Origin: Phytoactinopolyspora limicola
Lineage (GTDB): Bacteria > Actinomycetota > Actinomycetes > Jiangellales > Jiangellaceae
Reading direction: 5' to 3'
Assembly (NCBI RefSeq): GCF_011320225.1
Contig: NZ_JAAOEN010000016.1
Coordinates: 1-64,000 of the forward strand
Length of the DNA: 64,000 nucleotides
Of this stretch, positions 1-64,000 are shown one piece after another; the stretch's first letter is position 1, and the number at the start of each line of letters is the position of its first letter. Made by a program: the position numbers and the translations under genes. The notes below the pieces were generated by a model. It searched no databases. It was not told where the DNA came from and was given only the letters and a program-made list of their open reading frames with translations.

Positions 1-120
1 ATGCGGATGTTGATGCTGACGTGGATGCGGATGTTGATGCTGACGTGGATGCGGATGTTGATGCTGACGTGGATGCGGATGTTGATGCTGACGTGGATGC
101 GGATGTTGATGCTGACGTGG
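1..120 (+). repeat. 24-bp tandem repeat encoding the DVDA stalk
   Basis: Five consecutive near-identical 24-bp units encode ADVDADVD; the array continues left of the window. Unit length and codon pattern differ from the 36-bp array at 4313-4480 although the peptide is the same, so each array has been homogenised within its own gene. Copy number is likely to vary by slippage (inference). Confidence 0.9.
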
Positions 121-362
121 ACGCGGAGGTCGACGTGGACGCCGAGGCCGACGCTGACGGCGATGCCGACGTTGAGACGGACGTGGACGCCGACGCTGAC
201 GCGGATGCCGACGCTGACGCGGACAAGGACGCCGATGGTGACGACCTGCCCGACACCGGTGTTGGCAACCTTCTGCTGATCACCATGACGGTGGTGCTGA
301 TGCTCGGTGCGGGTGTGCTCGCCTACACGGCCAGCAACCGACGCCGGGCCATCGTCGAGTAG
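1..362 (+). CDS. C-terminal part of an LPDTG sortase-anchored surface protein with an Asp-Val-Asp-Ala stalk (5' truncated by the window)
   Basis: Only the last 119 codons are present; the first full codon is at base 3 and the frame is open to the left edge. The protein alternates Asp with Val or Ala for about 80 residues, then has a cell-wall sorting signal: LPDTG (bases 244-258), a hydrophobic segment of about 20 residues, and the basic tail SNRRRAIVE. Such signals are cleaved between Thr and Gly by a sortase and joined to peptidoglycan. The tail closely matches that of the protein at 2651-4651, so the missing part is probably also a choice-of-anchor-G-like ectodomain; that is inference. A DUF5819/HTTM pair follows, as after the second copy. 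The other open frames over the repeat are low-complexity shadows. Confidence 0.8.
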
Positions 363-392
363 ACGCGCCGCGTCTATCCGTCAAATGGACTA

Positions 393-428
393 GGTGGGTC
401 CGCACCGAATGGCCGGTGCGGGCCCACC
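393..428 (+). terminator. Hairpin downstream of the first surface-protein gene
   Basis: A 14-bp stem (393-406 with 415-428, one G-T wobble) closes an 8-nt loop about 30 bp after the stop. There is no U-tract, as is common in high-GC actinobacteria. A similar hairpin follows the second surface-protein gene. It probably ends or attenuates transcription before the DUF5819/HTTM pair. Confidence 0.65.
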
Positions 429-533
429 ACCGTTCGTGATACGTCTACTGAGGCAACGCCGTGACGAGGCAAGAAAACCGGCACTTTAGGTGTCGCGCGC
501 AGGCTGGTGGGTCTGCGGGGATAGGGGCATCGG

Positions 534-1268
534 ATGCAGCAGACAAGGCCGGCCTGGCTTAAGTTCCTGGCGGGTGTGCTGGGCCTGGCGGTTGGCGCGC
601 ACCTCGCGGTGACGGCGCTGTTCGTCGGTCCGGACAACGCAGCGAAAGACTCGCTGAAGGAACCGATGAACGCCTACATGCTTCCCATGTTCCAACAGAA
701 CTGGAGCCTGTTCGCACCGCGGCCCATCGGTACCGAGCGGACCTTGTTCGTCCGTGGGTGGTACAACGACCAACGGCACACCGAGTGGGTCAACGTCACC
801 GATCTGGAGATCGACGCCGCGGTGCTGCACAACCTCACACCGTCCAGGGTCGGTATCGTCACCCGCCGTGCCGCGACCCGCATCGGCCAGCAACACGCCA
901 GGATGACCAGCGAGGAACGGTTTGCGCTGGCCAGCCACTACCACCATGACGCGTGGGACCGGCTGCGGGCCCGGATGATGCGTGAAGACGATCGATCTCC
1001 GGCGAGCCGGATCTCGTATGTGCTGAAGTATGACCAAGCGATCACCGCTTACGCCACGCAGTTCGCGTATGCGTGGTGGGGTGAAGACGCCGGCATCAAG
1101 TATGTGCAGTTCAAGACCGAGGAATACCGCGCTACGTCATTCGAGGACCGGCACCGTGATCTCGAACCGCGGGTGGTCACCCGGGAGTTCGGCCGCCGGC
1201 CGTTGATCGAGCACGACGGTCAGGACCGGGAGGCGTTCGCCGCCGCGATCGAGAGGTTCGCCCGATGA
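534..1268 (+). CDS. DUF5819 family membrane-anchored protein, copy 1
   Basis: The 244-residue protein has one N-terminal membrane segment (about residues 8-28) followed by a soluble domain. Shortly after the membrane segment is the motif FQQNWSLFAP (residues about 54-63), which I take as the DUF5819 hallmark. The protein at 4788-5585 is a clear paralogue with the same motif and a PDN motif before it. The gene overlaps the HTTM gene by ATGA at 1265-1268, so the two are translationally coupled. In Bacillus, SdpA and the HTTM protein SdpB form a comparable pair that matures the SDP toxin; whether DUF5819 is equivalent to SdpA is an inference. No catalytic residues are recognisable. The ATG at 534 has an AGGGG sequence about 8 nt upstream. 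Confidence 0.8.
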   Translation: MQQTRPAWLKFLAGVLGLAVGAHLAVTALFVGPDNAAKDSLKEPMNAYMLPMFQQNWSLFAPRPIGTERTLFVRGWYNDQRHTEWVNVTDLEIDAAVLHNLTPSRVGIVTRRAATRIGQQHARMTSEERFALASHYHHDAWDRLRARMMREDDRSPASRISYVLKYDQAITAYATQFAYAWWGEDAGIKYVQFKTEEYRATSFEDRHRDLEPRVVTREFGRRPLIEHDGQDREAFAAAIERFAR

Positions 1269-2356
1269 GCGCACGAACTCCCGTGTTGTGGAACGACCAC
1301 GTCGCACCCAAGCTGCGGTTCGGTGAGGACTGGCTGCTTGGGGCCAAACGTGCCACTTACGGTCTCGCGGTGGTCCGGATCCTGTTCGGCCTGACCGCGT
1401 TGGGCTTCCTCGCCGCCAACTGGCTCAACCGGCACTACCTCTGGGGCGACGCCGCCCGCTGGTTAGAACCGATCGACGACAACGGGGGCTTCAGCTGGCC
1501 GTTCACCTTCTTCCGGGGCGGCAGCAGCCAGCTTGAGCTGGACCTCAAGCTCGGCCTGGTGGCGGTCCTGCTGGTGTTGCTGGTGCTTGGCTGGCGCACC
1601 CGGATTCTCGCGCCGATCATCCTGATCTTGTGGGTCAGTCTGATCGAGGCGCAGCCGATCTACGGCGACCAGAGCGACAACATCTTCCGGATCCTCTTCT
1701 TCTACATGTGCTTCGCCGACACCTCCGGGCGCTGGTCGCTTGACGCCCGTCGACGGGCCAAACAGGCCGCAGGTCAGTGGCACAGCCCGATCAACGTCCG
1801 GGTGTCTCCCGAACTGCGTGCCAACAGTTCGATGGTGGCGATCGTCTTCCACAATCTCGCCGTGTTGGCTATAGGGGTCCAGGTCTGCTTGATCTACCTG
1901 GCATCAGGTCTGTACAAGGTTCAGGGGGAGTTGTGGCAGGACGGCACCGCCGTCTACTACCCGATGCAGGTGGGACAGTACGCGCCTTGGCCGGCGCTGA
2001 ACGAGTTCCTCGGGTCCAGCGCGCTGGGCGTGATGGTCATCACCTACTTCTCGGTCTTCATTCAGATCTTCTTCCCGCTGATGTTGCTGCGGCGTACCAC
2101 CCGGGTGATCGCACTGATGGGTGTGGCGGCGATGCACCTCGGCATCGCCGTGATCATGGGCCTGCCGTTCTTCTCGCTGTTCATCCTGGCCGGCGACATG
2201 ATCTTCATCCGTGACTCGACGTATGTAAGCATCCAGCGCTGGGGACGTCGACGGTGGCAGGAGCGGCGGGCGCGGCGGGGCGCGGCTCGACTGGCGGCTC
2301 AGGCGGAGGAGCAACCCGCACAAGCGCCCGTGGCCACCGGAGTGCCCACCCGCTGA
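1265..2356 (+). CDS. HTTM-domain polytopic membrane protein (vitamin-K-dependent carboxylase-like / SdpB-like), copy 1
   Basis: This 363-residue protein has several membrane segments and the HTTM features LAVVRILFG near the N terminus, RILFFYMCFADTSGRWSLD mid-protein, and LASGLYKVQGELWQDGTA before the last segments. HTTM is the membrane module of vitamin-K-dependent gamma-carboxylase; bacterial members include SdpB, required to mature the SDP peptide. The large lumenal domain of true carboxylases is absent. The start codon overlaps the DUF5819 stop, so the proteins probably form a complex. The C-terminal tail is cytosolic-looking, rich in Arg then Ala/Gln. A paralogue lies at 5582-6679. Substrate is unknown; the adjacent surface protein is the obvious candidate. 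Confidence 0.85.
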   Translation: MSARTPVLWNDHVAPKLRFGEDWLLGAKRATYGLAVVRILFGLTALGFLAANWLNRHYLWGDAARWLEPIDDNGGFSWPFTFFRGGSSQLELDLKLGLVAVLLVLLVLGWRTRILAPIILILWVSLIEAQPIYGDQSDNIFRILFFYMCFADTSGRWSLDARRRAKQAAGQWHSPINVRVSPELRANSSMVAIVFHNLAVLAIGVQVCLIYLASGLYKVQGELWQDGTAVYYPMQVGQYAPWPALNEFLGSSALGVMVITYFSVFIQIFFPLMLLRRTTRVIALMGVAAMHLGIAVIMGLPFFSLFILAGDMIFIRDSTYVSIQRWGRRRWQERRARRGAARLAAQAEEQPAQAPVATGVPTR

Positions 2357-2650
2357 TCGAGGCGGGAGTGGCGTAGCCTGCCCGAAATCTCTTTTTTGTG
2401 CTGGCGTTCTATTGGGGCTTGATAAGTGGCGCCATGAATGTCCGTTTTGGGGCGACAACAATAGCTTTTCTCTCTTTAGGGATAATTGTGCCTGGCTAGT
2501 ATCTGGTCGGCCACAAATTATGTCCAAACGTACGATCACCTCCCACTACGACGAAGGAACTTTCTGCCGATAGTGTCGTGATCACGTCGCAGTGCGCGAA
2601 TTCTTTATGCCTGCGACGGTCACTTTTGTTACTGCCCTAGGGGAGAAGGC
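2357..2650. other. Gene-free, AT-richer leader region before the second surface-protein gene
   Basis: About 290 bp without a credible gene and visibly richer in A/T than its surroundings. It contains possible -10 boxes such as TAGTAT at 2497-2502, but no convincing -35 partner. It probably carries the promoter of the 2651 gene with a long 5' leader. No clear operator or riboswitch is seen. Confidence 0.4.
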
Positions 2651-4651
2651 ATGACGTTTGAAAGTAGGAAGCGTCGACGGCTGCTCGTCAGCAGCGTCGC
2701 CGCCGGGGCCATAGCGGCCCTGACGTCGACGACACTGGCGATGCCGGCGTTGGCGGACGAAGGAGACTACTCGCGCGCAGAGGCGCGATTCCTCTCCGGA
2801 GAGATCCTCGGAACCGATCTGGACCGGCTGGTAGAGCTAGCCGGCGTGGAGGTCGAGAACTTCGGCACCCCGGACCCGGTCACCGAGGCCAACCCTCTTG
2901 ACATCACCCTCCTCGACTCGATCAACATCGAGATCCCGGGGGGCCTCCAGCTGCCGTTGAGCGAGATCATCGAGCTCGGTGCGGTCAACCAGTGGGCCAC
3001 AGCCAAAGACAAGGGCACGTCGAGTGCGGCTACGGGTGCCGTAGCCGATAGCGGCGGCATCGGTACCGGTGTCGAGGCTGGATTCCCGGGCAACGCCAAC
3101 TTCAGCCTGGGCAACCTCCTCGGTGATCAGTTCGCCGACACCATCGCCAACGTCGAACTCGAGCTCGGCGCCATCTCGTCCGAGGCGCACCTGATCGGGC
3201 CGTCGGAGGTGGAGATCAGCTCGGACGGCGTCGGTGAGGGCTTCACCCTCAACCGCGACTACGAGATCGCCGGCGGGTTCCTCAAGATCGAGTTGCCGCT
3301 GCTGGCCGACCTGCTGCCGGACATCCTGGACACCGTCGGCGAGGTCGACGACCTGCTGAACAGCGTCCTGGGCGAGGAGAGCCTGCTCGCCGAGCTATTG
3401 GATGCGATCGACGGGTTGACCGGCCTGCTGGCCCTCGTCGGGGTCGAGCTTGACCTCAACGTGAGCGTGACCAGCGACATCCGGGGCGCGGTCGAGGAGA
3501 TCCTGGAGGCGCCGATCGGTGGCTCGGGTATCGAACTCGACCTCAACACGGGCACGCTGATCATCGACCTCAACGAGATCCTCGAGGGCGGGCTCAACGG
3601 CCAGCCTCCGAACACCGAACTGCTCAGCGCGGCCGTCATCGGCGGCCTGCTGGACAACCTGGGTGACCTCCTCTCGGACCTGCTCGGCGACATCGTCGAC
3701 ACCGTGAAGTCTGCCCTCGGTGCGGCTGAGGTCGACCTCAACCTGTTCATCAACGCCAACCCGCTGGGCTTGAACCTGGGCACGCTGGACCTCTCGCTGC
3801 TGGCCACCGTCACCGACCTGATCGAGGGCGACGCCGAGCTCGAGATCGAGACCACTGGTCCCGTTGGTGGCCTCCTCGGCACCGTTCTGGGTTCGCTGAC
3901 CAGCGACCTTCTGCCGCTGATCGGTGACCTGCTCGACGAGGTCGTCGCACTGGTGGATGGCCTCGGTGCCACGCTGGACGGCCTGCTGGCCGACCTGGGC
4001 CTGGACGGTCTGCTCGATGAGCTGGAGGGTGTGCTGTCGCAGCTCATCTCCATCAAGCTCAACTATCAGCCCGACCAGCCGATGAACTCCGCGCGGACTC
4101 AGATGCTGCGTAGTGTTCCGCTCCTCGGCGGCGCGGCGCAGGCCAACGCCGAGTCCGGTGGACCGTTCAGCGTGTCCGCGCTGTACATCGACGTCCTGCC
4201 GGCGAACAGCCTGGCCGTGGTCGACCTGGCTCGCTCCGAGGTTGGCCCCAACCGGGTGCAGGACGACACCGACGTGGATGTCGAGGTCGATGTTGACGTG
4301 GACGTGGATGCCGACGTCGATGCTGATGTTGACGCGGACGTGGATGCCGACGTCGATGCTGATGTTGACGCGGATGTCGATGCCGACGTCGATGCTGATG
4401 TTGACGCGGACGTGGATGCCGACGTCGATGCTGATGTTGACGCGGACGTGGATGCCGACGTCGATGCTGATGTTGACGCCGACGCCGACGCCGACGCGGA
4501 CGCCGACGCGGAGGCCGACGCGGACGGCGACAAGCTGCCCGACACCGGCTCGAACATCCTGTGGCTGCTGCTCGTGGTTGGCCTGCTGGCCGCCGGTGGT
4601 TACACGATGTATGTCTCCAGCCGCAACCGCCGGATGACGGCTCAGGGCTAG
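2651..4651 (+). CDS. LPDTG-anchored surface protein, choice-of-anchor-G-like, with Asp-rich stalk
   Basis: The 666-residue protein begins with a basic Sec signal peptide ending near ALADEG (residues 33-38). A long ectodomain (about 40-520) is rich in Leu, Asp and Gly with repeated LLGDLL/LLADL-like blocks, resembling actinobacterial choice-of-anchor G proteins. Residues about 535-620 are almost strictly alternating Asp with Val or Ala, giving extreme negative charge. The sorting signal LPDTG, a membrane segment and [11 protein letters not shown] follow. The ATG at 2651 has a strong GGGGAGAAGG ribosome binding site. The protein is exported, anchored to the wall and probably cation-binding through its stalk (inference). 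It is followed by a hairpin and the DUF5819/HTTM pair. It could be an adhesin or the substrate of that pair; function is unproven. Confidence 0.85.
4313..4480 (+). repeat. 36-bp tandem repeat encoding the DVDA stalk
   Basis: Four complete and one partial near-identical 36-bp units, each encoding three DVDA blocks, start at 4313, 4349, 4385, 4421 and 4457. The second unit differs by a few silent changes. The array is homogenised independently of the 24-bp array at 1-120. Confidence 0.9.
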
Positions 4652-4696
4652 TCGCCTGAATCGACCATCACGGCACGTGTGAGGACGTGACCTCAC

Positions 4697-4734
4697 CGGT
4701 GGGCCGGCACCCAGAACGGGGGGCCGGCCCACCG
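4697..4734 (+). terminator. Hairpin downstream of the second surface-protein gene
   Basis: A perfect 12-bp GC-rich stem (4697-4708 with 4723-4734) has a 14-nt loop and lies about 45 bp after the stop at 4651. It matches the position and composition of the hairpin at 393-428. The next gene pair has its own promoter-like box, suggesting separate transcription. Confidence 0.7.
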
Positions 4735-4774
4735 TCATGTCGGAGTGAGGCAGACGGCGGCTGGTGGTGTCGTC

Positions 4775-4780
4775 TAGTCT
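4775..4780 (+). promoter_or_regulatory. Leaderless-type -10 box (TAGTCT) for the DUF5819/HTTM pair, copy 2
   Basis: TAGTCT fits TANNNT and is followed by 7 nt and the GTG at 4788, the geometry of a leaderless transcript. It supports 4788 as the start rather than the upstream GTG at 4764, which would precede the -10 box. Confidence 0.55.
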
Positions 4781-4787
4781 TTGCGGG

Positions 4788-5585
4788 GTGTCCGACACCA
4801 AGGACGGGCAGCGCGCCGCCGTCCATGTGCCACCCCTCGCCCGCGGGATCGCGTTCTTCCTGGTGGGTCTCCTGGGGATCCATTTCCTCATGACGTTTCT
4901 GTGGAATGCCCCTGACAATCCCGTCAAGGAAGCGCTGCGGGAGGAGGTCAACGGGTATATCCAGCCGTTCTTCCAGCAGAACTGGAGCCTTTTCGCGCCG
5001 AACCCGGTCAGCAGCGAAAGTGAGCTGTTGCTCCGTGCGCGCACGGAAGATCCCGTAACCGGCGACATCCGGACCACCGAGTGGGTGTCGCCGACCCAAC
5101 TTGAATGGAGTGTCGTTCGCGGCAACCCGGCGCCGTCCAGGGTCAGCCGGCTGTCGGCGAATATGCACCGGCGGCTCAACTCGGCGTGGAACCGGCTCAA
5201 CGACGAGCAGAAGGAGATCGTCGCCGACGACTACGAAGACATGGACGTGTGGACGCCGCTCGCCGACGATCTCATCGAGGCTCAAGGCGGCCAGACGTCG
5301 TCGAGGGTGGCCACCATCGTCCGGGCCGACCGGGTCGCAAGCGGGTACTCGACCCAGGTGGCCCGAGCGCTGTGGGGCGACGACGTGGTTGCCGTCCAGT
5401 TCCGGCTCCAACGCACGCCGGTGCCCAGCTGGGAGGACCGTTTCGAGCCCGAGCCCGAGGAGCCGCATCGTATATATCGAGAGTTCGGCTGGCGGCCCGT
5501 GCTGGTGAACGATGGCCAGGACGACGGCGCCTTCGCCCGGACATTGCTCCGGTTGAGTGATCAGGTGGGCGGGGTGACGCCATGA
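4788..5585 (+). CDS. DUF5819 family membrane-anchored protein, copy 2
   Basis: This 265-residue paralogue of the protein at 534-1268 has one membrane segment (about residues 18-40), then APDNPVKEAL and FQQNWSLFAP. The mid-region SRVSR and the C-terminal EFGWRPVLVNDGQDD correspond to SRVGI and EFGRRPLIEHDGQD in copy 1, so the two align end to end. GTG 4788 is chosen because a TAGTCT box lies 7 nt upstream; GTG 4764 is in frame but less likely. The stop overlaps the HTTM start by ATGA (5582-5585), as in copy 1. The conserved pairing suggests an obligate membrane complex. Confidence 0.8.
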   Translation: MSDTKDGQRAAVHVPPLARGIAFFLVGLLGIHFLMTFLWNAPDNPVKEALREEVNGYIQPFFQQNWSLFAPNPVSSESELLLRARTEDPVTGDIRTTEWVSPTQLEWSVVRGNPAPSRVSRLSANMHRRLNSAWNRLNDEQKEIVADDYEDMDVWTPLADDLIEAQGGQTSSRVATIVRADRVASGYSTQVARALWGDDVVAVQFRLQRTPVPSWEDRFEPEPEEPHRIYREFGWRPVLVNDGQDDGAFARTLLRLSDQVGGVTP

Positions 5586-6679
5586 TCGTGGGCCTGGTCG
5601 GAGATGCGTTCCGCGTGGTGTTGTCGGTGTTGAACCGGACCGTCACCGACGGCGAGAGGTGGCTCTTTCTCGGCAAGAAGGCCACGTACGGCCTGGCGGT
5701 CATGAGGATCTGTATGGGAGTTGCGATCCTCGGATCGCTGACCGTGAACTTCCTCGACCGCTACTACGTGTGGGGGCCAGGATCACAGTGGCTACAGCCC
5801 TGGCGTGTGATCGATGGGTGGGGCTTTCCGTTCACCGTGTTCTTCACCGGGTCGGAGTCGACGGTCGAGTTCACCGTCAAATACTTGTGTCTAGGCGTGG
5901 TGGCCGCACTGTTCATGTTCGGCTGGCGGGTACGAGTGATCACGCCGCTGCTGCTGCTGATGCTGGCCGGCCTGATGCGGCTCAACCCCATCGCGACAGA
6001 CGCCGGCGACAATCTCATTCGGATCCTGTTGCTGTTCATGTGTTTCGCGGACACCGGCGCGCACCTGTCGCTGGACGCGCGTCGCCGTGCGGAACGGGGT
6101 GAGCCGGCTCGGGCGGGGTTGCGCTGGCAATGGCCAGCATGGCCGGGTGTGCTGTTCCACAACATCGCGTTGGTGGCCATCGCTGGCCAGGTGTTCGTGG
6201 TGTATCTGGTCTCCGGGTTGTCGAAGGTGCGCGGTTCGATGTGGCAGGAAGGCGTCGGACTTTACTACCCGTTGCGGATCGGCCAGTACGAGGCTTGGCC
6301 GGCATTAAACGAGCTGGTGTACACCAGCGGCCTGTTCGTCACCATCGGCAGTTATGTGACGGTATTCGTTCAGGTGTTCTTCCCGCTGCTCCTGTTGCGC
6401 CGCGGAACCCGGATCGTCGCACTGATTCTGGTGTTCTTCATGCACGTCGGTATTGCGGTGACGATGGCATTGCCCTGGTTCTCCCTGGCGATTCTGGCCG
6501 CCGACGCGATCTTCATCCGCAACGACACCTATCGCGCGGTAGGGCGGTGGTTGCGGCGAGCGCGCAGACCTGAGCCCGACGAGCACTACGCTCCGCTGCC
6601 GGATCCCGCGGTAACCGAGCCGGAGCAGCTCAGACCGGAAAGTGTGAAGAACCGCACTCAGCCAGCTACTGGCCAGTAA
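5582..6679 (+). CDS. HTTM-domain polytopic membrane protein, copy 2
   Basis: The 365-residue paralogue of 1265-2356 keeps the same landmarks: YGLAVMRICMG, LFMCFADTGAHLSLDARRR, and LVSGLSKVRGSMWQEGVGLY, plus multiple membrane segments. The family is the HTTM/SdpB branch of vitamin-K-carboxylase-like membrane proteins. The tail after the last segment is cytosolic and Pro/Glu-rich. It is coupled to the upstream DUF5819 gene by a 4-bp overlap. Divergence between copies is substantial, so duplication is not recent. Enzyme activity is not demonstrable from sequence. Confidence 0.85.
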   Translation: MIVGLVGDAFRVVLSVLNRTVTDGERWLFLGKKATYGLAVMRICMGVAILGSLTVNFLDRYYVWGPGSQWLQPWRVIDGWGFPFTVFFTGSESTVEFTVKYLCLGVVAALFMFGWRVRVITPLLLLMLAGLMRLNPIATDAGDNLIRILLLFMCFADTGAHLSLDARRRAERGEPARAGLRWQWPAWPGVLFHNIALVAIAGQVFVVYLVSGLSKVRGSMWQEGVGLYYPLRIGQYEAWPALNELVYTSGLFVTIGSYVTVFVQVFFPLLLLRRGTRIVALILVFFMHVGIAVTMALPWFSLAILAADAIFIRNDTYRAVGRWLRRARRPEPDEHYAPLPDPAVTEPEQLRPESVKNRTQPATGQ

Positions 6680-6776
6680 CAAGGGGTACCATCGAGTGCG
6701 TTCGAGTGGGTAGTGCCTGCCTTGTGTACGCCCAAAAGGACGCTCCATTCTACGCACAGGAGGTCGTTGCACGACC

Positions 6777-7556
6777 ATGAAGATCGTCGCCTTGGTGAAG
6801 CACGTGCCGGACGCCGCGGCAGACCGCACGTTCAATGAAGCCGATCACACCACCGACCGGACCAACGTCGACGGCATCTTGTCGGAGCTGGACGAGTACG
6901 CCGTCGAGGCGGCGCTCAAGATCGCCGAGTCGGGCGACGCCGAAGTCGTCGCTCTGACTATGGGCCCCGACGCGGCCCTGGACGCGGTCAAGCGAGCGCT
7001 GCAAATGGGCGCCGACTCCGGCGCCCACGTCGCCGATGACGCCCTGCACGGCTCGGACGCCGTCGCTACGTCCGCAGTGCTGGCGGCGGCCATCCAGAAG
7101 ATCGGCGACGTCGATCTCATCCTCACCGGTATGGCGTCCACCGACGGTGGAATGAGTGTTGTCCCGGCGATGCTTGCCGAGCGGCTCGGCCTGGCCCATG
7201 TCGGTTTCGTTGGCGAACTGAACGTGGAAGCCGGCAGTGTCCGGGCCCGTCGTGACGCCGACGTCACCGAGACCGTAGAGGCCGCCCTGCCGGCCATCGT
7301 GTCGGTCACCGACCAGATCAACGAGCCGCGGTACCCGTCGTTCAAGGGCATCATGGCGGCGAAGAAGAAGCCGGTCGAAACGTGGTCGCTGGCCGACCTA
7401 GGGGTTGATGCCGGAACCGTCGGGCTCGCCGCCGCCTGGACCACGGTCGAGACGGTTACCAAACGGCCGGAGCGCACCCAGGGCGAGATCGTCACCGACG
7501 AAGGCGACGGCGGCGCCAAACTCGTCGAGTTCCTCGCCGGCCAGAAGTTCGTCTGA
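6777..7556 (+). CDS. etfB: Electron transfer flavoprotein subunit beta
   Basis: ETF beta pairs with ETF alpha to accept electrons from acyl-CoA and related dehydrogenases and pass them to the quinone pool. The 259-residue sequence has the family N terminus MKIVALVKHVPD, the central LILTGMASTDGGMSVVPAML and the C-terminal region LPAIVSVTDQINEPRYPS with KGIMAAKKKP. Length is typical. The ATG at 6777 has an AGGAGG about 12 nt upstream, a little long. The alpha subunit follows after 30 bp and both are surely co-transcribed. Nearby CoA ligases are consistent with an acyl-CoA-using metabolism. Confidence 0.96.
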   Translation: MKIVALVKHVPDAAADRTFNEADHTTDRTNVDGILSELDEYAVEAALKIAESGDAEVVALTMGPDAALDAVKRALQMGADSGAHVADDALHGSDAVATSAVLAAAIQKIGDVDLILTGMASTDGGMSVVPAMLAERLGLAHVGFVGELNVEAGSVRARRDADVTETVEAALPAIVSVTDQINEPRYPSFKGIMAAKKKPVETWSLADLGVDAGTVGLAAAWTTVETVTKRPERTQGEIVTDEGDGGAKLVEFLAGQKFV

Positions 7557-7586
7557 TCCGAGTGCTTGCTCCAAGGGAGAGAAAGA

Positions 7587-8534
7587 ATGGCTGAGATCCT
7601 CGTCCTCGTCGATCATGTCGACGGAGCGGTGCGCAAAACCACCACGGAGCTGCTGACCCTCGCTCGCCGCGCTGGTGAGCCGGCCGCGGTGTTCCTCGGG
7701 TCCGGGATAGACGCTGCTCGCGAGACACTGGGCCGGTTCGGCGCCACCAAGGTTTATGTCGCGGACGCGCCCGAACTCAATGACTACCTCGTGGCGCCGG
7801 CTGCCGAGGTCCTAGCGCAGATCGCCGCGCAGGCTAACCCGGCTGCCGTGCTGGTGCCGTCTACACCAGACGGCAAGGAGATCGCTGCCCGGCTGGCGGT
7901 GAAGCTGGAGTCGGGGCTCATCACCGATGCCGTCGACGTCGCTGCCGACCTCACCACCACCCAGTCGGCCTTCGCCGGTGGCTACACCGTCAACGCACGG
8001 GTCACCCACGGCACGCCGATCATCACCGTCAAACCCAACTCGGCTACCCCGGAGCCGGCCGAGACGAGCCCCGCGGAAGAGAACGTGTCCGTGTCCGTGT
8101 CCGATGCGGCGACGAAGGCGAAGGTTGTCGATCGAGCCGCTCGCCAGGCGACGGGACGGCCCGAGCTGACCGAGGCGGCCATCGTCGTGTCCGGCGGGCG
8201 CGGTACGGGTGGAGACTTCAGTGCGGTCGAGTCCCTGGCCGACGCGCTCGGCGCGGCCGTTGGTGCGTCGCGGGCCGCGGTGGACTCCGGCTGGTATCCG
8301 CACTCGCACCAGGTGGGGCAGACCGGTCAGACGGTCTCGCCGCAGCTGTACATTGCGGCAGGTATCTCCGGCGCCATCCAGCACCGAGCGGGTATGCAGA
8401 CGTCGAAAACCATCGTGGCCATCGACAAAGACCCCGAGGCGCCGATCTTCGCCATGGCCGACTTCGGTGTCGTGGGCGACCTCCACACCGTGCTGCCGCA
8501 GGCCACCGAGGAGATCACCAAACGCAAGGGGTGA
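7587..8534 (+). CDS. etfA: Electron transfer flavoprotein subunit alpha
   Basis: The 315-residue partner of EtfB carries the FAD-binding C-terminal domain: [17 protein letters not shown], then [20 protein letters not shown] and [19 protein letters not shown], all hallmarks of ETF alpha. The N-terminal domain starts [13 protein letters not shown]. The ATG at 7587 has an AGGGAGAG site; the TTG at 7566 lacks one. It ends convergently with the M20 peptidase gene, about 100 bp away. Confidence 0.96.
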
Positions 8535-8554
8535 CGACGACTCGTCCCGAGGTC

Positions 8555-8590
8555 CGGTGGCTTCCGACGTTGTGGTCGCTACAGCCACCG
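8555..8590. terminator. Weak hairpin between etfA and the M20 peptidase gene
   Basis: An 8-bp stem (8555-8562 with 8583-8590) with a 20-nt loop lies between the convergent gene ends. It is the only hairpin I found in this gap and could serve both genes. The long loop makes it a weak call. Confidence 0.3.
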
Positions 8591-8630
8591 AGATGTCGGA
8601 GGATCCCAGAGGTGCCAGTGGGCTGAGCCG

Positions 8631-9713
8631 CTATGCCCGCACACACGCGCGGTCGAGCAGGGTGGTGTAGATCTCGGTGGCGGCGTAGATGTGATCCACG
8701 CGGCATCGTTCGTCGACGACGTGCGCCTGGTCGGGTTCACCGGGACCGATGATCAACGCGGGGCCGCCCAGGACAGCGGCATCGGTGAAGAACGTGGCGC
8801 CGGGGTCGGGATGGTCGGGCAGGCCGGCGTCGCGCAGCACCGTACGCACCAGCTCGGTTGCCGGATGGTCGGCGGCGGTTGCCACCGGGGGCAGGTTCAT
8901 GAGCGTGGTGACGTCCACCTGGTCGCCGACCACGGCCGCGACGTCGGCCGCGAGCGATGCGGTTGCCGGATGCGGGACAGTGCGGATGTCCAGGGTGGCC
9001 TCGGCATGGTCGGGCACCATGTTCACCTGCTGCCCGCCGTGGACCGTGCCGACGTTGATCGTCCCGGCCCCGAGCTGTGGGTGGGTGGGCCACTGGCCGG
9101 CGGCGAGCAGCTCCTCCACGGCCCGGGTCAGCCGGAGGATGGCGTTGTCCCCGAGATCGGGCCGGGAGCCGTGGGCGGCGCGGCCGCGGGCGGTCAGCCG
9201 CAGCCATAACGCTCCCTTGTGTCCGAGCACGAGCCGGTTGGCGGTTGGTTCGGCGACAATCACTGCGCGTGGTTCGGCCGGCATCGTGGCGGCCAGCTTC
9301 CGGGCGCCTTCGCAGCCGGTCTCTTCCGCCGCGGTGAGTACCAGCTGGACCCCGCGACAGGGATGTGGGCGGGTGACGTGGGAGAGGTAGGCCGCGGTGA
9401 GGGCCGCCACGCCGGACTTCATGTCGCTGCTGCCCCGGCCGTAGAGCCATCCGTCGCTGATCTGCGCACCCCACGGGTCGGCCGTCCACGACACGGGATC
9501 AACCGCGACGGTGTCGAGGTGCCCGGTAAGCACTACCGGTTGGTCGCCACCGTGCCGGGCGATCAGCTGACTGCGGCCGGGCCGCCACTCGATCACCGAG
9601 CTGGGCACCCCGGCCGCTTCCAGGTGATGGGCGACCAGTGCGGCAGCCACCGCTTCGCCGCTCAGGCACGTGTTCACCCGGATAAGTTCCTGGCTCAGAT
9701 GTAGCGCGTCCAT
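8631..9713 (-). CDS. M20 family metallopeptidase/deacylase
   Basis: The 360-residue protein has the dinuclear-zinc M20 motifs in order: TGHLDTV (first metal His/Asp), GRGSSDMKSG (bridging Asp), AAEETG (catalytic Glu pair) and VAEPT; the dimerisation-domain motif RGRAAHGSRP follows. The family hydrolyses N-acyl amino acids or small peptides (ArgE/DapE/CPG2-like). It is cytosolic, with no signal peptide. Its ATG overlaps the LacI stop (TGATG at 9711-9715), so the two are coupled and the peptidase should share LacI autoregulation. The substrate cannot be read from sequence. Confidence 0.9.
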   Translation of the reverse strand: MDALHLSQELIRVNTCLSGEAVAAALVAHHLEAAGVPSSVIEWRPGRSQLIARHGGDQPVVLTGHLDTVAVDPVSWTADPWGAQISDGWLYGRGSSDMKSGVAALTAAYLSHVTRPHPCRGVQLVLTAAEETGCEGARKLAATMPAEPRAVIVAEPTANRLVLGHKGALWLRLTARGRAAHGSRPDLGDNAILRLTRAVEELLAAGQWPTHPQLGAGTINVGTVHGGQQVNMVPDHAEATLDIRTVPHPATASLAADVAAVVGDQVDVTTLMNLPPVATAADHPATELVRTVLRDAGLPDHPDPGATFFTDAAVLGGPALIIGPGEPDQAHVVDERCRVDHIYAATEIYTTLLDRACVRA

Positions 9714-10744
9714 CAGCTCGCCGACCCCTCGCTACCTGGCTGGGTGCTCCCGCGCACCACCAGTTCGGGTTGCAGGGCTAGTTTGCGGACGGGGAGTTCG
9801 GTGTCAGCCAGGCGAGCATCGAGCAGCCGCACCGCCTCGGTGGCGATGGCTTCCCGGGGTTGCCGGATAGTAGTCAGGGCGGGCTCGATGTAGGTGGCGA
9901 TAGGGGTGTCGTCGAAGCCGGTGACCAGGACGTCGTCGGGAACGGCCAGGCCGTGCCGGCGTAGTTCACGGATGACACCGACCGCGATCTCGTCGTTCCC
10001 GCATACCACCGCGTCGGGCAGGTCGCCCCGGCTGACCAGCTCGCGAGCGGCCGCCGCGCCCCAGTCGATGCTGAACTCGCCGAGCAATTCGACCGACTCG
10101 GCCAGGCCAGCCGTGGTGGTGGCCCGGCGCAGCGCGTCGAGCCGGTCCCGGCCGCTGGAACTGTTTCGTTCGGCGCTGACCAGCGCCACCCGCTCGGCGC
10201 CGTGGTCGCGTACATGCTGCACCACGAGGGCCATGCCGGACTCGTCGTCGACGCCTACCCAGTCCAGCCGGGTCTGATCGGCATAGCGGTCCATCTGCAC
10301 CACGGCGGTGTGTCGCATCGCTTCGTGCAGCACCTTGGTGCTGGCCTGCGAATCGACCGGACTGATGAGCAGGCCGTCCACTTGGCGGCCGAGGAGTGCC
10401 TGGATGCGTCGGCGCTCGACGTCGGGGGAGCGGCGGGAGTCGCAGAGCATCAGCTCGCGGTCGGACTCCTGCAAGGTTCGCTCGACCGCTTCGACGATGG
10501 CGGGGAAGAACGGGTTGCTGATTTCCGGAACCACCATGCCGATGACACCGGTGCGTTGTGCTCGCAGCGCCCGCGCGACGGCGTTGTGCCGGTAGCCGAC
10601 CCGGCGTGCGGCCTCGTGTACACGCTCGACCAGTTCGGGACCGACCCGGCGAGCGCCGGAGAGTGCACGGGACACGGTGGAGACGGAGACACCTGCCTCG
10701 CGTGCGACGTCGTGAATGGTGACGGCCACCCTCATACCTCTCAT
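9713..10744 (-). CDS. LacI family transcriptional regulator
   Basis: A classic LacI repressor of about 340 residues: the HTH is TIHDVAREAGVSVSTVSRAL, then the hinge YRHNAVARALR, then a sugar-binding-like effector domain (VIGMVVPEISNPFFP onward). It is divergent from the nucleoside-type ABC operon at 10911-16432. Two palindromes with an AAACGTTT core lie in the shared intergenic region. The start is uncertain: ATG 10744 is the longest, ATG 10735 is possible, and GTG 10729 has an AGAGG about 7 nt upstream. The effector is probably a nucleoside or pentose, inferred from the divergent operon. Confidence 0.93.
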   Translation of the reverse strand: MRGMRVAVTIHDVAREAGVSVSTVSRALSGARRVGPELVERVHEAARRVGYRHNAVARALRAQRTGVIGMVVPEISNPFFPAIVEAVERTLQESDRELMLCDSRRSPDVERRRIQALLGRQVDGLLISPVDSQASTKVLHEAMRHTAVVQMDRYADQTRLDWVGVDDESGMALVVQHVRDHGAERVALVSAERNSSSGRDRLDALRRATTTAGLAESVELLGEFSIDWGAAAARELVSRGDLPDAVVCGNDEIAVGVIRELRRHGLAVPDDVLVTGFDDTPIATYIEPALTTIRQPREAIATEAVRLLDARLADTELPVRKLALQPELVVRGSTQPGSEGSAS

Positions 10745-10747
10745 ACT

Positions 10748-10761
10748 GCCAAACGTTTTCC
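10748..10761. promoter_or_regulatory. LacI-type operator, lacI-proximal
   Basis: An AAACGTTT palindromic core (10751-10758) just upstream of the LacI coding start matches the core of the perfect operator at 10869-10882. It probably serves autoregulation of lacI and the M20 gene. Centres of the two sites are 121 bp apart, compatible with looping. Confidence 0.6.
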
Positions 10762-10827
10762 CGATCTTAACCCATACATGGCGGCAAAGATCCAGTGTTT
10801 CACTTCGGTTAATCTCCGGATTCGCTC

Positions 10828-10857
10828 TTGACCACTAGGTGATCCAGCTCGTAAGTT
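10828..10857 (+). promoter_or_regulatory. Predicted promoter of the nucleoside ABC operon
   Basis: A TTGACC -35 (10828-10833) and TAAGTT -10 (10852-10857) are separated by 18 bp. The expected transcription start near 10864 is just upstream of the palindromic operator, so bound LacI would block initiation or clearance. Confidence 0.5.
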
Positions 10858-10868
10858 GTCTCGCCACG

Positions 10869-10882
10869 GGCAAACGTTTGCC
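10869..10882. promoter_or_regulatory. LacI-type operator, perfect 14-bp palindrome
   Basis: GGCAAACGTTTGCC is a perfect palindrome with the central CG typical of LacI/GalR operators. It lies just after the predicted -10 and 28 bp before the ATG of the substrate-binding protein. Confidence 0.75.
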
Positions 10883-10910
10883 AAGTTTTGGTCCAGACGA
10901 AGGAGATCCG

Positions 10911-11879
10911 ATGACCCGCAATCGGGCACACCGCACGGGCACGGCCGTTGTGCTGATGGGATCCTTGCTGGCGCTGGCCGCCTGTGGCGGCGACGGCACC
11001 GGTGACGACGCCGGCGGCGACAGCGACATCACGGTCGGACTTGTCCAGATCAACCAGCAAGCTCTCTTCTTCAATGAGATGAACGCCGGCGCCCAAGAAG
11101 CCGCCGACGAGGAGGGCGTCGACCTCACCATCTTCAACGCCAACGACGACGCGGCCACCCAGAACGAGGCCATCGCCAACATGGTGACCCAGGGCTTCGA
11201 CGCGCTCATCGTGGTCGCCATCGACGTCGAGGGCATCAAACCAGCGCTGGCCGAGGCCAAGGAGGCTGGTATGGCTGTGGTGGCGGTGGATGCCATCGTC
11301 GACGACCCCAACGTGGACGTCCAGGTCGGCGTCGACAACCACGAGGCAGGCACACTGATCGGCGACCACGTCAACGCCTGGATCGAGGAAACCGGCACCG
11401 AAGCCAACATCGGTGTGGTGGGTGCGCTGAACTCGTTCATCCAGAACATCCGGATGGATAGCTTCGTCGAGGCGGTCGAGGGCAACGGCGCGACCATCAC
11501 GCAGACCGTTGATGGCGAGAATCGCCAGGAGGCAGCGCTGGCCGCGGCCGAGAACATGGTCACCGGTCAGAACGACACATCCATCGTCTACGCCACCGGC
11601 GAGCCGGCCCTGCTCGGGACGGTAGCGGCCGTGCGTTCCCAGGACGCTGCCGAACGCATCAGCGTCTTCGGATGGGACCTCACCGCCGAGGCCATCTCCG
11701 GCATCGACGACGGCTTCGTCGAGGCCGTCGTACAGCAGGACCCCCGCGGGGAAGGCGTCGAAGCCGTCCGAGCGGCCAAGACACTGGTCGAAGGCGGCAC
11801 CGTCGAGTCTCCGATCGACGTGCCGGTGACCATCGTCACCAGCGAGAACGTGGACGAGTTCCGCTCGATGTTCGAGTAG
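10911..11879 (+). CDS. Sugar/nucleoside ABC transporter substrate-binding lipoprotein
   Basis: This 322-residue protein has a lipoprotein signal with lipobox LALAAC followed by GGDG, then a type 1 periplasmic-binding fold of the ribose-binding family (ITVGLVQINQQALFFNEM, FNANDDAATQNEAIANM, VDNHEAGTLIGDHV). It would sit on the outer face of the membrane and deliver a sugar or nucleoside to the permease at 12656. ATG 10911 is chosen because AAGGAGAT lies just upstream and the signal peptide begins there; an in-frame upstream start would lack both. It is the first gene of the LacI-controlled operon. Confidence 0.93.
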   Translation: MTRNRAHRTGTAVVLMGSLLALAACGGDGTGDDAGGDSDITVGLVQINQQALFFNEMNAGAQEAADEEGVDLTIFNANDDAATQNEAIANMVTQGFDALIVVAIDVEGIKPALAEAKEAGMAVVAVDAIVDDPNVDVQVGVDNHEAGTLIGDHVNAWIEETGTEANIGVVGALNSFIQNIRMDSFVEAVEGNGATITQTVDGENRQEAALAAAENMVTGQNDTSIVYATGEPALLGTVAAVRSQDAAERISVFGWDLTAEAISGIDDGFVEAVVQQDPRGEGVEAVRAAKTLVEGGTVESPIDVPVTIVTSENVDEFRSMFE

Positions 11880-11900
11880 GCCGGAAGGGGTCTGGCGACG

Positions 11901-12659
11901 ATGTCGCAACGAGAGAGCACCACAGACCGCATCGTCATGCGGGACATCCGTAAGCGCTACGGCATGGTCGACGCGCTGCGCGGGGTCACTCTCCGGCTCG
12001 GGCCCGGCGAGGTGGTCGGCCTGGTCGGCGACAACGCGGCCGGTAAGTCGACGCTGATGAAGATCCTCGCCGGCGCCGTTGTGCCGGATTCCGGCGAGAT
12101 CCTCGTCGACGGTGCGCCGGCGACGTACACCTCGCCGCGCGAGGCGCACGAGTTGGGTATCGAGATGGTCTATCAGGACCTGGCGCTCTGCGACGACATC
12201 GACGTCGCCGGGAACCTCTTTCTGGGACGCGAACCCCGAACCGCCGGCGGCCTGATGCTCGACGAGCGGGCCATGCACGCGCAGGCTCGCGAGCACCTGG
12301 ACGCCCTGCGGATCCGGATCCCGCTCACGGACCTGCCGGTGCGGGCGCTGTCCGGTGGTCAGCGGCAGGCCGTGGCGATCGCCCGCGCGGTCACCTTCGG
12401 GCCACGAGTCCTGATCATGGACGAGCCGACGGCCGCGTTGGCCGTCAGCGAGGTGCGAACAGTGCTGGAGCTGATCCGAACCGTCGCCCGGCGGGGAGTC
12501 AGCGTCATCCTCATCACGCACCGACTGCAGGACTTGTTCGAGGTGTGCGACCGGCTCTGCGTGATGTACGAGGGGACGCTGCGCGCCGACCTCGACGCGC
12601 ACACCACGTCGCTGGAGGCCCTGGTCGAAGAGATCGTCGGAAGGGGACATGCGGCATGA
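11901..12659 (+). CDS. Sugar/nucleoside ABC transporter ATP-binding protein (single-domain)
   Basis: The 252-residue ATPase has Walker A GDNAAGKST, signature LSGGQRQ, Walker B VLIMDEP and the H-loop ITHR. Most ribose-type importers use a duplicated ATPase of about 500 residues (RbsA/XylG); this is a half-size, FrcA-like version that would work as a homodimer. It follows the binding protein by about 20 bp and overlaps the permease start by ATGA. Confidence 0.93.
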   Translation: MSQRESTTDRIVMRDIRKRYGMVDALRGVTLRLGPGEVVGLVGDNAAGKSTLMKILAGAVVPDSGEILVDGAPATYTSPREAHELGIEMVYQDLALCDDIDVAGNLFLGREPRTAGGLMLDERAMHAQAREHLDALRIRIPLTDLPVRALSGGQRQAVAIARAVTFGPRVLIMDEPTAALAVSEVRTVLELIRTVARRGVSVILITHRLQDLFEVCDRLCVMYEGTLRADLDAHTTSLEALVEEIVGRGHAA

Positions 12660-13675
12660 ACACACCGGTAACCACCGAACCGGCCGGCAACGAGCGGCTG
12701 GTCGTGACCCGCCAGGCACGGCTCACGGCGAAGCTCACCACCCACGTGCAGACGGTGGCTGTGGGGGGCGTGCTGCTGGTGCTGCTGCTCGTCTTCGCCT
12801 TCTCCGCCGACCAATTCCTCACCGTCAACAACGTGCTCAACCTGCTTCGCCAGATCGCTCCCACCATGATCGTGGCGGTGGCGATGACCTTCGTCATCAC
12901 CTCAGGCGGGATCGACCTGTCGGTGGGGTCGACGGTCGCGTTGTCCGGATCGCTGCTGGCCATCGCCATCGCCGCGGGCTGGGATCCAACATTGGCCCTG
13001 GTGGCTGTGGTTCTACTGGGGGCGGCGATCGGTTTCGTCAACGGCTGGTTCAGCGCGTATCACGGCATCCCGGCGTTCATCGTCACGTTGGCCATGTTGT
13101 CGATCATCCGCGGTACAGCCCTACGTGCTACCGAGGGTTACTCCACCCCGATCCCGCGGGACACCTGGGTGGTCACCCTGGGTCAGGGCCGGTTGTTCGG
13201 CATCCCGGTCCCGGCGATCCTGGCGCTGGTGATCGCGGTCGCCGGATGGTTCGTCTTCGCGAAGACGCCGTTCGGGCGGTACGTCGTCGGGATGGGGTCG
13301 AACGCCGAGTCGCTGCGCCGCAGCGGGGTGGCCGTTCGTAAGGTCGGGCTCAGCGTGTTCGTCCTGACCAGTACGGCCGCCGCGGTGGCAGGGGTTTTGG
13401 TCGCCACCCGGCTGGCGTCGGGCTCGGCGAATGCCGGGGTGATGTTCGAGCTGGAGGTCATCACCGCCGTCGTGCTCGGCGGCACCAGCCTGTTCGGGGG
13501 CCGGGGCAGCATCGTCGGCACCGTGCTGGGTGCTCTGGTGCTCGGTGTCATCGCCAACGGACTCGTTCTGCTGCACGTCTCGCCGTTCTACATCCAGATC
13601 CTGCAGGGCGCGATCCTTCTTCTGGCGATCTTCCTGAACCAGAAGATCTTCAGCCGGTTCGCGACGAGAACGTAG
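12656..13675 (+). CDS. Sugar/nucleoside ABC transporter permease
   Basis: The 339-residue polytopic protein belongs to the RbsC-like branch: NNVLNLLRQIAPTMIVAVAM, SGGIDLSVGS and GGTSLFGGRGSIVGTVLGA are family hallmarks. About 8-10 membrane segments are evident. The ATG at 12656 overlaps the ATPase stop. Together with 10911 and 11901 it forms a complete importer with one permease, hence a homodimeric channel. Confidence 0.93.
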   Translation: MNTPVTTEPAGNERLVVTRQARLTAKLTTHVQTVAVGGVLLVLLLVFAFSADQFLTVNNVLNLLRQIAPTMIVAVAMTFVITSGGIDLSVGSTVALSGSLLAIAIAAGWDPTLALVAVVLLGAAIGFVNGWFSAYHGIPAFIVTLAMLSIIRGTALRATEGYSTPIPRDTWVVTLGQGRLFGIPVPAILALVIAVAGWFVFAKTPFGRYVVGMGSNAESLRRSGVAVRKVGLSVFVLTSTAAAVAGVLVATRLASGSANAGVMFELEVITAVVLGGTSLFGGRGSIVGTVLGALVLGVIANGLVLLHVSPFYIQILQGAILLLAIFLNQKIFSRFATRT

Positions 13676-13686
13676 GGCGGGCCGCG

Positions 13687-14742
13687 ATGGTGCAGGTGAT
13701 GACGGTGACGGGCCCGGTCGAGGCGGCCGGGCTTGGTGTCACCCTCATGCATGAACACGTGATCAACAACAATGCGAGTGCGTGGCGCCGCCCCGGGCCG
13801 GAGGAAACCGCCGCGTGGGAACTCGTCGACGCGCCGGTCACCGTCGAGCTCAGGGAACGGCTGCGCACCGACCCCTACGTGTGCAAAGACAACTGCTCGC
13901 TCGACGACGTGGATGTCGCCGTCGCAGAACTGGCCGCGTTCGCGGCGGCCGGTGGCGGCACCGTGGTCGAGCAGACCACCGACGGGATCGGCCGGGCTCC
14001 GGGAGCGCTGCGGGAGATCAGCCGGCGTAGCGGCGTGCGGATCGTCATGGGCAGCGGCTACTACCTGCGGCGCAGCCATCCACCGTCGGTCGCGGGTGCC
14101 TCGGTGGCCGAGCTGGCGGAACGGTTCGCCGTTGAACTGGCCGAAGGAATAGACGGCGTGCGGCCCGGACTGATCGGTGAGATCGGGATCGGCCCGGAGC
14201 TTACCGCCGTCGAGGAGAAGGTACTGCGAGCCGCTGGACGGGCCCAGGTGATCACCGGAGTGCCGCTGTCGGTCCATCTCCCCGGCTGGCAGCGGCTGGG
14301 GCACCGGGTGCTCGACATCGTCGCCGGCGAGGGCTGCCCGGAGCGGCACGTCGTCCTCTCCCACCTGAACCCGGCACACGACGACCCCGGCTACCTCGAC
14401 GCGTTAGCGGCGCGTGGCACCTGGTTGTCCTTCGACATGCTCGGCATGGATCACCGGTTCCCCGGCGAGGGGGCAGCCCCGGACGACGAACAGGTGGCCG
14501 CGGCAATCGTGCGGCTAGCCCGGGCCGGATATGGCGGTCAGGTGCTGCTGTCGCAGGACATCTTCATCAAAACGCTGCTGTCGACCTATGGCGGGCCCGG
14601 CTACACCCACGTCCAGACGTCGTTCCTGCCGGCACTCGTCCGGCACGGCCTGACCGAAGCCGAAGCGACATCGTTGCTGGTAGACAACCCACGAGCCGTC
14701 TTCGAGGCGGCCGCTGAACACGTAACAGGAGACAACGGATGA
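13687..14742 (+). CDS. Phosphotriesterase-family metal-dependent hydrolase
   Basis: A 351-residue amidohydrolase-fold protein of the phosphotriesterase/lactonase family. Metal ligands are visible: H22 and H24 in LMHEHV, E165 in LIGEIGIG as the bridging residue (where other members have a carbamylated Lys), then His in SVHLPG and VLSHLN, and Asp in LSQDIF. Family members hydrolyse lactones or related esters. It lies 11 bp after the permease and overlaps the next gene by ATGA, so it is part of the uptake operon. It may act on a sugar lactone or a modified nucleoside; the substrate is inferred only from context. Confidence 0.88.
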   Translation: MVQVMTVTGPVEAAGLGVTLMHEHVINNNASAWRRPGPEETAAWELVDAPVTVELRERLRTDPYVCKDNCSLDDVDVAVAELAAFAAAGGGTVVEQTTDGIGRAPGALREISRRSGVRIVMGSGYYLRRSHPPSVAGASVAELAERFAVELAEGIDGVRPGLIGEIGIGPELTAVEEKVLRAAGRAQVITGVPLSVHLPGWQRLGHRVLDIVAGEGCPERHVVLSHLNPAHDDPGYLDALAARGTWLSFDMLGMDHRFPGEGAAPDDEQVAAAIVRLARAGYGGQVLLSQDIFIKTLLSTYGGPGYTHVQTSFLPALVRHGLTEAEATSLLVDNPRAVFEAAAEHVTGDNG

Positions 14743-15488
14743 CGCGCGTACTCATCGCCGGCGAGTCCTGGGTGAGCGAAGCCACCCACTACAAGGGATA
14801 CGACGCCTTCACCTCGGTGACCTTCCACACGGGTGTGGACCCGTTGCGGGACGTGTTGCTCGCCGAAGGAGTGGAGGTTGATTACCTCCCCGCGCACGAG
14901 GTCCCGGAGCGGTTTCCCGCTAGCCGGGCCGACCTGGCCGGCGTCGACGTGGTGATCCTCTCCGACATCGGCGCCAATAGCATCCTGCTGCACCCGGACA
15001 CGTGGATACACGGCAAACGCACCACCAACCGGCTGGTGATGTTGGCCGACTGGGTGCGCGATGGTGGCGGCCTGATGATGGCCGGCGGGTACCTGAGCTT
15101 CCAGGGTTTCGAGGGTAAGGCGATGTGGCGGGGTACACCGGTAGAGGCGGTGCTGCCCAGCGTGATCTCGCCGTACGACGACCGAGTGGAGACCCCCGAG
15201 GGCATCGAACCGGTGGTGGCCGATCCGGCGCACCCCATCACCGCGGGGCTGAGCGCTACCTGGCCGGCGTTGCTGGGGTACAACCGGTTCGTCGCCACCG
15301 ACGATGCGACCGTGCTGGCCCGAGTCGGCGACGATCCGCTGCTGGCGGTACGTCCGGTGGGCGAAGGCCGCAGCCTGGCCTGGGCGTCGGACATCGCTCC
15401 GCACTGGTGCCCGGAGGAGTTCCTCGACTGGGACGGCTACCGCACCCTCTTCGGCCGGGCGATCACCTGGCTGGCGAAGGGAGACTGA
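14739..15488 (+). CDS. GATase1-like protein (putative glutamine amidotransferase fold)
   Basis: The 249-residue protein matches the GATase1-like group of uncharacterised cytosolic proteins (VLIAGESWVSEATHYKGYD, VVILSDIGANSILLHP, WASDIAPHWCPEEF). The usual nucleophile elbow Cys of class I amidotransferases is absent; the equivalent region reads GGLMMAGGYLSFQG. It is therefore unlikely to be a glutaminase. ATGA overlap at 14739 and tight spacing to the nucleoside hydrolase show co-translation. A role in handling the imported substrate is inferred. Confidence 0.8.
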   Translation: MTRVLIAGESWVSEATHYKGYDAFTSVTFHTGVDPLRDVLLAEGVEVDYLPAHEVPERFPASRADLAGVDVVILSDIGANSILLHPDTWIHGKRTTNRLVMLADWVRDGGGLMMAGGYLSFQGFEGKAMWRGTPVEAVLPSVISPYDDRVETPEGIEPVVADPAHPITAGLSATWPALLGYNRFVATDDATVLARVGDDPLLAVRPVGEGRSLAWASDIAPHWCPEEFLDWDGYRTLFGRAITWLAKGD

Positions 15489-15490
15489 TC

Positions 15491-16432
15491 ATGCCGGTGC
15501 CGATTGTCCTCGACGTGGACCCGGGGCACGACGACGCGTTGGCCATCCTGCTGGCCCGTGCCGATCCACGCGTCGACCTCCTGGCCATCACCGTCGTGGC
15601 AGGCAACCAGACGTTGGAGAAGTGTGTGCTCAACACCCGGCGGGTCTGCACCGTCGCCGGGATCGACGACGTACCTATCGCGGCCGGAGCCGACACACCG
15701 CTTGCCCGGCCGCTGCGGATCGCCGACGACGTTCATGGCGAGTCCGGACTCGACGGCCCGGCGTTCGGCGAGCCGACGGTGGCTCTGGACGGCCGGCCCG
15801 CCGTGCAACTCATCGCCGAGACGCTGCGGGCCCATCCGGAGCCGGTGACGCTGATCCCGACCGGCCCGCTCACCAACATCGCGTTGCTGCTGCGTGAACA
15901 CCCGGACGTGCGGTCGCGGATCCGGGAGATCGTCCTCATGGGCGGATCCACCGGCCGGGGCAACGTCACGCCGTACGCGGAGGCGAACATCTACGTCGAC
16001 CCGGAGGCGGCGGACGAGGTCTTCAGCTCCGGGCTGGACGTCACCATGGTGGGGCTCAACATCACCCATCAGGCGCTGGTCACCGACGACGTGGTGCAGC
16101 GGCTGCGGGCGATCGGCACCCCGCTGGCCGACACGTGTGTGCAGATGATGACCTTCTTCGGCTCGACGTACGGGGAGCTGTGGGGGATGCCGGCGCCGCC
16201 GCTGCACGATCCGGTTGCCGTGGCGCGGGTGATCGACCCGTCGCTGGTGCGGTGTGTGGACGCCCCCGTGGTCGTGGAAACTCGCGGCGAGCACACCGCT
16301 GGAGCGACCGTCGTCGACCTGCATCACCTGTCCGGGCGTCCGGACACAACACGAGTGGCCGTCGAACTGGATCGGGAGCGGTTCTGGGACGTCGTCGTGG
16401 GAGCCGTCGCAAGCTTCCCCCCGCTCCCATGA
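15491..16432 (+). CDS. Nucleoside hydrolase (inosine-uridine preferring type)
   Basis: The enzyme cleaves the N-glycosidic bond of ribonucleosides to base plus ribose. The 313-residue protein starts with the Ca-binding Asp cluster DVDPGHDD (residues 8-15), has NVTPYAEANIYVDPEAA (the usual E-x-N-x-x-x-D ligand region) and the C-terminal LHDPVAVA. The ATG at 15491 directly follows the previous stop. The C-terminal residues PPLP and the TGA stop lie inside a long palindromic element (16418-16491). It is the last gene of the LacI operon and the best clue that the ABC importer takes up nucleosides. Confidence 0.93.
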   Translation: MPVPIVLDVDPGHDDALAILLARADPRVDLLAITVVAGNQTLEKCVLNTRRVCTVAGIDDVPIAAGADTPLARPLRIADDVHGESGLDGPAFGEPTVALDGRPAVQLIAETLRAHPEPVTLIPTGPLTNIALLLREHPDVRSRIREIVLMGGSTGRGNVTPYAEANIYVDPEAADEVFSSGLDVTMVGLNITHQALVTDDVVQRLRAIGTPLADTCVQMMTFFGSTYGELWGMPAPPLHDPVAVARVIDPSLVRCVDAPVVVETRGEHTAGATVVDLHHLSGRPDTTRVAVELDRERFWDVVVGAVASFPPLP

Positions 16433-16491
16433 TCATGAACACTTTCCCGGGTGATAGCCCGGGAAAGTGTTCATGATCATGGGAACGGGGG
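16418..16491. repeat. Long palindromic element at the 3' end of the nucleoside hydrolase gene
   Basis: A perfect 26-bp inverted repeat (16426-16451 with 16458-16483, loop 16452-16457) extends to 34 bp per arm with one mismatch. Its outer end, CCCATGATCATG, contains the nucleoside hydrolase stop codon. The same outer end recurs in the palindrome at 53217-53286, while the inner sequence differs. It could act as an intrinsic terminator and belong to a dispersed repeat family. Confidence 0.9.
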
Positions 16492-16509
16492 AAGAGGGTG
16501 GGCGCCGCG

Positions 16510-16515
16510 TAGACT
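16510..16515 (+). promoter_or_regulatory. -10 box (TAGACT) of the cysteine desulfurase gene
   Basis: TAGACT lies 9 nt before the ATG at 16525. A GGAG (16516-16519) between them could act as a ribosome binding site only if transcription starts earlier; otherwise the transcript is nearly leaderless. Confidence 0.45.
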
Positions 16516-16524
16516 GGAGTCGAT

Positions 16525-17733
16525 ATGAGCGAGCGCAGCGTCTACCTGGACCACGCCGCGACCAGCCCTATCCTCCCCGAGGTGATCGAGGTCGTCACGG
16601 CGACGATGACCACCCTCGGCAACCCGTCGTCGCTGCATGCCGCGGGCCGGCAGGCGCGCAAACTGGTCGAGGAGTCTCGGGAGTCCGTGGCCGCCGCATT
16701 AGGGGCGCGGCCGGGCGAGGTCGTGTTCACGTCGGGCGGCACCGAGGCGGACAACCTCGCCGTAAAAGGCCTGTATTGGGCGCGGCGCGCGGCCGATCCG
16801 CGGCGGGTGCGCGTCCTGGCCTCGGCGATCGAACACCACGCCGTCCTCGACGCGGTGCAATGGCTGGGGCAGTCGCAAGGGGCAGAGATCGAATGGCTAC
16901 CCGTCGACGCACACGGCCGGCTGGACGTCGATGCCGCGTCCGCCGCGGTCAGGCGGGACCCCGCGTCGGTGGCGTTGATCACGGTGATGTGGGCGAACAA
17001 CGAGGTCGGCACGGTTCAGCCGGTGCGGGACGTCGTCGCACTGGCCGCCGAGTACGGCATTCCGGTGCACTCCGACGCCGTCCAGGCGGTGGGACAGGTC
17101 CCTGTCGACTTCGCCGCCAGCGGCCTCGACACCATGACCATCAGTGGGCACAAAGTGGGCGGCCCCATCGGTGTGGGAGCACTGCTGGTACGTCGCGAGG
17201 CCGAGTTGACGCCGGTACAGCATGGCGGGGGCCAGGAACGCGACGTCCGTTCCGGGACCCTCGACACACCGTCGTTCGCCGGGCTCGCCACCGCGGTGTC
17301 CACCGTCGTCAACCGTCTCGACGAGCACGCCGGGCACCTGCGTCAGCTGCGCAACGCCCTCGCCGACGGCGTTCACCGCGCCGTTCCCGACGCCGTGCGT
17401 AACGGTCACCCGGAGCTATCCCTGCCGAGTCTGGCGCATTTCTCGTTTCCGGGATGTGAAGGCGACTCGCTACTGTTGTTGCTGGACGCGGCCGGTATTC
17501 ATTGCTCCACCGGCAGCGCGTGTTCGGCGGGGGTAGCACAACCGTCACACGTGCTGCTGGCCATGGGTGTGAGCCCGGCCGTGGCCAGGGGTTCGCTACG
17601 TTTCTCATTGGGGCGTACATCCACACCGGCCGATGTCGACGCGTTACTCGACACGATCGGCCCGGCCGTGGAGCGGGCCCGTACCGCCGGGCTGGCCAGT
17701 GGTGGTGAGCCGGGCACCCGTTACCGAGAATGA
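16525..17733 (+). CDS. Cysteine desulfurase (IscS/NifS class)
   Basis: This PLP enzyme removes sulfur from cysteine as a protein persulfide. The 402-residue sequence shows YLDHAATSP at the N terminus, HHAVLDA, the PLP lysine K210 in SGHK, and the catalytic Cys333 in GSACSAG. Its 3' end overlaps the region upstream of mnmA (true mnmA start 11 bp later), and this pairing is conserved in actinobacteria: the desulfurase supplies sulfur for tRNA thiolation and possibly other pathways. No scaffold genes (iscU/sufU) are adjacent, which supports the tRNA role. Confidence 0.95.
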
Positions 17734-17744
17734 TGGAGTCACGA

Positions 17745-18845
17745 ATGCGAGTGTTGGCGGCGATGTCCGGCGGAGTCGACTCCGCCGTGGCGGCCGCGCG
17801 GATGGTCGAGGCCGGGCACGACGTCACCGGTGTCCACCTTGCCCTGTCGTCGAACCCCCAATCCTTTCGCTCCGGGGCGCGTGGCTGCTGCACGCTGGAA
17901 GACTCCCGTGATGCCCGGCGGGCGGCGGACGTGTTGGGGATCCCGTTCTACATCTGGGACCTGGCCGAGCGGTTCCGGGCCGACGTCGTCGACGACTTCG
18001 TCGCCGAGTACGCCGCTGGCCGGACCCCCAACCCGTGCCTACGCTGCAACGAGAAGATCAAGTTCGCGGCGGTGCTGGACCGAGCGCTGGCCCTCGGCTT
18101 CGACGCGGTGTGCACCGGGCACTACGCACGAATCGTCGACGGCCCGGGCGGACGAGAACTGCACCGTGCGGTGGATCCGGAGAAAGACCAGTCCTATGTC
18201 CTGGGTGTTCTCACCGCCGAGCAGCTGGCGCATGCCGAGTTCCCCTTGGGGAACAGCCCGAAATCGGCGGTCCGCGACGAGGCTGATCGGCGCGGGCTGG
18301 CGGTAGCGCGCAAACCAGACAGCCACGACATCTGTTTCATCGCCGACGGCGACACCGCAGGGTTCCTCCGCGGCCAGCTGGGCGAGGCCCCCGGTGAGGT
18401 GGTCGACACCTCCGGTGAGGTGCTCGGCGCACATGATGGCACGTACGCGTTCACCATCGGCCAACGTAAAGGCCTGCGCCTCGGACGTCCGGCGCCGGAC
18501 GGGAAACCTCGATACGTGCTCGACATCTCACCCGTCGACCGCCGAGTCACCGTCGGCGCCCGCGAAGACCTGGCCGTCGACGAGGTGGTCGGTGTCTCGC
18601 CACGCTGGCCGGGTGCTGCTCTTGCGGGTGTGGTGGAGTGTGCGGCGCAGTTCCGGGCGCACGGCGAGGCGGCGCCGGCCATCGCCGAGGTCGACGGCGA
18701 CGTGGTGCGGGTCCGGTTCGAGGCGCCGCAGGAGGGTGTTGCTCCGGGGCAAGCCGTGGTGCTGTACGACGGTGACCGGGTGATCGGATCCGCCACCATC
18801 GACCGCACCGGCACTCCCGCCCACGCCGCCGCCCCCTCCCCGTAA
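17745..18845 (+). CDS. mnmA: tRNA-specific 2-thiouridylase MnmA
   Basis: MnmA adenylates and thiolates U34 of tRNAs for Lys, Glu and Gln. The 366-residue protein has the PP-loop [11 protein letters not shown], the catalytic Cys pair ([12 protein letters not shown] and SHDICFI), TIGQRKGL and a C-terminal beta-barrel. ATG 17745 is preferred over ATG 17730 because GGAG lies 6 nt upstream. It follows the cysteine desulfurase that provides persulfide. Downstream is the gene-free repeat array at 18849-19342. Confidence 0.96.
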
Positions 18846-18848
18846 TAC

Positions 18849-19342
18849 TGCACCTGATCTCCGTTTGTGCACCTGATCGTTTCGGTGGGGACGATCAGGT
18901 GCGCTGAGCGCGGGCGACGGCCGACCGGGGTGCATCTGATCGCGTCTCGGCATGTGAACGTCGGCCGATCAGATGCATTTGTGCGCCGTTTGTGCTGCGT
19001 TGTGCATCTGATCGCCCAGCAGCTACATGCCGGACGCCAGAGAGTCTCCACCGCAACCTGAACGGTGCCGCCGCCGAGCGATGTGGAAGGGGCGCTGCCA
19101 GCCGAGGCGGCGCACAGCACGATCGCCTTAGAGCTTCCGGTGTGTCAGGGTTTGCGTCACCACGACGATCAGATGCACAAACGCGCCGTGGCGCACCGTT
19201 TATGCATCTGATCCACAGCTCGCCCATATCGTGAGATGAGGTCGGGTCCGCGATTGGGCCGTTGAGCAGGGTAAACGCCGTCCGTCGTGCACCTGATCGT
19301 CGCCACCGAAACGATCAGGTGACAAAACGGAGATCAGGTGCA
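18849..19342. repeat. Array of eleven TGCAYCTGATC motifs in inverted pairs
   Basis: This 494-bp stretch has no credible gene. The 11-mer TGCAYCTGATC, or its complement (two copies with a changed last base), occurs at 18849, 18868, 18893(-), 18931, 18967(-), 19003, 19167(-), 19203, 19288, 19313(-) and 19332(-). Neighbouring copies form hairpins. The outermost 54 bp at each end are near-perfect inverted repeats of each other (18849-18902 and 19288-19342), so the whole array looks like a terminally inverted element. Function is unknown; it separates mnmA from the convergent MMPL gene and may terminate both. Confidence 0.85.
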
Positions 19343-19354
19343 CAACGGGGTGGG

Positions 19355-21619
19355 TTAGCGGGATGGTGCGGGGTCTGGCGTGAGATCGGGTCGTGGAACG
19401 AACATCTCCGGGCGGCCCTCGACGTTGAGCTCAGGCATCCGCTGGTCCAGGCCCCGCGGTAGCCACCAGTTGGACCGGCCCAGGATGTGCATCACCGCCG
19501 GCACGAGCAGCATCCGCACCACGGTGGCGTCGATCAGGATCGCCGTGGCCATACCTATCCCGAATACCTTGATGAACACCTGATCGTTCGGGACGAACGC
19601 GGCAAAGACCACGATCATGATGGCGGCGGCCGCGGTGATCACCCGCCCCGTCTTGGCCAGCCCTTCGGTGATGGCGCGGCCGTTGTCTCGATGCCGGACC
19701 CATGCTTCTCGCATCCGGCTGATCAAGAACACCTCGTAGTCCATCGACAACCCGAAGAGGATGGCGAACATGATCACCGGTAGGAACGCCGCCATCGGGG
19801 TGGCGGTGTCGATCCCGATGAGCTGCCCAGCCCAGCCACCTTCGAGGAAGAACGCCACGACGCCGTAGGTTGCCGCCACCGAGATCAGGTTCATCACGGC
19901 AGCGGTGACCGCGATGACCACGCTCCGGAACGCGACCAGAAGGAGCAGCATCGATACCGCCACCACGCCGCCGATCAGGAAGGGGAGCCGGTCGGTGATG
20001 GAGGAGTTGATGTCGATCACGGTTGCCACCCGGCCGCCGACGTGTGCCGTGGTGTCCGTGCCGGCGACGGTGGCTGGAATGACGTCGTCGCGTATGACCC
20101 GAGTGAGGTCCTCGGTGGCCGCCTCTTGCGGGCCCGTCGTCGGGAACACGGTGATCAGCGCAGCGTCGCCGGCCGGTGCGAGCTGGGGCGGTGCCACGCC
20201 GGCCACCCCGTCCGTCGACATGATGCTGCTGTGCAGCTGCGGGACGGTGGTGCCATTGTCGCCCGCGGACAGGTCGGCTACCACCAGCAACGGACCGTTC
20301 GAGCCCGGGCCGAAGCCGTCGGCGAGCATGTCGTACGCCTGTCGGTTGGAGCTGCCTTCAGGATCGTTGCCGGCGTCCGGAAGCCCCAGGTGGGCGCCGA
20401 AGAATGGAATCGTGAGCAGGAGGAGCAGCGCGGTCGTGGCCACGGTCGCGACCACTCGGTAGCGCTGCACTAGTCGGGTCCACCGGGTCCAGCCGGGTGC
20501 CGGTGCGACGTGGCCGTCGGAGGTGAGCCGGATCGGGCGCCGTCGGCCCACCGGAAGCCGGAACCGGTCGATGCGGCCGCCGAAGTAGCCGAGCAAGGCG
20601 GGAAAGAGCGTGACGGCGGCGATGACGACGACCAACACGGCCACCATGGCCACGAGTGCGGCTCCGCTGATCACCGACAGGCCCATGGCGAACAGCCCGG
20701 CCATGCTGACCATGACGGTGCCGCCGGCCACCAATACCGCGCGTCCGGCCGTATCCAGGGTGGCGACGGTGGCCCGCTCCGGGTCGAGGCCCATCGCCCG
20801 CCATTCCCGGAACCGGGTCACCATGAGCAGGGCGTAGTCGATGCCGAGGGCGATTCCGAGCATCATGCCGAGGACGGGCGCGAAGTCCGGCACGTCGGTC
20901 AGCGCCGCTAGGAGGCCCACCAGGCTGACGCTCACCGCGAGCCCACTGAGCGCCATGATCAGCGGCAGCCCGGCGGCCACCACGGATCCGAACATGATCA
21001 GCAGGATGATGGCCGCGGCGGTGAGCCCAATCATCTCCGAGCCAACCTCTTGTTCCTGCGCGTTCTGAATCGTCTGGCCGCCTAGGGCGACGTCGAGGCC
21101 GTCCCGCTCGGCGGCTTCGGCCGCCGCGAGCAGCCGTTCGGTGTCCTCGACGGGCATGTCGTTCGGGTTGGTGACGTCGAGGTAGAGGCGGGCGACGGCA
21201 ATGTCACCGTCTGGCGAGACACCCCCCGGGCTGGTGTATGGGTCGCTGACCGATACCACACGCGGCAGGCCTTCGAGTTCACTCAGCAGCGTGGCGACGT
21301 CGCCCTGGACTTGCGCGTCGGTGACGTCGGGTGCGCTCACGACGACGTCGACCCGGTCGCCGGCCTGGGCGGGGAAGCGGTCGTCGAGGAGGTCCTGTGC
21401 CTGAGCGGAGTCGGAGCCGGGCACTCCCTGGTTGACGGAGAAGTCGGCACCGAAGGCCGCGGATAGGCCGACCGCGACGGCTGCGGCGGCCACCCAGGCC
21501 AGAATCATCCGCCCCCGGTTGCGGAACGCCACGCCGGCCAGCCGGCCGAGTGGCCCGGGTCGGGTGGGCACCGTGACCGGTCTCGGGTCACGGTCCACGG
21601 TGGACACCACGTCTGTCAT
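19355..21619 (-). CDS. MMPL family RND-type transporter
   Basis: The 754-residue membrane protein has the MMPL/RND layout: one N-terminal segment, a large extracellular loop starting FGADFSVNQGVPGSDSAQAQ, a cluster of segments with the family motif LGIALGIDYALLMVTRFREW, then a second loop and a second cluster with FGLSMDYEVFLISRMREAW. Such proteins use the proton gradient to export lipids or toxic compounds. It diverges from a NarL-type two-component pair, which probably controls it. The exported substrate cannot be inferred. Confidence 0.93.
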   Translation of the reverse strand: MTDVVSTVDRDPRPVTVPTRPGPLGRLAGVAFRNRGRMILAWVAAAAVAVGLSAAFGADFSVNQGVPGSDSAQAQDLLDDRFPAQAGDRVDVVVSAPDVTDAQVQGDVATLLSELEGLPRVVSVSDPYTSPGGVSPDGDIAVARLYLDVTNPNDMPVEDTERLLAAAEAAERDGLDVALGGQTIQNAQEQEVGSEMIGLTAAAIILLIMFGSVVAAGLPLIMALSGLAVSVSLVGLLAALTDVPDFAPVLGMMLGIALGIDYALLMVTRFREWRAMGLDPERATVATLDTAGRAVLVAGGTVMVSMAGLFAMGLSVISGAALVAMVAVLVVVIAAVTLFPALLGYFGGRIDRFRLPVGRRRPIRLTSDGHVAPAPGWTRWTRLVQRYRVVATVATTALLLLLTIPFFGAHLGLPDAGNDPEGSSNRQAYDMLADGFGPGSNGPLLVVADLSAGDNGTTVPQLHSSIMSTDGVAGVAPPQLAPAGDAALITVFPTTGPQEAATEDLTRVIRDDVIPATVAGTDTTAHVGGRVATVIDINSSITDRLPFLIGGVVAVSMLLLLVAFRSVVIAVTAAVMNLISVAATYGVVAFFLEGGWAGQLIGIDTATPMAAFLPVIMFAILFGLSMDYEVFLISRMREAWVRHRDNGRAITEGLAKTGRVITAAAAIMIVVFAAFVPNDQVFIKVFGIGMATAILIDATVVRMLLVPAVMHILGRSNWWLPRGLDQRMPELNVEGRPEMFVPRPDLTPDPAPSR

Positions 21620-21800
21620 CGAAGCCTCCGGTCATGGTCGAGTGGGATCACAGCGATCGTCTCGACACCGACCCCGTGGTGTCGTCGGGTGACAGGCGGT
21701 GTCGGTTGCGCAGGTCGGGGTAGGTTCAGGCAGGGCAACCGCGCTCGTCGTCGTAGCTGACTACGTCGTCGAGCGGATCTCCTGGACTGACCGCGCGGGT

Positions 21801-21806
21801 TAGGAT
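21801..21806 (+). promoter_or_regulatory. Leaderless-type -10 box (TAGGAT) of the histidine kinase gene
   Basis: TAGGAT is followed by 6 nt and the ATG at 21813. No Shine-Dalgarno sequence is present, so a leaderless transcript is likely. Confidence 0.6.
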
Positions 21807-21812
21807 CGCCGC

Positions 21813-23021
21813 ATGTGGCGACCCGCGGCCTTGTCTCGCCTGCCTGCATGGGTGCAGGACGGGCTGCTGGCTGCGTTCATCGCCGTCATGCAGATTCAAG
21901 GAACCCACCGGGCCGCGCACGACAGCGAGGTGGCGGCGCGGGCATTGTCCGACTTCGGCCATCTGGGTTCGGTTCTGCTCGTCGTCAGCGGCCTCTCGCT
22001 GGTGGCTCGGCGACGGTGGCCGGTGCCCGTCTTCGTCTTCACCGCTCTGGTCAGCTTGCTGTACTACACGCTCGACTTCCCGGACGGACCTGGTTGGCTG
22101 GCCCTGTTCGTCGCCCTCTATTCGGTGACGGCGTACGGCGACGGGCGGCGGTCGGTGCGGATCGTCGCCATCGGGATTACCGTCCTGGCCGTCGGCTGGC
22201 TGCTGGCCGCGGTGGACATCGAACCGGCTGCGGCGATGGGCTGGGTCGTCTTCCGGATTGGTGCCTCCGTGATGGCTGCCGCCCTGGGTGAGTCGGTACG
22301 GTCTCGACGAGTGATCGCCGTCGAGGCTGAGCAGCGGGCTGAGCTGGCGGAACGGACCAGGGACGAGGAGGCACGACGGCGCGTGGACGCGGAACGGTTG
22401 CGGATCGCCCGAGAGGTCCACGACACCGTGGCGCATTCCATCGCCATCATCAACGTCCAGGCCGGAGTGACGGCTCACGTGCTGGACAAGCGGCCCGAGC
22501 GGGCCCGGGAAGCCTTGGAGACCATCGAGCAGACTAGCGCTCAGGCATTGGACGAGATGCGCGTGGTGCTGGGGGTGTTGAGAACCCGTGATCACGGTCG
22601 CGTGCCCAGCCCGGGCCTGGGCCAGATCGACGATCTCATCACCGTGGCCCGCGAGGCCGGGCTTGACGTCAAGGCGGAGACCAGCGCACTTCCCGCTGAG
22701 CTGCCAACGGCGGTCGACCGCGCCGGTTACCGTATCCTGCAGGAATCGGTGACCAACGTGATTCGCCATGCTGGGCCAACGCGGGTCACCATCACCATCA
22801 CGTGCGCCGACGGCATGCTCACCATCCGCGTGGTCGACGACGGGCGCAGCCCGGACGCGGGACCTGCCGTGGGCGACACCGAGCCCGGCAAAGGAATCGT
22901 TGGCATGCGTGAACGGTGTGAGCTGCTTGGTGGTGGGTTCACCGCCGGGCCGCTGCCGGAGGGCGGTTTCGAGGTGGAGGCGCGGTTGCCGCTGGCGCCG
23001 GCTGGAGTGGTGCGGCCGTGA
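21813..23021 (+). CDS. NarL-family sensor histidine kinase
   Basis: The 402-residue kinase has about five N-terminal membrane segments without a large extracellular domain, a short coiled coil (about 165-198), the HisKA_3 box with phosphoacceptor H203 in REVHDTVAHS, and a HATPase domain (ILQESVTNVIRHA, VVDDGRS, GIVGMRERCELLGG). The small sensor region suggests it senses membrane state or a membrane-active compound. It overlaps the response regulator by GTGA and diverges from the MMPL exporter, a common exporter-control arrangement. Confidence 0.94.
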   Translation: MWRPAALSRLPAWVQDGLLAAFIAVMQIQGTHRAAHDSEVAARALSDFGHLGSVLLVVSGLSLVARRRWPVPVFVFTALVSLLYYTLDFPDGPGWLALFVALYSVTAYGDGRRSVRIVAIGITVLAVGWLLAAVDIEPAAAMGWVVFRIGASVMAAALGESVRSRRVIAVEAEQRAELAERTRDEEARRRVDAERLRIAREVHDTVAHSIAIINVQAGVTAHVLDKRPERAREALETIEQTSAQALDEMRVVLGVLRTRDHGRVPSPGLGQIDDLITVAREAGLDVKAETSALPAELPTAVDRAGYRILQESVTNVIRHAGPTRVTITITCADGMLTIRVVDDGRSPDAGPAVGDTEPGKGIVGMRERCELLGGGFTAGPLPEGGFEVEARLPLAPAGVVRP

Positions 23022-23704
23022 GCGGACAACCGATCCGCGTCTTGCTGGCGGATGACCAAATGCTGGTGCGCACTGGGTTCAAGGTCTTGTTGGACGTCGA
23101 GGACGACATCGAGGTGGTGGGGGAGGCGACCAACGGCCTCGAGGCGGTGGAGTTGGCTGGTGCGACCCGTCCCGACGTCGTGCTCATGGACATCCGGATG
23201 CCCCAACTCGACGGGATCAAGGCGACGGCGCGGATCTCCGCCACCCGCGGCCTCGAGCAGGTGCGGGTGCTGATCCTCACCACCTACGACACGGATGCGT
23301 ACGTCTTCGAGGCGCTCCAGGCGGGGGCCAGTGGTTTCTTGTTGAAAGATGCCGGCCCGTCGGAGCTGCTGCACGGTATCCGCGTCGTGGCCGGCGGAGA
23401 CGCATTGCTGGCGCCGAGCATCACCCGTCGGCTCATCGAACAGTTCACCGTCGTGCGGGTCGCTGGTCAGGTGGCTGAGGAGCGGCTGTCCGCGCTCACG
23501 CAGCGGGAACGACAGGTCCTCGCCCTCGTCGGGCGGGGACTGAGTAATGCCGAGATCGCCGCCGAGCTGTTCCTCAGTCCGGCCACGGCACGCACCCACG
23601 TCAGTCATGCCATGGTCAAACTCGGGGCGCGGGACCGGGCCCAGCTCGTGGTGATCGCCTACCAGACCGGCCTGGTCAGCCCGTACACCGATCCGAGCCC
23701 CTGA
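23018..23704 (+). CDS. NarL/LuxR-type response regulator
   Basis: The 228-residue regulator has a receiver domain with the acidic pocket ADD (residues 11-13), phosphoacceptor D58 in VLMDIRMP, Thr in LILTTYDTD and Lys in FLLKDAGP. A C-terminal LuxR HTH follows (LTQRERQVLALVGRGLSNAEIA). GTG 23018 overlaps the kinase stop. The MMPL gene is the likely target. Confidence 0.95.
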   Translation: MSGQPIRVLLADDQMLVRTGFKVLLDVEDDIEVVGEATNGLEAVELAGATRPDVVLMDIRMPQLDGIKATARISATRGLEQVRVLILTTYDTDAYVFEALQAGASGFLLKDAGPSELLHGIRVVAGGDALLAPSITRRLIEQFTVVRVAGQVAEERLSALTQRERQVLALVGRGLSNAEIAAELFLSPATARTHVSHAMVKLGARDRAQLVVIAYQTGLVSPYTDPSP

Positions 23705-23774
23705 GCCGCGGCGTGGCGGCGGCAGATCGCGGACATGAGCGGCGCGTCTGTCGATGCCGCCGCGAGCGAGTAGG

Positions 23775-24323
23775 TCAGGCGGGCGGGGAGAAGCGCCAGC
23801 GCGTCGGGATCGATGACTCGTCGGTCGGGAATCCGTAGGTTGTCGCCGGTTGGATCCGATAGACGAGGTACGGTGGCGGGCCCGCGGTGGGAGCGCCGTC
23901 GGCCCACAGTTGTCCGGCACGCACGTCAGGTCGCCAACCATATCGAGCGTCGTACGCCTCGACGACCCGGTGAAGATGCGCTTCGGCGGACACGATCTCG
24001 GCGGCGCCTTCGATGACCACGTCGAATGATGTGCCGCTGGTGGTGATCGAACAGCGGGGATCGGCTGCGAGGTTTCTGGCTTTGCGGGATTGTTCGCTCG
24101 CGCTGAAATGTGGGACACCATCGACGATGACACTTAGCACGGGACGCACCTGGGCCCGGCCAGTCGGGGTTGTGGTGGCCAGCCAATACCCCCCTCCGCT
24201 GGTGAACGACGAGAGGGCCTGTTCCCACGAGGCAGGTTCAGGAGGCGAGGCTGCACCGTTGGGCGGCCACGCCGCCGAGGGCGGCATGATCTCCGAGTGT
24301 TCGGGTGCGGGGATATGAGGCAT
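23775..24323 (-). CDS. Pyridoxamine 5'-phosphate oxidase-fold protein
   Basis: A 182-residue split-barrel flavin-binding-type protein: YWLATTTPTGRAQVRPVLSVIVDG, FSASEQSRKARNLAADPRCSI and FDVVIEGAAEIV are the usual strands. Family members bind FMN, F420 or heme and include F420-dependent reductases; cofactor is undecided. ATG 24323 is chosen; the frame is open much further upstream but that part reads as the antisense of the oxidase-like gene. The N terminus (about 25 residues) is Pro-rich and unstructured. Confidence 0.8.
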   Translation of the reverse strand: MPHIPAPEHSEIMPPSAAWPPNGAASPPEPASWEQALSSFTSGGGYWLATTTPTGRAQVRPVLSVIVDGVPHFSASEQSRKARNLAADPRCSITTSGTSFDVVIEGAAEIVSAEAHLHRVVEAYDARYGWRPDVRAGQLWADGAPTAGPPPYLVYRIQPATTYGFPTDESSIPTRWRFSPPA

Positions 24324-24444
24324 GGTGGACGGCTCCGTCTGCTTGCAATGTGCAACTGGGCAGACTGTAGGGGCAACTGCTCCTGTTTTGCAAGCAGTGC
24401 TGGTCAGCCCGTCACCACCGTGCCGGGCCGCCGCGATGAGCCGG

Positions 24445-25782
24445 TCAGGAGATGCCGGCGCGAAGATAAACCCGGAGGGTGACCTGCCCTTTCGGAGGCA
24501 GCCGATAGGTGTCCCACCACACGTGCGGAGAGGCCTGCCAGGACGGATCGCCGGCCGGGACACCCTGCACGTCCATCACGTGGAACCAGTACCCGCCGGC
24601 GTGCACCGGATGCTGCACGGTGTCGTCATTGACCAGTGTCCACTCTTCCACGGTGCCGGTTGTGCCGCGGCGGGCCAGCCGATCGAGGTCGGTGACGTTG
24701 CCATCGACGACGGCTCGGGGACCGGCGCCGCGTGGGTCCGCGCCGACGTGCGCCGTGCGCCGTACGGCTACCGAGCCGGTCGGCTCGACCGGATCCGCAC
24801 CGAGGGTGCGGGGCAGGCGGTTGAAGATCGGGCGGCCGGCGACGGCCATGGTGGCCAGTAGGGCTGTGGGCCGAACTCCACCCGGGTCTCCCTGGTGGTA
24901 TCGCTCGGCGTACACCCGATAGCGGCCGGGTTTGGTGGCGCGCACCAAGACCTCGGCGCGGTTGCCAGGGTGGAGCATCACCGCGTGCGTGGCTCGGGGC
25001 TGCGTGAACGGAACCCCGTCCTGGCCGATCTGGTACATCGAGTGGCCTTCTACATGTAGCCAGATGGCCCGCTCGGGTTCGGTGTTGACGATCCGCCAGC
25101 GCTGGATCTCGCCCGGTTGGATGTCGATGTCGGGCAGGATCTGGCCGTTCACCGCAGTGGTGAGGGTGGCCGGCAAGGTGGGGCGGGGTGTCATGGGAGG
25201 TTCGCCGGTGGCCGGCGGTGGTGGCGGCGGGGGTGTCACCTGGCCGGGTAGAGAACCGGCCGGCGCCAGCACCATGGTGCGCTCGCGGGCATGAGTAATG
25301 CCGTCTAGGTCATCGATGTCGCCCTCGACGATGACCAGCCCCGGTAGCCGCGCCGGCGACGATGCCACCTGCGGGTGATGCCAGTGGAGCCCGGCGGGAT
25401 AGTCGGTTGGTATGTCGACAGTGGTCCAGCTGGTCTCACCCGTCGAGCGGTGTTGCGCGGGTGTGCGCAACCGGATCCGGTCACCCCCGCGTACCCGAAA
25501 GATCTCGGCGGGTACGGACGGAAGTGCGGACGTGGGCGCGCCCGCGTTCCCAGAATCGGAGTCCAGCGGAATGTCGGTGGATGTGTACTCCAGGACTCCG
25601 CCCATGCTGCGGACGACCGGAAGGTCTCGCAGCGGCTCGCCCACGGTAGTTGACCGAACCAGTGGAGTGTCCGACGTTTCAGGTGCCATTCCGCGCTGGG
25701 CAGGCACAGCCGTGCCGGCGCCCCCGGCTCGGCTGCGGCGCGTCGATGAGCCGGTCCGCCTGGTGGTGATGGCCATCGCCAT
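24445..25782 (-). CDS. Multicopper-oxidase-like protein lacking canonical copper ligands
   Basis: The 445-residue protein shows the cupredoxin layout: residues 131-138 GLHWHHPQ match the first copper motif (HWHG in active enzymes), and the later QHPVHAGGYWFHVMDVQG matches the HPFHLHGHxFxV motif with most His lost. WWDTYRLPPKGQVTLRVYL matches the segment just before the HCH motif, but the protein ends immediately after it, so the type 1 and trinuclear ligands are missing. No signal peptide is evident; the N terminus is basic. A Pro run (about 200-207) interrupts domain two. It is probably a structural or binding derivative, or a decaying oxidase. ATG 25782 has GGGGAAG upstream. Confidence 0.7.
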   Translation of the reverse strand: MAMAITTRRTGSSTRRSRAGGAGTAVPAQRGMAPETSDTPLVRSTTVGEPLRDLPVVRSMGGVLEYTSTDIPLDSDSGNAGAPTSALPSVPAEIFRVRGGDRIRLRTPAQHRSTGETSWTTVDIPTDYPAGLHWHHPQVASSPARLPGLVIVEGDIDDLDGITHARERTMVLAPAGSLPGQVTPPPPPPPATGEPPMTPRPTLPATLTTAVNGQILPDIDIQPGEIQRWRIVNTEPERAIWLHVEGHSMYQIGQDGVPFTQPRATHAVMLHPGNRAEVLVRATKPGRYRVYAERYHQGDPGGVRPTALLATMAVAGRPIFNRLPRTLGADPVEPTGSVAVRRTAHVGADPRGAGPRAVVDGNVTDLDRLARRGTTGTVEEWTLVNDDTVQHPVHAGGYWFHVMDVQGVPAGDPSWQASPHVWWDTYRLPPKGQVTLRVYLRAGIS

Positions 25783-25969
25783 GATGATCTTCCCCTCGCG
25801 TTCGCGTCCCGTCGGACACTAACAGCCGAGCGGAATTCGTGAAGGGAAATTCAAGGATGTCGGCTTCTTGTGTGTCGAACGGTTTATCCGGTTGTCAACG
25901 GTTGTGTGGTTCATGTGCTATTGGCGCCGGCTTGTGGAGTGGGCCGTGCGGGAAGGAGAATGGCCACCG

Positions 25970-26761
25970 ATGACCGAAACAAGCTATTACCGGCCGCTCG
26001 GACAGGATCGCTTCCTACCTACCGTGGCCACTACCAGTCCGTGGGACGCCGGAAGTCAGCACGGGGGTCCGGTAGCCGCCCTCCTGGCCCGCGCCATCGA
26101 GCAGTGTGAACCCGACCCTGACATGGCCGTCACCCGGCTGGCGGTGGACTTCCTCGGTGCGGCGCCACAACGTGAGCTGAGGGTGTCCGCACGGGTGGTC
26201 CGTCCCGGCCGTCGGGTCGAGATGCTCGAGGCCGAGCTACGTATCGACGGCGAGCGGACCATCGCATTGGCTCGCGGATGGCGGATGAGGATGCGTCCCG
26301 GCGCTACGGCGGCCGGCATCGATCGGGACCTGCCGGAGATCCCGGCCGCTCAACCCACCCGCTACTTTCCTGGGCTCGATGACACCTGGGGATACGGCCG
26401 TTCGATCGAGTGGCGCTTCGTCCAGGGCAGCTTCGAGGCCACCGGACCGGCGAAGGTCTGGACCCGGGTGCTGTTGCCGCTGGTCGACGGGGAAGAGTCG
26501 ACGGGTTTGCAACGGGTGTGTGTGGTGGCCGACTCGGCCAACGGGTTGTCGGCCGAGCTGGACTACGGCCAATGGCTCTTCGTGCCCACGTCGCTGTCGC
26601 TGACGATCCACCGGGTGATGGAAGGGGAGTGGATGCTGCTCGACGCGGAAAGCCGGATCGACCAGGCGGGCGCGGGCCTGACCCACGCGGAGCTCGCGGA
26701 CACGGCCGGCCCGATCGGGTTGGTGACGCAGGCGCTGTTCGTCGACCGCCGCGTGCCGTGA
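25970..26761 (+). CDS. Acyl-CoA thioesterase-like protein (double hotdog)
   Basis: The 263-residue protein resembles actinobacterial thioesterase-superfamily proteins (TesB-like): WDAGSQHGGPVAALLARAIE near the N terminus and LSAELDYGQWLFVPTSLSLT plus LDAESRIDQAGAG in the second hotdog. The family hydrolyses acyl-CoA. ATG 25970 has a GGAAGGAG site; upstream in-frame codons lack one. It converges on the ACS-like gene, so thioester chemistry recurs in this locus. Substrate length is unknown. Confidence 0.8.
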   Translation: MTETSYYRPLGQDRFLPTVATTSPWDAGSQHGGPVAALLARAIEQCEPDPDMAVTRLAVDFLGAAPQRELRVSARVVRPGRRVEMLEAELRIDGERTIALARGWRMRMRPGATAAGIDRDLPEIPAAQPTRYFPGLDDTWGYGRSIEWRFVQGSFEATGPAKVWTRVLLPLVDGEESTGLQRVCVVADSANGLSAELDYGQWLFVPTSLSLTIHRVMEGEWMLLDAESRIDQAGAGLTHAELADTAGPIGLVTQALFVDRRVP

Positions 26762-26824
26762 CGTCTGATCCTGCTCGCGCGGGATCCTGGCGCGGGACTC
26801 CGGAATGGGGCTCGTAGCGACGGA

Positions 26825-28642
26825 TCACCCGCGGGTGGCTACCGAAGCCGCCAAGATCTGCTTCCACGTGAGGTGCACCGGCTCCTCGCCGGCGCGGGCC
26901 AACAGGAACGCCAGCGCCCGCCGGAGGTCGGCCTGGTTCAGATGGTCGCCGATGTGATCGACGAAGGCCAGACCACGCGGCCTGGCCAGGCCGCCGAGCA
27001 GTTCCCGGACGGTGTCGAGGAGTTCGCCCGCGGCGGCCGCGTCTGCCTGGACGCCCTCGGTGAGTTGGACCGCCGCGGCCAGCGAGCGGCCAAGCCGAGG
27101 GTCGGCCCGCTCGAAGACCTCGGCTGCGACGACGAACGGGTGCTCGAGCAGCACCTGCCGGACCTCGCTCAGCGACACCAGCTGGCCGGACACGCTGACG
27201 ACCTCATCGATCCGGCCGAGAAACTCCAGTGTGCCTCTGTCGGTGCGGCGAGCGATGTCGTAGGTGGAGTAAGCCCCCGCGCGGTGCCAGTGATCCGTGC
27301 GCATGGCCTCGTCGACTCCGCTGCCCTCCATGCCGCGCAGCATTCCGGCCCATGGCCGGTTCATGACCAGCTCACCGCTATGCCCGTCGGGCAGCTCGGC
27401 GCCGGTGTTGTCGACGATGGCATAGCCGGGGTCCGGAGCGCCGCGTGCGTCAACCGGGGGGTCGACACTGACGATCCCACCGAGCTGAACCTGTCCCCAC
27501 CCGTCGCCGACGGTGATCCGGCCACCGCCGACGTCGTCGGCTAGCCACCGGACCAGCTCCGGGTCGATCGGTTCGGCCATCATGACCACCCGGCGCAGGG
27601 TGGCGACGACCTCCGGCGCTGGGGGCCGTTGTGACCAGCCACGTAGCAGCCTGACGACGGTTGGCGTGGTGAGCAGCGTGGACACGTGATAGCGGCGAAC
27701 GATCTCCCACGTTCGGTGTCGGGTGGGAACGTCGAGCATTCCCTCGAACATCACCGCGGTGGTGCCGGCGAGCAGTGGGCCAAGGATGCCATGGGCCTGG
27801 GTGCCCAGCCAGGAGACGTCACCCGCGCACCAGAAGACCTCGCCGTCGCAGACCGAGTGCCGATGCACCGCCAGCGACGATGCCGCCAGATTGGCCGCAC
27901 CGTGCAGGATGGACACCGGCCGCCCGCGGCGGTTGGCGAGATGGGTGGCGAGCAACGGATGTTCGGGATCGAGCGCGGCCGGGGTGGTGTCACGTTCGGG
28001 ACCGCTGGGCCGCGGCCCGGCTACGAGATCGTCGAGCCAGCGGTCTCCCTCGTACCACTCGGTGGTAAGACCGGTGCGGCGGACGACGACCGTGTGCTCC
28101 ACTCCGCCAACGGCGCTGAGCGCCTCGTCGGCACGTGCCTTCAACGGCAGGATGGTGCCGTGCCGCCAGGCTCCATCCTGGGTGAATAGCACCCGCGGCT
28201 GGAAGTCGGCTAGCCGCACGGCCAGCGCTTCGGCCGGCAGCGGGGTGGGGAGGATGGCCACCATGGCGCCGATGCGGGCGCAGGCGAGCAGAGCCACGAC
28301 CGCCTCGGGGAGCCAAGCCAGGTGGAGCGCGACCCGGCCGCCGGACTCGACGCCCAACGCGCGCAACGCACCTGCCAGCGCCGTCACGTCGTCATGTAGC
28401 TGCTGATAGGTGAGGACTCGCTGGTCACCAGGTTCGCCCTCCCAGAGGATGGCGGGCTGGTCGGCTCGACCGCCGAGATGCCGGTCGACGCAATTAACCG
28501 ACAGGTTGAATCGGCCGCCGTCGAACCACCGGCCATAGCGCCCTTGTGGGGTGTACAGCGTGGTCCACGGCTGGCTCCAGGCGAGTTGGTCGGCGATGGC
28601 GGCCCACGGCTCGAGGTCGGCCGGCACCTGACGCTCAGCCAT
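26825..28642 (-). CDS. Acetyl-CoA-synthetase-like protein with degenerate catalytic motifs
   Basis: The 605-residue sequence follows the Acs/PrpE family from the N-terminal WTTLYTPQGRYGRWFDGGRFNLSVNCVDRH region on, but key motifs are lost. The P-loop TSGTTGKPKG is replaced by THLANRRGRPVS; the WWQTETGG motif reads GWGQVQLGG; the GD motif reads YDIARRTD; and the C-terminal catalytic Lys motif is replaced by GDHLNQADLRRAL. GRIDEVVSVSG is retained. It is therefore probably not an adenylating enzyme, or has an altered reaction. ATG 28642 overlaps the IclR gene by 8 bp inside a perfect 22-bp palindrome. The frame is intact over 600 codons, so it is maintained. Confidence 0.75.
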   Translation of the reverse strand: MAERQVPADLEPWAAIADQLAWSQPWTTLYTPQGRYGRWFDGGRFNLSVNCVDRHLGGRADQPAILWEGEPGDQRVLTYQQLHDDVTALAGALRALGVESGGRVALHLAWLPEAVVALLACARIGAMVAILPTPLPAEALAVRLADFQPRVLFTQDGAWRHGTILPLKARADEALSAVGGVEHTVVVRRTGLTTEWYEGDRWLDDLVAGPRPSGPERDTTPAALDPEHPLLATHLANRRGRPVSILHGAANLAASSLAVHRHSVCDGEVFWCAGDVSWLGTQAHGILGPLLAGTTAVMFEGMLDVPTRHRTWEIVRRYHVSTLLTTPTVVRLLRGWSQRPPAPEVVATLRRVVMMAEPIDPELVRWLADDVGGGRITVGDGWGQVQLGGIVSVDPPVDARGAPDPGYAIVDNTGAELPDGHSGELVMNRPWAGMLRGMEGSGVDEAMRTDHWHRAGAYSTYDIARRTDRGTLEFLGRIDEVVSVSGQLVSLSEVRQVLLEHPFVVAAEVFERADPRLGRSLAAAVQLTEGVQADAAAAGELLDTVRELLGGLARPRGLAFVDHIGDHLNQADLRRALAFLLARAGEEPVHLTWKQILAASVATRG

Positions 28643-28652
28643 GGCTGAGCGT
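28631..28652. promoter_or_regulatory. 22-bp perfect palindrome at the IclR/ACS-like junction
   Basis: A perfect palindrome centred at 28641.5 contains both the IclR stop (28635-28637) and the start codon of the ACS-like gene (28640-28642). As RNA it would hide the start; as DNA it could bind a dimeric regulator. Function is unproven. Confidence 0.6.
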
Positions 28653-29378
28653 CCTTCCGGCAGCCCGCGCCGCGCGGGCGAGGTGCCCGGCGATCGTGGC
28701 GATGAGTTCGTCCGAGGCGGCCGGGGGCAGGGTGGCGGCGAGGGCGGCGATGGCCCGGCCGGAGCCGTCGAGTACCGGGACGGCGACCTCGCTCGGCTCG
28801 TCCGGCTCGCCGCCGGTGGTGGCGAGATGTGGTGCCTCGCGCCACTCCTGGAGGCGCTTTTCCGCACGTTGACGTTGGTCGAGGGGGAGCGTGTCGAGCG
28901 CCTGCCGCCAGGCCTCCGGGTCGGCCCGGGCGGCCAGCACTCGGCCGGCCGCGGTCTCGACAGCGGGATGCACCCGGTGAGTGTCGCGGTAGAGACCACC
29001 ATCGGAGCCGTCGACCCGGTCGACATAGACGACATGTCCGCGCACGAGCACGGCGACGTGCACCGTATGTCCGATGGTGTCGCGAAGTGGGAGGAGATAC
29101 GGAGAGAGCGCACCCAGACTGGGGAGCCGGCCGAGGTAGCGCTGGGCGAGCCGGGCCACCTCGGGGCCGAGGCCGTACCGCGACGACGTGGGATCTTGCT
29201 CCACGAGGTCGGCCAGCACTAGTGAGCGCAGTAGCCGGTGCACCGTCGGTACGGTCAGCCCGGAGCGTTCGGCGAGATCGGTGAGCTGCTGGTAAGCCGG
29301 GCCTTCGGAGAGAAGGTTCAGCAGCAGTACGGCGTTGCGAACGGTTCCGAGCGTTCCCCGCGCCGCTGGCTCGCTCAC
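28635..29378 (-). CDS. IclR family transcriptional regulator
   Basis: The 247-residue protein has the N-terminal winged HTH (LTDLAERSGLTVPTVHRLLRSL) and the IclR effector domain (VYVDRVDGSDGG, TAAGRVLAARAD, EPSEVAVPVLDGSGRAIAALA). The GTG start at 29378 has a GGAGGGG site. It is co-transcribed with the ACS-like gene and divergent from the Liv-type ABC operon, whose promoter carries a TGGAA-N12-TTCCA palindrome. The effector is likely the organic acid or its CoA ester handled by the locus (inference). Confidence 0.92.
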   Translation of the reverse strand: MSEPAARGTLGTVRNAVLLLNLLSEGPAYQQLTDLAERSGLTVPTVHRLLRSLVLADLVEQDPTSSRYGLGPEVARLAQRYLGRLPSLGALSPYLLPLRDTIGHTVHVAVLVRGHVVYVDRVDGSDGGLYRDTHRVHPAVETAAGRVLAARADPEAWRQALDTLPLDQRQRAEKRLQEWREAPHLATTGGEPDEPSEVAVPVLDGSGRAIAALAATLPPAASDELIATIAGHLARAARAAGRTLSHG

Positions 29379-29466
29379 GCGCGCCCCTCCGTCCCCGTCG
29401 ATGACGTCATGTTGACATCTTGTTCCGATTCACGCATCCACGGACACTCTACACGGAGCGAAACTC

Positions 29467-29488
29467 TGGAAAAAGGTATTGCCTTCCA
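29467..29488. promoter_or_regulatory. Candidate IclR operator (TGGAA-N12-TTCCA)
   Basis: Perfect 5-bp outer arms, 12 nt apart, resemble the TGGAA...TTCCA sites of IclR proteins. It overlaps the predicted -35 box of the ABC operon, fitting repression. Confidence 0.5.
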
Positions 29489-29507
29489 CATAATGAAAAC
29501 GTATGGT
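29479..29507 (+). promoter_or_regulatory. Predicted promoter of the Liv-type ABC operon
   Basis: TTGCCT (29479-29484) and TATGGT (29502-29507) are 17 bp apart. This places the transcript start near 29514, so the ATG at 29503 inside the -10 cannot be the start and 29542 is preferred. Confidence 0.5.
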
Positions 29508-29541
29508 CGGTCACATCCCGCGAACGGAAGGTGAGGCTGCC

Positions 29542-30378
29542 ATGATCACCCGCGCGTACCGACATTCGCTCAACGGCAGCCACCTCGCGCCCGGGCAGCC
29601 GTTGATGGAGGTCAGCGACGTGAGCCTGCGTTTTGGGGGCATCACCGCGCTGGCCGGCGTGGGGTTCACCGTCACGCAGGGGCATATCCACGCCGTGATC
29701 GGACCCAACGGCGCGGGGAAATCCAGCCTGCTCAATTGCATCAGCGGCCTGTACCGCCCACAGGAGGGTCAGGTCACCCTGTACACCAAGAATGGGCCGG
29801 CGGAGCTGGTCGGCATGCGCCCGCACCGCATCGCCCGGCTCGGGGTGGCCCGGTCGTTCCAGAACATCGAGCTGTTCCGGCACCTCACCGTGTTGGAGAA
29901 CCTGATGCTCGGCCGGCATGTCCATATGCGGCACCGGTTGCTCGCGTCGCTGGCGTGGTTCGGGCCCGCCCGCCGGGAGGAGATCGCACACCGGGTGCTG
30001 GTCGAGGAGGTCATCGACCTGCTCCAGATCCAGTCGGTGCGGCATCAACCAGTCGGCTCGCTCGCCTATGGGTTCCAGAAACGGGTGGAGCTGGGCCGGG
30101 CCCTGTGTATGCAGCCGGCGCTGCTCCTGCTCGACGAACCCATGGCGGGCATGAACACCGAAGAGAAAGAAGATATGGCCCGGTTCGTGCTCGATGTCCA
30201 CGAGCTGGCCGGGGTCACCGTCGTGCTGATCGAGCACGACATGAACGTGGTCATGGACATCTCCGACCGAGTCAGTGTGCTCGACTTCGGGGAGTTGATC
30301 GCCGACGGTACGCCGGCGGAGGTCAGCGCCAATCCAGACGTGGTCAGGGCTTACCTCGGAGAGGAGCTGAGCGCATGA
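29542..30378 (+). CDS. Liv-type ABC transporter ATP-binding protein (LivG-like)
   Basis: The 278-residue ATPase has Walker A GPNGAGKSS, the LivG-type insertion RIARLGVARSFQNIELF, a degenerate signature LAYGFQKRVELGRA instead of LSGGQ, Walker B LLLLDEPMAGM and the H-loop IEHDM. ATG 29542 has a GGAAGGTGAGG site. It overlaps the CoA ligase gene by ATGA. With LivH, LivM, LivF and the binding protein below it makes a full branched-chain-amino-acid-type importer, a class also used for aromatic and dicarboxylic acids. Confidence 0.92.
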   Translation: MITRAYRHSLNGSHLAPGQPLMEVSDVSLRFGGITALAGVGFTVTQGHIHAVIGPNGAGKSSLLNCISGLYRPQEGQVTLYTKNGPAELVGMRPHRIARLGVARSFQNIELFRHLTVLENLMLGRHVHMRHRLLASLAWFGPARREEIAHRVLVEEVIDLLQIQSVRHQPVGSLAYGFQKRVELGRALCMQPALLLLDEPMAGMNTEEKEDMARFVLDVHELAGVTVVLIEHDMNVVMDISDRVSVLDFGELIADGTPAEVSANPDVVRAYLGEELSA

Positions 30379-32366
30379 TGCGCGCGGTCTCCGAGCCTGA
30401 GGCCGACCACCCCGCCGGTGTGGCTCGGGCCGACGAAACCTTCCCCAGGTTGCTGCTCCGGCTCGCGGCCCACCGGCCAGACGACGTCGCCTTGCAGGAG
30501 AAGTTGTACGGCATCTGGCAGCCGATCACCTGGCGTGAATACGCCGATCGGGTGGCGGATTTCGCGCACGGCCTGGCGGAGCTGGGCGTCCAGCAGGGCG
30601 ACGTCGTCGCTGTTATCGGTGACAACCGACCGGAGTGGCTCATCGCCGAACTCGCCGCCCAGTCGCTAGGGGCCGCCGTCGTGGGCGTCTACCCCACCAG
30701 CATCGGCGATGAGGTCGTCCACATTCTCCACGTCGCACAGGTGCGGGTTGTCGTCGCCGAAGACCAAGAACAGGTCGACAAGATCATCCGGATGAAGGAC
30801 CGCCTGCCGGACGTGGAGACCGTCATCTACTACGACCCCCACGGTCTGGAGCACTACAGCGAGCCTTACCTGCGAGAATTCGTGGCGGTCGAATCGGCCG
30901 GCCGGGCCCGGGCAGCGGAGCGTCCGGGGTGGCTGGAGGACACCCTGGCCGCTACCTCAACCGACGATGTCGCCGTCATCTGCACTACGTCCGGCACTAC
31001 CGCGCTCCCCAAACTCGCTGAGCTCAGCCACGCCAATCTGCTGAGTATGGCCGCGAGCCTGTCCGAGGTCGACCCATTGGACCGTCGCGACCGCTACGTC
31101 AGCTTCCTGCCGCTGGCTTGGATCGGCGAGCAGATGCTCGCGGTTGCGTGTGGCCTGATGCACGGACTGACCCTGAGCTTCCCGGAAGACTCCGCCACCC
31201 AACGTTCCGACCTCCGCGAGATCGGGCCCGACGTCATGTTCAGCCCACCGCGGATCTGGGAGTCCATGGTGTCCGATGTGCAGGTCCGCATCGGTGAGGC
31301 CGGCCGACTCAAGCGGTCGGTGTTCGGATGGGGGTATGGAGTCGGTGACGACGTCGCGGAACTCCGGGTGAGCGGCCGGCGGCCTGGCTGGATGCTTCGT
31401 CTCAAACGTGCGGTGGCCGAGCTGGTCGCGCTCCGGCCGGTCCGTGACCAGCTGGGGCTGACCCGCATCAAACGGGCCTACACCGGCGGCGCACCGCTGG
31501 GGCCGGACGTCTTCCGGTTCTTCCACGCTATCGGCGTCAACCTCAAGCAGATCTACGGCCAGACCGAGATCTGCGGGATCGCCGTCGTCCACCACGACGA
31601 AGACGTCCGCTTCCACACCGTGGGGGTGCCCATTCCGGGAACCGAACTACGCATCGCCGACGACGGCGAGATCCTGCTGCGGTCACCGGCGGTGTTCGGT
31701 GGGTACCACCGCAACCCGGAGTCGACGGCCGCGACGATCGACGCCGACGGGTGGCTGCACACCGGCGACGCCGGCTACCTCGACGACGGCCATCTGGTGG
31801 TCATCGACCGGGCCAAGGATGTCCGTCGGACACCGGACGGCCAACTGTTCTCGTCGGCATTCGTCGAGAACAAACTCAAGTTCAGCCCGTACGTCGACGA
31901 GGCCGTGGTGTTCGGTGGCGACACCGACGTCACCGCCATGATCATCATCGATCCCGCCACCACCGGAGCGTGGGCTGAACACCAACACCTCTCCTACACC
32001 ACGTACACCGACCTCGCGGGCAAACCAGAGGTCTATGACGTCGTCGGTGCCGATGTCCTACGAGCCAACGCCGACCTGCCGGCGGCCATCCAAGTGCGGC
32101 GCTTCCTCATCCTGCATAAACAGTTGGACCCGGACGACGACGAGATCACCCGGACCCGCAAGGTTCGCCGCAGCGTCATCGCCGAGCGGTACGCCGATCT
32201 GATCGAAGCGTTGGCCCGTGGCGACCACGAGGTCAGTATCAGCAGCATCGTCACGTATCAGGATGGCACCCGAGTGGAGCGCAAGATCGAGCTGCGGATC
32301 CTCGACGTGGCCGGCATCGACCCTCCGGCCGCCGATCGCCGCCGGCCGCGATGGGGTGACCGCTGA
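30375..32366 (+). CDS. Long-chain-fatty-acid-CoA-ligase-like AMP-binding protein
   Basis: The 663-residue protein is of the FadD15/ACSL type. The P-loop reads TSGTTALPK (Ala for the usual Gly), YGQTEICG matches the adenylate motif, GDAGYLDDGHLVVIDRAKD gives the Asp/Arg contacts, and ITRTRKVRR contains the C-terminal Lys region. It is likely active. It lies inside the ABC operon between livG-like and livH-like genes, with ATGA and TGATG overlaps, so import and CoA activation are tightly linked. The real substrate is not necessarily a long-chain fatty acid. ATG 30375 and ATG 30378 are both possible starts. Confidence 0.88.
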   Translation: MMRAVSEPEADHPAGVARADETFPRLLLRLAAHRPDDVALQEKLYGIWQPITWREYADRVADFAHGLAELGVQQGDVVAVIGDNRPEWLIAELAAQSLGAAVVGVYPTSIGDEVVHILHVAQVRVVVAEDQEQVDKIIRMKDRLPDVETVIYYDPHGLEHYSEPYLREFVAVESAGRARAAERPGWLEDTLAATSTDDVAVICTTSGTTALPKLAELSHANLLSMAASLSEVDPLDRRDRYVSFLPLAWIGEQMLAVACGLMHGLTLSFPEDSATQRSDLREIGPDVMFSPPRIWESMVSDVQVRIGEAGRLKRSVFGWGYGVGDDVAELRVSGRRPGWMLRLKRAVAELVALRPVRDQLGLTRIKRAYTGGAPLGPDVFRFFHAIGVNLKQIYGQTEICGIAVVHHDEDVRFHTVGVPIPGTELRIADDGEILLRSPAVFGGYHRNPESTAATIDADGWLHTGDAGYLDDGHLVVIDRAKDVRRTPDGQLFSSAFVENKLKFSPYVDEAVVFGGDTDVTAMIIIDPATTGAWAEHQHLSYTTYTDLAGKPEVYDVVGADVLRANADLPAAIQVRRFLILHKQLDPDDDEITRTRKVRRSVIAERYADLIEALARGDHEVSISSIVTYQDGTRVERKIELRILDVAGIDPPAADRRRPRWGDR

Positions 32367-33238
32367 TGAGCGACTTCCTGCAGCTGACCCTGTTCGGGTT
32401 GTCCAATGGCGCCATTCTGGCCCTGGCCGCGTTGGGCTTCGTCCTGATCTACAAGGCCACCGGCGTCATCAACTTCGCCCAGGGACACTTCCTCCTGATC
32501 GGCGCCTACGTCTTCTACGCCGCCATGATCGTGTTCGGTTTCCACTGGTCGCTGAGTGTGCTCATAGGTGTCGCCGTGGCCATCGTCCTCGGTGTGTTGG
32601 TCGAACGGTTCGTGCTGCGGCCGATGATCGGCGAGGAGGCCATCGCCGTCATCATGGTCACCATCGGGCTGTCGTCGATGTTCGCCGGTAGCGTCCAGTT
32701 CCTGTTCGGCACCGCTCCCCGCGAGACGCCACGATTCCTACCGTCCGGCGCCATGGAACTCGCCGGTGCCACGGTCCCATGGAGCCGGATCTGGGCCATC
32801 GGCATCGCCGCTGTTGTCCTCACCGCGTTCACGTTGTTCTTCACCCGCTCCCGGCACGGGATCGCGATGCGTGCCGTCGCCGACGACCAACAGGCAGCGC
32901 TCGCCATCGGCATCAGCGTGCGGAGGGTGTTCGCGCTGGCGTGGGCGCTGGCCGCGGCTACCGCCGTGGTCGGCGGGATTCTGTTGGCCAATCTCACCGG
33001 GGTGTCGCCCGCGTTGGCCGGATTCGGCCTGGTCGTCTTCCCCGTCGTGATTCTCGGCGGGCTCGACTCCGTACCCGGCACCATCGCCGGAGGCATCATC
33101 ATCGGCCTGCTCGTCCAGTACACCGCTGGCTACATCGGTGGTGGCTTCGAGCAGGTCATTCCGTTCGTCGTGCTCATCGGCATCTTGATGGTCCGTCCGT
33201 ACGGGCTGTTCGGCCAGGTCCGGATTGAGAGGGTGTAA
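32366..33238 (+). CDS. Liv-type ABC transporter permease (LivH-like)
   Basis: The 290-residue polytopic protein begins FLQLTLFGLSNGAILALAALG and has YKATGVINFAQGHF, RAVADDQQAALAIGISV and FGLVVFPVVILGGLDSVPGT, all LivH features. It overlaps the ligase stop by one base (TGATG) and the LivM gene by one base (TAATG). Confidence 0.93.
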   Translation: MSDFLQLTLFGLSNGAILALAALGFVLIYKATGVINFAQGHFLLIGAYVFYAAMIVFGFHWSLSVLIGVAVAIVLGVLVERFVLRPMIGEEAIAVIMVTIGLSSMFAGSVQFLFGTAPRETPRFLPSGAMELAGATVPWSRIWAIGIAAVVLTAFTLFFTRSRHGIAMRAVADDQQAALAIGISVRRVFALAWALAAATAVVGGILLANLTGVSPALAGFGLVVFPVVILGGLDSVPGTIAGGIIIGLLVQYTAGYIGGGFEQVIPFVVLIGILMVRPYGLFGQVRIERV

Positions 33239-34290
33239 TGCCTGCCAGCGCCACCGGAGTCCACCATCGCAGCTACGCCAGCGAGCTGACCCTGCGGCAC
33301 ACCCGGGCCGAGCGGTTCCGGCTGCTGCTCATCCTGGCCGCCGTCGTGATGGTGCCGTTTATTGTCACGCCGTACTGGTTGACCATCGCCAACCAGATCG
33401 GCATCGCCGTCATCGGTGCGGTCGGCCTGAACATTCTCGTCGGCTACACCGGTCAGATCAGCCTCGGCCAAGGGGGATTCCTCGCTGTCGGCGCCTACAC
33501 GTCGGCACTCCTGCACATCCGGGCCGACCTTCCCGTCCCGGTATGTATCGCGCTGGCGGTGATCACGACGGCGGCCATCGGGGCGTTGTTCGGCGTGCCG
33601 GCGCTACGTCTCAAAGGGTTGTACCTCGCCATCGCCACCCTCGCCTCCCAGGAGATCATCCTGTTCGCGGTGCGCACCTGGGACTGGCTCACCGGTGGTG
33701 TCGATGCCATTTCGCTGCCCAGGCTGGAGGTCGGTGGATTCATTTTCCGGCAGGATTTCGACTGGTACTGGGTGATCATGGCGTTCGCCGTGTTGGCGGT
33801 CATCACCGGTCGAAATCTGTTCCGCACCGGCCTCGGCCGGTCCTTCATGGCCGTGCGCGACCAAGACATCGCCGCCTCCGCCATGGGTGTCGACGTTACT
33901 CGGACCAAGGTGCTCGCGTTCGCGATCTCCTCGGCGTACGCCGGACTCGCCGGCGCCTTGATGGCGCATTACACCGGGATCGTCACGTGGGAGCGGTTCA
34001 CGCTGGACGTTTCGGTGCTCTACCTGGCGATCATCATCGTTGGTGGCCTCGGATCCATCGCCGGGAGCGTCTACGGTGCCATCTTCATGATCACCTTGCC
34101 GGCGCTCATCACCCGGTTCGGCCAAGACTTCCAGTCCATCTGGCCCCAGGCCGCCGAGAAGGTGCCGGCGGTGCAGGTGATCGTGTTCGGGTTGGTCATC
34201 GTCCTGTTCCTGATCTTCGAACCCAGGGGACTCAACCGCATATGGCAACGCATGAAGGACTACATCAGATTCTGGCCCTACCGGTATTAG
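33238..34290 (+). CDS. Liv-type ABC transporter permease (LivM-like)
   Basis: The 350-residue polytopic partner of LivH has GLNILVGYTGQISLGQGGF, ALRLKGLYLAIATLASQEI, SFMAVRDQDIAASAMGVDV and IIIVGGLGSIAGSVYGAIF. Its start overlaps the LivH stop. Together they form the heterodimeric channel. Confidence 0.93.
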   Translation: MPASATGVHHRSYASELTLRHTRAERFRLLLILAAVVMVPFIVTPYWLTIANQIGIAVIGAVGLNILVGYTGQISLGQGGFLAVGAYTSALLHIRADLPVPVCIALAVITTAAIGALFGVPALRLKGLYLAIATLASQEIILFAVRTWDWLTGGVDAISLPRLEVGGFIFRQDFDWYWVIMAFAVLAVITGRNLFRTGLGRSFMAVRDQDIAASAMGVDVTRTKVLAFAISSAYAGLAGALMAHYTGIVTWERFTLDVSVLYLAIIIVGGLGSIAGSVYGAIFMITLPALITRFGQDFQSIWPQAAEKVPAVQVIVFGLVIVLFLIFEPRGLNRIWQRMKDYIRFWPYRY

Positions 34291-34339
34291 GGCGACCTGT
34301 TCAAAGCTTCGACTGGAAACCGCGAAAGGTAGGTGTGCT

Positions 34340-35530
34340 GTGAAGACACACAGCCGAACCCTGATGGCGACCACCGTCGTCGGGCTGGCCATGGTGGTCG
34401 CCGCCTGTGGTGGCCGAGATAGTGGGGGCGGAGCCGACGACGGCCCGATCGCCATCGGCGCCATCTCCGACCTGTCCGGCGCCACCTCTGACGTCGGAAC
34501 CCCCTATAGCGAGGGCATCCGCGGCTACGTGGACTGGCTCAACGCCGAAGGCGGAATCGACGGCCGGGAGATCGACCTCAAGGTGAACGACTACGCCTAC
34601 GACGTCTCCCGGGCCGAGCAGTTGTACTCCCAGTACTTGAACGAGGGCGTCGTCGCCATCCAGGGATGGGGCACCGCCGACACCGAAGCACTCCGCCAGA
34701 AGATCGCACAAGACGAGCTGCCCTTCATGTCCGCCTCGTATGCCGAGACACTCGTCGAACCGGAGGAGACCCCGTACAACTTCGTCGTCGCCGCCACCTA
34801 CTCCGACCAGATGCGAGTGGCGCTGAAATGGATCACCGAAGACGCCGGTGGCGCCGCCGAGGTGGCGGTGTTCCACCATGACAGCCCGTTCGGTCAATCT
34901 CCGGTCGATGACGGCCGGCAGTACGTCGACGACGAAGGGTTAGACCTCGGTTACCAGTCCTATGCCATGCCTACTGGCGCCACCGACTATGTCGCCCAGC
35001 TGGGTCGGGCCAGGTCACAGGGGGCCGAGTACGTCGTCATCCAGAACGTGTCCAGCCCGGCGGCGGTGGTCGCCAACAACATCGCCGAACAGAACCTCGA
35101 CATGAAGATCGTGTGTCTGAACTGGTGTGCCGACGAGTTGTTCATCACCCTGGCGGGTGCGGCCGCCGAAGGACACATCATGGTGCAGCCGTTCGCTCCA
35201 CCAACCGTCGAGTCGAGCGGACAGGAAGCGCCGGCGGCATTCCTCGAGGAGAGCGGTTCCAGCCTCGACGCGAAGGGCCTGCATTACACGCAGGGCTGGT
35301 ACACCATGCACGTCATGGCCGAGGGCATCCGGCATCTCGTCGAGAACGGCGACGAGGTCACCGGCGCCAACCTGAAGGACGCGCTGGAGTCGATGGGCCC
35401 GGTCGACACCGGCGGCGTCACCCCTCCGGTCGAGTTCAGCCCCGATAGCCACAAGGGTTCCGACACAACCGGCATCTATGAGGTCGCCGACGGCCAGTTA
35501 GCCGTCGTCGAGCTGGACGTCCGGCCGTGA
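34340..35530 (+). CDS. Liv-type ABC transporter substrate-binding lipoprotein
   Basis: The 396-residue protein has a lipoprotein signal with lipobox VVAACGG and a type 1 periplasmic-binding fold: IAIGAISDLSGATSDVGTPY, WLNAEGGIDGREIDLKVNDY, VAVFHHDSPFGQSPVDD. It resembles LivJ-like proteins found with CoA ligases. The GTG at 34340 is preceded by AAAGGTAGG. It is followed by the LivF-like ATPase with a GTGA overlap. Confidence 0.92.
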   Translation: MKTHSRTLMATTVVGLAMVVAACGGRDSGGGADDGPIAIGAISDLSGATSDVGTPYSEGIRGYVDWLNAEGGIDGREIDLKVNDYAYDVSRAEQLYSQYLNEGVVAIQGWGTADTEALRQKIAQDELPFMSASYAETLVEPEETPYNFVVAATYSDQMRVALKWITEDAGGAAEVAVFHHDSPFGQSPVDDGRQYVDDEGLDLGYQSYAMPTGATDYVAQLGRARSQGAEYVVIQNVSSPAAVVANNIAEQNLDMKIVCLNWCADELFITLAGAAAEGHIMVQPFAPPTVESSGQEAPAAFLEESGSSLDAKGLHYTQGWYTMHVMAEGIRHLVENGDEVTGANLKDALESMGPVDTGGVTPPVEFSPDSHKGSDTTGIYEVADGQLAVVELDVRP

Positions 35531-36378
35531 CCATGACCACCCCAGACCAGCAGCGGGCGGCCGGTGACTCCACCCCCCTGCCCGGCCGCTCGCTGTTGTC
35601 CATCAACAACATCGAGGTGATCTACAACGAGGTCATCCTGGTGCTGCGTGGCCTGTCGCTCGTTGTACCCGAACGCTCGATCGTGGCGTTGCTCGGGTCC
35701 AACGGTGCGGGTAAGTCGACCACGCTCAAAGCCGTGTGTGGGCTGCTGCCGACCGAACACGGCGAGATCACCGACGGCTCGATCACCTTCGACGACCACG
35801 ACATCACCCACCTCGACGCCGCCGAACGGGTTCGCCGAGGTATCTCGCTGTGTATGGAGGGCCGGCACGTCTTCGAGCACCTCACGGTGCACGAGAACCT
35901 CGTTGCCGGCGGGTACATTCGTGGCCGCACCGAACGCACCGACCTCGACACCGTGTACGAGTTCTTGCCGCGTCTGGCCGACATGCGCAACCGCATCGCC
36001 GGGTTCCTGTCCGGGGGAGAGCAGCAGATGCTTGCGATCGGCCGGGCATTGATGGCCAAACCCGCGCTGCTCATGCTCGACGAGCCGTCGCTCGGGTTGG
36101 CCCCCAAGCTGGTCCAGGAGATCTTCGGATACATCGCCCGGCTCAACGCCGAGTTGGGTACCACGGTGCTCGTGGTCGAACAGAACGCCACACGTGCTCT
36201 GGAGATAGCCCACCACGGCTATGTCATGGAGCAGGGCCGGTTGGTGCTCGACGGTCCGGCCGCGGAGCTACGCGATAACCCGGACGTCAAAGAGTTCTAC
36301 CTGGGTCTCGGTGAAGGCGGCGTACGCAAGAGCTACCGCGACGTCAAGCACTACAAGCGCCGGAAACGGTGGCTGTGA
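35527..36378 (+). CDS. Liv-type ABC transporter ATP-binding protein (LivF-like)
   Basis: The 283-residue ATPase has Walker A GSNGAGKST, the LivF motif GISLCMEGRHVFEHLTVHEN, signature LSGGEQQMLAIGRAL, Walker B LLMLDEPSLGLAP and VVEQNA. The start is either GTG 35527 (GTGA overlap with the binding-protein stop) or ATG 35533. The C-terminal tail after LGLGEGG is basic (KSYRDVKHYKRRKRWL), longer than in typical LivF. Confidence 0.92.
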   Translation: MTMTTPDQQRAAGDSTPLPGRSLLSINNIEVIYNEVILVLRGLSLVVPERSIVALLGSNGAGKSTTLKAVCGLLPTEHGEITDGSITFDDHDITHLDAAERVRRGISLCMEGRHVFEHLTVHENLVAGGYIRGRTERTDLDTVYEFLPRLADMRNRIAGFLSGGEQQMLAIGRALMAKPALLMLDEPSLGLAPKLVQEIFGYIARLNAELGTTVLVVEQNATRALEIAHHGYVMEQGRLVLDGPAAELRDNPDVKEFYLGLGEGGVRKSYRDVKHYKRRKRWL

Positions 36379-36392
36379 ACGAAGGGAAATCC

Positions 36393-37586
36393 ATGCCGGT
36401 CACGGACGAACAGGTCGCCGCGGTGGTCCGCGACGCCGCGGAACGGGTGCCGGCGTTCGCCGGCCGACTCCGAGCCGCTGGACTGGCCGCCGCGGACGTC
36501 CGCGGCGTCGACGATCTCACGGCCTTGCCGGTGCTCACCAAGGACGACGTCCTGGAGCTGCAACGCCAAGACCCACCGTTCGGTGGGTTGTTGGCCACCG
36601 ACGCCGCTCCAGTACGCCTGTTCCAGTCGCCCGGACCGATCTACGAACCCCAGTTGCCCGGACCCGATCCATGGCGGTGGCGGGACGCGCTTACCGCGTG
36701 TGGCATGGACAGCTCTGATGTCCTGCTCAACTGCTTCAGTTACCACCTCTCGCCCGCGGGTGCGATGTTCGAGTCCGCGGCACGCTCGCTCGGCTGTGCC
36801 GTCGTGCCTGGTGGTGTCGGCAATCTCGACCTCCAGGCGCAAGCCATCGGCGACCTCGGGATCACCGCGTTCACGGGGCTGCCGAGTTATCTGAACTCGT
36901 TGATCGACCGGTACCACGCGGCCGGCCTCGACCCGGCCCGCTGGAGATTGACCAAGGCACTCACCACGGCCGAACCGCTCCCGGACGACCTCCGGGCGCA
37001 ACTGGAGCGGCAGGTTCCCGTGGTGCGGATGGCGTATGGGACGGCCGAGACCGGCCTGCTGGGCTACGAGGTGGAGGCCGGGGCCGGTCTGATGGTTCCC
37101 TCCGGTGTGCTGGTCCAAGTATGCGATCTCGACACGGGGGAGCCGATCGAACGGGGAGAGGGGCAGGTGGTGGTGACGCTGCTCCGGGCCGATTATCCGT
37201 TGGTGCGCTTCGGCACCGGCGACCTCTCGGCGTGGACCACCGGGCCTGACGGGCAACGACGGCTGGTGGGTGTGCTCGGCCGGGTCGGCGCGGCGGTCAA
37301 GGTGCGGGGTATGTTCCTCCACCCACGTCAGGTGACCGCGGCGATGCGCGACTTGCCAGGTGTGTCCCGCTACCGGTTCGTCATCGACCGCATCGATCAC
37401 CGGGACGAGTTGCGCTGCGAGGTGGTGGCCCACGCCGAGACGGCGGTCGAGCAGGTCAGCGCGGCGGTACGCGACCGGGTCAAGGCCGGGCTGCGGCTCA
37501 CCGCCGAGGTAGACGTCGTCGGGCACATCGACGGCGACGACGTCCTGGTGGACCGGCGGCAATGGCACGGGACCGGATCCGGCTGA
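36393..37586 (+). CDS. Phenylacetate-CoA-ligase-like protein with degenerate P-loop
   Basis: The 397-residue protein follows the PaaK family: FSYHLSPAGAMFE, GCAVVPGGVGNLDLQ, FTGLPSYLNSL, YGTAETGLLGYE, FGTGDLSAW and VKVRGMFLHPRQV. The usual SSGTTG P-loop is absent; that region reads FQSPGPIYEPQLPG, and the GRVDD motif reads GRVGA. It may still ligate CoA by a variant route or act as an accessory protein. ATG 36393 has GAAGGG about 7 nt upstream; GTG 36375 is an alternative with a 4-bp overlap. It closes the ABC operon and suggests an aromatic or aryl-acetate substrate. Confidence 0.78.
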   Translation: MPVTDEQVAAVVRDAAERVPAFAGRLRAAGLAAADVRGVDDLTALPVLTKDDVLELQRQDPPFGGLLATDAAPVRLFQSPGPIYEPQLPGPDPWRWRDALTACGMDSSDVLLNCFSYHLSPAGAMFESAARSLGCAVVPGGVGNLDLQAQAIGDLGITAFTGLPSYLNSLIDRYHAAGLDPARWRLTKALTTAEPLPDDLRAQLERQVPVVRMAYGTAETGLLGYEVEAGAGLMVPSGVLVQVCDLDTGEPIERGEGQVVVTLLRADYPLVRFGTGDLSAWTTGPDGQRRLVGVLGRVGAAVKVRGMFLHPRQVTAAMRDLPGVSRYRFVIDRIDHRDELRCEVVAHAETAVEQVSAAVRDRVKAGLRLTAEVDVVGHIDGDDVLVDRRQWHGTGSG

Positions 37587-37596
37587 TCAGGCGTCC

Positions 37597-37770
37597 CCAC
37601 CCCCGGTGATCGTTGCCGCATTCGTGCCGCCACTCCTGGGTGATCGAACCCCAAATCAGGTCGCCATAGCGACTCGAATACGACAACGATCACCGGTGGG
37701 TTGCGACTCGAATACGACAACGATCACCGGTGGGTTGCGACTCGAATGCGACAACGATCACTGGGGTTGG
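37597..37770. repeat. Three tandem 34-bp repeats with an inverted diverged copy
   Basis: Units at 37669-37702 and 37703-37736 are identical; 37737-37770 is a diverged third copy. 37597-37630 is an inverted, diverged copy (about three quarters identical). Each has the core CAACGATCACCGG. The array fills the gap between the PaaK-like and AIR-synthase-like genes, its last unit ending 15 bp before the ATG. Confidence 0.85.
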
Positions 37771-37785
37771 GGCCATAGTGGAGGT

Positions 37786-38871
37786 ATGAGCCGCACGTCG
37801 ACACCCGACCAATCCGTGCCAGATGTTGTGCTCGACCACACCGAGGATGGCGCGGGACGTGTACTGTCAGCCGGCAAGCTGCCGGCCGATGTGTTGTCCC
37901 GGTTGCTCGCGGACCTCGGCCCAGCGCCGGCCGACGTGCTGATCGGACCAGCCGTCGGTGAGGATGCTTGCGCCGTGGAGGTGCCGGCCGGCGTCATTGT
38001 CGGCTCCACCGATCCCATCACCTTGACCAGTGCTGACGTCGGCCGCTATGCGGTGATGGTGAACGCCAACGACGTCGCGGTCGGCGGGGCCCGGCCCCGC
38101 TGGTTCCTCGCCACCGTCCTTATGCCGGTCGGCAGCACGCAGGGGCAGGTGGAAGAGGTGTTCGGGACGATACGAGAGGCTCTGGCCGAGGTCGGCGCCG
38201 CACTCGTCGGCGGGCACACCGAGGTGACCGCGGCGGTGAATCAGCCCGTCGTGGTCGGCCAGATGCTCGGCCTGGCCCCGCCTGGTGCAGCGGTGGCGAC
38301 GTCTGGCGCGGCGGTGGGTGACGTCGTCGTGCAAGCCGGCCTGGCTCCGGTGGAAGGAGCCGCCGTTCTGGCAGCCGAAGCGGTCGACCGGTTGGCGACG
38401 TTGCCGGTCGACATACGTGAGGCGGCGCGGGCCGCCGTCCGGGCGCCGGGTATCAGCGTCGTCGACGCCGCCCTCCTCAGCCGGGATCTCGGCGCCACCG
38501 CATTACACGATCCAACCGAGGGTGGACTTGCCTCGGGCCTGCATGAACTGGCAGCCGCGGCGGGGGCGCGGATCCGCGTCGACCGGGATCAGGTGTTGTG
38601 GTTCCCGCCCGGGCTTGAGGTCTGCCGGCTGCTCGGCGCTGATCCCTGGGCGACGCTCGCCTCGGGTGCGTTGCTCGCCACCTTCCCGCCGGAGCGGACG
38701 GACGTCGCGTTGCGGCGGCTATCGCGGGCAGGTGTGCCGGCGGCGGCTATCGGTGTCGTCGAGGCGGGCGACGGCGTTTATGGCACCGACGCCGACGCCC
38801 TCCCGTGGCCAGAGCGGGATGAGACCGTCCGGTTGCAAGACCCTGGTGTCCCGGGTGCGGGCGACGGCTGA
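37786..38871 (+). CDS. AIR-synthase-related (PurM/HypE-like) protein
   Basis: The 361-residue protein has the AIRS fold features: LPADVLSRLLADLG, IGPAVGEDACAVEV (ATP/metal acidic pocket), ITLTSADVGRYAVMVNANDVAVGGARPRWF and LVGGHTEV, then HDPTEGGLASGLHELA. This is the HypE/ThiL-like branch; no hydrogenase or hyp genes are nearby, so HypE itself is unlikely. A CATAGT box lies 6 nt before the ATG at 37786 and GGAGG sits only 1 nt before it, too close to act as a normal ribosome binding site. Substrate unknown. Confidence 0.82.
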   Translation: MSRTSTPDQSVPDVVLDHTEDGAGRVLSAGKLPADVLSRLLADLGPAPADVLIGPAVGEDACAVEVPAGVIVGSTDPITLTSADVGRYAVMVNANDVAVGGARPRWFLATVLMPVGSTQGQVEEVFGTIREALAEVGAALVGGHTEVTAAVNQPVVVGQMLGLAPPGAAVATSGAAVGDVVVQAGLAPVEGAAVLAAEAVDRLATLPVDIREAARAAVRAPGISVVDAALLSRDLGATALHDPTEGGLASGLHELAAAAGARIRVDRDQVLWFPPGLEVCRLLGADPWATLASGALLATFPPERTDVALRRLSRAGVPAAAIGVVEAGDGVYGTDADALPWPERDETVRLQDPGVPGAGDG

Positions 38872-38926
38872 CTGATGGGAGGTACACGGGCCCGGTGAGC
38901 GCTGCATTGTCGAACGAAGCCGTTGA

Positions 38927-39721
38927 TCACTCTCCCGGCGGTGTGATGAGTCCGTAGTGACCGTCGAAACGGCGGTACAGCACCTGGCCGCGATCATTCG
39001 GCGGCTCCACGAAGAACACGAACGGCAGCCCGGTGGTGTCCAACTGGGCCTGGGCCTCAGCCACCGTGAGCATTCGCGCCGGATGGCGGCTGACCGTGAG
39101 GGGGACGGTCGTGGACGGAACCCGATGAACCTCGGGGTAGATCTGGGCCAACCGATAACCGGTCCGGGCATGCCGGTAGACGATGCTGTCGCGTTCGGTC
39201 TCGGCATCGATAAAGAGGAAGACGTTGTGGTCGAGGATGTCCATGGTGAATGCCGCGTCGGCCGGCATGCGGCAGCTGGGCTGGATGACCTTACGACGCA
39301 CGATTCGGCGACCGGTGGCCGGCACGGCACGGTAGCTCGGTTGGAAGGTGGGTTCGTGAACGCTGTGCCGGGTGGGGAGCGGGGCCTCCGCCGCCGGGCC
39401 TGGATCGGTGGCCAGCGCGGCGACCCTCTCGATGCGTCGGCGCAGCCGGGCCGTCAGCAGTTCCACGGTCTCGTGGAGGGTGCTGCCGGCGACCTGGACT
39501 CGCACCGGCTGGCCGGCCACGTCGAGGGTGATCTGGCCAATGATCGGGCGCGACACCACACATTCGCTGACGAGACTCAGCCGCACCCGGCACTGGGATA
39601 CCGGCGCTGCCGCGGCGTGGAGGGCATCGGAGATCTTGGCCGCCAGGCCGGTGTCGAACGTGGCGGGTGTGAGCCGGCCAGTGGTCACCTCGACGTTGAT
39701 GGTGGCTAGGCGGGTGTTCAT
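38927..39721 (-). CDS. Rv0079-like dormancy/ribosome-hibernation protein with two S30AE C-terminal-type domains
   Basis: The 264-residue protein has a weakly conserved N-terminal S30AE-like part (about 1-100) and two consecutive copies of the domain that dimerises long hibernation factors. The first is about 140-200 (MPADAAFTMDILDHNVFLFI, IVYRHARTGY); the second about 212-262 (MLTVAEAQAQLDTTGLPFVF, VLYRRFDGHYGLITP). This two-copy layout is as in Mycobacterium Rv0079. It probably binds ribosomes in stress or stasis. ATG 39721 has a GGAAGG site. Confidence 0.82.
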   Translation of the reverse strand: MNTRLATINVEVTTGRLTPATFDTGLAAKISDALHAAAAPVSQCRVRLSLVSECVVSRPIIGQITLDVAGQPVRVQVAGSTLHETVELLTARLRRRIERVAALATDPGPAAEAPLPTRHSVHEPTFQPSYRAVPATGRRIVRRKVIQPSCRMPADAAFTMDILDHNVFLFIDAETERDSIVYRHARTGYRLAQIYPEVHRVPSTTVPLTVSRHPARMLTVAEAQAQLDTTGLPFVFFVEPPNDRGQVLYRRFDGHYGLITPPGE

Positions 39722-39911
39722 GGTCGCCTTCCGGATCTCTCTGTGGCACCGCTTGGGTGTGGTGTCTTCAGCGTCGGCCGGGGCCGCGGCCGTACGTCAG
39801 GGGCGAACGTCCTTGGTTGAGTGGTATTCGCCGGGAAACCCGATCACGCTCGTCCGGCGTCGTGGCCTGGTTGGTCGAGGGCGCGACACGCTAACACTGG
39901 ACAAACGCGGA

Positions 39912-39917
39912 TAAACT
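39912..39917 (+). promoter_or_regulatory. Leaderless-type -10 box (TAAACT) of the three-gene membrane operon
   Basis: TAAACT is followed by 8 nt and the GTG at 39926. No ribosome binding site lies between. It fixes the start of the first operon gene. Confidence 0.5.
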
Positions 39918-39925
39918 CCAGATTC

Positions 39926-40555
39926 GTGACGGCTAGTAGCGGCGCCCGGCGGGTCGTCCGGACGTTGAGAGAGATTCCCTTCCTGGTGTGGGGACCCCTG
40001 CTGCTCGCGGTTGTCCTTGCCGCAGGTGTGGCGGCGGGTGAACTCGTCCCGCGGGTCGGCCCCGGCCGAATCGCCGAGTTGGAGGCCGGCGTCGAGGTCG
40101 ACACTGGTCCGTTCCTCCTCACCGTCGAGCGTGCCCGGGTGCTCGACGAACTGCCAGGTGTGGCGGAGGGCGACGACACCGCCCGGGCGTTGGCGCTGGT
40201 GGTGACGGTGTCCCTCACCAGCGACCGGACCCTGAGTGGGGCGATGCTAGCCGACAGCGTGGCGCTACGCGGCATCGACGACGACGGCCCGGTGCCGGCC
40301 CCGAACGTCGTCGTGCTGGCTGACGGCTCTCACTTGGATGCGCTGCAACCGGGCCTCGAGTACGAGGTGGCCATGGTGTGGGAGCAGTCGGCGGAGCATC
40401 CGGAGCCGGTCGAGCTGGACGTCGAGGTGACCGGCCGAACTCTGCGCGACAGCGCCATCGACGGTGCCGCGCAATGGCTCGACCGCACGCCGGTGGCGGC
40501 GGGGACGGTGCCGGTGACACCGATGGACTCCCAAGCCGGAGCGGACAACAGATGA
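39926..40555 (+). CDS. Single-pass membrane protein of unknown function, operon gene 1
   Basis: I do not recognise a family. The 209-residue protein has one N-terminal membrane segment (about 18-40, FLVWGPLLLAVVLAAGVAAG) and an extracytoplasmic domain with an all-beta look (alternating hydrophobic strands, such as FLLTVERARVLDEL and ALALVVTVSLTSDRTLS). GTG 39926 is chosen from the TAAACT box 8 nt upstream. It overlaps gene 2 by ATGA. All three operon proteins share one segment plus a beta-rich outer domain, suggesting a surface complex. Confidence 0.7.
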   Translation: MTASSGARRVVRTLREIPFLVWGPLLLAVVLAAGVAAGELVPRVGPGRIAELEAGVEVDTGPFLLTVERARVLDELPGVAEGDDTARALALVVTVSLTSDRTLSGAMLADSVALRGIDDDGPVPAPNVVVLADGSHLDALQPGLEYEVAMVWEQSAEHPEPVELDVEVTGRTLRDSAIDGAAQWLDRTPVAAGTVPVTPMDSQAGADNR

Positions 40556-41172
40556 GGCACCGCCGCCGAGCGGGCTGGCGTCCGATCATGGGAACGGTGA
40601 GTGTGGGGGCGCTCCTGGTGGTGGCGTTGGCCCTCGGGCAGGCCGTCGAACGGTTCCTGCCCAGCCGAGACGATACGCTACGCCCCTTCGAGCGAGCGGG
40701 AGTGGTAGGCGAGCCGTTGAGTCTTCGATACGGCACTATCGAAGTCGGGCAACCGGACGGGTCCACCGTGCTCCACGCTCCCGGAGGTGTGTATTCGACC
40801 ACCGGTGTCTACGTCGTCGTACCGATCACCTTCACCGCCAAGGGTGAACCCCAACCCCTGGCCTATGTGGCGATCCGGGACGCCGAGGGGCGTGTCTACC
40901 GGGCCGGCTCCAGGCGTAACCCGTGGTCGATGCTGGGGGCGGCACAGCCCGGGATCCCGCGGCAGGCTCAGATCGCGGTGGAGTTACCCGTCGACGCGGT
41001 CGCCGGAGCTCAGGTGGTCTTGGCCCCGCGGCCCAACGATATGGACCACCGCCGCGACGATGTCGCCGTCGTCGACCTGGGGCTGACGGCCACCGACGCA
41101 CAGGAGTGGGCAACGGACGACGACGGCGTCACCCTGGAGCCCGCCTACGACGGGGAGCGGCCGCCGTCGTGA
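40552..41172 (+). CDS. Single-pass membrane protein of unknown function, operon gene 2
   Basis: No family recognised. The 206-residue protein has a basic N terminus (MRHRRR), one membrane segment (about 13-32) and a beta-rich outer domain with YSTTGVYVVVPITFTAKGEP, reminiscent of DUF4352-type immunoglobulin-like domains; that likeness is weak. It is linked to genes 1 and 3 by ATGA and GTGA overlaps. Confidence 0.7.
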   Translation: MRHRRRAGWRPIMGTVSVGALLVVALALGQAVERFLPSRDDTLRPFERAGVVGEPLSLRYGTIEVGQPDGSTVLHAPGGVYSTTGVYVVVPITFTAKGEPQPLAYVAIRDAEGRVYRAGSRRNPWSMLGAAQPGIPRQAQIAVELPVDAVAGAQVVLAPRPNDMDHRRDDVAVVDLGLTATDAQEWATDDDGVTLEPAYDGERPPS

Positions 41173-41786
41173 ACGAGGTGGGCTGGTGGCGGCGCAATCG
41201 GTGGGGGTTGATCGGGCTACCGGTGGTCCTCCTCGCGGCCCTCGCTGCCAGCTCCTACCACGTGGAGGATTGGTGGTGGCTAGCTCGTCCGCGGGTAGCG
41301 GTCCCGGCCACCGAGGGTGAGTGGGTTCACTTCACCGATATCCGGTACGACCGGAGCGGCGACGTGCCGATCGAGCTGAGTGCACGGTTGGCCGGCCTGG
41401 AGGAGGCGGTGGAACCGTTCGGTGGCGTCGACGACGAACTGAATCTCCCGACCGGGACGAAAGGTGTGGCCGTTGTGCTCGAGTTCCAGGTCGCTGCGGA
41501 CATGCCGCTCACCGCATGCCGACTCAGCGTCGTCGGGGCGGACGGCACGGAGTACGCCTACCAATACGCACCACCGTCGATCAGGCAGGCGCCGTCGCCC
41601 TGCGTGCCGCCGGACCGGCGCGGCCCCGAGCTCGACCTGTTCGAGGGGCTCGAATTCGCCGACGGCGACCCGCGTCCGGAAGAGTGGGCCGTGCGACCCG
41701 TGGTGGTGATTCCCGACGACGTGGAGATCGTCGAGGTCCGCCTTACCTGGGGACCCCCACGTCACCTGGTGTTTCAGGTGCGGTAG
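41169..41786 (+). CDS. Single-pass membrane protein of unknown function, operon gene 3
   Basis: No family recognised. The 205-residue protein starts MNEVGWWRRNRWGLIGLPVV, with one membrane segment (about 12-30) and a beta-rich outer domain that includes two Cys (TACRLS and SPCVPP) able to form a disulfide. GTG 41169 overlaps the gene 2 stop. Its last 44 bp overlap, antisense, the 3' end of the polytopic gene on the other strand. Confidence 0.7.
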   Translation: MNEVGWWRRNRWGLIGLPVVLLAALAASSYHVEDWWWLARPRVAVPATEGEWVHFTDIRYDRSGDVPIELSARLAGLEEAVEPFGGVDDELNLPTGTKGVAVVLEFQVAADMPLTACRLSVVGADGTEYAYQYAPPSIRQAPSPCVPPDRRGPELDLFEGLEFADGDPRPEEWAVRPVVVIPDDVEIVEVRLTWGPPRHLVFQVR

Positions 41787-43095
41787 AGCCGGGGCCGGCG
41801 GGCGGAGTGCTGTGCAGCAGGACGCGATTGATGGCGGCCCCCAGCAGGCAGACCACCACCGTCGTACCGATGGCGTGCGACACCATCGACATGTGTGGTG
41901 AGAAGGCCAGGAGTGTGCCCAGCGGCATCGGGCCGAGCAGTTCGCGCCAAGCGAGGTTCAGGACGTCCTCCAACCGCTGAGCCGCCAGAAACGCGACCGT
42001 GAAGAGCAGCATCGGAGCCAGCCCCGCCTGGGCGAGCCGCCGCAACCCCGTACCGATCTCGCTGAATCGGTCGGTGAGCCCCGATGTTGCTCGACGTCCG
42101 GTGGCTCGCACCAGTGCCGGCATCCGGGTGGCGCGGCGAGCGCCGGCCGCTCGATGCCCAGCTACATGCCGGGGCGGTTCATGGAGATGGCGGCCGTAGA
42201 CCACCGCGCCGACGGTGAGCCACGCCACCGGTATGACGATGACGGTGTCGGCCGAGCTCAGGAGGCCGAACAGCCGACCCGTGACGCCGCTGACCACATC
42301 GCCGAGCGGCCCGGCCAGCGCCACCAGAGACTGCCACGCGTCGACGAGTGTGGTGCTCATCGGGTGGTCCCGGATCCACATGATGGCCGCGTCCTGGTGG
42401 ACGCTGAGGGTGCGCGCCAAAGTGATCAGCCACAGGGCTTCGAGATAGCCCGCCAGCCATACGAGCCCAGGGATCCGCCGCCGGTGGCTGAGCAGGTCGA
42501 GTCCGAACCGTGCCACCAGAGCGCCTGCGACGACGACGAGTGCCACCCAACCGGTGGCGAGCGTGGTGCGGTTGACGTCGATCGTGTCCATGCCGAGTAA
42601 CACGTCGACATCGAAGAACTCATCCGCTACCGCCGTGTTGACGAATCGGAAGATGTCTTCGCGGAGATATCCGTACGACGCGTAGATGGCCAGAAACGGC
42701 ACCAGTACGGTTCCGATCACCGGAGCTACCCCGGTCGGATGGTGGCCGGATTCGGTGAGGGCTCGGCTGCGTACCACCGAAGGCAGCGAATGACGCAGCG
42801 CATACAGCGCGCCGATCAGGGCGGATACCGCCGCCATCGGCGCCAACGTCAGGGTCAGCACCCCGAGGGTGCCATTGACATCGCTCACCACCACTGCGGC
42901 CCACAGGGCGGTGTATCGTGCGGCCTCGCCGGCGAGCAAGATCGTCAGCACTACTGGCCAGTGCCGGGCGAGGAGGCGGGCGGCGTGGCTGAACACCGCG
43001 AACAGGTCGGCCGTGGCCGCGCCCGCACGGGTAACCCAGTCGGGGCGGCTGCGTGGGCGGGCTGCGCCGCCGTTCTGTGCCTGGCCTCCCCTCAC
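41743..43095 (-). CDS. Polytopic membrane protein of unknown function
   Basis: No family recognised. The 450-residue protein has roughly eight hydrophobic segments, including VLTILLAGEAARYTALWAAV, GTVLVPFLAIYASYGYL, TGWVALVVVAGALVARFGLD, TVIVIPVAWLTVGAVVYG and MLLFTVAFLAAQ. A basic loop (about 320-365) separates the N- and C-terminal groups. GTG 43095 is preceded by TAAGCT and 6 nt. Its 3' end overlaps the convergent three-gene operon by 44 bp, so the two units probably evolved together and may regulate each other through antisense RNA (inference). Confidence 0.75.
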   Translation of the reverse strand: MRGGQAQNGGAARPRSRPDWVTRAGAATADLFAVFSHAARLLARHWPVVLTILLAGEAARYTALWAAVVVSDVNGTLGVLTLTLAPMAAVSALIGALYALRHSLPSVVRSRALTESGHHPTGVAPVIGTVLVPFLAIYASYGYLREDIFRFVNTAVADEFFDVDVLLGMDTIDVNRTTLATGWVALVVVAGALVARFGLDLLSHRRRIPGLVWLAGYLEALWLITLARTLSVHQDAAIMWIRDHPMSTTLVDAWQSLVALAGPLGDVVSGVTGRLFGLLSSADTVIVIPVAWLTVGAVVYGRHLHEPPRHVAGHRAAGARRATRMPALVRATGRRATSGLTDRFSEIGTGLRRLAQAGLAPMLLFTVAFLAAQRLEDVLNLAWRELLGPMPLGTLLAFSPHMSMVSHAIGTTVVVCLLGAAINRVLLHSTPPAGPGSTAPETPGDVGVPR

Positions 43096-43101
43096 GGCGG
43101 C

Positions 43102-43107
43102 AGCTTA
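43102..43107 (-). promoter_or_regulatory. Leaderless-type -10 box (TAAGCT) of the polytopic membrane gene
   Basis: On the minus strand TAAGCT is followed by 6 nt and the GTG at 43095, with no ribosome binding site. Confidence 0.55.
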
Positions 43108-43234
43108 GCTTGAATCCGTCGAGCCGCCGAGATGTCACGAGAGGTCTCCGGTGCCACCCGGGCTCGGCGGCTATCGCAGCGCCGCCCTTTAGACGGTTGA
43201 CGGGTGCGTGGAGCTCCCTTATATTTCAGGTCAC

Positions 43235-43246
43235 GAAATCGATTTC
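43235..43246. promoter_or_regulatory. 12-bp palindrome upstream of the esterase gene
   Basis: GAAATCGATTTC is a perfect palindrome about 115 bp before the esterase start, in an AT-richer patch. It could be an operator; no regulator is adjacent. Confidence 0.35.
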
Positions 43247-43360
43247 TACACGATCGGCGAGAGGCCAGGCGCGGTTGCCGCGCCCGGACAAAACGCTGGT
43301 CAGGGGTCCTTGCAACGGTCGTTCCGCGCACACGCGGGAACAGATGGAACGGAGATTGTC

Positions 43361-44350
43361 ATGGAACCCAATTCTCAGCCTCGCCCTGCCCTGACCCGCC
43401 GGCGGTTCATGATCGGAGCCGCCGGTGTGGCAGCTGGCACGATGGCAACCCTGGCAGCCACGCCAGGGGTCGCTCTGGCCGCCGGCGACGGCCACGGGCT
43501 GCGCATCGTCGACCGCAACGAGAACCCTGGCCGGTTGCAGTACTACCGCTTCGCCACGGACGCCATCGGGTGGGATCCCGCGGTGAACGTCCTACTACCC
43601 GACGGGTACCACACCAGCGGCAAACGGTATCCGGTCCTGTATCTGCTGCACGGAGGCAACGCCGACTTCCGGGCCTTTCACCTCCACGACAACATCGTCA
43701 ACTTGACCGCCGGCCGCGAGATCATCGTGGTGATGCCAGACGCCTCGACCGGTTGGTATTCCAACCCGGTGAGCAGCAACGTCGGCCCACGCGATTGGGA
43801 GACGTTCCACATCGCTCAACTGTTGCCGTGGATCGAGTCCAACTTCCGCACCTTCCCGGAGTATGACGGCCGCGCCGTCGCCGGGTTCTCGATGGGCGGC
43901 TTCGGCGCACTGAAGTACGCGGCCAAGTACTACGGCCACTTCTGTTCGGTGAGTTCGCACTCGGGGCCGGCCAGCCTGCGTCGCGATGGCGGGCTCGTCG
44001 TCCACTGGGCCAACGCGACGTCGGCGGCACTGGACCTGGGTGGAGGCACCGTCTACGGCGCCCCCTGGGACGAAGCGCGGGTCAGTGCCGACAACCCCGT
44101 CGAGCGTATTCCCAGCTACCACCACAAGCGGGTGTTCCTTGCCGCCGGCACGTCGCCCGATCCGGTGAACTGGTTCGACTACGTCAACGAGACCCAAGTG
44201 CTGGCCGGTCAACGTGAGTTCCGCGCTGCACTCGCCCAGGCCGGCATCCCGCACGAGGGGCACGAGCTTTCCGGCGGACATTTCTTCCGGCACGAGATGT
44301 TCATCCACGACCTCAACGGGATGCTCGGGCGCCTCCGCCGCGCCGGCTGA
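43361..44350 (+). CDS. Tat-exported esterase (antigen 85/esterase D-like alpha/beta hydrolase)
   Basis: The 329-residue protein begins with a twin-arginine signal (TRRRFMIGAAGVAAGTMA), cleaved near ALAAGDG. The mature part is a putative-esterase-family alpha/beta hydrolase: YPVLYLLHGGN for the oxyanion hole, nucleophile S177 in AGFSMGGFGA, and a C-terminal His in SGGHFFRHEM. It acts outside the membrane as an acyl ester hydrolase or mycolyl-like transferase; mycolate use is not supported here. ATG 43361 has an ACGGAGA site about 5 nt upstream. Confidence 0.88.
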   Translation: MEPNSQPRPALTRRRFMIGAAGVAAGTMATLAATPGVALAAGDGHGLRIVDRNENPGRLQYYRFATDAIGWDPAVNVLLPDGYHTSGKRYPVLYLLHGGNADFRAFHLHDNIVNLTAGREIIVVMPDASTGWYSNPVSSNVGPRDWETFHIAQLLPWIESNFRTFPEYDGRAVAGFSMGGFGALKYAAKYYGHFCSVSSHSGPASLRRDGGLVVHWANATSAALDLGGGTVYGAPWDEARVSADNPVERIPSYHHKRVFLAAGTSPDPVNWFDYVNETQVLAGQREFRAALAQAGIPHEGHELSGGHFFRHEMFIHDLNGMLGRLRRAG

Positions 44351-44357
44351 CTGCGGA

Positions 44358-44989
44358 CTACGCTGGCAGCTCGCTGAATCGAGCCTGGCAGTCAGGGCAG
44401 GGTTGGCGGGCCGCGTGGTCTTGGGTGGGGACGAAGAAGACTCCGCAGAGTGCACGGACAGCACGTCCTTCGATTGTGCGGCCGGCCAGGTGTAGGCGGT
44501 GAGTGTAGTGGCTCTGTTGGCCGGGCTCTGACTCGGCCAGTTCTTGGTCGGCTGTCAGGGCCTCCAACTCTGTGATCCGCTTGGTCCACGCGCCGGGGTC
44601 AGCGATGTTGGTGAAGGTGTTCTTGTAGCGATCCCAGCCCTGTTCAGGGGACACAAGGAGATCAGTGCACGGGTCGTGAGCTGCCAGACGAGCTGGCTGC
44701 CGGCAAACTTGCCGACCGGGACAACCTCAAGTTCGATCTCGTCGGCGTTGTACCCGGACTCTCGTACCGGCGTGACTTCGACGGTGAGCGTGGCGCATGG
44801 TCCTTGACCTGGCACAGGGTGCTCGGCCTCGAAGCGGGTGGAGCCGCCCGCGTGGATGGCGCGTAGCGACGCAAGGATCTGCTCCTGGATGTCGAGTTCC
44901 CATGCGGTGACCAGCCGAGCCGATGTTTCCTGTTTGAGTAGAAGTATCAGGCGATCGGTCGTGCAGCGATGTTCACATGTTGTCGGAGG
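44358..44989 (-). pseudogene. Frameshifted, start-less remnant gene
   Basis: Two minus-strand reading frames look coding and join into one protein if a frameshift near 44665 is assumed. The upstream frame has no ATG, GTG or TTG before the stop at 44990-44992 in its early part; it encodes ETSARLVTAWELDIQEQIL and then VTPVRESGYNADEIELEVV and LVWQLTTRAL. The downstream frame continues SPEQGWDRYKNTFTNIADPG and ends in a Cys motif, ALCGVFFVPTQDH then PCPDCQARF, a possible zinc knuckle. I do not recognise the family. Alternatively, the downstream part (98 residues from GTG 44654) is a live small gene. The stretch is slightly less GC-rich than its neighbours, hinting at acquired DNA. Confidence 0.5.
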
Positions 44990-45149
44990 CTATTAGTCCG
45001 GGGACCAAGCATGTTTATGAGAGCTGCTTGGGTGCCATGCATACAGGCCCTAGAGAGCCGAACGATCTCCGACGCGGGCACAGCCGCCTCACGCGGCCGA
45101 GTTGCTCCTGTTGCGACGCCGGAGAACATTGCCTCGATGGGCGAGGAAC

Positions 45150-45155
45150 TATGGT
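45150..45155 (+). promoter_or_regulatory. Leaderless-type -10 box (TATGGT) of the LigD-polymerase gene
   Basis: TATGGT is followed by 6 nt and the ATG at 45162. Confidence 0.5.
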
Positions 45156-45161
45156 GGGGCC

Positions 45162-46379
45162 ATGGTGGCGTCGCAGGTGATCGAGGTTGCTGGGCGTGAG
45201 GTGACCATCACCAACCCGGACAAGCTCGTGTTCCCGCTACTGGGTTTCACCAAGATGGACCTCGTCGAGTACTACCTTTCGGTGGCCGACGGTGCGCTGC
45301 GGGGTGTTGTCGGCCGGCCGATGATCCTCAAGCGCTTCGTGAAAGGGATCGACGAGGAAGCGTTCTTCCAGAAGCGTGCGCCGACCAAACGGCCTGAATG
45401 GGTCGAGACGGCGACCCTGCGGTACCGGTCGGGCACGACGGCCGACGAGGTGGTGGTTCGGGATGCGGCCGCACTGGCGTGGGTGGTGAACCTCGGCTGT
45501 ATCGATCTCAATCCGCATCCCGTGCAGGCAGACGACCTCGATCATCCGGACGAGCTGCGGATCGACCTGGACCCCGTGCCCGGCGTCGACTGGCCACAGA
45601 TCGTCGACGTCGCCGTCGTCGCGAAAGAGGTACTGGAAGACTACGGACTGACCGCATGGCCTAAGACGTCGGGCTCCCGCGGGTTCCACGTCTACGCGCG
45701 TATCGAACCGCGCTGGCCGTTCCGGCAGGTACGGCTCGCCGCCGAGACGGTGGCGCGAGAGGTAGAGAACCGCGCCCCGGAGATCGCTACCAGCAAATGG
45801 TGGAAAGAGGAGCGGCACGGCGTTTTCGTCGACTTCAATCAGAACGCCAAGGACCGCACCGTTGCCGCGGCCTACTCGGTGCGGCCAACACCTGACGCGC
45901 GGGTCTCGACGCCGCTGGCCTGGGAGGATGTCATTGGCTGCCGGCCCGAGGACTACACCCTGGCGGCAGTGCTGGAACGGTATGCCGACGTTGGTGACCC
46001 ATGGCAAGGAATCGACGACGCCAGCGGCACCTTGGACGGCCTGCTCGACCTAGCCGCGCGGCTCGGACCAGCGGAGAAGCCGCCCAAGGGGGTTGGCCGG
46101 CGGCAACCCACCATGCCCCTGGTGGAGATCGCCAGGGCCAAAACGAAACGGGAAGCGCTCGACGGCTTGGACCGGTGGAAGGCCCGGCACCCGGACGTCG
46201 CCGCGCTGCTCGAACCGGCCGACGTGCTCGTTGATGGCATGCGCGGGCGCAGCTCGCTCTGGTATCGGATTCGGGTCAACCTCCAGCACGTTCCCGACGC
46301 TCAACGGCCCCGGCAGGAAGAGTTGGAGGTCGACTACGACCCATGGGCCAACACGCCCCTTGGCCGCGATAGCGGCTGA
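45162..46379 (+). CDS. LigD-type DNA polymerase/primase domain protein, stand-alone
   Basis: The 405-residue protein is the archaeo-eukaryotic-primase-type polymerase module of LigD, which fills ends during non-homologous end joining. Visible features: LVFPLLGFTKMDLVEYY, KRFVKGIDEEAFFQKRAP, the metal Asp pair D135/D137 in LRIDLDPVP, TSGSRGFHVYARI, and HGVFVDFNQNAKDRTVAAAY. No ligase or nuclease domain is fused and no ku gene is adjacent, so it would work with separately encoded partners. The last 100 residues extend beyond the core. ATG 45162 fits the TATGGT box. Confidence 0.92.
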   Translation: MVASQVIEVAGREVTITNPDKLVFPLLGFTKMDLVEYYLSVADGALRGVVGRPMILKRFVKGIDEEAFFQKRAPTKRPEWVETATLRYRSGTTADEVVVRDAAALAWVVNLGCIDLNPHPVQADDLDHPDELRIDLDPVPGVDWPQIVDVAVVAKEVLEDYGLTAWPKTSGSRGFHVYARIEPRWPFRQVRLAAETVAREVENRAPEIATSKWWKEERHGVFVDFNQNAKDRTVAAAYSVRPTPDARVSTPLAWEDVIGCRPEDYTLAAVLERYADVGDPWQGIDDASGTLDGLLDLAARLGPAEKPPKGVGRRQPTMPLVEIARAKTKREALDGLDRWKARHPDVAALLEPADVLVDGMRGRSSLWYRIRVNLQHVPDAQRPRQEELEVDYDPWANTPLGRDSG

Positions 46380-46418
46380 CCCGATGGCCGGTCGGGCCGA
46401 CAGCCCGTGCGAGTGCCC

Positions 46419-46457
46419 GTCAGTCCGGGGCCGAGCGTCGGTCAGTCCGGGGCCGAG
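46419..46457. repeat. Short direct repeat (17 bp, two copies, period 22)
   Basis: GTCAGTCCGGGGCCGAG occurs at 46419-46435 and 46441-46457 in the gap between two convergent genes. Its role is unknown. Confidence 0.8.
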
Positions 46458-46497
46458 TTCCCCATCTATCACGGGCACCGGCGCCCGTCATACGTTG

Positions 46498-47268
46498 TTA
46501 CCGGCACACGTCGTCGGCCAGCGGCTCGACGGGCCGCCACTGTGCGTACTTGGCCACCCGGCCGTCGCCGGAGGACCGACGGGTGAGCCGGCGACGGATC
46601 CATGGCAGCACGTACTGGCCGTAGTAGGCGACGTTGTCGCGCAGGCCTGGCGGTGGGGCGCTTGCCTCCAGTGGTGACATCCACAGCTCCGGGCAGGATG
46701 CGCCGAGTGCGTTGAGCACGTGTCCAGCCACCCGCCGGTGTCCGGTGGCATTCAAGTGCAAGCGGTCGTGGTGCCAGTATTCAGGCCGAGTCAGCTCGGT
46801 ATCGGCCCAGACGTTGACGAACGTCGCGCCGCGGCTGGTGGTGAGTTGTCCGGCGAGCGAGGTGAGTTGGTCGCCGAGCCGCTGCATCCGCCGGCCCATC
46901 GGCAGGTTCGGGGTGGGGTTGGCGGCGCTCAGGACAACTGGATGTACCCCGGAGGCGAGGCAGCGGGTGATGACGTGTGCGGTGAGCACGCCGATGCGGT
47001 CCAGGTCGGCCCGGGGCCGCAGGATGTCGTTGCCGCCACCGTTGAGTGTGAGCACGGTGGGTTTGAGCGCCAGCGCCGGTTCGAGCTGCTCGGCCACGAT
47101 CGCCGTCATCAGGTTGCCGCGGATGGCCAGGTTGGCGTATTCGATGGGTGCGTCGCGGGCCGCGGCCAAACCACTGGCCACGAGGTCGGCCCAGCCGCGC
47201 AGCGTACCGTCGGCCTGCTCGTCGCCAACACCTTCGCTGAAGCTGTCGCCGATGGTTACCAACCGCAT
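46498..47268 (-). CDS. SGNH/GDSL-family hydrolase
   Basis: The 256-residue protein has the SGNH blocks: TIGDSFSEGVGD (nucleophile Ser), LAIRGN (Gly), LNGGGNDIL (Asn) and HHDRLHLNATGH (Asp/His). The family cleaves esters or deacylates small molecules. There is no signal peptide, so it is cytosolic. ATG 47268 is preferred because GATAAT lies 7 nt upstream on the minus strand; ATG 47277 lies inside that box. Confidence 0.9.
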   Translation of the reverse strand: MRLVTIGDSFSEGVGDEQADGTLRGWADLVASGLAAARDAPIEYANLAIRGNLMTAIVAEQLEPALALKPTVLTLNGGGNDILRPRADLDRIGVLTAHVITRCLASGVHPVVLSAANPTPNLPMGRRMQRLGDQLTSLAGQLTTSRGATFVNVWADTELTRPEYWHHDRLHLNATGHRRVAGHVLNALGASCPELWMSPLEASAPPPGLRDNVAYYGQYVLPWIRRRLTRRSSGDGRVAKYAQWRPVEPLADDVCR

Positions 47269-47275
47269 GCCGCCC

Positions 47276-47281
47276 ATTATC
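47276..47281 (-). promoter_or_regulatory. Leaderless-type -10 box (GATAAT) of the SGNH hydrolase gene
   Basis: GATAAT on the minus strand is followed by 7 nt and the ATG at 47268. It is one base off TANNNT but close to the TATAAT consensus. Confidence 0.4.
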
Positions 47282-47343
47282 GACGCTGGGACTCTGACGC
47301 CGCACGGCGGTGGGGGTCTCCACGGGCTCGACCCACGTCGCGC

Positions 47344-48120
47344 TCACATGTGGATGTCGACGGTGAGCGCGGCGTGATCACTGACCGGGAACCGGTGAGT
47401 GGCCACCGACCGCACCGCCGCGTGCTCGATCCCGCTGGTGAGGACGTGATCCCATTGCACGCGCGGGTGCCATGCCGGGTAGGTCGGCACCCGCGCCAGC
47501 TGGGACCAGCCGGTCACCAGGCGCGGCACCGTCCCGGGAAGGTTGAGATCGCCGAGAATGATCCGGGGCCCCGGCATGGTGGCCAGCCACCGGGTGATGG
47601 AACGTAGCTGCCGGATGTTCCAGCCGGGAACGAACGACAGATGGGTCGCGACGACGGTGAAAGGCCGGTCCGCCGTGTCAATGACAGCGGCGAGGGCGAC
47701 CCGTGGGTGATCGCGGACGGGTACCAGTCCCCGCCGGCCAGGGACGTGCAGCGGCATCGGCACCGGAGCGGCCGGGAACCATCGCGCCGCCCAGGCGAGC
47801 ACCGGCCGCCTGGAGACGAGGGCTACACCGTAGGCCGGCCCGTTCGGTTGGGACAGAGGATCGGCCGGCGCCCAACGTCCGGTCGGGTCTCCGGTGACCG
47901 CTGGTGCGAATCGCCACCATCTGGCGGCGGAGGCCGCGGCGGCGATGGCGGCCTGGTTGCTGACGCCGCTGCGTTCCTGCAGGTAGTCGACCTCTTGAAG
48001 GGCGAGAACGTCGGCATCGAGAAGGGCGACGGCGGATGCGACCGCACGCTCGCCGACCGCGCCGGTGGTGATCACGAGACCGTTCAAGAGGTTGTATGTG
48101 CCGAAGCGCAGCCGATCCAC
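47344..48120 (-). CDS. Endonuclease/exonuclease/phosphatase-family protein
   Basis: The 258-residue protein carries the EEP motifs: FGTYNLLNG (Asn), LALQEVDYL (metal Glu), ATHLSF (His), IILGDLNLPG (Asp/Asn), WDHVL and PVSDHAALTVDI (catalytic His). It lacks a signal peptide. Substrates in the family range from DNA to phospholipid head groups. It may be co-regulated with the SGNH gene 75 bp downstream. GTG 48120 is supported by TACCCT 8 nt upstream. Confidence 0.9.
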   Translation of the reverse strand: MDRLRFGTYNLLNGLVITTGAVGERAVASAVALLDADVLALQEVDYLQERSGVSNQAAIAAAASAARWWRFAPAVTGDPTGRWAPADPLSQPNGPAYGVALVSRRPVLAWAARWFPAAPVPMPLHVPGRRGLVPVRDHPRVALAAVIDTADRPFTVVATHLSFVPGWNIRQLRSITRWLATMPGPRIILGDLNLPGTVPRLVTGWSQLARVPTYPAWHPRVQWDHVLTSGIEHAAVRSVATHRFPVSDHAALTVDIHM

Positions 48121-48128
48121 ACTTTCGC

Positions 48129-48134
48129 AGGGTA
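48129..48134 (-). promoter_or_regulatory. Leaderless-type -10 box (TACCCT) of the EEP gene
   Basis: On the minus strand TACCCT is followed by 8 nt and the GTG at 48120. Confidence 0.5.
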
Positions 48135-48235
48135 GCCGGAACGGCCAGGGCTTCCCCGGGGAAGCCCCATACGGACCTGTTCCGGGTCGGTAGGGTGAGC
48201 TGGATCAGCATCATCGAGATGATCGACGTACCACC

Positions 48236-49978
48236 ATGACACTTCAGCCGACCAGTCGGGCAGGCGGGCGACGCGCTCGGGAATGGCTGCGTCGGTCCGC
48301 GCGAGGGTGGACCGCGGTGGCGGTCCTCCTGGCCGGTGTAGCGGCCTGGGCCGGTGCGATTCCACGCTCACTGAGTAGCGACGGCATGATGGGCACCATC
48401 GAGCGGCCGGTGCAGATCGGCCTGCTGGCGATCGCGGTGGTGGGTTTGCTGGTGTCCTGGCGCTGGGTGCTCTGGGGTGGTGGGCTGCTGATCGTCGCCG
48501 GTGCCGGCTTGGCCGCGTTGTCGCTCACCTTGCATTCGCTCCCGGTCAGCGTGTTGATGCTCGTGGTGTTCGTTATGCCTGCGGCTGGTCTCTGGCTCGC
48601 GGCGCCATGTCGACGATCGAATCGACACATCGTGGCGACGGTGGGCGGCGGTGCTCTCGCGTTGATGGTCGGTGCGGGTGGGATCGGGATCACCTATCAC
48701 CTGATGCACGGCCCCACACATCCAGCGTCGGAGGCCGCCGAGCTTCCGGTCGACCAGGTCGAGTGGATCTGGAGTGGTGCGGTCACCCCGACGTCGTTCC
48801 GCGTCACCACCCGTGTCGATGACCCCGCAGCCGAACGGGCGACGCTCGTCGTGCTGCCTGATCTCGATGGCGACACACCAGCGGGGGCGGCGCCCCCGGC
48901 ACCGGTGGCTGTGGCCGGGCCCGACGCCGTGCCAGAGACGGGGGTGTTGAGCTGGACCGTCGACGGACTAGACGCGGACGCCGGATACCGCTACACGGTG
49001 ATCGTCGACGACCACGCCGACACTGCGCGTGGCCAGGGCACGGTCCGGACCTTTCCCGACGGCCCGGCGTCGTTCACCGTCGCCGTCGGCGCGTGTGCAC
49101 GCACCGGATCCAACGGTGCCGTCTTCGACGCCATCCGAGACGTCGACCCTCTCGTGTTCATCCACACCGGAGACTTCCACTACGGCAACATCGACTCCGA
49201 CGACGTCGACATGTTCCGCGCCCGGTACACCGACACATTAACCACACCGGCGCAGAGCGCGCTCTACCGTTCGGCCCCGGTCGCCTACGTCTGGGACGAC
49301 CACGACTACGGTGCCAACAACGCCGACGCCGCCGCGCCGAGCCGCCCAGCCGCACGAGCCGCCTACCGCGAGAACGTTCCCCACTACGAACTTCCGGACG
49401 ACGGCGCGATCTACCACGCATTCACCATCGGCCGGGTGCGTTTCGTCCTGACTGACGTGCGCTCCGAACGGACCGCGGAAACCCTGCTGGGGGAGCGGCA
49501 AATGGAGTGGTTCGAGCACGAGATGCTGACTGCCGCCGACGAGCACGCCTTGGTGGTGTGGGTGAACGCGGTGCCGTGGATCGGTGCGGACGGTGCGTCG
49601 GCGGACAATTGGAGTGGATATCCCGACGAGCGGCGGCAGGTGGCCGAGGTTATCGAACAGGTGGGCGTCGACACGGTTGTCATGCTGGCCGGCGATGCAC
49701 ACATGGTGGCCATCGACGACGGCACCAACAGCGGATACGGGCCCACCGGTGTCGGGTTTCCCGTCCTGCACGCCGCCGCACTCGACCGGGGTGGTTCGGT
49801 GAAGGGTGGACCGTACAGCCATGGGGTAGCACCTGGCGGAGGGCAGTTCGGCACGATGACCATCGACGACGACGGTGCCGGCCCGATCACGATCGAGCTC
49901 ACCGGCCTGGACTGGACCGGAACCGAGCTCATGTCATACACGTTCACCGTCCCAGCTCCGGACCAGACACCGCCCTGA
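48236..49978 (+). CDS. PhoD-like metallophosphatase with N-terminal membrane domain
   Basis: The 580-residue protein has about four N-terminal membrane segments (about 25-160), a fibronectin-like PhoD N domain (WIWSGAVTPTSFRVTTRVDD), and a PhoD catalytic domain: VAVGACARTGSNGAVFD, FIHTGDFHYGN, YVWDDHDYGANNAD, MLAGDAHMVAIDD. Typical PhoD enzymes are Tat-secreted, with iron and calcium; here the catalytic part is instead tethered outside the membrane. Likely substrates are phosphodiesters or wall phosphates (inference). No ribosome binding site is obvious at ATG 48236. Confidence 0.88.
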   Translation: MTLQPTSRAGGRRAREWLRRSARGWTAVAVLLAGVAAWAGAIPRSLSSDGMMGTIERPVQIGLLAIAVVGLLVSWRWVLWGGGLLIVAGAGLAALSLTLHSLPVSVLMLVVFVMPAAGLWLAAPCRRSNRHIVATVGGGALALMVGAGGIGITYHLMHGPTHPASEAAELPVDQVEWIWSGAVTPTSFRVTTRVDDPAAERATLVVLPDLDGDTPAGAAPPAPVAVAGPDAVPETGVLSWTVDGLDADAGYRYTVIVDDHADTARGQGTVRTFPDGPASFTVAVGACARTGSNGAVFDAIRDVDPLVFIHTGDFHYGNIDSDDVDMFRARYTDTLTTPAQSALYRSAPVAYVWDDHDYGANNADAAAPSRPAARAAYRENVPHYELPDDGAIYHAFTIGRVRFVLTDVRSERTAETLLGERQMEWFEHEMLTAADEHALVVWVNAVPWIGADGASADNWSGYPDERRQVAEVIEQVGVDTVVMLAGDAHMVAIDDGTNSGYGPTGVGFPVLHAAALDRGGSVKGGPYSHGVAPGGGQFGTMTIDDDGAGPITIELTGLDWTGTELMSYTFTVPAPDQTPP

Positions 49979-49992
49979 GCCACCCGCTCCAT

Positions 49993-50046
49993 GGGCGACA
50001 TCGTCGTTGAGGCCGGATGCCGGCTGCGCAACGACGAATGTCGCCC
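49993..50046. terminator. Bidirectional hairpin between the PhoD-like and lipoprotein genes
   Basis: Arms 49993-50009 and 50029-50046 pair with a single bulge, and the loop holds a second GCCGG/CCGGC pairing. It lies between convergent stops at 49978 and 50067 and should terminate both. Confidence 0.7.
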
Positions 50047-50066
50047 GTGCCAGGGGAGCGCCGGCG

Positions 50067-50627
50067 CTACTGGTCGTAGTCGCAGGCAGCGTCGAGCTTG
50101 TCGAAGTAGCTGTCCCAAGCCGCTGAATAGCCGGGCCGCACGATGGGGTTGTTCGGGTCGGTGAGAGTGTAGCCGCGGGCCTCGTTGATCAGGGCGTGAA
50201 CGTAGCGCAGCTCCGGATGGAACTCGTCCGGTAGATCGCTGATCATCTCATCGATCTGCGCGTTGGCCTCGTCGATGTCGAAGCCCTCCTCGTCGGCGAA
50301 GATCGCTAGCGGAAGTGACGCCACGGCACCGGCGGTGACGCTGAGTTCCAGGCAGCGCTGTGCGTCGAAACCGAGCTGCGACAACGCATCCCAGTCGACG
50401 TCGTCGAAGTCCGGTGTGTCGTCGCTGGGTTCGTCGGTGTCACTCGGCTCGGTGTCGTCATCGATGTCGTCCGCTGGGTCGTCGTCGGCTGGCTGGTCGT
50501 CGTCGTTGTCGCTGTCCTCCGCGGAGGTGTCGTCGGACGTGGCCGTGGGTTCGTCGTCGTCACCGCCACAGGCGGTCACGGCCAGGGCGGCGGCTGCGAG
50601 TACGGCGGCCAGACGTCGAATGGACAT
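50067..50627 (-). CDS. Acidic lipoprotein of unknown function
   Basis: The 186-residue protein has a lipoprotein signal with lipobox LAVTACGG. About 60 residues of Asp/Glu/Ser/Thr/Pro linker (residues 21-80) follow, then a globular part with LSQLGFDAQRCLELSVTAG and a second Cys near the end (DAACDYD), possibly a disulfide. It is anchored on the outer membrane face. The linker again is extremely acidic, like the surface stalks at 1-362 and 4267-4540, but is not repetitive. No family recognised. Confidence 0.8.
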   Translation of the reverse strand: MSIRRLAAVLAAAALAVTACGGDDDEPTATSDDTSAEDSDNDDDQPADDDPADDIDDDTEPSDTDEPSDDTPDFDDVDWDALSQLGFDAQRCLELSVTAGAVASLPLAIFADEEGFDIDEANAQIDEMISDLPDEFHPELRYVHALINEARGYTLTDPNNPIVRPGYSAAWDSYFDKLDAACDYDQ

Positions 50628-50755
50628 GGATGGTTGATCCCCCTCGAATCGGAATGCGGACCCTCCTGGTCCGCGGCGCGAGTATTCTTGCCGAGTGTTG
50701 CGCGTGACACAACCGGCCGGCGACTCTGTCGGTGCCGTGCGGCAGGGTAGTGCGC

Positions 50756-51148
50756 ATGAGCGATCTCAACGCAGCCGCGGTGTTGCGTCAGCTGTGGGAG
50801 CTGATCGACGTCCAGGACTGGGACGGCCTCAGTGCTGTTCTCGATCCCGACGTGCACGTGTTGTACGTCCATACCGGGGAGAGACTCGACCGAGCCGGCT
50901 ATGTCCGGCTCAACCGCGAGTACCCCGGGTCATGGCGCGCGGAGATTCTCGACCTAGTAGCCACGGCCGATCGTGTGGTGAGCCACGTCCGGGTCACTGA
51001 CGCGGGTCGTGAATTCCACGTCGCATCGTTCGGCACGGTGCGCAGCGGGCGGCTCGTCGAGTTGGTCGAAGTGTGGACGGAGGGCCAGCAACAACCTCCT
51101 GGGCAGGCGCGACCGGTGGGTACCAGCCCTGACGGGGGCGTCGGATAG
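50756..51148 (+). CDS. SnoaL/NTF2-like small protein
   Basis: The 130-residue protein has the NTF2-like pattern: VLRQLWELIDVQDWDGLSAV, LDPDVHVLYVHTG, and the strands DRVVSHVRVTDAGREFHVAS and LVELVEVWTEG. This fold is used by polyketide cyclases, isomerases and many binding proteins; the function is not predictable. ATG 50756 is preceded by TAGTGC, a poor -10. Confidence 0.75.
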   Translation: MSDLNAAAVLRQLWELIDVQDWDGLSAVLDPDVHVLYVHTGERLDRAGYVRLNREYPGSWRAEILDLVATADRVVSHVRVTDAGREFHVASFGTVRSGRLVELVEVWTEGQQQPPGQARPVGTSPDGGVG

Positions 51149-51151
51149 CGT
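51146..51151 (+). promoter_or_regulatory. Leaderless-type -10 box (TAGCGT) of the acetyltransferase gene
   Basis: TAGCGT begins within the stop codon of the upstream gene (TAG, 51146-51148) and is followed by 7 nt and the GTG at 51159. Confidence 0.5.
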
Positions 51152-51158
51152 GGCGGAC

Positions 51159-51743
51159 GTGAACGATCAGACTGTTGCTGAGCCCAATCCATCCGCGCTG
51201 ACCGGGCGCAAGGTGCGCCTACGTGAACTACGCGACGAGGACCTTCCGTACCTGTGTACATGGTGGTCGAACCCCAGTCAGTCGGTGTTTCAGACCACCG
51301 ATGCCCCCACACCCCGGCCGTCGTCGGAGTTGATTCCGATGTTCCGGGACTGGAGCAAGAACGACGGCACTCGGTGGGGATTCTCGGTCGAGGCGAAGGA
51401 GGACGGAGCCTTCGTCGGGCACGTCACGCTCTTCGGGCCGAATGTCAAGGACAGGTGCGCCACCTTCGCCATCGTCATCGGCCCTGAACACCAAGACCGT
51501 GGGTACGGTTCCGACGCTACTCGGCTGATGGTGTCGTATGGGTTCGCGGAGCTCGGCTTGCACCGGATCGAGTTGCAGGTCTTCGCCTACAATCCCCGCG
51601 CCCTCGCCGCGTACCGCAAGGCCGGGTTCATCGAAGAAGGCCGGCGGCGCTCGTCGGTTTACCGCAACGGTGCCTGGCATGACGATATCTACATGGGTTT
51701 GCTCCGGGACGAATGGGAGGCACAGCAGGGCAACGTCGCCTAA
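51159..51743 (+). CDS. GNAT-family N-acetyltransferase (RimJ/RimL-like)
   Basis: The 194-residue protein shows the GNAT core: VRLRELRDEDLPYL, FVGHVTLFG, the acetyl-CoA loop PEHQDRGYGSDATRLMV, FAELGLHRIELQVFAYNPRA and YRKAGFIEEGRRR. This is the ribosomal-protein/small-amine acetyltransferase branch. GTG 51159 is supported by the TAGCGT box. Confidence 0.9.
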   Translation: MNDQTVAEPNPSALTGRKVRLRELRDEDLPYLCTWWSNPSQSVFQTTDAPTPRPSSELIPMFRDWSKNDGTRWGFSVEAKEDGAFVGHVTLFGPNVKDRCATFAIVIGPEHQDRGYGSDATRLMVSYGFAELGLHRIELQVFAYNPRALAAYRKAGFIEEGRRRSSVYRNGAWHDDIYMGLLRDEWEAQQGNVA

Positions 51744-51786
51744 CCGGTCAGCCCGGGTGGTTGACACGAAGCGAATATCTCATCGA

Positions 51787-51801
51787 CCATTGAGTCAATG
51801 G
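51787..51801. promoter_or_regulatory. ArsR-type operator overlapping the start of the arsR-arsC fusion
   Basis: CCATTGAGTCAATGG is a perfect 7-1-7 palindrome that includes the ATG at 51798. A TTGACA -35 (51761-51766) and GACCAT -10 (51785-51790) lie upstream, so bound repressor would cover the promoter and start. Autoregulation by the ArsR domain is expected. Confidence 0.6.
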
Positions 51802-52580
51802 ACATTGAGAAGTCGCTCGCGCGGCGGGCGGCGCTGTATGCGGCCCTAGGTGAGCCGGCTCGGCTGGCCATCGTCGATGCCCTGGTGCCTGGCGATGCGG
51901 CGCCCGGTGAGCTTGCTGGCCGGCTCGGCCTTGGGTCCAACCTGCTGGCCCATCACCTCAAGGTTTTGGAGGCGGCCGGTGTGGTGCGCCGGACGCGGTC
52001 CGAGGGCGACCGACGTCGTACTTATGTGACGTTGGAACCGGACGCGATGATGCTGGTCGGCGGGGGCCGGTGGCTGGCCGCCGAGCCGCGGGTGGTGTCG
52101 CGGGTGGTCTTCGTCTGTACCCGTAACTCCGCTCGATCACAACTGGCGACGGCGCTGTGGTCACGGTGTGGTGGCATACCGGCCGTCTCCGCTGGCACTC
52201 GTCCGGCCGCTCAGGTGCATCCCGGTGCGGTGGCCGTCGCCCGTCGGCATGGGGTCGAGCTGAAGGCTACCCGCCCCCGCCATGTCGACCAGGTGGCGCG
52301 GGAAGGAGACCTGGTGGTGGCCGTGTGCGATTCCGCGCATGAGGAACTGCGGGAGGTGTCGCGGCTGCATTGGTCGGTGCCCGACCCCATCCGCGTCGGC
52401 ACCGATGCCGCATTCGACGGTGTACTGCGGCAGCTGGACGAACGGATCACCCGGCTGGCGGGCCTGATCGACTCCGGGCTGATTCAAGCCGGCGCGGAGG
52501 CCCGCCCGGACGAGATCGACTCCGGCCGCATCGGCCGGGTGTCCAGCACTCCGATCCGAGCTGGAGGAACAGATGGCTGA
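51798..52580 (+). CDS. ArsR repressor - low-Mr phosphatase (ArsC-like) fusion
   Basis: The 260-residue protein has an N-terminal ArsR winged helix (residues about 5-85; GEPARLAIVDALV, LGSNLLAHHLKVLEAAGVVRR) fused to a low-molecular-weight phosphatase/arsenate reductase domain (about 102-230). The CX5R loop is C107 to R113 in VCTRNSARS, and DPIRVGTDAAFDGV is near the end. The fusion couples sensing and arsenate reduction or dephosphorylation in one chain. No clear metalloid Cys pair is seen in the HTH, so the inducer-binding mode is open. It overlaps the next gene by 8 bp. Confidence 0.88.
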   Translation: MDIEKSLARRAALYAALGEPARLAIVDALVPGDAAPGELAGRLGLGSNLLAHHLKVLEAAGVVRRTRSEGDRRRTYVTLEPDAMMLVGGGRWLAAEPRVVSRVVFVCTRNSARSQLATALWSRCGGIPAVSAGTRPAAQVHPGAVAVARRHGVELKATRPRHVDQVAREGDLVVAVCDSAHEELREVSRLHWSVPDPIRVGTDAAFDGVLRQLDERITRLAGLIDSGLIQAGAEARPDEIDSGRIGRVSSTPIRAGGTDG

Positions 52581-53229
52581 GGACACGTCGAGCGGCCGGC
52601 TGGTCGTCGACATCGAACACACCCTTGACGTCGCTGCCCAGCGGCTAAGCCGGGAGTTTCGGGGGGTGCTGTCCGAGGAGACTGTCCGCCGGTTCCTCGA
52701 CTCCAGCTTCGAGCAGTTCGCGTCGACGGCGAGTATTCCGGACTATGTGCCCCTGATGACGGAGCGCTTCGCCCGACAGCGCCTGTACGCGCTGACGAAG
52801 GTGGAAGGCGCCGCGGGCGGCCAGCCGGTTGTGCTGTTCCTGTGTGTGCACAACGCGGGGCGTTCGCAGATGGCACTCGGTTTCTTCGAGCATCTCGCGG
52901 GCGGGCAGGCCGTGGCCTGGTCCGGTGGATCCGAGCCGGGGTCCGCGGTCAATCCTGTCGCGATCGAGGCGATGGCCGAACGGGGCATCGACATCAGTCG
53001 AGAGTTCCCGAAGCCGTGGACTGACGAGGTGGTTCGGGCCGCGGACGTGGTCGTCACCATGGGCTGCGGGGATGCGTGCCCGGTGTTCCCCGGCAAGCGG
53101 TACGAAGACTGGGAGCTGGCCGACCCGGCCGGCCAGGACCTCGCGGCCATCCGGCCGATCCGGGACGAGGTCGAGCGGCGTGTCCGCGACCTGCTCACCT
53201 CCCTCGCCGTCCCCCTCCCCCTCCCATGA
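52573..53229 (+). CDS. arsC: Mycothiol-type arsenate reductase / low-Mr phosphatase with N-terminal helical domain
   Basis: The 218-residue protein has an N-terminal three-helix domain (about 10-75; LSREFRGVLSEETVRRFLDS) and a low-Mr phosphatase domain with C91 and R97 in LCVHNAGRSQM, then TMGCGDACPVFPGKRYEDW and DPAGQD. The layout matches actinobacterial arsenate reductases that use mycothiol/mycoredoxin. No Acr3 or ArsB pump is adjacent. The last residues PLPLP and the TGA stop lie in the palindrome at 53217-53286. It is co-transcribed with the ArsR fusion. Confidence 0.88.
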   Translation: MAEDTSSGRLVVDIEHTLDVAAQRLSREFRGVLSEETVRRFLDSSFEQFASTASIPDYVPLMTERFARQRLYALTKVEGAAGGQPVVLFLCVHNAGRSQMALGFFEHLAGGQAVAWSGGSEPGSAVNPVAIEAMAERGIDISREFPKPWTDEVVRAADVVVTMGCGDACPVFPGKRYEDWELADPAGQDLAAIRPIRDEVERRVRDLLTSLAVPLPLP

Positions 53230-53286
53230 TCATTGGCTTTTGACTACCGGATCCGGTAGTCAAAAGCCAATGATCATGGGAGGGGG
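53217..53286. repeat. 70-bp perfect palindrome between two convergent genes
   Basis: Every base from 53217 to 53251 pairs with 53252 to 53286, with no loop. It contains the stop codons of both the arsC gene (53227-53229) and the alpha/beta hydrolase gene (53274-53276, minus strand). Both encoded proteins end Pro-Leu-Pro. Its outer part matches the element at 16418-16491. It would be a strong bidirectional terminator. Confidence 0.95.
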
Positions 53287-54239
53287 GTTGTTAGGTAGTC
53301 GGTGGCGAGTTTGATGACACCGGTGTCGAGCAAGATGCGCTGGTGTCCGAGTCCCTCGGTGGTCACCAGGTCGGTCTCGGGCCAGATCGCCGCCAGCCGA
53401 GCGCCGTCGTCATAGGGGGCTTCCTTGTCGTCGCGGTCGTGGATGATCATGGCCGGGGGGAGGTCGTCGTCGCTGGTGACGGTGAACGCGTTGAAGTCGC
53501 CCAGTGGCCGTGCGGCGAGCCTGGACAGCCGCTCGTAGAGGAACCGCCGGGTACGCGGTCCGTATCCGAGGGTGGCCTCCAGGGTGTCGAGGGTCGCGAT
53601 CGGGTCCGGGCTGGGGGCGACGAACACCAGACGAGTGGCGGTCAGGCCGTCCCGGATCGCCATCGTGGTGGTGGCACAGCCCATCGAGTGTGCGACGAGC
53701 CCGTCCGGGTGACCGTATTCGCCGACCACAGCGGTCAGGGCGGTGCTGAAGTCGATCCCGGTAGCCCGGCCCGCCCCAACCATCCCTGGTGACGAGTCGC
53801 CATGACTGGGGACGTCGAACGACACCACCCGGCAGCCGGCCTCGATGAGTGGGTTCACGAATGCGCCCAGTTGGCCCCGCCAGCCTCCCCAGCCATGGAC
53901 GAGGTACACCGTCGGACCCGCGGTCGCGGATGCTGTTGGGGTGGATGCGTCGTTCGACGTCGAGTCGATGACCGAGGTGGGTGTCGGCACCCAGGTCTCC
54001 ACGGCGATGGTGGTGCCGTCGGGGAGCTTCACCGAGGTCCGCGTTCCGGGGAATGGACGATTGTCCTGCCGGCGTCCACGGTTGGAAGGCAGAGTGCACC
54101 AGAGGCGTAGACTCCACCGCCCGGCCACGCGCGGCGCGACGCGTTCGAGTACCGAGAACGCGGCGCGGATGGCGATCAATCGACGGCTGTTCTTAGTACG
54201 AACGATCGTGCTTTTTTGGGATACGGCGGAGACGGTCAT
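53274..54239 (-). CDS. Alpha/beta hydrolase (serine hydrolase)
   Basis: The 321-residue protein is an alpha/beta hydrolase: VYLVHGWGGWRGQL (oxyanion region), nucleophile Ser in LVAHSMGCATTT, HDRDDKEAPYDDG (Asp) and EGLGHQRIL (His). The N-terminal 60 residues are a basic, amphipathic extension, perhaps a membrane-associated stretch. ATG 54239 has a GGAAGG site. It lies 43 bp after the TetR gene and probably shares its transcript. Substrate unknown. Confidence 0.88.
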   Translation of the reverse strand: MTVSAVSQKSTIVRTKNSRRLIAIRAAFSVLERVAPRVAGRWSLRLWCTLPSNRGRRQDNRPFPGTRTSVKLPDGTTIAVETWVPTPTSVIDSTSNDASTPTASATAGPTVYLVHGWGGWRGQLGAFVNPLIEAGCRVVSFDVPSHGDSSPGMVGAGRATGIDFSTALTAVVGEYGHPDGLVAHSMGCATTTMAIRDGLTATRLVFVAPSPDPIATLDTLEATLGYGPRTRRFLYERLSRLAARPLGDFNAFTVTSDDDLPPAMIIHDRDDKEAPYDDGARLAAIWPETDLVTTEGLGHQRILLDTGVIKLATDYLTTPLP

Positions 54240-54282
54240 GACGGTCCTTCCGGAATAGCGCAGGGGCGCCGAGTCGGGTGGG

Positions 54283-54954
54283 TCAGGTCTGGTGGTGACG
54301 TGATGGGATCCGGACGGCATCGAGTAGTACCTCGAACGCGCGCCTTGCTCGGGCTTCGGCGGATTGGTCGTTCAGGAGTCGGTGAGAGTGATAAAAGGCG
54401 AGCATGACGCCGTTGAGATCATGAGTGAACTGGTAGGGGTCGGCGTCGGCCCGGAAATGGCGCTCGGTAATGCCGGTTCGGAAGACCTGTGCGATAGTGT
54501 CGTCCAGATCACGATGATCTTGAACGAGTTGGTCGCGGACCGGCCCTGGCTGCTCGTCGAGCTCGGTGGCCGCCTTGACGAACAGGCATCCGCCGGGCTG
54601 GCGGACAATCCCACACTCAAGCCAATTCTCGAAGAGAGCGCGGACTCTGGGTTCGCCGCGCCGTTCGGCCAGGGTCGGCCGGATGACGGTATCGATGAAA
54701 TCGGAGCGCGCCGCATCGAGGACGGCCAACTGGAGCCCTTCCTTCGACCGGAAATGAGCGAACAAGCCGCTCTTGGACATGCCGCTGACCAGGGCGAGAT
54801 GGCCGATGCTCAACCCGTTGAGTCCGACCTCGTAGGCGGTCTGGACACCATGGTGGAGGATGATCCGTCGAGTCTCGGCGCCTTTGGAGCCCGAGGCGTC
54901 GCCAGGTTCGCCGGCTCGAATCTTCCGGCCACCAGACGACTGGATCTTACTCAC
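54283..54954 (-). CDS. TetR family transcriptional regulator
   Basis: The 223-residue protein has a TetR HTH (LNGLSIGHLALVSGMSKSGLFAHFRSKEGLQLAVLD) and a C-terminal domain like the YxaF/LmrA group (ENWLECGIVRQPGGCLFVKA). GTG 54954 is chosen because TATCGT lies 7 nt upstream; GTG 54963 sits inside that box. It probably controls itself and the downstream hydrolase. Confidence 0.9.
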   Translation of the reverse strand: MSKIQSSGGRKIRAGEPGDASGSKGAETRRIILHHGVQTAYEVGLNGLSIGHLALVSGMSKSGLFAHFRSKEGLQLAVLDAARSDFIDTVIRPTLAERRGEPRVRALFENWLECGIVRQPGGCLFVKAATELDEQPGPVRDQLVQDHRDLDDTIAQVFRTGITERHFRADADPYQFTHDLNGVMLAFYHSHRLLNDQSAEARARRAFEVLLDAVRIPSRHHQT

Positions 54955-54961
54955 GTGGCTC

Positions 54962-54967
54962 ACGATA
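54962..54967 (-). promoter_or_regulatory. Leaderless-type -10 box (TATCGT) of the TetR gene
   Basis: TATCGT on the minus strand is followed by 7 nt and the GTG at 54954. Confidence 0.55.
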
Positions 54968-55080
54968 GCACGCTCGTTCGTTTCAGCAATGGCCGCATCG
55001 ACCGGCCCCGGGTGTTCGGCCCGGCGCCGCTGCGAGGATACGTGGGGTCTCGCCGGCACCGGCATGGGAAGCTGGGACGC

Positions 55081-58424
<3,344 letters not shown>

Positions 58425-58474
58425 AACGCGCGGGTTCTCAACCTGGATCCTCGCGTCGACGTGGGTGTTGCGCT

Positions 58475-58480
58475 TACGGT
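58475..58480 (+). promoter_or_regulatory. Leaderless-type -10 box (TACGGT) of the CapA-like gene
   Basis: TACGGT is followed by 6 nt and the GTG at 58487. No ribosome binding site is present. Confidence 0.55.
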
Positions 58481-58486
58481 GGAGAC

Positions 58487-59611
58487 GTGGGTGACCGGCA
58501 CCTGCTGATGTTCTTCTGCGGTGACGTCATGATGGGCCGTGGAGTAGACCAGATTCTGCCCAATGCCGGCGATCCGCAGCTGATGGAGCCGTTCATGCGA
58601 GACGCGCGGGCCTACGTCGATCTCGCCGAAAAGGTCAGTGGTCCCATCCAGGCCCCAGTGGCTTTCGAATGGCCCTGGGGTGACGTCCTGCCGCTGCTCG
58701 ACGGGCTGGCGCCACACCTGCGGGTGATGAACCTCGAGACGACCATCACCCGCAGTGCGACGTTCGACCCCAACAAGTCGGTGCACTATCGGATGAGCCC
58801 GGGCAACGTCGCCGCCCTGGCCGCCGCCCGGCCCGACGTCTGTGTACTGGCCAACAACCACGTCCTCGACTTCGGCCAGGCTGGTCTGGTCGAGACGTTG
58901 GACGTCTTGGACCGCGCGGGTCTGGCGACGGTGGGTGCCGGCCTTGACCTCGACTCGGCAACCAGGCCGTCGGTGCTGACCACCCGGGCCGGCGGCCGGG
59001 TCGCCGTGTTGTCGTTCGGCGCACGATCCAGCGGAATCCCACCCGACTGGCGGGCCGGGCCGGGGCGGCCTGGTGTGGTCACCGGGGATCTTCGCGGTAG
59101 TGCGGCTGCGGCGCTCATCGACCGCATCGCTTCGGTCAAGCGCGCCGGGATGGTGGTCGTGGTATCGGTGCACTGGGGTGGCAACTGGGGGTACGACGTT
59201 CCCGCGGAGCAGACGGACTTCGCCCGCCGGATGATCGACGCGGGCGCCGACGTGGTGCACGGGCACTCGTCGCACCATCCTCGCCCCGTCGGGGTCTATC
59301 GAGGCCGGATGATCTTGTACGGCTGTGGCGACCTGATCAACGACTACGAGGGGATCAGCGGCCACGAAGAGTATCGCGACGAGTTGCGTTTGCTGTACCT
59401 GGCCCGGATCGAGGCGAGCACCGGTGCATTGGTGCGGCTGTGGATGTTGCCCATGCGGTCGCGCCGGATGCGGCTGGAACGGGCCGCCGGCGCCGACATA
59501 GCCTGGCTGGCGTCGAAACTCGACGAGGTCAGCGCCGACCACGGTGCGGGTGTCGCGATCTCCACCGTGCGGGCCCCCGGTGGTCCGATGCCGGCGCTGG
59601 TGCTCGTGTGA
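58487..59611 (+). CDS. CapA/PgsA-family metallophosphatase-fold protein
   Basis: The 374-residue protein has CapA features: MFFCGDVMMGRG (metal Asp), VMNLETTIT, VLANNHVLDFGQAGLVETL, VVVSVHWGGNWG and VHGHSSHHPRPVGVYRGR. In Bacillus, PgsA/CapA is needed for poly-gamma-glutamate export; no pgsBC genes are here and there is no membrane anchor, so it is a cytosolic relative of unknown substrate. GTG 58487 fits the TACGGT box. Confidence 0.88.
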   Translation: MGDRHLLMFFCGDVMMGRGVDQILPNAGDPQLMEPFMRDARAYVDLAEKVSGPIQAPVAFEWPWGDVLPLLDGLAPHLRVMNLETTITRSATFDPNKSVHYRMSPGNVAALAAARPDVCVLANNHVLDFGQAGLVETLDVLDRAGLATVGAGLDLDSATRPSVLTTRAGGRVAVLSFGARSSGIPPDWRAGPGRPGVVTGDLRGSAAAALIDRIASVKRAGMVVVVSVHWGGNWGYDVPAEQTDFARRMIDAGADVVHGHSSHHPRPVGVYRGRMILYGCGDLINDYEGISGHEEYRDELRLLYLARIEASTGALVRLWMLPMRSRRMRLERAAGADIAWLASKLDEVSADHGAGVAISTVRAPGGPMPALVLV

Positions 59612-59725
59612 TTCCCGGCGCATGGGAAGCCGGCGTCACGATCGGCGGCTGGTTCGCGTTGTCGCGTCGTGTTGTCGGGCCGTTGGGGTAACGTCGCCGA
59701 CAGGCAATGGACGGGAGGTCGCCGC

Positions 59726-61888
59726 ATGGAACAGGGCATCGTCGGCGCCACGGGTGCGCCGGCTCAGCCGTCCGATCCGGATCAAGCTCTCCGGGCCGAA
59801 GCCGAGGCGCTGCTGGGTCGGCTGGTCGGCGCCTCGGGTGCGTCGTTCCGGGACGGTCAATGGGACGCGGTCCGAGACCTCGTCGCCCACCGCCGCCGGG
59901 TGCTGGTGGTCCAGCGCACCGGGTGGGGCAAGTCGGCGGTGTACTTCGTCGCCACTGGACTGCTGCGGGCGCGCGGGCTCGGCCCCACCGTCATCGTCTC
60001 GCCGTTGCTTGCCTTGATGCGGGACCAGGTCGCGGCCGCCGAGCGGGCCGGCATCCGGGCGGTCACCATCAATTCCTCGAATGCCGACGAGTGGGGTGAG
60101 GTCGCCAAGGCATTGGCCGAAGACGCCGTCGACGTGTTGCTGGTGAGCCCGGAGCGGCTGAACAACCCACGCTTCCGGGAGGAGCAGCTACCGGCGCTGG
60201 CCAGTGGCGCAGGGTTGATCGTCGTCGACGAGGCGCATTGTGTCTCCGACTGGGGGCACGATTTCCGGCCCGACTACCGGCGTATCCGCGACCTGCTCGA
60301 CACCCTGGCCACCGGTACACCGGTCCTCGCCACCACCGCGACGGCTAACGCCCGGGTGGTCGCCGACGTCGCCGAGCAGTTGGGCAGTGGCGGCGCCGAG
60401 GTGCGGACGCTGCGCGGTTCACTCGCCCGCGACAGCCTGCGGCTCGGCGTGTTGCGCCTGCCGGCGTCCGACCAGCGGCTCGGCTGGCTGATCGCCCACT
60501 TGACCGAGCTGCCTGGGAGCGGCATCGTCTACGCGCTGACGGTCTCGGCCGCGGAAGACACCGCGGCCCTGTTGCGTGAGGCCGGCCACGACGTCCGCGC
60601 CTACACGGGCCGCACCGACCCGGCCGAGCGGATCGAGGCCGAGCGTGCGTTGCTGCACAACGAGGTCAAGGCCCTCGTGGCTACCAGTGCGCTGGGTATG
60701 GGGTTCGACAAACCGGACCTCGGATTCGTGGTGCACCTCGGCGCGCCGCCGTCGCCAGTGGCGTATTACCAGCAGGTGGGCCGCGCCGGGCGGGCTACCG
60801 AGCGGGCCGACGTGTTGTTGCTGCCCGGCGAGCAAGACAAAGACATCTGGCATTACTTCGCCACCGTGTCGATGCCGCGGCCGGAGCAGGCTGAGGCGGT
60901 CATCGCGGCGCTGGGTGAGGCTGGGCAGCCTATGTCGACGGCGGCTCTGGAGACGGTTGCCGACGTGCGGCGGACCCGGCTGGAGCTGCTGCTCAAGGTG
61001 CTCGATGTCGATGGCGCGGTGCGGCGGGTACGTGGCGGTTGGGAGGCCACCGGCCAACCATGGGTGTATGACGCCGAGCGTTACGCCCGTGTCGCGGCCG
61101 CCCGCGAACACGAGGCCGATCTGATGCTGGCCTACCAGCGCGGCGACCGATGCCGGATGGCGTTCCTGCAGGAGGTCTTGGACGACCCCGAGGCGGCCGA
61201 CTGCGGCCGGTGCGATGTGTGCGCCGGTGCGTGGTACGAGTCGTCGGTTCCCGACGACGCCCGGGCCAGCGCCCGCGTCACGTTGCAGCGCGCCGGGGTG
61301 CCGATCGAACCGCGGGCGCAATGGCCAACCGGTATGGACCGGCTCGGCATCGACGCCCGGGGCAAGATCGGCGAGGCGGATCGGGTCGAGCCCGGCCGCG
61401 CGGTCGCCCGGCTCACCGACCTCGGATGGGGGCAACGCCTGCGCGAGCTTCTGGGGTCCCCGGACGCGCCGGCGGACGAGGCGCTGTTGGCTGCCTGCGT
61501 CGATGTTCTGCGGGTGTGGGACTGGGAGCGGCGTCCGCACGCGGTGGCCTGGCTGCCGTCACGTACCCGTTCGCAACTCATTCAGTCCGTGGCCGGGCAC
61601 TTGGCGTCCGTCGGCCGGCTAGCCGATCTGGGCCCCTTGCAGGTGGCGCCTGGCGGACCCGACGGTGAACCGGGCGGCAACAGCGCGTTCCGACTGGCTG
61701 ACGTTTGGGGCCGCTGGACCGCGGACGACACCATGCGCGCCACCCTGGCCGAACTCGATCCGGAGCCGGTGGTTCTGCTCGTGGACGACCTCATCGACTC
61801 CCGCTGGACCATCACTGTCGCGGGCCGTGCTCTGCGGCAGACCGGAGCCGGACAGGTGCTGCCGTTCGCCTTGGCGGTCGCGGGCTGA
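59726..61888 (+). CDS. RecQ-family helicase with C-terminal phosphoribosyltransferase-like domain
   Basis: The 720-residue protein has Walker A VQRTGWGKSAVYF (K69), DEAH box VVDEAHCVSDWGHDFRPDY, ATSALGMGFDKPDLGFVVH and YYQQVGRAGRATER, then a zinc-type Cys cluster (DCGRCDVCAG). The last 130 residues are not RecQ: they include VVLLVDDLIDSRWTITVAG, matching a PRPP-binding loop, and GAGQVLPFALA. The fusion suggests a helicase guided or regulated by a PRPP or nucleotide-like ligand (inference). ATG 59726 has GGGAGG 7 nt upstream. Confidence 0.9.
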   Translation: MEQGIVGATGAPAQPSDPDQALRAEAEALLGRLVGASGASFRDGQWDAVRDLVAHRRRVLVVQRTGWGKSAVYFVATGLLRARGLGPTVIVSPLLALMRDQVAAAERAGIRAVTINSSNADEWGEVAKALAEDAVDVLLVSPERLNNPRFREEQLPALASGAGLIVVDEAHCVSDWGHDFRPDYRRIRDLLDTLATGTPVLATTATANARVVADVAEQLGSGGAEVRTLRGSLARDSLRLGVLRLPASDQRLGWLIAHLTELPGSGIVYALTVSAAEDTAALLREAGHDVRAYTGRTDPAERIEAERALLHNEVKALVATSALGMGFDKPDLGFVVHLGAPPSPVAYYQQVGRAGRATERADVLLLPGEQDKDIWHYFATVSMPRPEQAEAVIAALGEAGQPMSTAALETVADVRRTRLELLLKVLDVDGAVRRVRGGWEATGQPWVYDAERYARVAAAREHEADLMLAYQRGDRCRMAFLQEVLDDPEAADCGRCDVCAGAWYESSVPDDARASARVTLQRAGVPIEPRAQWPTGMDRLGIDARGKIGEADRVEPGRAVARLTDLGWGQRLRELLGSPDAPADEALLAACVDVLRVWDWERRPHAVAWLPSRTRSQLIQSVAGHLASVGRLADLGPLQVAPGGPDGEPGGNSAFRLADVWGRWTADDTMRATLAELDPEPVVLLVDDLIDSRWTITVAGRALRQTGAGQVLPFALAVAG

Positions 61889-61931
61889 ACAAGGGTCGGT
61901 TCGTCATGTCAACAACGGTCGTGCGACCGGG

Positions 61932-63389
61932 TTACATCTCCGCCGCCGCCCGGCGTCGGTCCCACAGTTCGGCCGCGGCCAGGAGAGCGGGTGTCGGGGC
62001 GGGTTCGAGTTCCGCGTCTGTCGACCGCCGTGGTTGTGGGTGTTCACCGACGCCGCTGGCTGCGAGTATTGCCGCGCCGGTCGCCGAGGCGCTGCGGACG
62101 TCGATCCGCCGGACCGGGCGGGAGAGTATGTCGGCGGCCATGGCGGACAGTAGCGGCGCGCGCCACCCACCACCGCTGAGGGTGACCGTTGCGGCGTCGT
62201 CGGTTCCATCGATGCCGAGCAGGTCGAACGCATGCCGGATCGAGAACAACACGCCCTCGATCGCAGCCCGGGCTAGGTCCGCACGGGTCGTGGTGGTGCC
62301 TGCTCCGAGCCAGCCCCCGTGGCTGGTGGGGGAGGCAACAGCTCCGCGCTCACCGGTGAGGAACGGCAGGAACGACACCCCACCGGCACCGGCGGAGGCC
62401 TCAGCGGCGGTTGATACCAGCTCCGCCCACGTCAGCCCGAGCACCTCGGCGGCCCATTCGAGTGCCAACCCACCGTTCTGCAGCGCCGCCATCGCGTACC
62501 AGGAGTCACCGGCGTCGGCGTACAGATGTACTGACCGATCCCGACGCCCCGCGGCGGGGGAGGCCCGGACGGACAGAACCTGTGCGCCCGTCCCAAAGTT
62601 GATCAAGATGTCGGCCGGCTGACGAGCACCGAGGGCGAGCAATGCGGCCGCTGTGTCGCCAGCTCCGGTAACGACGGGGACGTCCGTCGAGGCACCGGCC
62701 ACCAGCCGGCCCAGCCAGCCGGTTCGGCCCACCACCTCGGCGCTGGGCGCCACGGCGGGCAGCAGCCGGGCCGGTACTCCGACCGCTGCGCATACCCCGC
62801 TGGCCCAGGTGTCGTCGAAGAGGTCCCAGAGCAGGGTGGCCGACGCGTCGCTGCGCTCGGTGACCGCACGTGCGGCCACCGGCTCGTCCAGCAGGCTGGC
62901 CCGCACGGCATCCTTGACCGGTAGCGCCACCGCCGCCCTGTTCACGACGTCCGGGTGGTGTTCGGCGAGCCAGGCCAGGATCGGCCCGGTCATCCCCGGC
63001 ACGATGGGGTTGGCCAGCCGGTCCCGGTCGGTGGATGGCAGTTCGTGCCACCGCTGCGCCTCCGCCGCGGCACGCCGGTCCGGCCACAGGATGGCTGGCG
63101 CCACCGCGGTGCCGGTGTCGTCGCACAACACCACGCCATGCATCTGCCCGGCGATGCCGATGGCGGCGACGTCGACGTGGGCCAAATCCGCCCCGATGCG
63201 CGTTGCCGCTGATGCTGCCGCGGCTGTCCAGGTGTGCGGGTCAGTCTCCGCGTGTCCGGGGGCGGGGGTCAGCACGGTGTACGGTTCTTCCGCCGCGACC
63301 AACGTGTGTCCGTCGAGCCCGAGCAGCACCAGCTTGAGACCGCTGGTGCCGACATCGAGCCCCAGATAGGCGACCGGGCGGGGTATCAC
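61932..63389 (-). CDS. xylB: Xylulokinase (FGGY family)
   Basis: The 485-residue kinase has the FGGY fold: YLGLDVGTSGLKLVLL (ATP loop), IGIAGQMHGVVL (substrate loop typical of XylB), ILWPDRRAAAEA, VVTGAGDTAAALLALG, FGTGAQVLSV and LSGGGWRAPLL. It phosphorylates D-xylulose to feed the pentose phosphate pathway. No xylose isomerase is adjacent. The GTG at 63389 follows the upstream stop by 9 bp. Confidence 0.9.
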   Translation of the reverse strand: MIPRPVAYLGLDVGTSGLKLVLLGLDGHTLVAAEEPYTVLTPAPGHAETDPHTWTAAAASAATRIGADLAHVDVAAIGIAGQMHGVVLCDDTGTAVAPAILWPDRRAAAEAQRWHELPSTDRDRLANPIVPGMTGPILAWLAEHHPDVVNRAAVALPVKDAVRASLLDEPVAARAVTERSDASATLLWDLFDDTWASGVCAAVGVPARLLPAVAPSAEVVGRTGWLGRLVAGASTDVPVVTGAGDTAAALLALGARQPADILINFGTGAQVLSVRASPAAGRRDRSVHLYADAGDSWYAMAALQNGGLALEWAAEVLGLTWAELVSTAAEASAGAGGVSFLPFLTGERGAVASPTSHGGWLGAGTTTTRADLARAAIEGVLFSIRHAFDLLGIDGTDDAATVTLSGGGWRAPLLSAMAADILSRPVRRIDVRSASATGAAILAASGVGEHPQPRRSTDAELEPAPTPALLAAAELWDRRRAAAEM

Positions 63390-63398
63390 CGGTGCCGC

Positions 63399-64000
63399 CT
63401 ATGCGGGTGCGGTCGGCCGGGTGCCGTTGCGAATCACGCTGGCCAGCGCAGCAAGGTGGGTGAGCCGAGCCAGCTCGGAGTCTAGGATGCCTGGTCCACC
63501 GTCGCGGCCCAGGACGATGGCCCGGGTAGGAACTTCCAGCGGGGTGCCGACGGCGACGACGTCGTGCCACGAATCGGGTGCCCAGCCGTCGTCCGTGTGG
63601 ATCCGGGCGGGACCCGGCATCGGTAGCCATGGCACGACCTGCCCCAACGACTCCGGCGCGCCGCCCGCCGTCCGTTCAACCACGAGCCGTCCGTTGTCCT
63701 GCGACACCAGTAATGCCCAGCCCGACCGGAAGACTCCGGGCACGAGATCCACCAGGGTGTCCGCCGCGTGATGGGGGTCGGCCGTCATCGCCTCTACGGC
63801 CTCGAGGTCGCGGTGCAGATGGGCGCCTGGACTGTAATGGCCGACGAACTCGACGGTGACATCGGCCACCGACCGGCACGCACTCACCAGGGAGTCCGGC
63901 AACCGGCCAGGTGGCAGGTCGACGAGGAAATCGTCGACCGCCTGTCCACCGGAGCGGTGTTCAACGACGTCGACGCCCACGATGTCGCCACCGGCGGCAC
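63399..64000 (-). CDS. ACT-domain protein (5' end beyond the window)
   Basis: The frame is open through base 64000, giving AAGGDIVGVDVVEHRSGGQA at the visible N terminus, the second strand-helix part of an ACT domain. An ATG at 63980 would cut the ACT domain, so the true start lies outside. The rest has VEFVGHYSPGAHLHRDLEAV and a C-terminal GAF-like part (AIVLGRDGGPGILDSELARL). Such proteins lie next to gatCAB and ligA in actinobacteria and probably bind an amino acid. It is co-transcribed with the xylulokinase. Confidence 0.78.
   Translation of the reverse strand, partial: AAGGDIVGVDVVEHRSGGQAVDDFLVDLPPGRLPDSLVSACRSVADVTVEFVGHYSPGAHLHRDLEAVEAMTADPHHAADTLVDLVPGVFRSGWALLVSQDNGRLVVERTAGGAPESLGQVVPWLPMPGPARIHTDDGWAPDSWHDVVAVGTPLEVPTRAIVLGRDGGPGILDSELARLTHLAALASVIRNGTRPTAPA

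Follow-up and report, generated by a model that had tools for sequence, protein, structure and literature searches.

The 494-bp stretch at 18849..19342 of the window – the first 64,000 nucleotides of a Phytoactinopolyspora limicola contig (NZ_JAAOEN010000016.1) – is one copy of a repeat family that has been amplified in this lineage and numbers roughly 90 related elements in the genome (43 paired elements plus 50 single units). It is a real repeat family of the Jiangellaceae, with a fixed geometry, and at least some of its elements have been copied whole. On balance, and with a confidence just on the positive side of even, we regard it as a MITE- or BIME-like non-autonomous mobile repeat located mostly at the 3′ ends of genes, whose ends would be protein-bound, phased units of six sites each.

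Architecture and spacing of the repeat family

The element consists of two inverted units of ~165 bp flanking a variable core, its sites having been located by motif matching. The left unit (18849..19013, + strand; match to unit model R1 at 18839-18980, +) carries six sites in the order ++-+-+: sites 1 (18849..18859) and 2 (18868..18878), both on the + strand and both reading TGCACCTGATC; site 3 (18893..18903, -), with one mismatch; and sites 4 (18931..18941, +), 5 (18967..18977, -) and 6 (19003..19013, +), all reading TGCATCTGATC. Beyond the core (19014..19166; compared with other cores as 19014-19177), the inverted right unit (19167..19342, -; R1 match at 19200-19352, -) has lost site 4 and retains five recognisable sites, namely site 6 (19167..19177, -), site 5 (19203..19213, +), site 3 (19288..19298, +), site 2 (19313..19323, -; two mismatches) and site 1 (19332..19342, -), which again reads TGCACCTGATC.

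The initial annotation, made from the sequence alone, had described eleven copies of TGCAYCTGATC in alternating orientation between near-perfect inverted ends. All eleven are there – nine exact, one with a single mismatch and one with two – although their orientation does not strictly alternate but runs ++-+-+ and then -++--. The ends are as described, 18849-18902 and 19289-19342 being 93% complementary over 54 nt, and this 54-bp inverted match is the outer portion of the two ~165-bp units facing each other in inverted orientation. The element starts with TG and finishes with CA. With up to one mismatch allowed, the motif has 14 matches in the 64-kb window, 10 of them inside the element, whereas 100 shuffled sequences averaged 2.33 matches and never exceeded 6. 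The annotators' view that this is not a CRISPR array was borne out by the presence of sites in both orientations and by the lack of equal direct repeats with spacers. They were also right to call the stretch gene-free: it is intergenic, lying between two convergent genes. One (17730..18845, +), which we, like the annotators, take to be mnmA, has its stop codon 3 bp before the element; the other (19355..21619, -), presumably encoding an MmpL/RND-type transporter to judge by its sequence, ends 12 bp past it.

The genome (G000; 6.59 Mb, 40 contigs) contains 521 exact copies of the 11-mer (259 forward and 262 reverse), compared with two matches to a control pattern read backwards and with 0-28 exact copies in each of the 98 other genomes covered by the relatives search. 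Frequent occurrence of the motif at random genome positions, which the annotators had named as grounds for dismissing the array, is not what the matches listed show: 98 of these 100 exact copies, all on contig C1, sit in arrays, the two solitary ones being at C1:56120 and C1:962397.

The basic building block of the arrays is the unit of ~165 bp with six sites, and the common plan places their starts at 0(+), 19(+), 44(-), 82 or 92(+), 118 or 128(-) and 154 or 165(+). In most arrays among 48 stretches fetched around matches, site 6 is followed by a variable core and then by a mirror-image unit; several arrays depart from the common plan (e.g. L055, L057, L060 and L066). The unit model R1, with 142 positions and built from 42 units, of which G004, a genome of the same genus, contributed five, gave at least 150 unit matches in the genome, every scored candidate having matched. 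Of the matches listed for this genome, 136 were analysed for pairing: 86 form 43 head-to-head pairs and 50 are single, including some unpaired units at contig starts that may be element halves. The 43 paired elements measure 293-1470 bp (median 553 bp), and in all 43 close pairs the neighbouring units are oriented + then -.

Cores are common within subfamilies and different between them; that of the window element matched none of the 28 others compared with it (threshold E 1e-3). Copying is evident from two elements, one in L062 on contig C1 and one in L080 on contig C2, which lie in opposite orientation and share 97.5% identity over 611 bp, the identity ending at C-rich and G-rich flanks. Within an element, the left and right ends have a median identity of 0.83, compared with 0.625 for the ends of different elements, and for 10 of 29 left ends the best match is the element's own right end; strongly diverged ends (identity 0.55-0.66) occur in nine of the 29 elements, including the window element at 0.625. 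This comparison excluded the L066 and L072 units and the G004 units, as well as L099 as a pair. Two further loci, L079 and L086, appear to be copies in opposite orientation, with cores that are 82% identical when inverted and with the left end of one element resembling the right end of the other.

The distances between sites take few values. Core to core, a + site is mostly followed by a - site at 22 or 32-34, a - site by a + site at 39-42 or 50-52, and a + site by another + site at 19; the pattern is alike in this and other genomes, with some outliers. The two + to - values correspond to different positions in the unit and are thus weak evidence for phasing. More telling is the spacer separating site 3 from site 4, measured in 69 units whose sites are intact (57 from G000, six from G004 and three each from G011 and G014). 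It falls into two length classes, 32-34 and 42-44 bp, both of which occur in each of the four genomes; no unit of the 69 has a spacer of 35-41 bp, although 20-60 bp was allowed. The scan took only units with intact sites, with sites 1 and 2 fixed at 11 bp between cores, and so missed the window's right unit, where site 4 is lost, and a unit next to icd in G011, where site 3 is altered; the latter has a spacer of 52 bp. Many of the G000 units are copies related to one another, and the 69 spacers therefore do not count as independent observations. The icd unit offers a comparison across genomes: its sites 3 and 4 stand 51 apart, core to core, in G004, 41 in G014 and 60 in G011, while the other four spacings are equal in all three. 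Spacer sequences look unrelated between genomes. Steps of about one helical turn suggest proteins held in register on double-stranded DNA, and to this extent the annotators' guess of a cluster of binding sites gains ground; the role of the putative protein might lie in partition or nucleoid organisation, as they suggested, or in transposition.

Gene-end placement and occurrence in relatives

Most of the repeats lie at 3′ gene ends, with gaps between convergent genes as the most favoured setting. Gene gaps with arrays comprised 30 convergent, 15 tandem and one divergent, as against 26, 173 and 43, respectively, for gaps without arrays in the same stretches (chi-square p 8e-17); the gaps were drawn from stretches selected for arrays, using a locus list with most overlaps removed, and genes in this and the stop-codon survey were called by a crude codon-usage script. 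Array-free convergent gaps have a median length of 44 bp. Two arrays were present in 23 convergent gaps. In 12 of these, the outermost core lies no more than 20 bp from the stop codon at either end of the gap, or overlaps the gene, the distances being measured from the 8-bp core and not from the element end. In the other 11, a stretch of host sequence exceeding 20 bp, and reaching as much as 1753 bp, is left on one side or both, which counts against the mobile-element reading. In 11 entries, corresponding to 10 distinct units because own-genome loci overlap and some units are counted twice, the TGA within the outermost CCTGATC-type core is itself the stop codon of the neighbouring gene.

Outside this genome the distribution is patchy within the Jiangellaceae. 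With E 0.01 as the threshold, the unit model detects units in 14 of the 22 family genomes; in a class-wide search at E 1e-4 with stricter filters, 13 of 246 genomes were positive, all 13 from the Jiangellaceae, and none of the 224 sampled genomes of the class from outside the family had a unit. Occurrence is uneven even within the genus, with up to 119 matches in G004, eight in G001 and none in G002 and G003 (in relatives, some palindromic arrays are counted twice, once per strand); likewise, G012 and G017, which share a genus with G014, have no unit detected by the model. Single units, and hence no inverted ends, predominate in those loci of relatives that we viewed, and the site there is frequently GTCACCTGATC. 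Plasmid and phage searches returned no match to the repeat pattern or sequence, and viral contigs none to the first pattern; wider contig collections gave one match in a genome contig and five in viral contigs, these being inverted pairs without an array, one of them with a third core. Those parts of the searched literature that were available contained no description of a TGCAYCTGATC repeat family.

Some positions are shared between genera. A six-site unit follows the icd stop codon in G004, G014 and G011, which represent three genera (site 3 being altered in G011); the unit is truncated in G001 and, by our reading, decayed in G000, and no unit was seen after icd in G002, G003 (which has a run of N at the gene end) or G021. 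After sdhB, arrays were seen in G000, G004, G010, G014, G015 and G018; in G011 an array match falls inside the sdhB match, which brings the tally to seven genomes and three genera. A single site is retained there in G017, while G001, G002, G003, G006, G008, G012, G016, G019, G020 and G021 have no array after the gene. In G013 a contig edge lies at sdhB, and another of its contigs, matching the neighbouring gene, starts with an array match; G005, G007 and G009, lacking an sdhB match, did not enter the comparison. Such shared positions may have been inherited and then lost repeatedly, or they may mark a favoured target. Arrays at the same place across genera look more like old inheritance or function than like random transposition, and they make a host role possible. 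The annotators had also proposed comparing the region downstream of mnmA in sister strains: no element was found there in four genomes of the same genus, but the next gene differs in these, so the comparison is no empty-site test.

Explanations and comparison with known repeats

The working part of the element, as we picture it, would be the ~165-bp unit, with its six 11-bp sites in the order ++-+-+ at fixed spacing. Several copies of one protein may bind these putative sites on double-stranded DNA and, aligned along the helix, form a nucleoprotein complex; two inverted units would then act as the ends of a transposable segment. The bound protein is probably the element's transposase or recombinase, which would be supplied from elsewhere in the genome, and most copies would have arisen through insertion and not through inheritance. 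The annotators' suggestion of a non-autonomous mobile element draws support from the near-identical pair of copies, the subfamilies with shared cores and the patchy presence; neither an enzyme nor a target duplication was found to complete it. By eye, no target-site duplication was visible in the element flanks viewed, nor at L062/L080, where C-rich and G-rich flanks could mask a short one. Recurring reading frames from most fetched array loci, leaving aside seven overlapping or odd own-genome loci, were grouped, and one example from each of the 25 largest groups was inspected by eye; none was recognised as a transposase or recombinase. The largest of these groups resemble the repeat itself and others resemble ABC and MmpL-type genes, and no parent autonomous element with the same ends was recognised in the array loci compared. 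A search for the IS21 family gave two matches, both below the cut-off and both at loci where no copy of the motif occurs even with one mismatch allowed.

The uneven ends of individual elements, the single units in relatives, the missing enzyme and target duplication, and the arrays shared after icd and sdhB all count against the mobile-element reading. Its main rival, to which we would give about one chance in four in plain terms, holds that the units are host sites for a protein that organises the chromosome or acts at gene ends (nucleoid-associated, insulating or assisting termination), that they are selected at certain genes and have multiplied in some lineages, and that any movement is incidental. 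Helical phasing would suit any cooperative DNA-binding protein, and both the recurrence of arrays after sdhB and icd and the strong preference for gene ends speak for such a role. An essential function is, however, hard to square with G002, G003, G012 and G017, which have no detected unit despite their close kinship to genomes that do, and the host-site account also has to accommodate elements with long cores that were copied whole. A third possibility, that the units work as RNA – as tandem hairpins of 3′ untranslated regions serving termination or mRNA stability – strikes us as improbable. The location at gene ends fits it, as does the fold of the window element (z -11.6 against 100 shuffles), although the latter largely restates the inverted repeat and is expected of any such sequence. 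Pairing at the stem flanks also exceeds expectation in 38 hairpins from other genomes (position 1, 33 paired versus 29.8 after shuffling, z 3.3; position 2, 35 versus 29.8, z 5.1; position 4, 22 versus 10.5, z 4.2), and in the alignment of 42 units five of the 19 predicted pairs show a two-sided change in at least one sequence. Against this, the covariation term over the same 42 units is -0.01, most pairs being invariant and hence silent. Among 175 hairpins of this genome, the Y position pairs in excess (125 versus 88.1, z 5.7), but the flank positions do not exceed z 2.2 and two lie below expectation, while 14 G004 hairpins show no pairing excess beyond z 1.8; all these z values are inflated by the relatedness of the hairpins. 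Template-switch repair of palindromes could likewise yield an excess of stem pairing. Across 18000-20400, Rfam models gave no match even with E values up to 1 admitted, and no terminator-like site (a stem-loop followed by a T run) was found in 18700-19500, a weak test given that 0.2 would be expected by chance. Nor does an RNA function offer a reason why spacers between hairpins should shift by 10-11 nt only. The annotators' guess of a structured RNA thus retains the stem-flank covariation in other genomes and little else.

Least probable of all, in our judgement, is that the units are REP-like palindromes mobilised in single-stranded form, the enzyme being one that differs from the known Y1 family. 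As in REP and BIME elements, copies are numerous, motifs are inverted, the location is at gene ends and a clear target duplication is lacking (cf. PMC2817692 and PMC3733652); the stem covariation in other genomes would agree with this reading too. Yet the Y1/HUH transposase (PF01797) has no match in this genome, five of 14 control genomes being positive in the same search, and a fixed multi-site geometry with helical steps would not be expected from hairpin recognition.

Among known repeats, REP and BIME sequences, with their TnpA-REP (RAYT) enzyme, likewise occur in large numbers between genes and at gene ends, with inverted motifs arranged in regular arrays; the present family differs in its helical spacing and in the absence of a Y1 transposase. 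Its ~165-bp six-site array contrasts with the REP palindrome, given as 20-40 bp in PMC3733652. By eye, in the unit alignment only, no GTAG/CGTC tag of the kind that ends a REP palindrome was noticed beside the sites. MITEs are similarly short, mostly gene-free, bounded by inverted ends, present at several places and divided into subfamilies; here, in contrast, no target duplication was seen and no parent found, the ends are six-site units of ~165 bp and relatives carry single units. The family is accordingly not shown to be a MITE, for want of a target duplication and a parent, and it fails the REP test of a Y1 enzyme. Transposon ends with several sites are well known from Tn7 (the TnsB sites), Mu and IS21. 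These resemble our units in the number of protein-binding sites per end – putative ones in our case – and in their TG...CA termini, but no such transposase is linked to the units, the search having covered IS21 only, with its matches below the cut-off. Correia, ERIC, BOX and RUP are also interspersed intergenic repeats confined to one bacterial group; none of them is known to have such a site array. What the family works most like is the end of a non-autonomous transposon, made of phased, putative binding sites.

A broader conjecture, which we hold only tentatively, would join inheritance and mobility: a Jiangellaceae DNA-binding protein might assemble in helical register on six-site arrays at gene ends, and an old array after core metabolic genes such as icd and sdhB might have turned into the end of a transposable element, or have originated as one, with the element multiplying in some species. 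If so, helical phasing would define a class of interspersed repeats distinct both from the hairpin-based REPs and from ordinary MITEs. Interspersed repeats at gene ends are best known from Gram-negative bacteria, where REP elements accompany a single-strand enzyme; that enzyme is missing here. A double-strand geometry that can be read from many copies in a cultured host would offer a direct route to the binding protein, and the family would let one ask how such repeats spread, why they sit at gene ends and whether the host makes any use of them.

Genes and other sequences within and beside the units

Likely genes lie inside two of 29 cores. The core of L084 holds one that is presumably CsbD-like. 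In L077 (~2918-3880) a protein of 310 aa is encoded between two units; it has no Pfam match at E 0.1, and its homologues adjoin sdhB in several relatives. We take this gene to be DUF559/AbiEi-like and considered it as a partner of the units, a link that is weak given the homologues in G002 and G009, which have no model-detected unit, and the missing Pfam match. Downstream of sdhB in the array-free genomes G012, G006, G021 and G016 (loci L172, L175, L177 and L179), a different palindrome, with a TTGATCTTGGAGTAA core, precedes a gene that we likewise assume to be AbiEi-like. For L099 we considered a single 7.35-kb transposon bounded by its left-hand and right-hand units, but these are two separate units, since the enclosed genes look core-like (ftsZ, wag31, gdhA and others, as we take them to be, with ileS and ftsQ outside).

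A second palindrome, around CTACCGCCAGATGGCGTTAA, recurs in cores or beside single units at L059, L071, L072, L090, L099, L103 and other loci, as does a repeated AGTAAGCCTCCTTGT-type motif at the same own-genome loci; CTACCGCCAGATGG is present in 19 of the fetched own-genome loci, some of which overlap. In L076, the segments between sites 5 and 6 of the left and right units look like reverse complements of each other, as though the left-hand one had flipped between its inverted sites. Finally, TGTCTCGGGACATCGCTGAC, which we take to be an IS481-like end, occurs at L051 (78-122), L196 (2286-2330) and L075 (77-96), within or beside units and near contig edges, so that insertion sequences may break both the arrays and the assembly at these places.
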